This document shows, one piece after another, positions 1 to 37,829 of a stretch of 37,829 nucleotides of DNA. Under the pieces are notes generated by a model. That model saw nothing but the letters and a program-made list of their open reading frames with translations. It did not search any database and had not been told where the DNA came from. Position 1 is the stretch's first letter. Each line of letters opens with the position of its first letter. The DNA comes from Flavobacteriales bacterium UBA6772 (GTDB lineage Bacteria; Bacteroidota; Bacteroidia; Flavobacteriales; UBA7430), in the NCBI GenBank assembly GCA_905182215.1, contig CAJJAI010000052.1, positions 1 to 37,829 of the forward strand. The letters run 5' to 3'. Both the position numbers and the translations under genes were made by a program.

Positions 1-44
1 CGTAAATTAACAAAATATATAATTCATAAAAAAGTTAAAAACAT

Positions 45-66
45 AAAAAACCCGCAACAATGCGGG
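45..66 (-). terminator. Intrinsic terminator of mnmE
   Basis: A 6-bp GC-rich stem (51-56 with 61-66, CCCGCA/TGCGGG) closes a 4-nt loop. A run of A at 45-50 becomes the U-tract when read on the minus strand. It lies about 35 bases past the mnmE stop, so it most likely ends the mnmE transcript. Confidence 0.8.
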
Positions 67-100
67 TTGTGTAAGTATATCGAAGTGTATATAAATGGTT

Positions 101-1486
101 TTACTTGCCGATACAGAAATCTCTAAAAATAGAATCCAATAAATCGTCAGTAGTAATTTCACCTGTAACCTCACCTAAGTGATGAAGAGATTGTCTTATA
201 TCCATTGCTAGCAAATCGCCAGAAACACCTATGCCTAATCCTTCTTGAACTAGCACAACGTGCTCCAATGCTTTAGTTAAAGCTTCAAAATGGCGGGAGT
301 TAGAAATAATCACATCATCATTATTTAATAAACCTTGCTTTACTTTTTCGGTGAGTAATTCTTTAAGGCGCTCAACATTATTTTTATGCTTAGCCGAAAT
401 AAACAATACATTAGGTAGGTCGCCAAAACTTGATTCAATACTAGGTAAATAGCCTTTATCTACTTTATTAGCTACAGCAATTAATTGTTTTCCATTTGTG
501 TGTTCCTCTAATTTCAGAATTTCAGCATGAACCATTTCAGAATTTGCTGTAGAAGCGTCAAAAAGGTAAAGAACTACTTTAGATTGTTTAATTTTATCAA
601 AAGTTTTCTCTATCCCAATAGACTCAATAGTATCGTTTGTTTCTCTTATTCCTGCAGTATCAATAAAACGAAAGCTCATTCCGTCTATCACCAGTTCATC
701 TTCAATAGTATCTCTGGTAGTACCCGCTATTTCGGAAACAATCGCACGATCTTCATTTAATAAAGCATTGAGCAAAGTGGACTTTCCAACATTAGGTTCT
801 CCTACGATAGCAACCGGGATTCCATTTTTAAGTACGTTTCCTAAAGCAAAAGAATCGACTAGTTTTCGAAGTACCATTTTTAATTTATTCAACAAACCGT
901 CCAACTCTTTTCGATCTGCAAACTCCACGTCTTCGCTACTAAAATCGAGTTCTAACTCTATTAGAGAGGCAAACTTAATAAGCTCTTTTCTAAGAGCCTG
1001 AATCTCCGAAGAAAAACCACCTCTCATCTGAGACAATGCTAAATCATGTGATTTCTCATTAGAAGAAGATATTAAATCTGCTACTGCTTCTGCCTGAGAC
1101 AGATCCATTTTTCCGTTCATAAAAGCACGAAAAGTAAACTCACCTGGCTCTGCGGTACGACAGCCATTTTTTATAAGAAGCTGTAATATTTGTTGTTGTA
1201 TATAATTGGAACCATGACAAGATATTTCTACAATATTTTCGCCTGTATAAGAATTTGGACCTTTAAAAACAGATACTAAAACCTCATCTACCAATTGCGT
1301 ACCATCCATGATAGTTCCCAAATGAATCGTATGTGTTTTTTGATTAAGTAGACTTTTCCCTTCTTTTACAGATTTAAATAAGGGCGTACATAAGGCAATT
1401 GCATCAGGACCTGAAACTCTTATTACCGCAATTGCTCCCATACCAGAAGCCGTTACTAAAGCACAAATATTATCTTTCTTCATCAT
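101..1486 (-). CDS. mnmE: tRNA uridine-5-carboxymethylaminomethyl(34) synthesis GTPase MnmE
   Basis: MnmE (TrmE) works with MnmG to modify the wobble uridine (U34) of certain tRNAs in the cytoplasm. The 461-residue length is normal for the family. The N-terminal tetrahydrofolate-binding domain (about 1-120) is followed by helices with an inserted G domain. Its motifs are all present: P-loop GEPNVGKS at 229-236, TTRDT at 256-260, DTAG near 276-279, NKVD near 340-343 and SAK near 367. The protein ends in CIGK, the C-terminal motif with the conserved cysteine that is diagnostic of MnmE. Two tandem ATG codons (1484-1486 and 1481-1483) could both start it. It is a single-gene unit, divergent from sucD, with an exact -7 element (TATTTTTG) only 12 bases upstream, so the mRNA leader must be very short. 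Confidence 0.97.
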   Translation of the reverse strand: MMKKDNICALVTASGMGAIAVIRVSGPDAIALCTPLFKSVKEGKSLLNQKTHTIHLGTIMDGTQLVDEVLVSVFKGPNSYTGENIVEISCHGSNYIQQQILQLLIKNGCRTAEPGEFTFRAFMNGKMDLSQAEAVADLISSSNEKSHDLALSQMRGGFSSEIQALRKELIKFASLIELELDFSSEDVEFADRKELDGLLNKLKMVLRKLVDSFALGNVLKNGIPVAIVGEPNVGKSTLLNALLNEDRAIVSEIAGTTRDTIEDELVIDGMSFRFIDTAGIRETNDTIESIGIEKTFDKIKQSKVVLYLFDASTANSEMVHAEILKLEEHTNGKQLIAVANKVDKGYLPSIESSFGDLPNVLFISAKHKNNVERLKELLTEKVKQGLLNNDDVIISNSRHFEALTKALEHVVLVQEGLGIGVSGDLLAMDIRQSLHHLGEVTGEITTDDLLDSIFRDFCIGK

Positions 1487-1498
1487 TCAAAATTTCAA

Positions 1499-1506
1499 CA
1501 AAAATA
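1499..1506 (-). promoter_or_regulatory. Putative -7 promoter element of mnmE
   Basis: The minus strand reads TATTTTTG, an exact match to the Bacteroidota -7 consensus TAnnTTTG. It ends 12 bases before the ATG. I see no clear TTG/TTTG -33 box at 19-21 bases spacing. Transcription would begin a few bases upstream of the start codon. Confidence 0.45.
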
Positions 1507-1623
1507 AGGAATGTAAATGGGATTAAATAAACAGGAACCTTGAATTTATATTCTGCAAGAAGTCAAAGCAGTAAGTATTAGATTTTCAATTCATCCGATT
1601 TTCAAAATCACTTGTTTCTTTTC

Positions 1624-1654
1624 TTGATTGTTCTATGATATTGTTCTAATTTCG
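1624..1654 (+). promoter_or_regulatory. Putative promoter of sucD (TTG-N20-TAATTTCG)
   Basis: A TTG at 1624-1626 lies 20 bases before TAATTTCG at 1647-1654, which fits the Bacteroidota -33/-7 arrangement with one mismatch to TAnnTTTG. A leader of roughly 25 bases would follow before the ATG at 1687. The same 11-mer TAATTTCGCAA occurs upstream of purL. Confidence 0.45.
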
Positions 1655-1686
1655 CAACGAAAATTTTCGCATTAAAAAGACGACAA

Positions 1687-2556
1687 ATGAGCGTATTAGT
1701 AAATAAAGATTCCCGCGTTATCGTACAAGGGTTTACAGGAAAAGAAGGTACTTATCACGCCTCTCAAATGATTGAATACGGAACCAACGTTGTTGGTGGT
1801 GTAACTCCAGGTAAAGGTGGTCAAAACCACTTAGACCGTCCAGTATTTAATACAGTTGCCGAAGCAGTGCAAAAAGCACAAGCCGACACAACTATAATTT
1901 TTGTTCCACCTGCTTTTGCTGCTGATGCCATTATGGAAGCTGCTGATGCTGGAATAAAAGTAATCATTTGTATTACAGAAGGTGTACCTACTAAAGACAT
2001 GGTTACTGTGAAAAATTACATTTCTAACTTCGACTGTCGTTTGATTGGACCTAACTGTCCAGGTGTAATTACTCCTGATGGAGCAAAATGTGGTATTATG
2101 CCAGGTTTCGTTTTCAAATCGGGTAAAATTGGTGTTGTATCTAAATCGGGTACTTTAACCTACGAAGCTGCTGATCAGGTTGTAAAAGCTGGTTTAGGTA
2201 TTACTACAGCTATCGGTATTGGTGGTGATCCAATTATTGGAACTACTACTAAAGAAGCTGTTGAGTTATTAATGAACGATCCAGAAACTGAAGGTATCAT
2301 CATGATTGGTGAAATTGGAGGTCCTATGGAAGCTGATGCGGCTCGTTGGATTAAAGAACACGGAACTAAACCAGTTGTTGGTTTTATCGCTGGTCAAACA
2401 GCTCCTAAAGGTAGAACTATGGGACACGCTGGTGCAATTGTAGGTGGTGATGACGATACTGCTGAAGCGAAGATGAAAATTATGACTGAATGTGGAATTC
2501 ACGTAGTGAAGTCTCCAGCAGATTTAGGATCTAAAATGAAAGAAGTACTCGCTTAA
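1687..2556 (+). CDS. sucD: Succinate-CoA ligase subunit alpha
   Basis: This is the alpha subunit of succinyl-CoA synthetase, the TCA-cycle enzyme that interconverts succinyl-CoA and succinate with substrate-level phosphorylation of ADP or GDP. The 289 residues match the family length. The N-terminal CoA-binding Rossmann domain includes the [11 protein letters not shown] stretch near residue 15. The C-terminal ligase domain carries the active-site loop GHAGAIVGG, whose His-247 is the phosphohistidine. The partner gene sucC is not adjacent, as is common in Bacteroidota. The gene has its own probable promoter and a strong terminator, so it looks monocistronic. Confidence 0.97.
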
Positions 2557-2578
2557 AAAGCAGCTTTTTAAAATACAA

Positions 2579-2607
2579 GCCCTCCGATTATTCGGAGGGC
2601 TTTTTTT
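2579..2607 (+). terminator. Intrinsic terminator of sucD
   Basis: A perfect 9-bp stem (2579-2587 with 2592-2600, GCCCTCCGA/TCGGAGGGC) with a TTAT loop is followed by seven T residues. It begins 22 bases past the sucD stop. Confidence 0.9.
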
Positions 2608-2630
2608 ATGTCTTTTTGGGTTTAATTTAG

Positions 2631-2638
2631 TAATTTCG
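2631..2638 (+). promoter_or_regulatory. Putative -7 element of purL
   Basis: TAATTTCG, one mismatch from TAnnTTTG, lies 31 bases before the purL ATG and just after the sucD terminator. It is part of the 11-mer TAATTTCGCAA that also precedes sucD. No convincing -33 box is seen. Confidence 0.4.
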
Positions 2639-2669
2639 CAAATATTAAAAGCAACCAAAAACTCTACCT

Positions 2670-5600
2670 ATGATTTCATTCTTTAAGGGAGCAAACCAAG
2701 TATTTGCCTTAGCCACTAAAGAAACTATTAGCCAAGAAAATTGTGAGAAATTACAATGGTTGTTCGGCGATGCTGAGCAATTGAATTCTGAGGCTGTTGA
2801 AGGGACTTTTGTTGGTCCACGTAAAGAAATGATTACCCCATGGAGCACAAACGCTGTTGAGATTACTCAAAACATGGACGTAGAGGGTATTATTCGTATT
2901 GAAGAGTATTTTGCTTATGACGAAGAAGCGGGCTTTGATTCGATGTTACAAGTAAAATACGATGGTCTTCACCAAGAGATTTTTACGGTAGACACAAAGC
3001 CTGAAGAAATTATTCACATTGAAGATATAGCTGCTTATAACAGTCAAGAAGGATTAGCTTTAAGTACTGATGAAGTAGATTACCTAGATAGCGTTAGTGT
3101 AGAAATTGGTAGAAAATTAACAGATTCTGAAGTTTTCGGATTCTCGCAAATCAACTCAGAACACTGCAGACATAAAATATTTAACGGGACTTTCATCATC
3201 GATGGTGAAGAAAAAGAAAGCAGTCTTTTCAAATTAATCAAGAAGACTTCCGAAATGAATGGAGGTAATTTGGTTTCTGCATATAAAGACAACGTTGCTT
3301 TTGTAAAAGGTCCTAAAATCGAATTATTCTCTCCGAAGCGTCAGGATATTGCCGATTACTATCACACCAAAGAAATTCAATCTGTACTTTCTCTAAAAGC
3401 AGAAACGCATAACTTCCCTACAACGGTAGAGCCTTTTAACGGAGCTGCAACAGGTTCGGGTGGTGAAATTAGAGACCGTTTAGCAGGTGGTAAAGGGAGT
3501 TTACCCTTAGCCGGAACTGCTGTTTACATGACTTCTTACTCTCGCTTAGAAGAAGAGCGCACTTGGGAAGAAGGAATGGAAGAGCGTCCTTGGTTGTACC
3601 AAACACCAATGGATATTTTAATAAAAGCATCAAACGGTGCTTCTGACTTCGGTAATAAATTCGGTCAGCCTTTAATTACAGGATCGGTACTTACTTTTGA
3701 GCATACTGAAAATGACAATCAATTAGGCTACGATAAAGTGATTATGCAAGCCGGTGGTATTGGCTGGGGTAAACACGAAGATGCCTTAAAAGATGTTCCA
3801 AACAAAGGTGACCGTGTGGTGATCTTAGGTGGTGACAATTACCGTATTGGTATGGGTGGTTCTTCAGTTTCTTCCGTAGACACTGGTGAATTAGATAATA
3901 ATATTGAATTGAATGCTATTCAGCGTTCAAATCCAGAAATGCAAAAACGTGCTGCCAATGCAATTAGAGCAATGGTAGAAAGCGACAACAATCCGATTGT
4001 TTCTATTCACGATCACGGAGCGGGTGGACACTTAAACTGTCTATCGGAATTGGTGGAAGAAACGGGCGGGAAAATTGATTTAGAAGCACTTCCGGTAGGA
4101 GATCCTACTTTGTCTGCTAAAGAAATTGTAGGTAATGAATCTCAAGAAAGAATGGGATTGGTTATCAATGAAAAACACATCGAAGAATTACGTAAAATCT
4201 CTGAGCGCGAAAGAGCTCCTTTCTACGATGTAGGAGAGATTACAAGCGATATGAATTTCTCTTTTGAGTCGACTAAAGACGGTAGTAAACCTATCGATAT
4301 GAAGTTGAAACACTACTTCGGCTCATCCCCAAAAACAATTATGAATGATTCTAGTAAAGGAGTAAACTTTTCTAAATTAGAATATTCGCAAGATAACTTA
4401 TTCGAATACATCACTTCTGTTCTTCAATTAGAAGCAGTAGGGTGTAAGGACTGGTTAACCAACAAGGTTGACCGTTGTGTATCGGGTAGAGTTGCAAAAC
4501 AACAAAACGCGGGTCCTTTACATTTACCACTTAACGATTGTGGTGTTATGGCCTTAGATTATAGAGGGCAAATAGGGGTTGCTACTTCAGTAGGGCACGC
4601 TCCTATTAGTGCTTTAATTGATCCTGTAGCTGGTTCGCGTAATTCTATTGCCGAAGCTTTAACAAACCTTGTCTTCGCTCCTATTTCAGATAATCTTAAT
4701 GGCGTTTCATTAAGCGCTAATTGGATGTGGCCATGTAGAAACGAAGGTGAAGATGCTCGTTTATACGATGCTGTAAAAGGGATTAGTGACTTTGCTATTT
4801 CTTTAGGTATTAACGTTCCTACAGGAAAGGATAGTTTATCGATGACTCAGAAGTACAAGGACGGAAGTAAAGTTGTTTCTCCGGGTACAGTTATCATTTC
4901 TGCTATTGGTGAGTGTAGCAACATCAATCAAGTGGTGAGTCCTGTATTAAAGAAAAAGGAAAATGCACCAATCTTCTATATCAACTTATCGCAAGATGCG
5001 TATAAATTAGGTGGTAGTTCGTTTGCTCAAGTAAATAACAAAGTAGGTTCTGAAACGCCAACTATTCAAGATTCTGAATTCTTTAAAAATGGTTTCAATG
5101 CGATTCAGAAGTTAATCAAGTCTGACTTGGTTGAGGCTGGACACGATATTTCTGCCGGTGGTTTAATTACTACTTTATTAGAAATGTGTTTTGCGGATGT
5201 AAACCTTGGAGCCGACATAGATTTAACTTGCTTGAATGAGCAAGACATCGTAAAAGTATTATTTGCTGAAAACGCAGGTGTAATTCTTCAAGTAAACGAC
5301 ATCGCTAAAGCGGATGCTATTTTAGGGGAGATGAATATTGCATACCATACTTTAGGTACTACAGTTGATGCTTCTGAATTGAACATTACAAGTAATGAGT
5401 TAAACTTCAACTTAAGCGTTAGCGATTTAAGAGATGTTTGGTACAAGACTTCTTACTTATTAGATCGTAAGCAAAGTGGTGAAGAAAAAGCTTTAGAGCG
5501 TTTCAATAACTATAAGCACATGCCATTAGAGTTTAACTTCCCTGCATCGTTCAGCGGACAGTTAGCTGCAATGGGATTAGATCCAAACAGAAAAAAGGCT

Positions 5601-6353
5601 AGTGGATTAAAAGCGGCAATCATTCGTGAAAAGGGTTCTAACTCTGAACGCGAAATGGCTTACGCTCTTTACTTAGCTGGTTTCGATGTAAAGGATATCC
5701 ACATGACTGACTTGATGAGTGGTCGTGAAGATTTAACAGATGTAAACTTTATCGCTGCCGTTGGTGGATTCTCTAACTCAGATGTTTTAGGTTCTGCTAA
5801 AGGCTGGGCTGGTTCATTTAAGTATAACGACAATGCGCGTACTGCCTTAAATAACTTCTTCGAAAGAGAAGACACGCTTTCTTTAGGTATCTGTAACGGC
5901 TGTCAGTTATTTATCGAATTAGGTTTGATAAATGGAGATCACGCTGAAAAACCAAAATTACTTCACAACGATTCTCATAAGTTTGAGTCTGGATTTGTGA
6001 ATGTAGACATACCAGAAAACGACTCGGTACTGTTTAGTACATTATCGGGTTCTCGTTTAGGTGTTTGGGTAGCGCACGGTGAAGGTAAATTTGAAATGCC
6101 TTACAACGAAGATCAATACAATATTGTTTCGAAGTATAGCTATAAAAACTACCCAGCGAACCCGAATGGTTCTGACTTTAATACAGCAGCCATAACTTCA
6201 AAAGACGGTCGACACTTAGTAATGATGCCTCACCCAGAGCGTTCTATTTTCCCTTGGAACTGGGCACACTACCCAGAAAACCAAAACGAAGTATCTCCTT
6301 GGATTGAAGCTTTTGTAAATGCTCGTAATTGGGTAGCTGGGAAAACGAAATAA
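2670..6353 (+). CDS. purL: Phosphoribosylformylglycinamidine synthase (large, single-chain PurL)
   Basis: FGAM synthase catalyses the fourth step of purine synthesis, turning FGAR, glutamine and ATP into FGAM. At 1227 residues this is the large single-chain form, with the glutaminase domain fused at the C-terminus, instead of the separate PurS/PurQ/PurL set. The synthetase core includes QINSEHCRHKIF near residue 160, KAETHNFPT near 245 and duplicated AIRS-like halves. The C-terminal class I amidotransferase domain (from about residue 970) has the nucleophile in GICNGCQLF and the catalytic histidine in MMPHPERS. The gene stands alone, bounded by terminators on both sides. Confidence 0.97.
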   Translation: MISFFKGANQVFALATKETISQENCEKLQWLFGDAEQLNSEAVEGTFVGPRKEMITPWSTNAVEITQNMDVEGIIRIEEYFAYDEEAGFDSMLQVKYDGLHQEIFTVDTKPEEIIHIEDIAAYNSQEGLALSTDEVDYLDSVSVEIGRKLTDSEVFGFSQINSEHCRHKIFNGTFIIDGEEKESSLFKLIKKTSEMNGGNLVSAYKDNVAFVKGPKIELFSPKRQDIADYYHTKEIQSVLSLKAETHNFPTTVEPFNGAATGSGGEIRDRLAGGKGSLPLAGTAVYMTSYSRLEEERTWEEGMEERPWLYQTPMDILIKASNGASDFGNKFGQPLITGSVLTFEHTENDNQLGYDKVIMQAGGIGWGKHEDALKDVPNKGDRVVILGGDNYRIGMGGSSVSSVDTGELDNNIELNAIQRSNPEMQKRAANAIRAMVESDNNPIVSIHDHGAGGHLNCLSELVEETGGKIDLEALPVGDPTLSAKEIVGNESQERMGLVINEKHIEELRKISERERAPFYDVGEITSDMNFSFESTKDGSKPIDMKLKHYFGSSPKTIMNDSSKGVNFSKLEYSQDNLFEYITSVLQLEAVGCKDWLTNKVDRCVSGRVAKQQNAGPLHLPLNDCGVMALDYRGQIGVATSVGHAPISALIDPVAGSRNSIAEALTNLVFAPISDNLNGVSLSANWMWPCRNEGEDARLYDAVKGISDFAISLGINVPTGKDSLSMTQKYKDGSKVVSPGTVIISAIGECSNINQVVSPVLKKKENAPIFYINLSQDAYKLGGSSFAQVNNKVGSETPTIQDSEFFKNGFNAIQKLIKSDLVEAGHDISAGGLITTLLEMCFADVNLGADIDLTCLNEQDIVKVLFAENAGVILQVNDIAKADAILGEMNIAYHTLGTTVDASELNITSNELNFNLSVSDLRDVWYKTSYLLDRKQSGEEKALERFNNYKHMPLEFNFPASFSGQLAAMGLDPNRKKASGLKAAIIREKGSNSEREMAYALYLAGFDVKDIHMTDLMSGREDLTDVNFIAAVGGFSNSDVLGSAKGWAGSFKYNDNARTALNNFFEREDTLSLGICNGCQLFIELGLINGDHAEKPKLLHNDSHKFESGFVNVDIPENDSVLFSTLSGSRLGVWVAHGEGKFEMPYNEDQYNIVSKYSYKNYPANPNGSDFNTAAITSKDGRHLVMMPHPERSIFPWNWAHYPENQNEVSPWIEAFVNARNWVAGKTK

Positions 6354-6370
6354 GCTTATTAAGTACAGTA

Positions 6371-6403
6371 TAAAAAAGCCTCCCAAATTGGGAGGCTTTT
6401 TTT
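6371..6403. terminator. Bidirectional terminator between purL and the T9SS cargo gene
   Basis: The stem AGCCTCCCA/TGGGAGGCT (6377-6385 with 6389-6397) is flanked by an A-run on the left and a T-run on the right. It can therefore terminate purL (plus) and the convergent gene ending at 6424 (minus). Confidence 0.9.
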
Positions 6404-6423
6404 ATGCTATTAAAGTTTACACT

Positions 6424-8286
6424 CTACTTCTTCACAAATGTTTTAGTCGAAGCAATACCTTCAGAAATTATACTACAGATATAATTCCCTGAAGCAAGCA
6501 TAGAAACATCAATTTGAGCAGAGCCAATTCCTGTATGTGTTACCCCTACTGAGAATTCCTTCCCTAAAACATCGTATATTTTTACAGAAGTGATTTGTCT
6601 CTCCATCTCAACTGTGATATATTCAACAGATGGATTCGGGTATAAATTGAAAGAGGCTAAATTATTTTCCGGAATACTTGTTTCGGAATCTATTTGGAAA
6701 CAAGATTCAAAAAGCGCTTGTGCCATATCGTCTGTTTGAAACAATAACTCGACCGCATTAAATGGATCATTACTCGATTCTCGAGCCCAAACTACACCAG
6801 ATGTTATTTGATTTACAGCACCCGGTTCTAAAGTAAATGGGCCTGCAGATTGTAAAAAACGTCTATCTCCTGGGGTGTTATTAGCTGTTTGTTCCGTCCA
6901 CTCATCTGAAAAATTTGGATCTGTTGTACCTGGGAACATATAATTACAAGTTGGATTATTTGAATCTCGACCATCTCCACCATAAGTCATAGGAATATTA
7001 TCAAGCCAATAGCCCTTCAAATAGCTGTAATAATCTTGTGTAGTAATAGGATTTCCAGAAACAGAGGCATCATTATTATAATATACGAATTTCGACATCA
7101 TAATAAGCTCATCTTCTTCATCGATTACACCATCTAAATCATTGTCTATTCCATCACTTTCATCGGCTTTAGGACCTCTAAAAAAATCAACCCCAACAGC
7201 AGGTAACTTCACTCCATAACCAGCAGAACCTTCGTCCTCTGCATCACCATTATAACAATAACCTAAACCTCTACCAACATCACATCCAACAAAATCATCT
7301 AGGTGATTCCCTAAATCTGGATCAATCCAAACTCCAAAATATGTTTCGTTAAGTGCATTGTGAGAACGATTTATCAACTTATAATTATAAAAGGTCATAT
7401 TATTAATATGATCGTCGGTTGCAAAAGCAAAAGCCTGAGCTTGAATTTCCAATCCTAAAGCTTCGACAGAACCCGAAGCTGTATGCGAATTTCCTTTATC
7501 ATTATAAACCCACCACAGGGTCTGATCCCCAAAAAGGATATCTTCACTCATACAATCTAAAGAATTGTCTAAATTATATTCTGGGTAATCGCCATCGTTA
7601 GGGTTGTAATAATTATCGTTATTAACATCTCTAAAGGGTGCAAGCGTTTCTAATGCATAATACGGGTTGGTTTGCACCTGGGTGTCCGCTCCAGTATAAG
7701 CATTTGTGAAATTATCAGTTTCCCTATTTCCTGGATAATCTATAATTGATTGAGGAATAACATAATTAGGGAAATCAATTTCCGGCTGAGAAGAATTTGT
7801 AAATTCTACGAACTCTGCAATATCGGCTTTTAACAATACATAATGTTTATCGTATTGCGAACAGATGGCAGATTCGGTTGTTCCATAATTATAATTAAGT
7901 CCATTCACAGAATTTAATCGCACATTATCTAAAGGACCTGGCCAGTAATCGTTACCTCCCTGTCTATAAGTTTGGGCAGCAACTTTTATTTGATTGTCAT
8001 CATCAACCCCCCCAATCCATAAAGCACCAGCGAAAATAGAATGTAAGCTTGAACCTTTGGGAGCTTCATAAGAACCCGCAGAAAGATTCCACCACATATC
8101 TCCTCCATTGAGGATGGTAGTAGATATATTGTTAATATCTAATAGTGTTTGGGCGGTCCCTTCAGCACAATTAAAAGCCAACTGCTTGGCTACTGTAAGA
8201 GTGGCACTAGGTTTATTGACATTCTCCTTAGCACTTAACAACTGGGTACTCAAAAGAATTAAAGCAAGAAAAACTAGATTTCTCAT
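6424..8286 (-). CDS. Secreted protein with C-terminal T9SS type A sorting domain
   Basis: I do not recognise the catalytic or binding role of this 620-residue protein. It begins with a clear signal peptide (MRNLVFLALILLSTQLLSA), so it should cross the inner membrane by Sec. The last ~75 residues form a Por secretion-tail domain: NLYPNPS, then VKIYDVLGKEF, then SGNYICSIISEG and a TKTFVKK end. This predicts export across the outer membrane by the type IX system. The middle holds acidic stretches resembling calcium-binding type-3 thrombospondin or EF-hand loops (DGIDNDLDGVIDEEDE, and DVNNDNYYNPNDGDYPEY). These could stabilise an extracellular fold. It is transcribed toward purL and is not obviously in an operon. 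Confidence 0.9.
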   Translation of the reverse strand: MRNLVFLALILLSTQLLSAKENVNKPSATLTVAKQLAFNCAEGTAQTLLDINNISTTILNGGDMWWNLSAGSYEAPKGSSLHSIFAGALWIGGVDDDNQIKVAAQTYRQGGNDYWPGPLDNVRLNSVNGLNYNYGTTESAICSQYDKHYVLLKADIAEFVEFTNSSQPEIDFPNYVIPQSIIDYPGNRETDNFTNAYTGADTQVQTNPYYALETLAPFRDVNNDNYYNPNDGDYPEYNLDNSLDCMSEDILFGDQTLWWVYNDKGNSHTASGSVEALGLEIQAQAFAFATDDHINNMTFYNYKLINRSHNALNETYFGVWIDPDLGNHLDDFVGCDVGRGLGYCYNGDAEDEGSAGYGVKLPAVGVDFFRGPKADESDGIDNDLDGVIDEEDELIMMSKFVYYNNDASVSGNPITTQDYYSYLKGYWLDNIPMTYGGDGRDSNNPTCNYMFPGTTDPNFSDEWTEQTANNTPGDRRFLQSAGPFTLEPGAVNQITSGVVWARESSNDPFNAVELLFQTDDMAQALFESCFQIDSETSIPENNLASFNLYPNPSVEYITVEMERQITSVKIYDVLGKEFSVGVTHTGIGSAQIDVSMLASGNYICSIISEGIASTKTFVKK

Positions 8287-8439
8287 AAAATAGATTTTAA
8301 AATGATTTTAACAAAAACCTAATTTAGTAATAATTACCGCTACTTTAACCTAAGTGAATAAATAACAATGTAATACATATGGAAAATCAAGAATAATAGA
8401 ACCTAAGACGACTAGAATGAGGAATTGTTAGTACTAAAA

Positions 8440-10296
8440 CTATAATTTGAGTAAGAACTGATTTAAGTTTTGAGACTTTTCTAGATTCATTTTCCTACGA
8501 ATTCTTGAACGTTGAGTATTGATAGAATCGCCAGTAGAGTTTAATATTTGAGCTATTTTTTTTGTTGTCACACCACTTTTAAGGAGAATACAAATCTTAA
8601 CTTCTGTGGCAGATAAATTCTGATAATTGTTATTTAATAGCTCCTTAAATTGAGGGTGCACAGTTGAAAAGCTGAACAAATATTTCTCCCAAGATTTAGT
8701 ATCAATATCATTCATTTTCACTTTAGACAATAACTTAGATAAATCACTATTACTCTCTCCTTTAAGAGATTGTTGAATTTCCTCTTTTAAAGTATTTTGA
8801 TCTGACTTCATCTTCAGGTTTAACAAAGACAAACTAGCGTTTTTCTGATCTGAAAGCTCCTTCTTCAATTTCTCTTCTTGAAATTTCAATGCAGCTAATT
8901 CTTTTAGAGCTATCAAACGTTTCTGACGGAAAAATAGACCGACAAAACCAATTAACAAAAAACAGATAAACGCAAAAACAACACCTAAACGAATTTTATT
9001 CTGTTGAGCGAAAAACTGTTTTTCTTGTTCCAAATAAATTATTTGTAAATCTTTCTTTTCGACATTGTACTTTTGTTCCACCTCTGTAACTTTAGCAGCA
9101 ACATTTGCAGAATTAATAGAATCCGACAGCATTCGGTACTTTGTAGTATAATCGTAAGATGTTTTATAATTCCCTAACTTATAATTTAAATCAATGGAAT
9201 AATCGTAAACAACAAGTAAGCTCGTAGAAATTCCGGTATGTAGTTTAGCAAAAAGCACCTCTACCTCAGCAAGATAATAGAGGGCTAAAGAATAATCGCT
9301 TAACTTATATACATCGGCTAAAACCATGTAAGTATCAGCTAAATTTTTTTCGTTCGAAACTTCTTTAAACTCCTTCTCTGCTTTCTCACAATAAACAATA
9401 CACAATTCTTTATCTCCTAAACTGTAATGAACGCTCGCAATTCCGAGATAATTCTTACCATTAAGTTGACTGTTTTGAGTCTGATAATCAGCACTTCTAT
9501 TGTAATACGCTAAGGCTTTATTAAATTTATTTTCAGCAACAAAAAGCTCAGCTAAAGCAGTGTAATTCATAGATAGATCCTTGGTCATATTGTATTCTAG
9601 GGACAAATCTATACTCTTAGACAGGTAAAGATGAGCCCTTTCAAATTCTTGAACATCGAAAAAAACCAAGGCTATATTATGTAATAACATAATGTGTTTA
9701 TCAACATTTTCTGAAGTTATAGACTCAAATAATTTTTCGGCAGCAAAAAGATTTTCTAATGCTAATTCATAATTAGATTGTTCATGATAGATAGAACCTA
9801 AATTCGACAAAATCCTAGATTGAGAATCTGTATCGTTATTGGATTCATAAAACGCTGCAGCCTCTAAAAAATGATATATGGCAGAATCGTAATCTGTTTG
9901 GTAATAATAAAACTGACCCATCGATTGATTAAAAGCAGATTCTGCACATTCGCATCCCGAATTGTTTTGATTTTCTTTTTGTAAATAAATGTATTTTTTC
10001 GCCTTCTCAAAATCACTTTGCTGTAAATAAAGATTAGCTAAAGCTTCGTAAGACTTTACTAGGCCTGTATCGTAATCAGCCTTTTCTGCAAGTTCCAACA
10101 TCTTAATAGCAACGCGCTCTGCCTCTATTAAGTCTCTATTTAGATACTCCCAAAATAATTTGTAATAAATGTCTATACGACTTACATCATCTACACTTAC
10201 AAGTAAATTAGTTAAACTATCTACTCTACCTTCAGCCATATTTTTGTTAGTGAAAAGAGTAAAAAAAAGCAGTAAAATAATTCCGTAATTTTTCAT
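8440..10296 (-). CDS. TPR-repeat membrane protein with LuxR-like C-terminal helix-turn-helix
   Basis: This 618-residue protein starts with a signal peptide or signal anchor (MKNYGIILLLFFTLFTNKNMA). Many tetratricopeptide repeats follow, over about residues 40-390. A single transmembrane helix near 430-450 (GVVFAFICFLLIGFVGLFF) precedes a lysine/glutamate-rich coiled-coil linker. The last ~60 residues (LSATEVKICILLKSGVTTKKIAQ onward) form a LuxR/GerE-like helix-turn-helix. The layout puts sensing repeats in the periplasm and a DNA-binding domain in the cytoplasm, a regulator architecture common in Bacteroidota. The signal and targets are unknown. Its neighbour downstream is the T9SS cargo gene, but a link is only a guess. 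Confidence 0.85.
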   Translation of the reverse strand: MKNYGIILLLFFTLFTNKNMAEGRVDSLTNLLVSVDDVSRIDIYYKLFWEYLNRDLIEAERVAIKMLELAEKADYDTGLVKSYEALANLYLQQSDFEKAKKYIYLQKENQNNSGCECAESAFNQSMGQFYYYQTDYDSAIYHFLEAAAFYESNNDTDSQSRILSNLGSIYHEQSNYELALENLFAAEKLFESITSENVDKHIMLLHNIALVFFDVQEFERAHLYLSKSIDLSLEYNMTKDLSMNYTALAELFVAENKFNKALAYYNRSADYQTQNSQLNGKNYLGIASVHYSLGDKELCIVYCEKAEKEFKEVSNEKNLADTYMVLADVYKLSDYSLALYYLAEVEVLFAKLHTGISTSLLVVYDYSIDLNYKLGNYKTSYDYTTKYRMLSDSINSANVAAKVTEVEQKYNVEKKDLQIIYLEQEKQFFAQQNKIRLGVVFAFICFLLIGFVGLFFRQKRLIALKELAALKFQEEKLKKELSDQKNASLSLLNLKMKSDQNTLKEEIQQSLKGESNSDLSKLLSKVKMNDIDTKSWEKYLFSFSTVHPQFKELLNNNYQNLSATEVKICILLKSGVTTKKIAQILNSTGDSINTQRSRIRRKMNLEKSQNLNQFLLKL

Positions 10297-10376
10297 TTAT
10301 TAGGCCTTTAGAATCTAAAAATACAATTTATAATTAAGCATAGTAGACGTATTGACTACTAAAGATATTTACCTCA

Positions 10377-11216
10377 TTAGAACTTTTCCTCAAACTGGAA
10401 AGATTGATCTAACTTAATACCACGTTCAGTTTCTTTTACGGTGCAACAAGAATGAAAATAATCGTGTTCTAAAAATAGGGTGTGTCCTTTTTGAGCTGCA
10501 GTTTCTAAAAATATTTTCTTTTCCTGTAAAGTTAAAAGTGGCCTAGTATCGTAACCCATCACATAAGGCAAGGGGATATGCCCCACTGAAGGCAATAGAT
10601 CTGCAGCAAAAACAACGGTCTTGTCTTTGTATTCAATATGTGGAATCATTTGAGCTTCCGTATGTCCATCTGCAAATAGCACATCAAAACCAGGCAAGAA
10701 AATACCATCTGTTTTTATAAAATCTAACTGACCACTTTCCTGCATTGGCAAAAGGTTTTCTCTTAAAAAAGAAGCCTTTTCTCTATCATTTGGATTAAGT
10801 GCTAAATTCCAATGAGCCTCATTAGACCAGTAAGTAGCATGTTTAAAAACGGTTTCTAGTGCTCCTTTTTCATTGTACTTAACCCCACCACCGCAGTGAT
10901 CGAAATGTAAATGTGTTAAAAAGACATCAGTAATATCGTCTGGATGATAACCGTGTTTTGCTAAAGATTTATGTAATGTATCTTCTCCGTGTAAATGAAA
11001 ATGGCCGAAAAACTTATCGCTCTGCTTATCGCCAATCCCATTGTCTATTAAAACTTTACGATCGCCGTAATCTACCAACATACTACGCATAGACCAAGGA
11101 CATAAATTATGTTCATCTGCTGGATTGGTTCGTTGCCATAAACTTTTAGGCACTACCCCAAACATAGCTCCACCATCTAACTTAAAATTCCCGGTTTCTA
11201 TAGATACAATTTTCAT
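10377..11216 (-). CDS. MBL-fold metallo-hydrolase
   Basis: This 279-residue cytoplasmic protein has the metallo-beta-lactamase fold zinc site: THLHFDHCGG (HxHxDH) near residue 105, a further histidine in ADGHTEAQ, an aspartate in FAADLLPS and a histidine in LEHDYFH. No signal peptide is seen. The overall pattern resembles the group that includes N-acyl-homoserine lactonases and related esterases, but the substrate cannot be told from sequence alone. It lies upstream of the TPR/LuxR-like gene on the same strand, separated by 80 bases, so co-transcription is possible but unproven. Confidence 0.88.
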   Translation of the reverse strand: MKIVSIETGNFKLDGGAMFGVVPKSLWQRTNPADEHNLCPWSMRSMLVDYGDRKVLIDNGIGDKQSDKFFGHFHLHGEDTLHKSLAKHGYHPDDITDVFLTHLHFDHCGGGVKYNEKGALETVFKHATYWSNEAHWNLALNPNDREKASFLRENLLPMQESGQLDFIKTDGIFLPGFDVLFADGHTEAQMIPHIEYKDKTVVFAADLLPSVGHIPLPYVMGYDTRPLLTLQEKKIFLETAAQKGHTLFLEHDYFHSCCTVKETERGIKLDQSFQFEEKF

Positions 11217-11325
11217 GGCTTTTGTTTTTGTTAAAATTAAGCTTATTCCTAAAATTAAGAGCCCAAAAAGTTAAAACTTTAATCTACTCGTATTCCATCT
11301 GGCAATGAATTTCATTCATCTACCT

Positions 11326-11361
11326 AAAATATATATTATGTATATTTGTACAAAATATATA
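11326..11361 (+). promoter_or_regulatory. Candidate promoter and autoregulatory operator of the toxin-antitoxin pair
   Basis: An exact -7 element TATATTTG sits at 11341-11348. It overlaps a perfect 10-bp palindrome TTTGTACAAA at 11345-11354, and a direct repeat AAAATATATA occurs at 11326-11335 and again at 11352-11361. Ribbon-helix-helix antitoxins usually repress their own promoter by binding such symmetric sites. The position over the predicted transcription start fits that role, but binding is an inference. Confidence 0.5.
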
Positions 11362-11363
11362 CA

Positions 11364-11615
11364 ATGAGAAAAAATATAGACATAGATGATTCTGTACTCA
11401 GAAAAGTAAAAATGCTTTCCATTTTCGAAGATATAAGCGTTAAAGCTTTAATGGAAAAGGCGATAGGTTTTTATGTTCAGCACAAAGAACAAGAACGTCT
11501 AGAAGCTTTAAGTACAGAAGAAAAAGAGGATTTAGGTTTATTACTTTTATTGCAACAAGTAGACAGATCCGAGACCGTTAGTGAAGAGGATGTATTTGAT
11601 TATTTAGACAAGTAA
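11364..11615 (+). CDS. Ribbon-helix-helix type antitoxin of a type II toxin-antitoxin pair
   Basis: The 83-residue protein begins MRKNIDIDDSVLRKVKMLSI, a beta strand plus helix pattern typical of ribbon-helix-helix DNA-binding antitoxins. An acidic, leucine-rich C-terminal part (TEEKEDLGLLLLLQQ) probably wraps the toxin. A longer reading frame from TTG at 11346 is possible, but that codon lies inside the -7 promoter element, so ATG at 11364 is the sensible start. The stop codon overlaps the toxin start by one base (TAATG), which implies translational coupling. It should neutralise the downstream toxin and repress the operon. Confidence 0.8.
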   Translation: MRKNIDIDDSVLRKVKMLSIFEDISVKALMEKAIGFYVQHKEQERLEALSTEEKEDLGLLLLLQQVDRSETVSEEDVFDYLDK

Positions 11616-11881
11616 TGGAGGTTGTTTATCTAAACTCTTTTTTAAAAGATCTGAAAAAAGTTAAGGACAAAAAGTTGCTTCAAAAGGTGAAAGCTGTTTT
11701 ACTTGAACTAAAGTCAGCAGAAAATTTAAGTGCAATACCGAATTCTAAAAACCTAAGCGGACACCCTTTTGCATACAGAATTAGAATTGGCGACTATAGA
11801 TTAGGTTTGTTCAATTCTGAAGAAAAACTGACATTAGCAAGATTCGTAAAGAGAAACGACATTTATAAGTTGTTTCCTTAA
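11615..11881 (+). CDS. RelE/ParE family toxin
   Basis: The 88-residue basic protein has the RelE/ParE-fold pattern: FLKDLKKVKDKKLLQKVKAV (two N-terminal helices), then AYRIRIGDYRLGLF (central strands with the RIGDYR motif) and the ending RFVKRNDIYKLFP. Family members either cleave mRNA on the ribosome (RelE) or poison gyrase (ParE), and the sequence does not decide between them. It follows its antitoxin with a one-base overlap. Confidence 0.85.
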   Translation: MEVVYLNSFLKDLKKVKDKKLLQKVKAVLLELKSAENLSAIPNSKNLSGHPFAYRIRIGDYRLGLFNSEEKLTLARFVKRNDIYKLFP

Positions 11882-11911
11882 AATTCATCCCAAAATAAAT
11901 TCATTTAACAA

Positions 11912-12502
11912 ATGAAAGCAAGTATAGAAATCAAATACATCTTACTTTATTCAATACTCACAACTATGAGTATAATAATTGGGTTACAATTTTGGTGGAC
12001 TGATTCATATACTTTATCACTCTTATCTATTGAGGTATTTGCATTAATGGCTACAGCATGGATATATTGGATGGCCGTTTTATATATTAGTGTTTTAGTT
12101 ATTCGAAAGTATATATTGAAACTTCAACATAAATATTTCTTTGGCCCATTATACTTGGTTTCAAATGAATCTTTTCATAAAAAAATAGGTTTTAAAAAAA
12201 CAAAAAAAATTAAACCATATCTAAGTTTAACCTCATTTTTAATATTTATTTCGTCTATAATAGTCTTCAATATTATAATGAATATTCACAAACATCACGA
12301 AATAGATGAACACGGCGAAATTGAGACAATAATGGTAAAGGACATACACATAGGAGGGCATGGAAGCATTCATATATACTTTGAATATAACCACAAAGAC
12401 TATAATCACTTACCAAATATGAAAAACTTAAACATAGGTGATTTAACCACCATTATTTACTCAACAGAAAACCCAAAACTAGTAGAATACTTTCTCGAAT
12501 AA
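11912..12502 (+). CDS. Hypothetical membrane protein downstream of the toxin-antitoxin pair
   Basis: I do not recognise this 196-residue protein. It has about three to four hydrophobic segments: near residues 8-27, 33-65 (long enough for one or two helices) and 105-125. A polar, histidine-rich C-terminal domain of about 70 residues follows (HKHHEIDEHGEIE, then GSIHIYFEY, then IGDLTTIIYSTENP). This last part recalls small beta domains of DUF3592-like membrane proteins, but I hold that loosely. It starts 30 bases after the toxin on the same strand and is especially AT-rich, so it may be cargo of the same islet. It ends two bases from the convergent mqnD stop. Confidence 0.7.
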   Translation: MKASIEIKYILLYSILTTMSIIIGLQFWWTDSYTLSLLSIEVFALMATAWIYWMAVLYISVLVIRKYILKLQHKYFFGPLYLVSNESFHKKIGFKKTKKIKPYLSLTSFLIFISSIIVFNIIMNIHKHHEIDEHGEIETIMVKDIHIGGHGSIHIYFEYNHKDYNHLPNMKNLNIGDLTTIIYSTENPKLVEYFLE

Positions 12503-12504
12503 TA

Positions 12505-13332
12505 TCAAACAAACAAATCCTTGCTTGTGCCATCAATCAACTTCTTCTCTACAGAAAAATCATACATATACTGAATAGCCGATTTTCCTTTAGCACCTAG
12601 AGATATACTGTAATCGTTTACGTATAAATTGATATGCTTCTGCATCACTTCAGCATCCATTTCTTGGGCATTCAGTTTCACGTATTCTAAACTCTCTAAT
12701 GGATTATTGAAGGCAAACTCAATACTTTTACGAATGAGTCGCTGTACTTTTTCTTGCAAGGCTTTATCGAAATTTCTTTTGATGGCTATTCCTCCAAGCG
12801 GAATGGGCATTCCAGTACTTTGTTCCCAGTCCTCACCTAAATCTTTCACCTTTTCAAAACCTCTATCGGCATAGGTAAAACGATTTTCGTGAATGATAAG
12901 TCCCGCAGAAACCTGCTTATTTTTTATGGCAGACTCAATGTCTGAAAAAAGGATTTCTTGTTTATTCTGCAATTTGGGGAAAGCATAATTCAAAAGAAAG
13001 TTGGCTGTGGTATACTTACCTGGAATGGCAATTAAATCGGATTCAATAGGATTTTTATCTCCTACATTTTTAATTAATAGAGGTCCACAGTTATTCCCTA
13101 GTGCAGAACCAGAATCCATCATTACATACTCTTCTAAAATATGGAGAAAAGCATGATAGCTTAATTTAGTAATATCCAATTCGCCACGAAAAGCCATCAA
13201 ATTCAGTTCTTCTACATCGGCCATGCACGCATCAAACTCCAATCCTTCAGTGTCTATTTTTCCGTGAATAAGAGCATCAAAGATAAAGGTATCATTTGGG
13301 CACGGTGAAAAACCTATACGTAATTTTGTCAT
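12505..13332 (-). CDS. mqnD: 1,4-dihydroxy-6-naphthoate synthase MqnD
   Basis: MqnD converts cyclic dehypoxanthinyl futalosine to 1,4-dihydroxy-6-naphthoate in the futalosine route to menaquinone. The 275-residue protein has the periplasmic-binding-protein-like fold of the family. The characteristic start RIGFSPCPNDTFIFDALIHG is present, followed by ITKLSYHAF, GNNCGPLL and the central GLIIHENRFTY with the conserved histidine. Its ATG overlaps the mqnB stop by one base (TAATG), so the two are translated together. No terminator is seen before the convergent gene two bases away. Confidence 0.95.
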   Translation of the reverse strand: MTKLRIGFSPCPNDTFIFDALIHGKIDTEGLEFDACMADVEELNLMAFRGELDITKLSYHAFLHILEEYVMMDSGSALGNNCGPLLIKNVGDKNPIESDLIAIPGKYTTANFLLNYAFPKLQNKQEILFSDIESAIKNKQVSAGLIIHENRFTYADRGFEKVKDLGEDWEQSTGMPIPLGGIAIKRNFDKALQEKVQRLIRKSIEFAFNNPLESLEYVKLNAQEMDAEVMQKHINLYVNDYSISLGAKGKSAIQYMYDFSVEKKLIDGTSKDLFV

Positions 13333-13994
13333 TAGAGTAGCTTCAAAATTTCAGTATTCAAATTGTGTAAGGCAAGTGGTATGTTCCAAGAGGCTCTATT
13401 TCTTCTTTCTACATAATTGGAAATTGACCGAAGTTGCAGACAAGGGATTTTAGCTATTTTACAGGCGTAAAAAAAGGCAGCGCCTTCCATACTTTCTACT
13501 TGTGGAGAAAAACGCTTTTTTGTTTTAGCAATACTCTCTTCACAACCGTGCGCAGTATTTACAGTAATCGATTTTACTTTAGGGAATGACAAACCCCAAA
13601 CATCTTGCTCATTAGATAACACACCCGATTTATATGGAAATTCATCGGCTTCAATTAACTCTAAATCTACTATGGATAAAAAATGATTTCCATCATCAGC
13701 GCCCAATTCAGGAAATTGGTCTTCCACAATTTCAACTACAGCTCCCAATGACAAGCTCCTGTCAAATGAACCTGCTATACCAGCATTAATGATTCTATCG
13801 TATGTATTTAAAGCTAGAACCCTTCCCAAGTGAAAAGAGGTAGCTACCATTCCTACGCCAGTACAGAGTAGATCAAACTCCAAATTATCAATTTTATGCG
13901 TACTTAGCCTCGCGTTAATCTGATTAATATTCTCTGCTTTTTCTAAAAGAGGTTTTAATTCGAGAAGGGTAGCAGTTACAAGAAGTGTTTTCAT
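13332..13994 (-). CDS. mqnB: Futalosine hydrolase MqnB
   Basis: MqnB removes hypoxanthine from futalosine to give dehypoxanthine futalosine, a step of the futalosine menaquinone pathway. The 220-residue protein has the nucleoside-phosphorylase/MTA-nucleosidase fold: GVGMVATSFHLGR near 47-59, INAGIAGSF near 70 and SMEGAAFFYAC near residue 168, which holds the ribose-binding Met-Glu pair. Its place directly ahead of mqnD makes futalosine hydrolase the best reading over a generic nucleosidase. An exact -7 element ends only four bases before the ATG, which predicts a leaderless mRNA. Confidence 0.93.
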   Translation of the reverse strand: MKTLLVTATLLELKPLLEKAENINQINARLSTHKIDNLEFDLLCTGVGMVATSFHLGRVLALNTYDRIINAGIAGSFDRSLSLGAVVEIVEDQFPELGADDGNHFLSIVDLELIEADEFPYKSGVLSNEQDVWGLSFPKVKSITVNTAHGCEESIAKTKKRFSPQVESMEGAAFFYACKIAKIPCLQLRSISNYVERRNRASWNIPLALHNLNTEILKLL

Positions 13995-13998
13995 ATTT

Positions 13999-14006
13999 CA
14001 AAGGTA
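13999..14006 (-). promoter_or_regulatory. Putative -7 element of mqnB-mqnD, predicting a leaderless transcript
   Basis: The minus strand reads TACCTTTG, exact to TAnnTTTG, followed by AAAT and then the mqnB ATG. In Bacteroidota the start site lies a few bases past this box, which here falls on the start codon. No -33 box is obvious. Confidence 0.45.
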
Positions 14007-14119
14007 GTAATTAGTTATAGTTAGATGGTTTATAGCGCTGGCTTTTAAATAAAAAAAGAACGATAGGTTAATAAACGAGTCCAACAAGTAACAAGTCGTT
14101 ATGAACAAGCAAAAAAGCA

Positions 14120-14127
14120 TATATTTG
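14120..14127 (+). promoter_or_regulatory. Putative -7 element of the PTPS-folE operon
   Basis: TATATTTG, exact to TAnnTTTG, lies 23 bases before the ATG at 14151. A -33 box is not obvious. The 156-base space to mqnB thus holds divergent promoters. Confidence 0.5.
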
Positions 14128-14150
14128 CATCGTAAAAAATTACAGAAACG

Positions 14151-14561
14151 ATGATCTACATCACAAGAAGAGAGCGCTTTTGCTCGGCACATAAATTAGT
14201 ACACCCAGAATGGGATGCTGCAAAAAACTTAGAAGTTTTTGGTCCTTGTTCCAATGAAAATTGGCACGGTCATAACTTCGTGCTTTTTGTAACCGTAAAA
14301 GGAGAAGTGAATCCAGACACTGGTTTTGTGGTTAACTTAAAGGACTTAAGCCCTGTAATAAAGGTGAAGGTAATTGACAAACTGGATCATAAAAACATCA
14401 ATTTGGATGTAGATTTTATGGCTGGAAAAATGGCTTCTACAGAAGTATTGGCTATTGAAATCTGGAATCAGCTTGTGGATGCTGTAAAAGGTATGGGAGT
14501 AGAATTGCACTGTATTAAGATTCAAGAAACAGAAAACAACTTTGTAGAATATTTTGGTTAA
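14151..14561 (+). CDS. 6-pyruvoyl-tetrahydropterin synthase family protein (PTPS/QueD superfamily)
   Basis: The 136-residue enzyme acts on 7,8-dihydroneopterin triphosphate, the product of FolE encoded next door. Zinc-ligand histidines are at His-14, His-39 and His-41, and the nucleophile is Cys-33 in CSNENWHGHN. LDHKNI (79-80) and ETENN (Glu-126) complete the active site. The spacing C-x5-HGH and the flanking residues look more like biopterin-forming PTPS (animal type) than QueD, which has C-x3-HGH. Pipelines may nonetheless label it 6-carboxytetrahydropterin synthase (queD). It is followed by folE after six bases, so the pair should be co-transcribed. The product (biopterin precursor or queuosine precursor) is not proven. 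Confidence 0.88.
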   Translation: MIYITRRERFCSAHKLVHPEWDAAKNLEVFGPCSNENWHGHNFVLFVTVKGEVNPDTGFVVNLKDLSPVIKVKVIDKLDHKNINLDVDFMAGKMASTEVLAIEIWNQLVDAVKGMGVELHCIKIQETENNFVEYFG

Positions 14562-14567
14562 TACATT

Positions 14568-15167
14568 ATGGCTTACAAAAAAATAGAAACGTACGATGAG
14601 GCTTGTACAGATGCATTGTCTGGACATTTTAAAGAAGTCTTAATTCACATTGGTGAAGACACTGAAAGAGAAGGCCTTTTAAAAACGCCCGAACGTGTAG
14701 CGAAGGCAATGCAATATCTTACGCAAGGATACGATCAAGACCCAGCAGAGATTTTAAAATCTGCTATGTTTGCAGAGAAATACGATGAGATGGTTATTGT
14801 AAAAGACATCGAAGTGTATTCTTTATGCGAACACCATATGTTACCATTTTTCGGAAAGTGTCACATCGCTTATATCCCTAGTGGACAGATTGTAGGCTTG
14901 AGTAAGTTCGCTAGAATGGTAGACGCTTTTTCTCGTAGATTACAAGTTCAGGAACGATTAACAGATCAAATTCGCGACTGTTTACAAGAGACCTTAAAAC
15001 CTCTAGGAGTTGCTGTTTGTATTGAAGCTCAACATTTGTGTATGCAGATGCGTGGGGTACAAAAACAAAACTCGGTTACAACTACCTCAGCCTTTTCGGG
15101 TGCTTTTATGGATGAAGACATTACTCGTCAAGAATTCATGAGCTTGGTAAAAGGATTGAGTAGATAA
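14568..15167 (+). CDS. folE: GTP cyclohydrolase I
   Basis: FolE converts GTP to 7,8-dihydroneopterin triphosphate, the entry to folate, queuosine and biopterin synthesis. The 199 residues fit the bacterial form. Zinc ligands are Cys-87 and His-90 in SLCEHH and Cys-158 in [12 protein letters not shown]. The substrate-site stretch GKCHIAYIP follows. It sits six bases behind the PTPS-family gene, whose substrate it makes. Confidence 0.96.
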
Positions 15168-15180
15168 ATTATAGTCGTTG

Positions 15181-15209
15181 GTAGCTAGTATTTAGTAGCT
15201 AGTCAAAAG
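15181..15209. repeat. CTAG-rich intergenic repeat, copy A
   Basis: Between folE and fabD the sequence contains TAGCTAGT twice (15182-15189 and 15196-15203) within GTATTTAGTAGCTAG (15188-15202), followed by GTCAAAAG. A closely similar block occurs upstream of rfbB at 18502-18530. These look like dispersed or decayed intergenic repeats. Confidence 0.5.
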
Positions 15210-15257
15210 CATTAAAAAAAGCTAAAAGCGTACTGCTAAAGGCTTAAAAATAAGATT

Positions 15258-16139
15258 ATGAAAGCATACGTTTTTCCAGGTCAAGGAGCTCAATTCTCAG
15301 GAATGGGTAAAGATTTATATGAAGCTTCGGAAGAAGCAAAAACATTATTTGAACAAGCCAATGAAATTTTAGGTTTCCGTATTACGGATATTATGTTCGA
15401 AGGTGAAGCTGAGGAATTAAAACAAACCAAAGTTACCCAACCTGCAATTTTCTTACACTCTACAATTCTAGCTAAATTACTAGGAGATCGTTTTCAACCA
15501 GAAATGGTTGCAGGTCACTCTCTAGGAGAGATTTCGGCACTTACAGCTGTAGGAGTTTTAGCTTTTGAAGATGGACTAAAATTAGTCTCTAAAAGAGCCT
15601 TGGCTATGCAAAAAGCTTGTGAAGCTGAACCTTCTACCATGGCAGCAATTTTAGGATTGGAAAATGATGTAGTCGAAAATATTTGTACAAAAGTAAACGG
15701 TGTTGTAGTTGCAGCAAATTACAACTGCCCTGGGCAGCTTGTTATTTCTGGAGCTGTTGATGCAGTAAATGAGGCTTGTGAATTACTTAAAGAAGCGGGA
15801 GCTCGTAGAGCTTTAATCCTTCCAGTTGGAGGTGCTTTTCACTCTCCACTAATGGAGCCAGCTCGTGCGGAATTAGCACAAGCTATAGAAGCAACTACCT
15901 TTAATGTTCCTTCTTGTCCGGTGTATCAAAACGTAACTGCTTCGGCAATTACGAATCCAGATGAGATTAAAGAAAACTTGGTAGCACAATTAACCGCTCC
16001 TGTACGTTGGACTCAAACAATGCAGCAAATGATAGCTGATGGAGTTTCTAGCTTTACAGAAGTAGGACCCGGAAAAGTTCTTCAAGGATTAGTAAAAAAA
16101 GCAGACCGAAAGATGCCGACAGAATCAGCGGAACTTTAG
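15258..16139 (+). CDS. fabD: ACP S-malonyltransferase FabD
   Basis: FabD moves malonyl from CoA to acyl carrier protein, supplying fatty acid synthesis. The 293-residue length is typical. The N-terminal FPGQGAQFSGMG motif, the nucleophilic Ser-88 in GHSLGE and the catalytic His-195 in GAFHSPLM are all present. It is 90 bases beyond folE and is followed by a strong terminator. The gap carries a repeat and no terminator, so readthrough from folE is possible. Confidence 0.97.
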   Translation: MKAYVFPGQGAQFSGMGKDLYEASEEAKTLFEQANEILGFRITDIMFEGEAEELKQTKVTQPAIFLHSTILAKLLGDRFQPEMVAGHSLGEISALTAVGVLAFEDGLKLVSKRALAMQKACEAEPSTMAAILGLENDVVENICTKVNGVVVAANYNCPGQLVISGAVDAVNEACELLKEAGARRALILPVGGAFHSPLMEPARAELAQAIEATTFNVPSCPVYQNVTASAITNPDEIKENLVAQLTAPVRWTQTMQQMIADGVSSFTEVGPGKVLQGLVKKADRKMPTESAEL

Positions 16140-16165
16140 ATTTAACTATAGTAATTAGTACAAAA

Positions 16166-16205
16166 CAAAAATGTCAGCTTGATCAATTTCAAGCTGACAT
16201 TTTTG
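16166..16205. terminator. Bidirectional terminator after fabD
   Basis: A perfect 17-bp inverted repeat (16166-16182 with 16189-16205) with a 6-nt loop (TCAATT) has A-rich and T-rich ends. It can end fabD (plus) and the small gene ending at 16241 (minus). Confidence 0.85.
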
Positions 16206-16240
16206 TTTACAATGATTTATATAATTTAAAATGCAATCGT

Positions 16241-16570
16241 TTAATAGAATATTTGCCCTAAGAAATAGGTGATTGCAAAGAATCCAAAAACAATTGGAAT
16301 ACCTACTAAAACACCTCCAAAAGTACTAATTAGCACTTTTCCTTTGCCCGAATATCGTTTAAGAATTTTCTTTTCTAAGAGAATTTGACCGAAGAGAATT
16401 CCTGAAAAATAAACGATGAAAGAAACCCATTCAAGAGGACTCGTCATCCATTCAAAATTATTATTCCCTTCATCAACATAGGTGAGAAACAAAGTAAATG
16501 AGATTGCGAAAAAGGAATAAATAACCAAATTATTTCGCTTGGTAGAAAATGAAGAAATTGTGTTTTTCAT
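16241..16570 (-). CDS. Small hypothetical inner-membrane protein
   Basis: I do not recognise this 109-residue protein. It has three hydrophobic segments, near residues 13-32, 44-65 and 82-108, consistent with a three-helix inner-membrane protein with a basic N-terminus. No motif suggests a function. It lies between the fabD terminator and the CpsB-like gene on the same strand as the latter, 72 bases apart. Confidence 0.7.
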   Translation of the reverse strand: MKNTISSFSTKRNNLVIYSFFAISFTLFLTYVDEGNNNFEWMTSPLEWVSFIVYFSGILFGQILLEKKILKRYSGKGKVLISTFGGVLVGIPIVFGFFAITYFLGQIFY

Positions 16571-16642
16571 TTTATAGATTTATTGTTCTGACTTAGAAAC
16601 GAATTGGTAACTATATTTATTGTTAAACAGATACAATCAAAA

Positions 16643-17395
16643 CTACAACAAGCTTGTATTCTTTAAATTACCCGAATCAATAAGTTTTTGTAGATACACC
16701 GATTTTGACACTTTTTCTTTAATCAATTTCATATGCCCTAGATGATGACAATCGGAACTTACCCAAGACACTAAGTTGGCGTCAATTAATTGCTCTGCCG
16801 TCTTTTTTGCTTCAGGGCCATAATGTCCAATTAACGAAAGGAAATTAACTTGTAAATCAACTCCTCTATCACTAATATCTCTAAGTTTAGAAATCCCTTT
16901 ATTACTTTTTGTAAAATAAGGATACCTTTCGGGATGTGCCAAAATTGGTTTGTACCCCTTTAATTGAATTTGAAAAATAACCTCATTTACATTGATGGGT
17001 TCTTCTAAAAAAGAAAATTCAAAAAGTAATTTATTCCCCGAAATACAGAGTAGTTTTTCATGTTCTAATTTTTGTAAAAACTCTGAATCTGAATAGTATT
17101 CGGCTGCAGCAGAAAATTGCAAACATCCATTTAGCTTGCTATTTATTTCTTTAGCAGCTGGTAAAATTGTTTCAGGCGTATTTTGGTAGTAATCACTCAT
17201 TATATGTGGAGTGGTAATAATTTTCTGGTAGCCCAAATCTTTAAATCCCTCTAGCATAGCCATAGAATCTTCCATCGACTTTGAACCATCATCAATTGCT
17301 GGAATTAAATGTGAATGCATATCCACTGCAATCTCAGAGAAGTCGATATTGGCCTCTTCTTTCTTGAAAAATATATTTTTAAAAATCGAAATCAT
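16643..17395 (-). CDS. CpsB/YwqE-type tyrosine-protein phosphatase (PHP domain)
   Basis: The 250-residue protein has the PHP metal-binding fold of the CpsB/Wzb-like phosphatases. The first motif is VDMHSHLIPAIDDGSKS near residue 24, then ITTPH near 60, LAHPERY near 155 and SSDCHHLG near 215. In capsule and exopolysaccharide loci such enzymes dephosphorylate the tyrosine kinase that controls chain length. Its ATG overlaps the rfbB stop by four bases (ATGA), so both should be made together. No tyrosine kinase gene is present in the window. Confidence 0.9.
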   Translation of the reverse strand: MISIFKNIFFKKEEANIDFSEIAVDMHSHLIPAIDDGSKSMEDSMAMLEGFKDLGYQKIITTPHIMSDYYQNTPETILPAAKEINSKLNGCLQFSAAAEYYSDSEFLQKLEHEKLLCISGNKLLFEFSFLEEPINVNEVIFQIQLKGYKPILAHPERYPYFTKSNKGISKLRDISDRGVDLQVNFLSLIGHYGPEAKKTAEQLIDANLVSWVSSDCHHLGHMKLIKEKVSKSVYLQKLIDSGNLKNTSLL

Positions 17396-18453
17396 CTTTT
17401 AGTATATTGCTTTTCGTAATAAGCTTGATACGATCCAGAAGTGATATTCGCCATCCATTTGCTATTCTCTAAATACCAATCGATGGTTTTAGATAAACCC
17501 TCACGAAAGTCTACAGAAGGCTTCCAATCTAATTCGTTACAAAGTTTGGTCGCATCTATTGCGTAGCGTTTATCATGTCCTGGTCTATCTTTCACATAAG
17601 TTATCAAGCTTGCAGAACTCTCTTTTTTACGGTCTAGTTTCTCATCCATTATTTCACACAATAGATGAATTAAATCGAGGTTCGTCCATTCGTTTAAGCC
17701 TCCAATATTATAAGTCTCCCCTTCTCTACCTTCGTGGAAAATAGCGTCTATTGCAGTAGCATGATCAATTACATACAACCAATCTCTAGTGTATTGACCA
17801 TCGCCATAAACTGGGAGCGATTTTTCTTCAACAATATTATTTATAAATAATGGGATCAATTTTTCTGGAAACTGATTAGGCCCATAATTATTTGAGCAAT
17901 TAGAAATCACAAATGGCAATCCATAGGTATTTCCATAAGCTCTAACAAAATGATCGGAACTCGCTTTGGATGACGAATAAGGAGAACGAGGATCGTAAGA
18001 AGTCGTTTCGGTAAACAAACCTGTTTTCCCTAAGGAACCATAAACTTCATCTGTAGAAACGTGATAGAATAATTTCCCATCGAAAACCCCTTTCCAATAC
18101 TCCTTTGCTACATTTAGTAAATTTACAGTACCCAAGACGTTGGTTTGAATAAAAGCCATTGGGTCTTCAATAGACCTGTCTACATGAGACTCTGCCGCCA
18201 AGTGTATAACACTGGTTATTTGATGTTCTTCAAAAAGAGTTTTCACTAAAGTTTCATCACATATATCTCCTTTTACAAAAGTATAATTGGGCTTAGATTC
18301 TAAGTCAACTATATTCTCTAGATTCCCAGCATAAGTGAGAACATCTAAGTTAACAAATTTATAATTCGGGTATTTAGAAACCATTAATCTAAGTACGTGC
18401 GAACCTATAAATCCTGCTGCACCTGTAACGAGTATATTTTGGGATGATGTCAT
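17392..18453 (-). CDS. rfbB: dTDP-glucose 4,6-dehydratase
   Basis: RfbB (RmlB) turns dTDP-glucose into dTDP-4-keto-6-deoxyglucose, the precursor of rhamnose and other deoxysugars of surface glycans. The 353 residues have the short-chain dehydrogenase fold. The NAD-binding GAAGFIGSH is at residues 11-19, with STDEVYG near 135 and the catalytic tyrosine/lysine in SPYSSSKAS near 160. The gene overlaps the CpsB-like phosphatase by four bases. The other rml genes are not in the window. Confidence 0.95.
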   Translation of the reverse strand: MTSSQNILVTGAAGFIGSHVLRLMVSKYPNYKFVNLDVLTYAGNLENIVDLESKPNYTFVKGDICDETLVKTLFEEHQITSVIHLAAESHVDRSIEDPMAFIQTNVLGTVNLLNVAKEYWKGVFDGKLFYHVSTDEVYGSLGKTGLFTETTSYDPRSPYSSSKASSDHFVRAYGNTYGLPFVISNCSNNYGPNQFPEKLIPLFINNIVEEKSLPVYGDGQYTRDWLYVIDHATAIDAIFHEGREGETYNIGGLNEWTNLDLIHLLCEIMDEKLDRKKESSASLITYVKDRPGHDKRYAIDATKLCNELDWKPSVDFREGLSKTIDWYLENSKWMANITSGSYQAYYEKQYTKR

Positions 18454-18501
18454 GTGTATTGCTTTTCAAGGCTAAAGTAAAGAGAAAGTATCTAGTAGTA
18501 G

Positions 18502-18530
18502 GTATCAAGTAGCTAGAAAAAGGTCAAAAG
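18502..18530. repeat. CTAG-rich intergenic repeat, copy B
   Basis: GTATCAAGTAGCTAG (18502-18516) followed by GTCAAAAG (18523-18530) matches copy A near 15188-15209 with two mismatches in the first part and a 6-base larger gap. The two lie in unrelated intergenic regions, which argues for a dispersed element. The 10-bp palindrome AGTCTAGACT at 18551-18560 is close by. Confidence 0.5.
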
Positions 18531-18595
18531 TGTCAAAAAATCCTTTTTAAAGTCTAGACTAGAAAACTACATTATGATAACAAGACTATTTTGAC

Positions 18596-18655
18596 AAAAA
18601 AAGAGACGCTATCATCAATTAATATAATGATACCAAAGACCAGATACTAGCGTCT
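18596..18655 (-). terminator. Probable terminator of the porin-like gene
   Basis: On the minus strand AGACGCTA (18655-18648) pairs with TAGCGTCT (18611-18604). A smaller TATCAT/ATGATA hairpin lies inside, and C plus a run of seven T follow the stem. It starts just past the stop codon at 18661. The large loop makes it less certain than the others. Confidence 0.5.
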
Positions 18656-18660
18656 AAAAA

Positions 18661-20412
18661 TCAATCATAAAAATTCCAAATTAAGCTCAATCTAAAAGTA
18701 GGTTTCGCCATTGGGTATGGTTTAAGGATGTACTGTTCGCCTTGCCATAAAGAGTTTAAATGCTCGTAAGCTAAATAAACCTTTACCGTTTTTATTTTAA
18801 AATTAGCAAATACATCTAAGCGTAAGCTTTCGTTGGTTTGACTGCTAGGATTCACATAGAAATCACCCAATAAAGGAGCATAAGTTATTCCTGGATGCGC
18901 TGTCCTGTATAAGCCACGAATACCAATTTGAGTTTCGGTAGCTTCTTTAAACAAATCACCTTGCCAGTAAACTTTTTGGTTCAATAACAAATTTGCCAAA
19001 GGGAGGTTTTTACTCGAACTATTTTGATAAGCAGCAGTACCGTTCCAATGCCATTTACCTGTATTTAAATGATGAAAAAATTGTGCTTGAAATACATTAA
19101 CATCCTCCTCAGAAATTGAAGAAATCCCCTGTTCATTAAAATAATTAAAGCCTTCTATAGAATGGTAAGAAGCACTGAATTTAAGGTTTTCATGCATATA
19201 GGTATCCCATTCCGCAAAGCGGTCGATTATCGGGTTACTATTTTCAATAACACAAATAAAATTTAATTCTTGATTAAGTATAGATGCATTATTCTGCATC
19301 CAGTTAGGATTAGCTCTATGGTATCCAAATTTCAATTTATTATATACTCCTTTTATATTGAACCCTTGCGTATAATCGACTACTAAAGTATGTGATTCAC
19401 ATTCCGCTTTACCATATTCAAAATACAATGAATTTTTTAACCTATAGGATTCCAAAGAACCAAAGGCAGTCCATTTATTAATGGAAGTAGCATTATATTT
19501 AAAGCTTTGTTGTTTAATCCCGACAACAGCACTTTTGTCTTCTGTTATTTTCTGACTCCATTTTAAAGTATTTTTTACATCCGAAAAAGCTCGTTGATAA
19601 GTTGATGCAGAATCTAAACGAATTGGAAAAAACAAAGAATCATCTTGAAGGCCTTGGTAGAATAGAGAGTCTTGAGATAAATTAAGCTCATAGGAGAGTT
19701 TTGAAGCCTCGCTAAATTTATAAGAATGCGTCCAATCTAAACCTATATGTTTCACCGTACTTTCTAAGTTCGACCAATTTACAGGTAAAAGTTCCCAGTT
19801 GGTCTGTGTACCCGCAAGGAATAAGCTGTCATCGGATACTCCGCCATTCCACTGAGATTCATTTTTAAAGGTATGTAATCGGATATTCGATTGGTAAGGG
19901 ATTTCTGGATGTTTGAAACTTCCTTGTAATATGAATTTTGTGTATTTATTTTTTTCGTGAGATAGATAACCTAAAGAACCCAAACGATCATAATCTAGTT
20001 TTACACTTCCATATTTATACTTTCTCGAATGAGCAAAATTTAATCGTTGTCCTTCGGAATAGGCTTGAGAATAAATTATTTGAGTATGTGGGAATTTCTG
20101 TTGGTAATTTAAAGGCGCAGAATTAAGTGAAATTCCAAAATCTAAAATCCGATCTCCAATTCGTAAATCGGCAGCCTGATTATTCTGCCAATACCAACCA
20201 ACTATCGGGACTCCGAAATTAGTTTGTGAGCTATTCTTAAGAATATCAAAGCTTAGTAATATTTCTTCATCTCTCTCAGAAAATGAATTATGAAAATCTT
20301 GATACCAAAGAGAATCCAAACCTAAGCTATCGGATGTATTCATTATTACAAGGTTTTCTTGTCCAAACAGCAACATCGAACAAAAAATAGGAATCCATTT
20401 GAGTAATTTCAT
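18661..20412 (-). CDS. Putative porin-like outer-membrane beta-barrel protein
   Basis: The 583-residue protein has a signal peptide (MKLLKWIPIFCSMLLFG). It is rich in alternating aromatic/polar strands and ends FRLSLIWNFYD, a strand with terminal aromatic residues typical of BAM-assembled barrels. It resembles the Bacteroidota putative-porin group. No TonB plug or SusC-like region is visible, so it is not a TonB-dependent transporter. What passes through it is unknown. It is a single-gene unit between two terminators. Confidence 0.75.
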   Translation of the reverse strand: MKLLKWIPIFCSMLLFGQENLVIMNTSDSLGLDSLWYQDFHNSFSERDEEILLSFDILKNSSQTNFGVPIVGWYWQNNQAADLRIGDRILDFGISLNSAPLNYQQKFPHTQIIYSQAYSEGQRLNFAHSRKYKYGSVKLDYDRLGSLGYLSHEKNKYTKFILQGSFKHPEIPYQSNIRLHTFKNESQWNGGVSDDSLFLAGTQTNWELLPVNWSNLESTVKHIGLDWTHSYKFSEASKLSYELNLSQDSLFYQGLQDDSLFFPIRLDSASTYQRAFSDVKNTLKWSQKITEDKSAVVGIKQQSFKYNATSINKWTAFGSLESYRLKNSLYFEYGKAECESHTLVVDYTQGFNIKGVYNKLKFGYHRANPNWMQNNASILNQELNFICVIENSNPIIDRFAEWDTYMHENLKFSASYHSIEGFNYFNEQGISSISEEDVNVFQAQFFHHLNTGKWHWNGTAAYQNSSSKNLPLANLLLNQKVYWQGDLFKEATETQIGIRGLYRTAHPGITYAPLLGDFYVNPSSQTNESLRLDVFANFKIKTVKVYLAYEHLNSLWQGEQYILKPYPMAKPTFRLSLIWNFYD

Positions 20413-20452
20413 AATGCTAAGATAGATGAATTAAAAAAAAATGAATCAAAAA

Positions 20453-20480
20453 AAAGCCTCATGATTTCTCATGAGGCTTT
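20453..20480 (-). terminator. Intrinsic terminator of the M20 dipeptidase gene
   Basis: A perfect 12-bp stem (20453-20464 with 20469-20480) has a TTTC loop. The A-run at 20449-20455 becomes a U-tract on the minus strand. It lies 15 bases past the dipeptidase stop. Confidence 0.85.
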
Positions 20481-20494
20481 ATAAAAATTGAATC

Positions 20495-21883
20495 TTACTT
20501 TGTTAAATCTGTAAAGTGCTTATAGAAACGCGAAATAGTTTCTATTCCTCTAAAGTAGTTAAATACTCCGTAGTGTTCGTTTGGAGAGTGAATGGCATCA
20601 GAATCTAAACCGAAACCTAATAAGATAGATTTTACATTTAGCTCTTGCTCAAACAAAGCAACAATAGGAATACTACCACCACTACGCACAGGAACTGGTT
20701 TCTTACCGAAAGTATCCATCATTGCTAAGCTTGCAGCTTTATAACCATTATCGTCTGTTGGCGATACATATGGCATACCACCGTGATGTGGTGTAACTTT
20801 TACTTTTACAGATTTAGGAGCAATTCTTACAAAGTGCTTACTGAATAATTCCGTAATCGCATCGGGATCTTGTCCAGGCACTAAACGCATAGAAATTTTC
20901 GCATACGCTTTAGAAGCAATCACTGTCTTCGCTCCTTCGCCCATATAACCACCCCAAATACCGTTTACATCTAATGTAGGACGGATAGAGTTGCGCTCCA
21001 TAGTTACGTAACCATCTTCACCGTGAATATCGCTTAAGTCTAATGCTTTTTTATAAGCATCTAAACTAAAAGGTGCTTTAGCCATGTCTGCTCTTTCTTC
21101 TAAAGAAAGCTCAATTACATCGTCGTAAAAACCAGGAATGGTAATTCTATTTTGCTCATCTTGAAGAGAAGCAATCATTTGTGTAAGAATATTAATTGGG
21201 TTCGCTACAGCACCACCGTATAAACCAGAATGTAAATCGCGGTTAGGACCTGTAACTTCTACTTCTACATAACTTAAACCACGTAAGCCTGTGGTTATAG
21301 AAGGAATGTCGTTTGCCAACATTCCAGTATCAGAAATTAAGATTACATCAGAAGCTAACTTCTCTTTATTTGCTTTTACAAAACCATCTAAAGATTCAGA
21401 CCCTACTTCTTCTTCACCTTCAATCATGAACTTTACGTTACATGGAAGAGAGTCTGTATTCATCATCAATTCGAATGCTTTTACGTGCATGTACATCTGA
21501 CCTTTATCGTCGCAAGCACCACGGGCAAAAATAGCGCCTTCAGGATGTGCTTCCGTTTTTTTGATAACAGGTTCGAAAGGACCGCTCGTCCACAATTCAA
21601 TTGGGTCTGCTGGCTGTACATCGTAATGACCATACACCAATACGGTTGGCAAAGATGGATCAATCATTTTTTCTGCGTACACAATAGGATAACCAGGAGT
21701 TACGCATACTTCTGCATTATCTACTCCCGCTTCAATTAAACGAGCTTTAACAATTTCTGCAGTTTTTAATACATCTTGCTTGTAGGCAGGATCTGCTGAA
21801 ATTGAAGGTACACGCAATAAGTCCAATAACTCTTCTAAGAAACGGTCTTTATGCTTTTCTATATATGCTTTAATAATTTCCAT
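20495..21883 (-). CDS. M20-family dipeptidase
   Basis: The 462-residue zinc peptidase belongs to the M20 group with carnosinase-like dipeptidases. Metal-site residues are His-86 and Asp-88 in VYGHYDVQP, the bridging Asp-125 in GACDDKGQ, the catalytic glutamates in EGEEEVGSE near 157, the aspartate in ISDTGM and the histidine in IHSPNEHYG near the C-terminus. The dimerisation lid domain lies in the middle (about 200-330). No signal peptide is seen, so it should be cytoplasmic and probably degrades dipeptides. An exact -7 element lies 16 bases upstream. Confidence 0.93.
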   Translation of the reverse strand: MEIIKAYIEKHKDRFLEELLDLLRVPSISADPAYKQDVLKTAEIVKARLIEAGVDNAEVCVTPGYPIVYAEKMIDPSLPTVLVYGHYDVQPADPIELWTSGPFEPVIKKTEAHPEGAIFARGACDDKGQMYMHVKAFELMMNTDSLPCNVKFMIEGEEEVGSESLDGFVKANKEKLASDVILISDTGMLANDIPSITTGLRGLSYVEVEVTGPNRDLHSGLYGGAVANPINILTQMIASLQDEQNRITIPGFYDDVIELSLEERADMAKAPFSLDAYKKALDLSDIHGEDGYVTMERNSIRPTLDVNGIWGGYMGEGAKTVIASKAYAKISMRLVPGQDPDAITELFSKHFVRIAPKSVKVKVTPHHGGMPYVSPTDDNGYKAASLAMMDTFGKKPVPVRSGGSIPIVALFEQELNVKSILLGFGLDSDAIHSPNEHYGVFNYFRGIETISRFYKHFTDLTK

Positions 21884-21899
21884 GTGCTTGAATTTTGAG

Positions 21900-21907
21900 C
21901 AAAAGTA
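21900..21907 (-). promoter_or_regulatory. Putative -7 element of the dipeptidase gene
   Basis: The minus strand reads TACTTTTG, exact to TAnnTTTG, 16 bases before the ATG at 21883. No -33 box was found at the usual spacing. Confidence 0.45.
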
Positions 21908-21950
21908 AGGAATTGTTATTAGTTGATCGTTGTTGACTTTTAGAAATCCC

Positions 21951-23087
21951 TTAAAAAAATGCGACTAATGAACTTGTGATATATTTAAGTGCTTCTTGAC
22001 TTAATTCGGTATGTATTGGAAGTGATATTACACTAGAACACAAACTGTTCGTTACCTTAAAATCATCTTCTTTAGCTGTTACTTGTTTGTAGGGAGCAAA
22101 ACTATGTAAAGGTTTCGGATAGTATACTTTTACAGGAATACCCTTGTCATTCATGTATTGCACGAGCGCATCTCTGTTTATACCACCTTCAAGTTTTAGT
22201 GTATACTGATGGAATACATGTGAAGACTTTTCATTTCGATAAGGAATTGATAATTGGGTACAATTCGAAAATGCTTGATCGTAGTAATTAGCAACCTCAA
22301 GTCTTGCTGTATTGTACGAATCCAAATATTTTAATTTCACATTTAATACCGCAGCTTGAATAGAATCTAAACGCGAGTTTATTCCCACACATTCGTACGA
22401 ATATTCCGTTCCCATTCCGTGATTTACAAGAGTCTTGCATTTTCTTGCGAGTGTAGCATCCTTCGTAAAAACAGCCCCACCATCGCCAAAACATCCTAAA
22501 TTTTTAGACGGAAAAAAAGAAGTTGTACCAATATCCCCAATGGTGCCTGCTTTCAATTTGGTTCCATTAGCGAAAGTATACTCAGCTCCTATTGCTTGTG
22601 CAGCATCTTCTATTACAAATAGATTGTGTTTTTTAGCCAACCCTAGTATTGCCTCCATTGGTGCACACTGTCCAAATAAATGCACAGGAACAATCGCTTT
22701 GGTTTTTGGAGTAATCGCTTTTTCTATCTCTTCAGCAGTAAGCATAAAGGTGTCTGAATCTACATCTACTAAAACGGTTTTTAAACCTAACAATTCGGCT
22801 ACCTCTACAGTAGCAACAAAAGTAAAGTCGGGGCAAATTATCTCATCACCTTTTTCTAAGCCCAAAGCCATCAATGCTATTTGTAAAGCATCGGTACCGT
22901 TTGCGCAAGGAATAACATTGGCGATCTCTAAATAGTTTTCTAAGTTCGAAGAAAACTCTTTTACCGCAGGACCGTTTATAAAAGAGGTAGACTGTATAAC
23001 TTTACGCATCGCCAAGTCTACTTCCTTTTGTATTTTAATGTACTGACCTTTTAAGTCAACCATTTGTATGTTTTTCATAGGCTTCAT
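21951..23087 (-). CDS. DegT/DnrJ/EryC1/StrS family sugar aminotransferase
   Basis: The 378-residue PLP enzyme belongs to the nucleotide-sugar aminotransferase family. The PLP-binding lysine is in FFPSKNLGCFGDGG near residue 190, preceded by VIEDAAQAIGAEY near 155 and ANGTDALQIAL near 60. Such enzymes add an amino group to keto-sugars such as those made by RfbB-type dehydratases, so it may serve surface-glycan synthesis. The exact sugar is not decidable. It starts MKPMKNIQMVDLKGQY; the second methionine four codons on is an alternative start. Confidence 0.92.
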   Translation of the reverse strand: MKPMKNIQMVDLKGQYIKIQKEVDLAMRKVIQSTSFINGPAVKEFSSNLENYLEIANVIPCANGTDALQIALMALGLEKGDEIICPDFTFVATVEVAELLGLKTVLVDVDSDTFMLTAEEIEKAITPKTKAIVPVHLFGQCAPMEAILGLAKKHNLFVIEDAAQAIGAEYTFANGTKLKAGTIGDIGTTSFFPSKNLGCFGDGGAVFTKDATLARKCKTLVNHGMGTEYSYECVGINSRLDSIQAAVLNVKLKYLDSYNTARLEVANYYDQAFSNCTQLSIPYRNEKSSHVFHQYTLKLEGGINRDALVQYMNDKGIPVKVYYPKPLHSFAPYKQVTAKEDDFKVTNSLCSSVISLPIHTELSQEALKYITSSLVAFF

Positions 23088-23134
23088 TCAGATTCAGTAA
23101 AGATACATTTTGAACACAATATTATCTAATCAAA

Positions 23135-23165
23135 TTTGTTAGTACAATGGACTTAAATATTTTTA
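23135..23165 (+). promoter_or_regulatory. Putative promoter of the outer-membrane protein-waaA operon (TTTG-N19-TATTTTTA)
   Basis: TTTG at 23135-23138 lies 19 bases before TATTTTTA at 23158-23165, a near-consensus Bacteroidota promoter with both boxes. It lies downstream of an in-frame ATG at 23147, which supports the later start at 23189. Confidence 0.5.
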
Positions 23166-23188
23166 CTTTAGCAGTATATAAATCGACG

Positions 23189-23941
23189 ATGAAAACACTC
23201 AATTTACTATTACTTTTTATTGGTTTACAACTAAGTCTTTTTGCACAAGAAGACATTTCTGAAGGAGCCATCCGCTTACCTATGATTAATTTGAACGCTA
23301 GCTTCCATATACCTGGAGGTGACTTAGCAGACCGCTTTGGTAACAGCGCCCTTTTTGGTGTTGGCTTCCAGTTAAAAAACAAAAACAATACTTATTGGGG
23401 TATTGAAGGTGGAGGTTTAACCGGCTCTGATATAGTAGAAGACAACATTATTAACATTATAACTGCCGATTCTATCGACGTTATTGATGTGAATGGGAAT
23501 ACAGCAACAATTCGATTTTGGGAAAGAGGAGCACATGCGCAATTTGTTTTAGGTAAAATAATTCCTGTTTTAGGACCTAACGAAAATTCTGGCTTTTTCG
23601 TTCAAGCTGGCTTGGGTTATATGTATCACAAAATCCGTATTGAAAATTTAGGAAATCAAGTGCCGCAATTGAATTCTGAGATGCTTAAAGGTTACGATCG
23701 TTTAAGTATGGGTATAAGTACTTCAGAATTTATAGGATATCGTTATTTTTCTAACAATCAGAAAATAAACTTTTTTATAGGTTTAGAGTTTATTCAGGCT
23801 TTCACAAAAGATGTAAGACAATACGATTACAATACACAAACTGCATACGAAAACAGTAGACTAGATTTACTAAGTGGAATAAAGTTTGGTTGGACCTTCC
23901 CTCTTTACAAGAAGTCGGATAATAAATACTACTATTATTGA
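23189..23941 (+). CDS. Putative outer-membrane beta-barrel protein
   Basis: I cannot assign a function to this 250-residue protein. It has a signal peptide (MKTLNLLLLFIGLQLSLFA). Repeated strand-like segments such as LFGVGFQLKNK, FFVQAGLGYMYH and INFFIGLEFIQAF, with a closing strand LLSGIKFGWTFPLY, fit a small beta-barrel in the outer membrane. An earlier in-frame ATG at 23147 would bury the signal peptide behind 14 residues and start inside the promoter, so 23189 is chosen. Its stop overlaps the waaA start by four bases, tying it to lipopolysaccharide synthesis by context. Confidence 0.78.
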   Translation: MKTLNLLLLFIGLQLSLFAQEDISEGAIRLPMINLNASFHIPGGDLADRFGNSALFGVGFQLKNKNNTYWGIEGGGLTGSDIVEDNIINIITADSIDVIDVNGNTATIRFWERGAHAQFVLGKIIPVLGPNENSGFFVQAGLGYMYHKIRIENLGNQVPQLNSEMLKGYDRLSMGISTSEFIGYRYFSNNQKINFFIGLEFIQAFTKDVRQYDYNTQTAYENSRLDLLSGIKFGWTFPLYKKSDNKYYYY

Positions 23942-25182
23942 TTCCTAAACTTTACAATCTCGGAATTGCGCTTTACGGATTTGCCATTCGTATTACTGCC
24001 TTCAAAAACCAAAAAGCGAAACTTTGGATTGAGGGGAGAAAAAATACATTCGATTATTTAGAGAAATCTATTATTAGAGGCGAAGAATTAATTTGGATTC
24101 ACGCCCCTTCCTTGGGAGAGTTCGAACAAGCGCGCCCACTTATAGAACAAGTGAAATCCGACTACTCCAAGTATAAAATACTCCTTACTTTTTATTCTCC
24201 TTCGGGCTACGAGATACGTAAAGACTACCCTTTAGCAGACTATATATGTTATTTGCCATTAGACACTAAAGAGAATGCCAAACGATTTGTTAATATTGTA
24301 AATCCTGCATTTACCTTTTTTGTGAAATACGACTTTTGGGCGAACTATTTAAATGAGTTGCAAATTAGAAAGCACAAGCATTATGTGATTTCTGCAATCT
24401 TCAGAAGCAATCAATTCTTCTTTAAAAAGCATGGGAAATGGATGCTGGATATACTCGCGAAGATTGATCACTTTTTTGTGCAGAACGAGGATTCTAAATA
24501 CATGCTACTCACTAGAAATATCACCCAAGTAAGTACTTCTGGAGATACGCGTTTCGATAGAGTAATAGACATCACCAAACAAGCCCAAGAACTGCCCTTA
24601 TTAGATCTCTTTAAACAAGATAAACCGCTTTTTATTGGCGGAAGTACTTGGCAAAAAGGGGAAGAATTGATTGTTGAGTTTGCAAAACACTACGGAACTA
24701 GATTTAAGTATGTGATAGCGCCACACGAAATACATTCCGAACAGATTGAAAAATTAAGAACTCAGTTTAATCTTAAAGTTTTACTTTATAGCGAAGCTAC
24801 AGAACAAAACATAGACACTGTAGATGTACTAATAATAAACAATATTGGGCTTTTAAGCTCTTTATATGCATACGCTGATATAGCTTATATAGGAGGTGGA
24901 TTTGGAAAAGGAATTCACAACACTCTAGAAGCTGCCACATTTGGGATGCCTATTTTTATAGGGCCTAAAAACGGAAAATTCCAAGAAGCTCAAGATCTAA
25001 AAGATATAGGAGTAGCTCAGGAAATTAAATCTGCGCAAGAACTAATAGCACACTGTGACCATCTTTTTACTCGGCCTAAAAAGTGGCTAGAAATAAAAGA
25101 AAAAAGCAAGGCTTATGTAAAAGGGAAATCTGGTGCTACACTGAAAATCATTAATCATGTGTTTAAGGATCGAGTACGGTAA
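23938..25182 (+). CDS. waaA: 3-deoxy-D-manno-octulosonic acid transferase
   Basis: WaaA (KdtA) transfers Kdo from CMP-Kdo to lipid A precursors, starting the lipopolysaccharide inner core at the inner membrane. The 414 residues show the N-terminal membrane anchor (LYNLGIALYGFAIRI), the catalytic Glu-61 in HAPSLGEFEQ and the GT-B C-terminal half with YIGGGFGKGIHNTLEAA near residue 320. The family-typical N-terminus begins right at a TTG codon that overlaps the upstream stop (TTGA). No in-frame ATG exists until far downstream, so TTG is the start and translation is coupled to the preceding gene. Confidence 0.95.
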   Translation: MIPKLYNLGIALYGFAIRITAFKNQKAKLWIEGRKNTFDYLEKSIIRGEELIWIHAPSLGEFEQARPLIEQVKSDYSKYKILLTFYSPSGYEIRKDYPLADYICYLPLDTKENAKRFVNIVNPAFTFFVKYDFWANYLNELQIRKHKHYVISAIFRSNQFFFKKHGKWMLDILAKIDHFFVQNEDSKYMLLTRNITQVSTSGDTRFDRVIDITKQAQELPLLDLFKQDKPLFIGGSTWQKGEELIVEFAKHYGTRFKYVIAPHEIHSEQIEKLRTQFNLKVLLYSEATEQNIDTVDVLIINNIGLLSSLYAYADIAYIGGGFGKGIHNTLEAATFGMPIFIGPKNGKFQEAQDLKDIGVAQEIKSAQELIAHCDHLFTRPKKWLEIKEKSKAYVKGKSGATLKIINHVFKDRVR

Positions 25183-25199
25183 AACACCAATTTCACATA

Positions 25200-25232
25200 A
25201 AAAAAGGCAAGCTCAATGAGCTTGCCTTTTTT
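25200..25232. terminator. Bidirectional terminator between waaA and the tRNA-like gene
   Basis: A perfect 9-bp stem (GGCAAGCTC at 25206-25214 with GAGCTTGCC at 25218-25226) has an AAT loop. It is flanked by six A and six T residues. It ends waaA on the plus strand and lies four bases past the tRNA-like 3' end on the minus strand. Confidence 0.9.
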
Positions 25233-25236
25233 GTTG

Positions 25237-25344
25237 CTGTAGGAGAAGGAGTCGAACCTTCACGGAGTGGTTAGTCCAGGGATTTGTGCCAAAATCTCCA
25301 CCCTCGAGACAGGAGGGCATGTCTGCCAGTTTCATCACCCCACA
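25237..25344 (-). tRNA. tRNA-like gene with anticodon GUC and an expanded variable arm
   Basis: The 108-nt minus-strand RNA (numbered from 25344) folds as a cloverleaf. Acceptor 1-7 pairs with 101-107 (five Watson-Crick, two G-U). U8, a 3-bp D stem (10-12/24-26) and a Leu-like D-loop with A14, G18 and G19 follow. The anticodon stem CCCTC/GAGGG (28-32/40-44) is perfect, with loop CTGTCTC, giving anticodon GUC with U next to it. The T arm GAAGG/CCTTC has the loop TTCGACT. The base at 73 is G, and CCA is not encoded. The variable region is about 39 nt (45-83), far above the usual maximum near 23. It can fold as GGAG/CTCC enclosing two small hairpins (ATTT/AAAT and TGG/CCA), or as two tandem hairpins. 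Its charging and decoding role is unclear. It could be a specialised tRNA, a tRNA-derived regulator or a decaying gene, although all stems are intact. Confidence 0.75.
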
Positions 25345-25445
25345 ATGTTTGTTGCGATTAACTATAGTAAATATAGATAAACCATTCTTTAATTGCGAAT
25401 AAAACAAACTATCAATGTAATTATTATCTTTTTAATAATTTAAAC

Positions 25446-25453
25446 TATATTTG
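25446..25453 (+). promoter_or_regulatory. Putative -7 element of the Lrp/AsnC regulator gene
   Basis: TATATTTG, exact to TAnnTTTG, lies 30 bases before the ATG at 25484 in an AT-rich stretch. No -33 TTG is found at the normal distance. Confidence 0.4.
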
Positions 25454-25483
25454 ATTATCATATTAAAAATTAAAAGCCTCTAA

Positions 25484-25945
25484 ATGGACGATTATTATCA
25501 AATAGACAAAATAGACCGCAGTATTTTATCTGTTTTAATGGAAGATGCGAAGACTCCTTACACCGAAATAGCAAAAAAAATGCTTGTTTCAGCAGGAACC
25601 ATTCATGTACGCATGAAAAAAATGGAAGAAGCTGGACTTATAAAAAAAAGTCGCCTAGACATCAACTATGAATTATTAGGCTACGACTTAACAGCATTTT
25701 TAGGGATTTATCTAGAAAAAGGATCCAACTATAAAGAAGTGATTAAACAAATGGAGGCAATTCCAGAGATTATTGAAGCACATTATACCACTGGAGTCTA
25801 CAGTATATTTGCAAAAATAACCTGTAAAAACACCAAACACATGCGCCATGTACTAAACGAGGATATTCAATCGGTAACTGGAATACAACGTACAGAAACG
25901 ATTATTTCTCTGGAACAGAGTATTGACAAACAACTCAAACTATAA
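25484..25945 (+). CDS. Lrp/AsnC family transcriptional regulator
   Basis: The 153-residue protein has the two-part Lrp layout. An N-terminal helix-turn-helix (about 8-55: DRSILSVLMEDAKTPYTEIAKKM, then GTIHVRMKKMEEAGLI) is followed by an alpha/beta ligand-binding domain (about 65-150) with the FLGIYLEKG strand and the TTGVYSIFAKITCKN motif. Such proteins form octamers and respond to amino acids or similar small molecules. The effector and targets are unknown. It is a lone gene and ends one base short of the convergent comEC stop. Confidence 0.93.
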   Translation: MDDYYQIDKIDRSILSVLMEDAKTPYTEIAKKMLVSAGTIHVRMKKMEEAGLIKKSRLDINYELLGYDLTAFLGIYLEKGSNYKEVIKQMEAIPEIIEAHYTTGVYSIFAKITCKNTKHMRHVLNEDIQSVTGIQRTETIISLEQSIDKQLKL

Positions 25946-25946
25946 T

Positions 25947-27962
25947 TTAATACGATTGTACATAGGCTTGTAATTTTAAATCTATTACTTCAACCTGAAT
26001 GTTTTGCCAGGACTCCATTAATTTCAATCTATTATTATTTGAGATTGATGCATCTAACAAAACCAGCTTAGGCGTAAAAATGCTCTTCAAGCTATTAACA
26101 TCTGCCCTATACTTTTGCATAAACAATATATCTACTGATTCATTGGCTTTCAAATTCAACTTTTGGTCAGAAATAAGCAAAATCGTTTGGTCGCAAAATT
26201 GAATGAACCCCTCAGAAAGATAAAAAAACTCATTCTTATAAATGGAGTTTATACTTAATGAGTCGGTACAACTAACTTTCTTACTGAGAGTGTAACTACC
26301 CAACAGATAAGAAGCACTATTGTAGTTATTAGAAACTAGTACTTGCTCGTTGTTTTCGATTACAGAAATTACATAAGCCCTATTAGAAGCATTTACAAAT
26401 AATTCCTTTTCATTAGATTCCGCAGAAAACATAAAATAAAAAACAATCGTTAAAATATAGAGGTAAAAAAATTTCAAATACTTAAAATTCTTTTCTACAA
26501 AAACAATACATATTAAAATTAGTAATCCATACAAGAGCCACAATAAGGTGCCCGGTAAATAAACTTGTACTGGAGCAAATGAATACTGCTCTAAGAGCCT
26601 TATAATTCGCAATAAAAAAACAACCGATTGATCGATTATCACATCAATCAAACTAAAATTTAAGCCCAGTAGCATCAGAATTAAATACAACAAGCCCTCG
26701 TATAATAACAGAGTGATTAAAGGCAATACAACCAGGTTTGCCCATAAAAAAGACAGTGGAAAAGAGTGAAAATAATAAACAGATAAAAGCCCAGTACTGA
26801 GCTGTGCAGAAATAGAAACTAAAGCCAGTCCAGCAAAAAACTGGACAATTATAGAACGGTTTTCAAAGGCTCCCTTAAACTTAGTATAAAAATAAACAAT
26901 ACCTATAACTGCTAAATAAGACAATTGAAAACCAATATCGCACAGAAGGTTCGGCTGATAAATTAACAATATTAATGCAGATAGGAATACGATGTTAAAA
27001 GCTGTTGTTCGTCTATTAATTAGCAAACTAAATGCATATAATAAAAACATTAAGGATGCACGCATTACCGAAGGACTCAAGCCGGTTAATACTGCATATG
27101 CGACAATGATGAACACTAAAACTACAGATTGCACACGAGGTTTATGTTTTAGGAAAATAGACAGTAAAAATGCGAAAATACCATAAACTAAGCTAATATG
27201 TAAACCACTTAAAGCCAAAGTGTGTACTAGCCCTAAACGAGAAAACTGACTCGATAAGTCTTTATCAACCCCTCTTTTATCGCCCAGTAACAAAGCGGCT
27301 AGGATTTGCTTCGTTTCTTGGCTTATGTTTTGGGAATCAATTAAATCGAGTAATTTTATTTGAAACCTTCTAATTACATAGTACCAATTTGCAGAACTGT
27401 CCATGCATAAGATTTCATCTTCTTGTAACCAAAGAGTCCCTTTTACATTTTTTAAGCTCCAATATTTTTTAGCATTAAATAAAGTAGCGTGCTTTGGATT
27501 TGAAAACCCTTTGGTGTAAACGTTGGCGACAAATCGATCGCCAGGTAAAAACAATGAAGTTACAGAATCTCTTTTTTGTAGCAACAAATAATTGAGACCA
27601 ACGGGGCTGAGAGAATCCCCGAGAAAAGCCTCAACAGTTACCATATATTTATTCTGGTAAGCAGTTTGCTTATAGCGATCCTGAACCTTTAAGACAACAG
27701 AGTGAATTGTATTTTCTGGCAAGCATGATTTTGTAGAATCTTCAATGTTATTTGATGAAAATTGAACGAGTACAATAACTAATACACCGAGGAGTACATT
27801 TTCTAAATTCTTAAACTTCAACTTCTCGTTAAAAGTTAAAACTAAAAAACACAGCGATAAAACGAGTACTAGAATTCCTAATTCTAAAGTATTAAAAGGG
27901 GTGTAAGGAAAAGTTAAGACACCTAGAATCCACCAAAATAATATTTTAAAAACAGGTAACAT
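25947..27962 (-). CDS. comEC: ComEC/Rec2 family DNA-uptake channel protein
   Basis: ComEC forms the inner-membrane channel for single-stranded DNA during natural transformation. The 671-residue protein has an N-terminal DUF4131-like part with two to three helices. A soluble OB-like segment (about 90-190) and the polytopic competence domain (about 220-500) follow. The latter contains the conserved stretch LLLGDKRGVDKDL, then LGLVHTLALSGLHISLVYG and LSPSVMRASLMF. The C-terminal 150 residues lack the HxHxDH motif of the metallo-beta-lactamase domain present in many ComEC proteins. Real competence would need comEA, comF and a pilus, none of which is in the window. Confidence 0.9.
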   Translation of the reverse strand: MLPVFKILFWWILGVLTFPYTPFNTLELGILVLVLSLCFLVLTFNEKLKFKNLENVLLGVLVIVLVQFSSNNIEDSTKSCLPENTIHSVVLKVQDRYKQTAYQNKYMVTVEAFLGDSLSPVGLNYLLLQKRDSVTSLFLPGDRFVANVYTKGFSNPKHATLFNAKKYWSLKNVKGTLWLQEDEILCMDSSANWYYVIRRFQIKLLDLIDSQNISQETKQILAALLLGDKRGVDKDLSSQFSRLGLVHTLALSGLHISLVYGIFAFLLSIFLKHKPRVQSVVLVFIIVAYAVLTGLSPSVMRASLMFLLYAFSLLINRRTTAFNIVFLSALILLIYQPNLLCDIGFQLSYLAVIGIVYFYTKFKGAFENRSIIVQFFAGLALVSISAQLSTGLLSVYYFHSFPLSFLWANLVVLPLITLLLYEGLLYLILMLLGLNFSLIDVIIDQSVVFLLRIIRLLEQYSFAPVQVYLPGTLLWLLYGLLILICIVFVEKNFKYLKFFYLYILTIVFYFMFSAESNEKELFVNASNRAYVISVIENNEQVLVSNNYNSASYLLGSYTLSKKVSCTDSLSINSIYKNEFFYLSEGFIQFCDQTILLISDQKLNLKANESVDILFMQKYRADVNSLKSIFTPKLVLLDASISNNNRLKLMESWQNIQVEVIDLKLQAYVQSY

Positions 27963-28012
27963 AACATTAAGTTCATTTATAGTATTCTATTAAATTACAA
28001 AAAAATTGGCAC

Positions 28013-28047
28013 AAAAAAAAGGCTGCCTTATTTCTAAGACAACCTTT
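28013..28047 (-). terminator. Intrinsic terminator of rpmB
   Basis: On the minus strand a 13-bp stem (28047-28035 with 28030-28018), including two G-U pairs, has a 4-nt loop and runs into a U-tract of eight or more. On the plus strand the wobble pairs become mismatches, so it is directional. It lies about 20 bases past the rpmB stop. Confidence 0.8.
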
Positions 28048-28067
28048 ATATATAGTGAAAGTAATTA

Positions 28068-28307
28068 CTACTTTGCAATCATTCCTTTTTCGCGAGCTTC
28101 TTTCAATACAGCAGAAATACCTATTCTGTTGATTGTTTTCAAAGTAGATGCTGCTAATTTAAGCGTAATCCAAGAGTTTTCTTCAGGTACGAAGAAACGT
28201 TTCTTGATTAAGTTTACGCTAAATTTTCTTTTAGTCTTTCTTTGAGAGTGAGAAACATTGTTTCCTACCATCGCTTTTTTTCCTGTTATACTACAAACTC
28301 TAGACAT
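28068..28307 (-). CDS. rpmB: 50S ribosomal protein L28
   Basis: The 79-residue basic protein matches bacterial L28: it opens MSRVCSITGKKAMVGNNVSHS, continues KTKRKFSVNL, and ends in the LKLAASTLKTINRIGI region. L28 is a structural protein of the large ribosomal subunit. In many Flavobacteriia rpmB is followed by rpmG and a DUF4295 gene; here it is followed by a terminator and comEC. The cinA gene lies 75 bases upstream on the same strand. Confidence 0.97.
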   Translation of the reverse strand: MSRVCSITGKKAMVGNNVSHSQRKTKRKFSVNLIKKRFFVPEENSWITLKLAASTLKTINRIGISAVLKEAREKGMIAK

Positions 28308-28382
28308 CTCTATACTGATTATGTTCTTTCTCTATTTCCAAAATGGATTGCAAAAATAAGCCTTTTATTGAAATCACAAAAA

Positions 28383-29642
28383 CTATTCTACCTTTTTATC
28401 ACTTGATTCTAAAACATGTAATAAATCGAGTAGACTCGCACTAGCGCTACGTTTTATATTCCACAAGCGCTCAGCGCCCATTTGACGCTTAACAGACTGC
28501 ACTCCATTTGGGCCTGCAATAGCTGTCCAAACAGTCCCAACAGGCTTTTCTTTAGTCCCACCAGAAGGACCTGCAATTCCCGAAGTTGCTACTGCGTAAT
28601 CAACCTTCATTATTTTTTTTATACCCAAAGCCATTTCTTCAACTACTTGCTCACTAACTGCTCCAAATGCTAGTAATGTTTCCGTTTTAACGCCTAAAAC
28701 AGTTTCTTTAATAGAATTATCGTAAGCCAGTATACTTCCTTTATAATAAGCCGAAGCGCCTGCAACACGTGTAATTAAATGCGCTATATAACCACCAGTA
28801 CAACTTTCTGCTGTTGCCAGAGTAGCGTTTCTTTTCAGTAGTTCACTTCCAATTCTTTGCTCTAAGCGATCTTGCTCTTCGCCAAAAATTAATTCAGGAA
28901 TAATAGCATGTAGCTTTTCAATTTGAGCTTCAATTTGGTCGTTTAACAACTTCTCGTCTAGGCCTCTTGTACTGAGCCTTAAACGAACTCTATTTTCTGA
29001 AGGAAGGTAAGCTAGTTTTATAGAAGTAGGTAGCTCGGCCTCCCATTTGACTAATCTTTCGGCCAAAATAGATTCGGGTAAGCCTTGTGTTAAAATCGTT
29101 TTATGCACCACCACTCCTACAGAAAAACGAGCTTGTAATTCGGGGAGCACATAAGTACTCATCAAATTTTTCATTTCGTGCGGCACTCCAGGTAGAGATA
29201 CAAAGTGTTTTTGATCTTTCTCGAACCACATACCAGAAGCAGTACCGAACTTATTAAACAACACTTTACAAGTAGAGGGTAAATCTGCTTGCTGCTCGTT
29301 AAGTTCATTTATTTCATCGACTCCAAACTTTTTAAAAAGCTCTTTTATATGCGCTAATACTTCTTGATTTCTGACTAATGTATCGTTGAAATAAGTAGTA
29401 AGAGTGTTCTTGGTGATATCATCGTTTGTGGGACCAAGCCCACCTGTAAGAATAACAATATCTGAAAACTCTTCAGCTCTCTTTAAAGTTCTTAGTATAG
29501 CCGATTCTGTATCGGAGATAGAGTATATTTTACTAAGCTCTAATCCAATTTCATTTAAACGCTGAGCAATCCAGGCCGAATTAGTATCTACAATCTGACC
29601 TATTAGAATTTCGTCGCCTATGGTAATAATAGAAACTTTCAT
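28383..29642 (-). CDS. cinA: CinA family protein (competence/damage-inducible protein A, nicotinamide-nucleotide amidase)
   Basis: The 419-residue protein joins an N-terminal MoCF/MogA-like domain (about 1-170, with GDEILIGQIVDTNS and LTGGLGPTNDD) to a C-terminal CinA amidase domain (about 260-415, with TAESCTGGYIAHLIT and VATSGIAGPSGG). The full-length form has been linked to NMN deamidation and ADP-ribose pyrophosphatase activity in NAD recycling; its competence name comes from Streptococcus. The universal stress gene is 33 bases upstream on the same strand, so they may share a transcript. Confidence 0.95.
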   Translation of the reverse strand: MKVSIITIGDEILIGQIVDTNSAWIAQRLNEIGLELSKIYSISDTESAILRTLKRAEEFSDIVILTGGLGPTNDDITKNTLTTYFNDTLVRNQEVLAHIKELFKKFGVDEINELNEQQADLPSTCKVLFNKFGTASGMWFEKDQKHFVSLPGVPHEMKNLMSTYVLPELQARFSVGVVVHKTILTQGLPESILAERLVKWEAELPTSIKLAYLPSENRVRLRLSTRGLDEKLLNDQIEAQIEKLHAIIPELIFGEEQDRLEQRIGSELLKRNATLATAESCTGGYIAHLITRVAGASAYYKGSILAYDNSIKETVLGVKTETLLAFGAVSEQVVEEMALGIKKIMKVDYAVATSGIAGPSGGTKEKPVGTVWTAIAGPNGVQSVKRQMGAERLWNIKRSASASLLDLLHVLESSDKKVE

Positions 29643-29675
29643 ATAAAAACGCCTTCCTTTTGGAGGGACTATAAA

Positions 29676-30557
29676 TTAAGGCAAGTCGTATATACTACCA
29701 ATGGTTACCACTGGTCGCACACTCATTACCGGTGTATCGGCATTGTAGATAATGGATTGCGCAGAGGAGCCAATAAAGTGATTTGTAAAATCACTTTCCT
29801 GCTGTGTCATAATCATAATTAGATCTCCATCGTTATCGTTAGAATAATCTAAAATAGATTGCGCTAAAGACCTACCTCCTGCTCTAATAAGCTCAGCTGT
29901 AGCAACAATACCACCATCAGTCAAGAATTTTTGCACTTGACTCAGGTTTGCTTTCAACTTTGCTCTTTCCTCCTCATCTTTATCTTTCGAAATAGAGACT
30001 ACTTTTACGGTAGAGCCCCATAAACGAGCAAGAGTTAAGGCGTTAGATACTTTTTCTTTGGTTTCTTTCTCCATGTCTAAGGGTAGAATTATACTTCTAC
30101 AACCTTTAAAATGATCCTTACCTTTTATAGTAATTACCGGACATGAAGCATGTGTAACAACTCTAAAAGCATTAGAACCTATTACTTTTTTAGAAAATTC
30201 GGAAGGTGCACCATTGGTACCCATCACAATTAACTTAGCGTTAATAAGCTCTGCAACTTCAATTATTTTCTGAGAGACCTTCCCTTTGGAGGCCATTGCA
30301 TTTACTTTCAATCCTATCCGATCACTTACCTCTACAGCTAATTTATCAAGCTTCTCTTGAAGAATGATTTTTAAGTCTGTATACTTTTCATCGTCTTCAC
30401 CAAATAAACGGCTCAACATACCCGAAGTTTCAATTACACTGATAAGCGTAATCTCTCCTTTGGTAAGGACTGCTAATCTTTCGGCTTGTTCTAAAGCAAC
30501 CATCGATTGTTGAGAAAATCCAATCGGCACTAAAATACTGTATGTGGTAGAATTCAT
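29676..30557 (-). CDS. Tandem universal stress protein
   Basis: The 293 residues hold two UspA domains. The first (about 5-147) begins YSILVPIGFSQQSMVALEQA and has the nucleotide-loop signature VMGTNGAPSEF followed by GSNAFRVV. The second (about 155-285) has an analogous SIILPLDME start and a degenerate MIMTQQESDF, then GSSAQSIIYN. Double-Usp proteins are common in Bacteroidota and are usually induced by starvation or stress. The first-domain loop suggests ATP binding, which is not proven. The gene is divergent from the nucleoside phosphorylase gene, 48 bases apart. Confidence 0.92.
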   Translation of the reverse strand: MNSTTYSILVPIGFSQQSMVALEQAERLAVLTKGEITLISVIETSGMLSRLFGEDDEKYTDLKIILQEKLDKLAVEVSDRIGLKVNAMASKGKVSQKIIEVAELINAKLIVMGTNGAPSEFSKKVIGSNAFRVVTHASCPVITIKGKDHFKGCRSIILPLDMEKETKEKVSNALTLARLWGSTVKVVSISKDKDEEERAKLKANLSQVQKFLTDGGIVATAELIRAGGRSLAQSILDYSNDNDGDLIMIMTQQESDFTNHFIGSSAQSIIYNADTPVMSVRPVVTIGSIYDLP

Positions 30558-30562
30558 ATTTG

Positions 30563-30570
30563 TATATTTG
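30563..30570 (+). promoter_or_regulatory. Putative -7 element of the nucleoside phosphorylase gene
   Basis: TATATTTG, exact to TAnnTTTG, lies 35 bases before the ATG at 30606, in the short space shared with the divergent universal stress gene. No -33 box is clear. Confidence 0.45.
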
Positions 30571-30605
30571 AGAAATAAATATTCGGTCTAAAATACTAAA
30601 AGAAT

Positions 30606-31484
30606 ATGACTTATTTTCAAGCATCTGAATTAATTTTAAATGATGATTTTTCAGTCTATCATCTTCAATTAACCGCTGCAGAGATCGCAGATATTATTAT
30701 TGTTGTAGGGGATCCTAATAGGGTTCCAGAAGTATCTAAACACTTCGATTCTGTAGAGCTTAAAAAAAGCAACCGTGAGTTCGTCACACATACAGGATAT
30801 ATTGGAACAAAACGAATTTCGGTGCTTTCTACTGGAATTGGCGTTGCCAATATAGATATTGTATTTAACGAGCTAGACATATTGAGTTCAATAAACCTAA
30901 AAGAAAGAATCCTCGAAAAAAATAAACGCGTTTTTAAAATTATTCGACTGGGAACCACTGGAGCACTTAGAGAAGATATTTCCATAGACTCAATTTTATT
31001 TTCAAAGTTCGCTATTGGAATTGATGGAATTCCTCATCACTACGACTTCAATAAAAGCCTACTCGAAAATGAACTTTCAGTAACTTTCACACAAGCAACA
31101 GAATGGCCAAAAGAACTTGCAACACCTTATGCAGTAAAAGCATCAAATAGCTTGTGGGAGCATCTTTACGACCCACAATACAAAGAAGGAATAACGCTTA
31201 CGATGAATGGGTTTTATGCACCTCAAGGAAGACAAATACGCATTCCTTTAAAATATCCACAGATATCTGAGGGGTATAAAAACATAAATTACAAAAATTT
31301 AAACATTACAAATTTAGAAATGGAGACTGCAGGGCTTTATGCTTTTGGTAAAATTTTCAATCATCAAGTTCTAAGTATAAATACAGTATTAGCCAATAGA
31401 GCGACTCTAAAATTTAGCAAAAACCCAACGAAGTCAGTAGAACGAATGATTCTACTATCTTTGGAGAAAATTGCGAATCTTTAA
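30606..31484 (+). CDS. Nucleoside phosphorylase (PNP/UDP family)
   Basis: The 292-residue protein has the phosphate-site motif VVGDPNRVPEVSKHF near residue 34, the LSTGIGVANIDIVFNEL stretch near 75, RLGTTGAL near 117 and the late LEMETAGLYAFG near 238, which carries the ribose-binding Met-Glu pair. This is the uridine/purine phosphorylase fold (PNP_UDP_1), which splits nucleosides with phosphate for salvage. Uridine phosphorylase is a plausible choice, but base specificity cannot be assigned by eye. The downstream gene starts 35 bases later on the same strand. Confidence 0.88.
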   Translation: MTYFQASELILNDDFSVYHLQLTAAEIADIIIVVGDPNRVPEVSKHFDSVELKKSNREFVTHTGYIGTKRISVLSTGIGVANIDIVFNELDILSSINLKERILEKNKRVFKIIRLGTTGALREDISIDSILFSKFAIGIDGIPHHYDFNKSLLENELSVTFTQATEWPKELATPYAVKASNSLWEHLYDPQYKEGITLTMNGFYAPQGRQIRIPLKYPQISEGYKNINYKNLNITNLEMETAGLYAFGKIFNHQVLSINTVLANRATLKFSKNPTKSVERMILLSLEKIANL

Positions 31485-31519
31485 TAGGTATGATTTTTGA
31501 ACTAACTTACCCGAAACAG

Positions 31520-32830
31520 ATGAAAATGAATAAGAAATTACTTTTATTTTTAGTTCTTATACAAGGCGTACTATTTGCTCAAACAGCGCCCAATTTAATT
31601 ATTACAGATTTAGAAGGCAATACACATAACTTGTACAGCTACCTAGATGATGGTAAGACAGTTATTCTTGATTTTTTCACCGTTAACTGCACCTCTTGTC
31701 AGGATGGAGCACCACACCTAGATACTTTTTGGGACGATTATGGTACCGATGGAACAGACCAACTTCGGGTAATATCGCTTGAGGTAAGCAATTCATCAAA
31801 TCAACTTGTATCAGAAACTGCTGAAGAATGGGGAATAGGAAATCCAGTAGTTAATTTACCTGAGGCGCCTGCCGCTTATAGTTCATTTATTAATGCATAC
31901 CCAACCTATATTATTATCTGTCCAGACAAATCGATGAGCTCACTTTTAGACTTTAATTATCCGGAAACAATACTAGCCTGGGAACAAAACATAAACACTT
32001 GTGACTTTGGCTCAGATTTTACAGATGTGAACCTATTTGCAAACGAAATAGTCCATTGTCAAAATACGATACAAGCAAACTTAGTGGTAGGAAATACTGG
32101 GACTACAGCTGTAACCGGACTTAATATTGATGTTTTTGTGGACTCTATATATCACAGCACACTATCTTGGAATCATATTTTACCCCTAAATACGAATACA
32201 AATAATACCCTTTACCCAATTAACTTTTATAGTGCTGATGTAAACGGAGCCCTTATTGAGTTTATTGTAACTACCGATGAGGATACAAACCCTATTAACA
32301 ATCGAGATTCTCATAATCTGAACGATGGTATTATTACGCCCAACACAGAGTTTACGTTCCAAATAAAAATGGATCTTTATCCGACGGACTTAAGTTGGTT
32401 TTTAACCAATTCTACAGATGATATCATATTCGAAGGTTCGGGTGCTGAGTATGATGCTTACGAAGAAATTGAAATCACGACACAACTAGACAGTAACGAC
32501 TGTTACACTTTTAGCATTACAGATGCATACGACGACGGAATATGCTGCAACTTTGGCGATGGCTATTTTCATCTATTTAGCGGTGAAGACACCTTAACTA
32601 GTGGAGGTGATTTTGGCTCGAAATTTATAGAATCCTTTTATGTAGGAAATGAAATTGGTATCGAAGAAACTTATTTTGAAAATAAGAGAATTACAAACAA
32701 ACTGTATTTCAATCTAGTAGGACAAGAAATAAGTGCTCCCACTCAAATAGGAATTTACATTCAAAAAACAATCTTTGAAGATGGAACTTTTGTATCACAG
32801 AAAATGATACTTACAAACACAAAGCTTTAA
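31520..32830 (+). CDS. Secreted thioredoxin-fold protein with partial T9SS-like tail
   Basis: The 436-residue protein begins MKMNKKLLLFLVLIQGVLFA, a signal peptide. An in-frame ATG at 31490 would add ten residues ahead of the signal, so 31520 is preferred. A redoxin/TlpA-like domain follows (about 25-160) with a CTSC active-site motif in DFFTVNCTSCQDG. The middle (about 170-270) looks like an extracellular beta-sandwich of the CARDB type. The C-terminus has LYFNLVGQEIS, then IGIYIQKTIFEDGTFVSQKMIL. This matches the second half of a type A T9SS sorting domain, but the usual YPNP start is missing. It overlaps the convergent cmk by 20 bases. Confidence 0.82.
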   Translation: MKMNKKLLLFLVLIQGVLFAQTAPNLIITDLEGNTHNLYSYLDDGKTVILDFFTVNCTSCQDGAPHLDTFWDDYGTDGTDQLRVISLEVSNSSNQLVSETAEEWGIGNPVVNLPEAPAAYSSFINAYPTYIIICPDKSMSSLLDFNYPETILAWEQNINTCDFGSDFTDVNLFANEIVHCQNTIQANLVVGNTGTTAVTGLNIDVFVDSIYHSTLSWNHILPLNTNTNNTLYPINFYSADVNGALIEFIVTTDEDTNPINNRDSHNLNDGIITPNTEFTFQIKMDLYPTDLSWFLTNSTDDIIFEGSGAEYDAYEEIEITTQLDSNDCYTFSITDAYDDGICCNFGDGYFHLFSGEDTLTSGGDFGSKFIESFYVGNEIGIEETYFENKRITNKLYFNLVGQEISAPTQIGIYIQKTIFEDGTFVSQKMILTNTKL

Positions 32831-33494
32831 CTTTTCCTAAAACCCAATCCAATTGTTCTTCTCTAGAGAGAGAGCTATTGTCTAGAACCATAGCATCTTC
32901 TGTTTGAATCAATGGAGCGATAGCTCTGTGAGTGTCTAAATAATCGCGTTCTGCTAAGTTAGCTCTCACCTCTTCAAAAGTAACTTTTCTTCCATTAGAG
33001 ATCATTTCGTCTAACCTACGTTGAACACGAATTTCTTCGGAAGCAGTCATGAATAATTTTAATTCGGCAGTAGGAAAAACAACAGAAGCAATATCTCTTC
33101 CGTCCATTACAACACCTTTAGCTTTACCCATTTCTTGTTGCTGAGCAACCAACAGTTCGCGAACCTCAGGAATCACACTTACTTTACTTACATAACTAGA
33201 CACTTCCATTCCTCTAATTTCAGATTCAACTGAAAGCCCATTTAAAGTGGCTTCAGATTTACCTTGATTATTAATTTGGAAAGCAATTTTAATTTTATCC
33301 AAGCAAGAAACTAAACCGACTTTGTCGATGCTGTTGCTTTTTATAAATCCATTTTGCAAAGCAAACAAAGCTACTACCCTATACATTGCACCAGTATCGA
33401 TATATTTATACGATAATCGTTTTGCTAATGTTTTAGCTAAAGTACTTTTCCCAGTAGACGAATAGCCATCTATTGCTATAATAATCTGTTTCAT
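32811..33494 (-). CDS. cmk: (d)CMP kinase
   Basis: Cytidylate kinase phosphorylates CMP and dCMP with ATP in pyrimidine metabolism. The 227 residues hold the P-loop GYSSTGKST (9-17), the DTGAMYR stretch near 38, GRDIASVVFP near 137 and a lid region near 155-185 with RRLDEM. Its ATG overlaps the porQ stop by four bases (ATGA), and its 3' end overlaps the convergent secreted redoxin gene by 20 bases. Confidence 0.96.
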   Translation of the reverse strand: MKQIIIAIDGYSSTGKSTLAKTLAKRLSYKYIDTGAMYRVVALFALQNGFIKSNSIDKVGLVSCLDKIKIAFQINNQGKSEATLNGLSVESEIRGMEVSSYVSKVSVIPEVRELLVAQQQEMGKAKGVVMDGRDIASVVFPTAELKLFMTASEEIRVQRRLDEMISNGRKVTFEEVRANLAERDYLDTHRAIAPLIQTEDAMVLDNSSLSREEQLDWVLGKVKALCL

Positions 33495-34519
33495 TTACGT
33501 TTAAAATTACTCAAATTTGAGGTTATAGAAAAAGTATGCATAGGACCCATAGCATGTAAAGAAGCTCTGGAATAATTAAAATGAAATTTAGATACCTTCA
33601 TGGTAAAGCCCCAGGATAAGCCCACATTGTGTTTATATAATTCTAAAGCTAACTCTTGTCTTCTTCGAAAATTATAACCTAGCCTAACATTAAAGTTTTT
33701 ACTAAACAGAAACTCAGCACCTAAATGCAAATGCGATACTAAATTATCTCGAAAAGAATACGAACTCGTAATGGTTTCGTTGGTAAAGGGATCCACTTCT
33801 TCTGAAGAGTCTTGATAGCTAAGATCCCATTTTTCTAGATGAGCCCATGTAATAGACCAACGCAATGGGGCGTGCTCTAACTTGGACGATACTCCAAGCA
33901 ATAACTCAAACGGCAAGGGTTCTCTTGTTCCAGCATAAGTTTTTAGCTGAAATCCAAAATTCTTCATCAATACAGAAGCCATCAAACGACCCTCTTTTAA
34001 GGAATAAGTTGCTGATATATCTGTAAGTAAACCATAAGAAACATACGAATCGAAGTTAGAATACACTCCTTTTACTGCCATACCAACATGTAAAACAGAA
34101 TCGTAATGTAATGCGGTAGAAGCAGAAATAGCATACTCTCCTGCATTAAAAGACCCTATTGTATTTCCAAATTCATCAGTACGGGTAAAGTCTCCGTAAT
34201 TTAAATACTGTATTCCTAAAGTAATATTCCCTAGTTTTTTATGTGGTAAACCGTAGAGTAAACTACCAAACTTTACCCCAGCATAATAATTTGTAAAATT
34301 AGCAGACAACTGATTATTCATCCCACTGTGATTGAGAGAAGGCAATTGATGAGCTAAATTAATATCATCGTCGAGGGTATTTACCAAGGCATTCCCCAAA
34401 GCAAGGACTCTAGCCGAGTTGGTAAGGTTTAAAAATTCGTAGGTATTATCGCCCCCAATTTGTGCAAACAAGGATTTTGAACAGATACATAAAAACAAGA
34501 GTGCACGTGTAAACTTCAT
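33491..34519 (-). CDS. porQ: Type IX secretion system protein PorQ
   Basis: PorQ is an outer-membrane component of the type IX secretion system, placed by work in other Bacteroidota in the shuttle/attachment complex with PorU, PorV and PorZ. The 342-residue protein has a signal peptide (MKFTRALLFLCICSKSLFA) and the hallmark N-terminal stretch GGDNTYEFLNLTNSARVLALG. PorV-like beta-barrel strands run through to the C-terminus. It overlaps cmk, a gene order seen in other Bacteroidota. It would serve the sorting tails of the cargo proteins at 6424-8286 and 31520-32830. Confidence 0.92.
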   Translation of the reverse strand: MKFTRALLFLCICSKSLFAQIGGDNTYEFLNLTNSARVLALGNALVNTLDDDINLAHQLPSLNHSGMNNQLSANFTNYYAGVKFGSLLYGLPHKKLGNITLGIQYLNYGDFTRTDEFGNTIGSFNAGEYAISASTALHYDSVLHVGMAVKGVYSNFDSYVSYGLLTDISATYSLKEGRLMASVLMKNFGFQLKTYAGTREPLPFELLLGVSSKLEHAPLRWSITWAHLEKWDLSYQDSSEEVDPFTNETITSSYSFRDNLVSHLHLGAEFLFSKNFNVRLGYNFRRRQELALELYKHNVGLSWGFTMKVSKFHFNYSRASLHAMGPMHTFSITSNLSNFKRK

Positions 34520-34587
34520 AAGGGCTAAAATACTAATCTAATCGATAACGAAGTATTGAACTTATTAGTATTTTACAAAAAGCTTTT

Positions 34588-34595
34588 TAGCTTTG
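34588..34595 (+). promoter_or_regulatory. Putative -7 element of the DPP-IV-like peptidase gene
   Basis: TAGCTTTG, exact to TAnnTTTG, lies 26 bases before the ATG at 34622. It lies inside a longer possible reading frame starting at TTG 34556, which argues against that start. Confidence 0.5.
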
Positions 34596-34621
34596 TTATC
34601 TATTTAAAAAACTTGAGTACA

Positions 34622-36742
34622 ATGAAAAAAGTATTAGTTAGTATAGTTCTTTGTTTATGTGCCTCGGCATATGCACAAAAAGACAGTTTGAATTTGGAGG
34701 ATGCCATTTTAGGACGTTGGAGTAAATTTGCACCCGACAGAATTAGCGGCTTACAGTGGGTGAAAAACAGTGATGACTTTTGTTATTACGAAGACGGTGG
34801 ACTTGTTATAGAAAATCTAGACGGCACAAAAGAAACGCTCAAACTTTCTACTCTAAACAACTCTTTAGGAAAAGACAGCTTAAACACGTTCCCTAGAATA
34901 ACTTGGGTAAGTGAGCAGAGCTTCAGATTTAACCACAATAGCAGCATATACAACTTCAATAAATCTACCGGAGTACTAAGCAGAGTACTAAACTTTGATG
35001 GAAATTCGGCAAATTCAGAATTCTCTGATAAAGCAAATGCACTTGCCTATACCATAAAAAACAATCTATTTATTTCAGATTCTAAAGGTAAAACGCATCA
35101 AATTACAAAGAATGAAGACGAAACCATTGTAAATGGTCAAGCGGTTCATAGATACGAATTTGGAGTTTACAAAGGAACCTTCTGGTCTAACACTGGGAGT
35201 CATTTAGCTTTTTATCGAAAAGATGAAAGTATGGTGAGCGATTACCCAATTGTGAATACTGATGCGCGTGTAGCAGAAACTAAAATCATTAAATATCCGA
35301 TGGCAGGAATGGCGAGTCATCAGGTTACACTAGGGATTTATAATTTAAAAACCGAGCAAACCATTTTTGTAAAAACGGAAGGAGACAAAGAGCAATACCT
35401 TACGAATATTGCATGGAGTCCAGATGATAAACACATTTATATCGCTGTTCTTAACCGAGATCAAAACCATATGCAACTCAATAAATATGACGCTGAAACG
35501 GGTGAATTGGTAAAGATGTTATTTGAGGAGAAACATAAAAATTATGTTCAACATCTACATCCTATGCTTTTTGTAGAAGGAACTAATTCGGAGTTTTTAT
35601 GGAGGTCCGAACGCGATGGTTACGATCATATTTATAGATATTCTGTAAATGGTGAATTATTAAACCAAGTTACCAAAGGGAAATGGGTGGTTAAAGATAT
35701 TCTAGGGTTCAACGATAAGTCGGTGATTTTAACAGGAACAGCTAATAATGGTTTGGATACTCAAGTTTATAAATCAGCTCTCAAAAACAATCGTTCTAGA
35801 ATGATTACAGACGATGCTGGAGTACATAGAGTAAAAGCAAATTCTGATGCCAGCCACTTTATAGACTCCTTTAATAGTTTAGAGAATCCAGGAACTATAG
35901 AAATTATAGACAACTCTGGAACCGTAGAACAAACACTTTTACAATCTAAAAATCCTTACCAAAGTACTATAATGGGTACTACAGAATTGTATACTATAAA
36001 ACCAGAAGAGGGGACAGAACTTAATTGTAGAATGATAAAGCCCGCCAACTTCGATGCTACAAAAAGCTACCCTACTTTAGTATATGTTTACAATGGTCCA
36101 GGCGTACAACTGATAAACAATACAAGTTTAGCTTCTGCTTCTTTATGGATGCATTATTTAGCAAACGAATACGGATATATTATTTTTACAGTTGATGGTA
36201 GAGGTTCTGAAAACCGAGGTAGAGATTTTGAACAAGCGATGTTTAGAAACTTAGGCGAGGTAGAAATGAAAGATCAAATTACCGGTGTTGAGCATTTAAA
36301 ATCGCTTGGTTTTGTAGATGAAAACAGAATTGCAGTTCACGGCTGGAGTTACGGTGGATTTATGACCACGAACCTACTGTGTTCGTATCCAAATGTATTT
36401 ACCTGTGGAGTTGCCGGCGGTCCTGTAATAGACTGGAAGTTTTACGAAATTATGTACACCGAGCGTTTTATGGATACCCCACAAACAAATCCAGAAGGAT
36501 ATAAAAGCGCAAGTCTTTTAAATAAAGCAAAAGACTTACAAGACAATTTACTAATGATTCATGGAACGCAAGATGATGTGGTGGTATGGCAACATTCTTT
36601 AGCTTTTGTACAAGAATGTGTGACTGCTAGAGTACAGTTAGACTACTTCCCTTACCCCGGACACGCACATAATGTACGAGGGAAAGACCGAGTACACTTA
36701 ATGCGTAAAGTAATCGACTATATCGTAGAAAACAATAAATAG
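34622..36742 (+). CDS. S9-family prolyl dipeptidyl peptidase (DPP-IV-like)
   Basis: The 706-residue secreted serine peptidase starts with a signal peptide (MKKVLVSIVLCLCASAYA). An N-terminal beta-propeller (about 40-450, DPPIV_N) is followed by an alpha/beta hydrolase domain. The catalytic triad is visible: Ser-576 in HGWSYGGF, Asp in GTQDDVV (651/652) and His in PGHAHNV (681/683). The DPP-IV subfamily removes X-Pro dipeptides from peptides, typically in the periplasm of Bacteroidota. The ATG at 34622 is chosen because an upstream frame starts at a TTG ahead of the promoter. It is a single gene. Confidence 0.93.
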   Translation: MKKVLVSIVLCLCASAYAQKDSLNLEDAILGRWSKFAPDRISGLQWVKNSDDFCYYEDGGLVIENLDGTKETLKLSTLNNSLGKDSLNTFPRITWVSEQSFRFNHNSSIYNFNKSTGVLSRVLNFDGNSANSEFSDKANALAYTIKNNLFISDSKGKTHQITKNEDETIVNGQAVHRYEFGVYKGTFWSNTGSHLAFYRKDESMVSDYPIVNTDARVAETKIIKYPMAGMASHQVTLGIYNLKTEQTIFVKTEGDKEQYLTNIAWSPDDKHIYIAVLNRDQNHMQLNKYDAETGELVKMLFEEKHKNYVQHLHPMLFVEGTNSEFLWRSERDGYDHIYRYSVNGELLNQVTKGKWVVKDILGFNDKSVILTGTANNGLDTQVYKSALKNNRSRMITDDAGVHRVKANSDASHFIDSFNSLENPGTIEIIDNSGTVEQTLLQSKNPYQSTIMGTTELYTIKPEEGTELNCRMIKPANFDATKSYPTLVYVYNGPGVQLINNTSLASASLWMHYLANEYGYIIFTVDGRGSENRGRDFEQAMFRNLGEVEMKDQITGVEHLKSLGFVDENRIAVHGWSYGGFMTTNLLCSYPNVFTCGVAGGPVIDWKFYEIMYTERFMDTPQTNPEGYKSASLLNKAKDLQDNLLMIHGTQDDVVVWQHSLAFVQECVTARVQLDYFPYPGHAHNVRGKDRVHLMRKVIDYIVENNK

Positions 36743-36792
36743 CATACACACTAAAATGCTTTGGGATAACAAGTCTATTAGGAAGCATTTTA

Positions 36793-36800
36793 TATATTTG
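36793..36800 (+). promoter_or_regulatory. Putative -7 element of the YebC-family gene
   Basis: TATATTTG, exact to TAnnTTTG, lies 22 bases before the ATG at 36823. No -33 TTG is seen at the right spacing. Confidence 0.5.
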
Positions 36801-36822
36801 ACAAAAGAAAAAATCCAAGGAA

Positions 36823-37536
36823 ATGGGAAGAGCATTTGAATTAAGGAAAGGGCGAAAGATGAAACGATGGGCAGCGATGTCTAAAGTATTTACTCGTATA
36901 GGGAAAGATATTGTGATGGCTATTAAAGATGGTGGCCCCGATCCAGAAACAAACTCAAAATTAAGAGCTGTTATTCAGAATGCGAAAACAGCCAACATGC
37001 CTAAGGAAAATATTGAGCGTGCAATAAAGAAAGCATCCGACAAAGATGTTTCTAATTATAAGGAAGCCATGTTCGAAGGGTATGCACCACATGGAATTGC
37101 TGTATTAATTGAAACTGCTACAGATAATAATAACCGTACTGTCGCCAATGTTCGTAGTTACTTTAATAAATGTGAAGGTTCTCTAGGTACTTCTGGTTCG
37201 GTAGAATTTATGTTTGAACACAAATGTAATTTCATGATTACCAACACAGGGCAAGATGTAGAAGAACTAGAATTTGAACTAATCGACGCAGGTGCGGAAG
37301 AAGTATTCGAAGACGAAGGTGGTATAATGGTGTATGGTGACTTCCCTAATTTTGGAAGTATTCAAAAATCATTAGAAGAAAATAATTTTGAAATACTAAG
37401 CTCTGGGTTCGATCGTATTCCTACCACAATAAAAAAGTTGACAGAGGAACAAGAAGCAGATGTATACAAGCTCTTAGAGAAAATTGAAGAAGACGACGAT
37501 GTACAAAATGTATATCACAATATGCAAGAGGACTAA
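36823..37536 (+). CDS. YebC/PmpR (TACO1) family protein
   Basis: The 237-residue protein matches the YebC family: MGRAFELRKGRKMKRWAAMSKVF at the start (a variant of the usual MAGHSKW opening), then NSKLRAVIQNAKTANMPKENIERAI near 45-70, and EGYAPHGIAVLIE and GSLGTSGSVEFMF in the middle. The family was annotated as transcription regulators; related members act on translation of proline-rich or stalling stretches, as mitochondrial TACO1 does. The C-terminus ends in an acidic stretch. It is followed by a strong terminator. Confidence 0.95.
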   Translation: MGRAFELRKGRKMKRWAAMSKVFTRIGKDIVMAIKDGGPDPETNSKLRAVIQNAKTANMPKENIERAIKKASDKDVSNYKEAMFEGYAPHGIAVLIETATDNNNRTVANVRSYFNKCEGSLGTSGSVEFMFEHKCNFMITNTGQDVEELEFELIDAGAEEVFEDEGGIMVYGDFPNFGSIQKSLEENNFEILSSGFDRIPTTIKKLTEEQEADVYKLLEKIEEDDDVQNVYHNMQED

Positions 37537-37551
37537 ACAATTCTTAATCAT

Positions 37552-37589
37552 AACAAAAAAGCCTCCCGTAGATACGGGAGGCTTTTTTT
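37552..37589. terminator. Bidirectional terminator after the YebC-family gene
   Basis: A perfect 9-bp stem (GCCTCCCGT at 37561-37569 with ACGGGAGGC at 37574-37582) with an AGAT loop is preceded by an A-run and followed by seven T residues. It can serve the YebC-family gene (plus) and the convergent partial gene (minus). Confidence 0.9.
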
Positions 37590-37662
37590 ATGCTAAATTC
37601 AGAATAGCTAACACGAACTACAAAATTAGTTTAGCGAAAGCCGATTACTTATAGCTTCTATA

Positions 37663-37829
37663 TTATTTTTTCTCAAAAATCACTGGATTGTATTTCTCTA
37701 CAAACCTAGGAGTTTTTTGACTAAAGAAGTCTTGCACCAAGGTCATATCTTTTTCGAAATCACCACTTAGATAAACGAGAGGACCAAAACCTACTTCTTT
37801 CTTTTTAAAATCTACAAAGCCCATAACCA
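37663..37829 (-). CDS. C-terminal end of a probable PlsC-like acyltransferase (partial)
   Basis: The last 54 codons of a minus-strand gene run off the window edge: MGFVDFKKKEVGFGPLVYLS, then GDFEKDMTLVQDFFS, ending NPVIFEKK and TAA at 37665-37663. The pattern (a GFVDFKKK strand, GDFEKDM, then FF with a short tail) resembles the C-terminus of 1-acylglycerol-3-phosphate acyltransferase-like proteins in Bacteroidota. The catalytic part lies outside the window, so this is tentative. That it is coding is well supported by an open frame to the edge and a terminator downstream. Confidence 0.6.
   Translation of the reverse strand, partial: VMGFVDFKKKEVGFGPLVYLSGDFEKDMTLVQDFFSQKTPRFVEKYNPVIFEKK

Follow-up and report, generated by a model that had tools for sequence, protein, structure and literature searches.

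Staphylococci possess a dedicated non-decoding tRNA, the cell-wall tRNA-Gly, which donates glycine to peptidoglycan. Unlike the RNA described below, it has an ordinary short variable loop, and the two sequences are unrelated. In Thermus, Deinococcus and Bdellovibrio, asparagine is made on a tRNA with a U1-A72 pair, which is charged with aspartate that is then amidated by GatCAB (PMC4206432). Work on Bdellovibrio reports that bacterial GatCAB recognises U1-A72 and that asparagine comes from AspRS plus GatCAB in genomes which encode AsnRS and GlnRS as well, the pathway being used where asparagine synthetase is missing (PMC4206432). These bacteria use the ordinary, decoding tRNA-Asn as the substrate and depend on a non-discriminating AspRS (PMC4206432). 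Other unusual, class II-like bacterial tRNAs came from special searches: the allo-tRNAs, which have GUC among their common anticodons, and the selC* tRNA-Cys. Their acceptor branch measures 12 bp (8/4 or 9/3), and they carry serine or alanine, or cysteine (PMC7609411). According to a 2023 review (PMC9976931), the main Asp determinants are G73, G34, U35, C36 and C38, the U1-A72 pair confers amidation of Asp-tRNA-Asn by the amidotransferase, and G1-C72 together with U20a are antideterminants in tRNA-Asp.

The window analysed here is a stretch of 37,829 nucleotides from Flavobacteriales bacterium UBA6772 (contig CAJJAI010000052.1). Its reverse strand carries a tRNA-like RNA gene of 108 nt, U1 to G73 (25237..25344), which scored 118.9 bits with covariance model R2 (see below). 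The gene is of class II, and the original prediction of a tRNA-like gene of this length with a GUC anticodon, G73 and a 39-nt variable region was borne out, with exact coordinates. The acceptor stem, on the reverse strand like all parts of the RNA, pairs UGUGGGG (25338..25344) with UCCUACA, which is followed by the discriminator G73 (25237..25244); U1, G2 and U3 on one side and A70, C71, A72 and G73 on the other are invariant in the family. C74 is encoded (25236..25236), whereas the following CA is absent, both here and in the ordinary Bacteroidota tRNAs inspected. U8 and G9 are present, and the Leu-like D arm (25319..25335) has a 3-bp stem, the D-loop AAACUGGCAGA and a GGCA with C20 and A20a but no U20a. 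The anticodon arm CCCUC-CUGUCUC-GAGGG (25301..25317) presents G34 U35 C36 (25308..25310) followed by U37 and C38, and the T arm reads GAAGG-UUCGACU-CCUUC (25245..25261). Between these two arms lies the variable region (25262..25300), in which covariation supports a helix H1, a bulge, a helix H2, an internal loop and an apical hairpin. H1 is the predicted GGAG/CUCC closing stem and the short inner helix H2 is UGG/CCA; the two separate hairpins that had been proposed on or beside this stem gave way to one stacked arm.

Alignment of relatives pointed to a probable Bacteroidota-type promoter, TTCGCAATT ... TATATTTAC (25367..25399, reverse strand), the promoter-like boxes of most relatives being TTG(T/C)AATT ... 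TATATTTAC. Downstream, a hairpin followed by U's was recognised by eye (25199..25234, reverse strand) and was missed by a simple terminator scan. A terminator had been foreseen at this place as dedicated to the RNA, but it is common to the RNA and the convergent kdtA gene. Terminators in the same place in relatives differ in sequence from that of the window, and the copies of its own family each have promoter-like boxes and terminators of differing sequence. On the other side, 139 nt from the 5′ end of the RNA, begins a divergent AsnC-type regulator gene (25484..25945, forward strand).

The RNA resembles bacterial tRNA-Leu in its D-loop (AA...GGCAGA), its 3-bp D stem and its class II arm, but differs from it in having G73 instead of A73, U1-A72, a GUC loop and a variable region that measures 37-131 nt in most family members. 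With bacterial tRNA-Asp it shares G73, G2-C71, C74 and the anticodon loop except for position 37, whereas it has a class II body, U1-A72 instead of G1-C72 and no U20a. In contrast to the allo-tRNAs and selC*, it is a 7/5, Leu-bodied molecule with the apparent identity elements for aspartate and GatCAB and a far longer variable arm.

ARAGORN called no tRNA at the locus, and Rfam gave neither a family match at the gathering threshold nor a hit to tRNA with E<=10; the RNA family is missed by the ARAGORN and Rfam models used here. The minimum-free-energy fold of the window copy alone was no better than that of shuffled sequences (z 0.14) and is uninformative. The evidence for the structure comes from conservation and covariation. 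BLASTN found the RNA in 15 of 60 relatives, belonging to the window's own family and to a second Flavobacteriales family, with two tandem copies in genus g2. In an alignment of 12 sequences, 99.4% of the cells pair, and there were 16 double changes compared with 3.7 in shuffles. The covariance model R1, built from 12 sequences, detected longer members, of about 168 nt at most, in further orders of Bacteroidia and separated family members (at least 68 bits) from ordinary tRNA-Leu (at most 65 bits), the runner-up among the genomic matches of the RNA covariance models. R1 overlooked long copies, such as that of genome G479, and model R2 was therefore built.

The family ranges in length from about 107 to 210 nt. 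A pattern scan matched 77 IMG/VR contigs and, in named genomes, at least 120 stretches, and the genera and groups among the matches listed include Pedobacter, Mucilaginibacter, Chitinophaga, Hymenobacter, Algoriphagus, Dyadobacter and Saprospiraceae. The family spreads over Flavobacteriales, Cytophagales, Chitinophagales, Sphingobacteriales and Saprospiraceae. In four stretches (L049, L065, L068 and L157) the RNA stands two or three times in tandem, and the variable regions of some of these copies differ. In an alignment of 76 sequences, covariation extends across the whole tRNA body and three helices of the variable region: 23 of 35 pairs show changes on both sides, a number that none of 500 shuffles reached, and the both-side changes amount to 362 cells compared with 89 in shuffles. 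The cloverleaf has a covarying 7-bp acceptor stem and 5-bp T stem, and its T arm and 3′ end are like those of host tRNAs. The spread over several orders and the strong covariation refuted the suggestion that the gene is a recently diverged copy. No earlier description of the RNA was found in the open-licence literature, so that this RNA family of Bacteroidota and their phages is apparently undescribed so far.

Covariation in the variable-region helices of relatives, the check that had been proposed for them, was confirmed. Throughout the family the region is built as one stacked arm, in which H1, an asymmetric bulge and H2 are followed by a conserved internal loop (AUAAA/CUAA) and the apical hairpin; long forms contain the hairpin motif GGGUUGACCAC. 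This large covarying domain may be a docking site for the AspRS-GatCAB pair or a sensor of asparagine. Three other interpretations of the region were discarded. A pairing of the anticodon-loop GUCUC with a GAGA of the variable region does not hold across members, the covariation being that of H1; a mini-ORF (AUG-GGU-UGA) within long variable regions is absent from many members; and the likeness of AUAAA...GCUAAC to the SAM-II riboswitch or the 11-nt tetraloop receptor is a short match with another topology.

Position statistics were derived from 66 copies obtained by whole-genome searches, chosen to avoid a bias from the loop pattern. U1, G2, U3, A70, C71, A72, G73, U35, C36 and C38 occur in all 66, so that the pairs U1-A72, G2-C71 and U3-A70 never vary. 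C20 and A20a are likewise invariant, without U20a, and 64 copies have G34. Ordinary tRNAs have a purine at position 37; here a pyrimidine takes its place in 64/66 copies, which extends to the family the earlier observation of a U on the 3′ side of the window's anticodon. Ten copies lack U33. Of 187 distinct host copies selected by the loop pattern, 185 start with UGU and 186 end with ACAG; C74 comes next in their commonest 3′ flanks, as it does in the ordinary Bacteroidota tRNAs inspected. An 8-bp acceptor stem with a -1:73 pair was not supported, position -1 being A in 34 of these 187 copies. Eight copies, several of them from Hymenobacter, have C34 (loop CUCUCUC; L063, L094, L101, L123, L150, L151, L156 and L193).

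Invariant U1-A72, G73, U35, C36 and C38, set against the pyrimidine at position 37 and the sometimes missing U33, show that the features for charging are fixed in the family and those for decoding are eroded. The ordinary tRNA-Asp of the hosts has G1-C72 with U20a, whereas the RNA has U1-A72 with C20 and A20a. LeuRS requires A73 and AsnRS requires U36; the RNA should therefore be rejected by both enzymes. Three features count against an AspRS identity: the conserved G1-C72 of tRNA-Asp is replaced, the Asp determinant G10 is missing from most copies (A in 43, including the window's, U in 12 and G in 11 of the 66), and C34 stands in the copies mentioned above. Taken as a whole, the sequence reads as that of a substrate of AspRS and then of GatCAB. 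The idea of a Ser- or Leu-charged species that reads an Asp codon found no support, given G73 instead of A73, the conserved AspRS set G34, U35, C36 and C38, and the loss of decoding features.

The genomic distribution of GatCAB provided a second line of evidence. All 38 genomes with the RNA have gatB, compared with 23 of 41 genomes without it (Fisher p 9e-7), in counts that exclude the window's own incomplete genome (62%) and consider kinship only via comparison within families. To our knowledge, GatCAB has no other duty in Bacteroidia that have both GlnRS and AsnRS. The sharpest test is the set of such genomes, where GatCAB would otherwise be redundant, and there gatB was present in 17/17 genomes with the RNA and in 0/12 without it (p 2e-8). 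Families f17 and f18 include both states, and in them the RNA and gatB vary together. Genome G479 had gatB and no RNA according to R1; R2 then found a copy of 195 nt. In f19, which has the RNA and GatB, and in three genomes of which GlnRS and AsnRS were confirmed, tRNA-Asn carries G1-C72 and thus is without the GatCAB pair found in the RNA. The tRNA-Asn of most hosts keeps U1-A72, and GatCAB could act on it there if AspRS is non-discriminating. A lone gatB-like match lies within a 1120-aa open frame (G371:C29:384759-386135) in a family otherwise without gatB.

E. coli-type AsnB was found only in genomes without the RNA (0 of 28 with it), and AsnA is rare among those that have it (G546, G462, G639 and G542). 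AsnB-like proteins of 570-690 aa exceed the NCBIfam cut-off in many RNA-bearing genomes outside f1 and f9; in f1, f9 and a few others, no protein is above either asparagine-synthetase cut-off. The presence of AsnA or AsnB-like proteins in some of these genomes means that the RNA is not the sole source of asparagine everywhere. The best RNA match in G462 is only 76 nt long, with the loop CTATCTC (L305:5339-5414), and this genome and G546, both of family f23, have AsnA. It is as if the RNA changed or decayed where AsnA is present.

The divergent gene of the window encodes an AsnC-type protein (NCBIfam AsnC 1.6e-52 versus Lrp 9e-13; 9.6e-39 against the E. coli AsnC structure 2cg4), and AsnC was also the best match for five neighbours sampled from other loci. 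Of 120 loci, 80 have a divergently oriented AsnC-type gene next to the RNA; the same holds for 79 of the 110 that have at least 600 nt of upstream sequence. In E. coli, asnA is under AsnC control. No AsnC gene next to asnA or asnB was found in the genomes checked, in a search that included a positive control. In f9 (L011-L014), the RNA follows an ammonium-transporter gene and is not beside asnC, and asnS lies about 12 kb away.

Phages carry the RNA in two settings. On large phage contigs it lies within near-complete tRNA arrays, several of which have an ordinary tRNA-Asp and some a tmRNA; the jumbo-phage stretches L205, L217, L226, L270 and L272 contain 22-26 tRNA genes, among which most amino acids are represented, with a tmRNA in addition in L205 and L217. 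On smaller phage contigs no other tRNA accompanies the RNA within the stretch, and a start codon often follows it at a distance of 12-23 nt (L204, L211, L225, L249, L254 and L257). On one phage contig (L237:6435-9377), the RNA is near a GlnII glutamine synthetase and a class II (D/K/N) synthetase core of 275 aa that has no obvious anticodon domain, a gene company that fits asparagine supply without proving it. Distant BLASTN searches of the INPHARED phages gave no match to the RNA. Phage copies often have palindromes (TGCATGCA, GCCGGC or GTGCAC) adjoining the GGGUUGACCAC hairpin, and these might permit dimerisation of the RNA.

Taking identity elements and gene content together, we propose, with a probability of roughly 0.7, that this non-decoding tRNA is reserved for making asparagine: AspRS would load it with aspartate, which GatCAB would then amidate on the tRNA. 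It would be transcribed from its own putative promoter beside the AsnC-type gene, probably under AsnC control, and the conserved C74 suggests processing and CCA addition like those of an ordinary tRNA. The set G34, U35, C36, C38 and G73 would direct charging with aspartate by the host's ordinary AspRS, and U1-A72 would direct conversion to asparagine by GatCAB, in keeping with the co-occurrence of the two genes. The bulk of the variable arm, the pyrimidine at position 37 and, in some copies, the absence of U33 would block the reading of Asp codons, and the asparagine would presumably be released for AsnRS and metabolism. Given a separate tRNA with a GUC loop, an ordinary discriminating AspRS would suffice, in contrast to the route of Thermus, Deinococcus and Bdellovibrio. 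A non-decoding role was among the suggestions of the original prediction and is retained; the signalling or cell-wall chemistry attached to it is not, since the evidence favours transamidation of aspartate to asparagine.

The identity and GatCAB evidence would also agree with an RNA that is aspartylated and amidated in the same manner and from which a ligase hands the asparagine to another acceptor, such as a lipid, a peptide or the cell surface; where AsnA or AsnB-like proteins accompany the RNA, free asparagine might not be the aim. We regard this as unlikely, because AsnC is the only widely shared neighbour and no transferase gene is conserved beside the RNA, E. coli-type AsnB is absent from the RNA-bearing genomes, and phages that carry the RNA alone have no obvious ligase nearby. 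The adjacent AsnC gene, together with the strongly conserved and possibly ligand-binding AUAAA/CUAA loop and the GGGUUGACCAC hairpin, would suit a regulatory RNA whose charging state or variable-region core reports the Asp/Asn status, for example to AsnC. Sensing alone predicts neither the tight link with gatB nor the invariant U1-A72, and the phage loci examined have no asnC near the RNA, which makes this role very improbable.

A specialised elongator that inserts aspartate, or asparagine, at some GAC/GAU codons would account for the intact cloverleaf, T arm and C74, the GUC anticodon and the retention of the RNA inside the tRNA arrays of jumbo phages. We give it hardly any weight, in view of the near-absence of a purine at position 37, the copies that have lost U33 and variable arms of up to about 130 nt. 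Moreover, a normal tRNA-Asp is present in several phage arrays and in the hosts, where the check advised at the outset found it in 13 of 15 genomes, the two without a match being incomplete genomes of the window's own genus. That the RNA was overlooked by tRNA finders and has an ordinary fold energy might recall a decaying pseudo-tRNA or a chance copy, the outcome against which the original prediction had warned. This is next to impossible: the RNA recurs in relatives with covarying stems and is conserved across orders with its own promoters and terminators, and the 76-sequence covariation refutes decay.

If the asparagine-synthesis reading is true, it would explain why many Bacteroidota that already have GlnRS and AsnRS retain GatCAB. 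It would also account for asparagine production with an ordinary AspRS in bacteria that have no obvious asparagine synthetase. We lean slightly towards regarding the family as a so far unreported class of biosynthetic tRNA, an amino-acid carrier that retains its identity for aminoacylation and amidation but has shed decoding, sits under an asparagine-type regulator and has been acquired by phages as a metabolic accessory. A tRNA serving the making of an amino acid instead of decoding would then be widespread in well-studied genera, and the phages that carry it would possess an auxiliary metabolic gene consisting of RNA alone.
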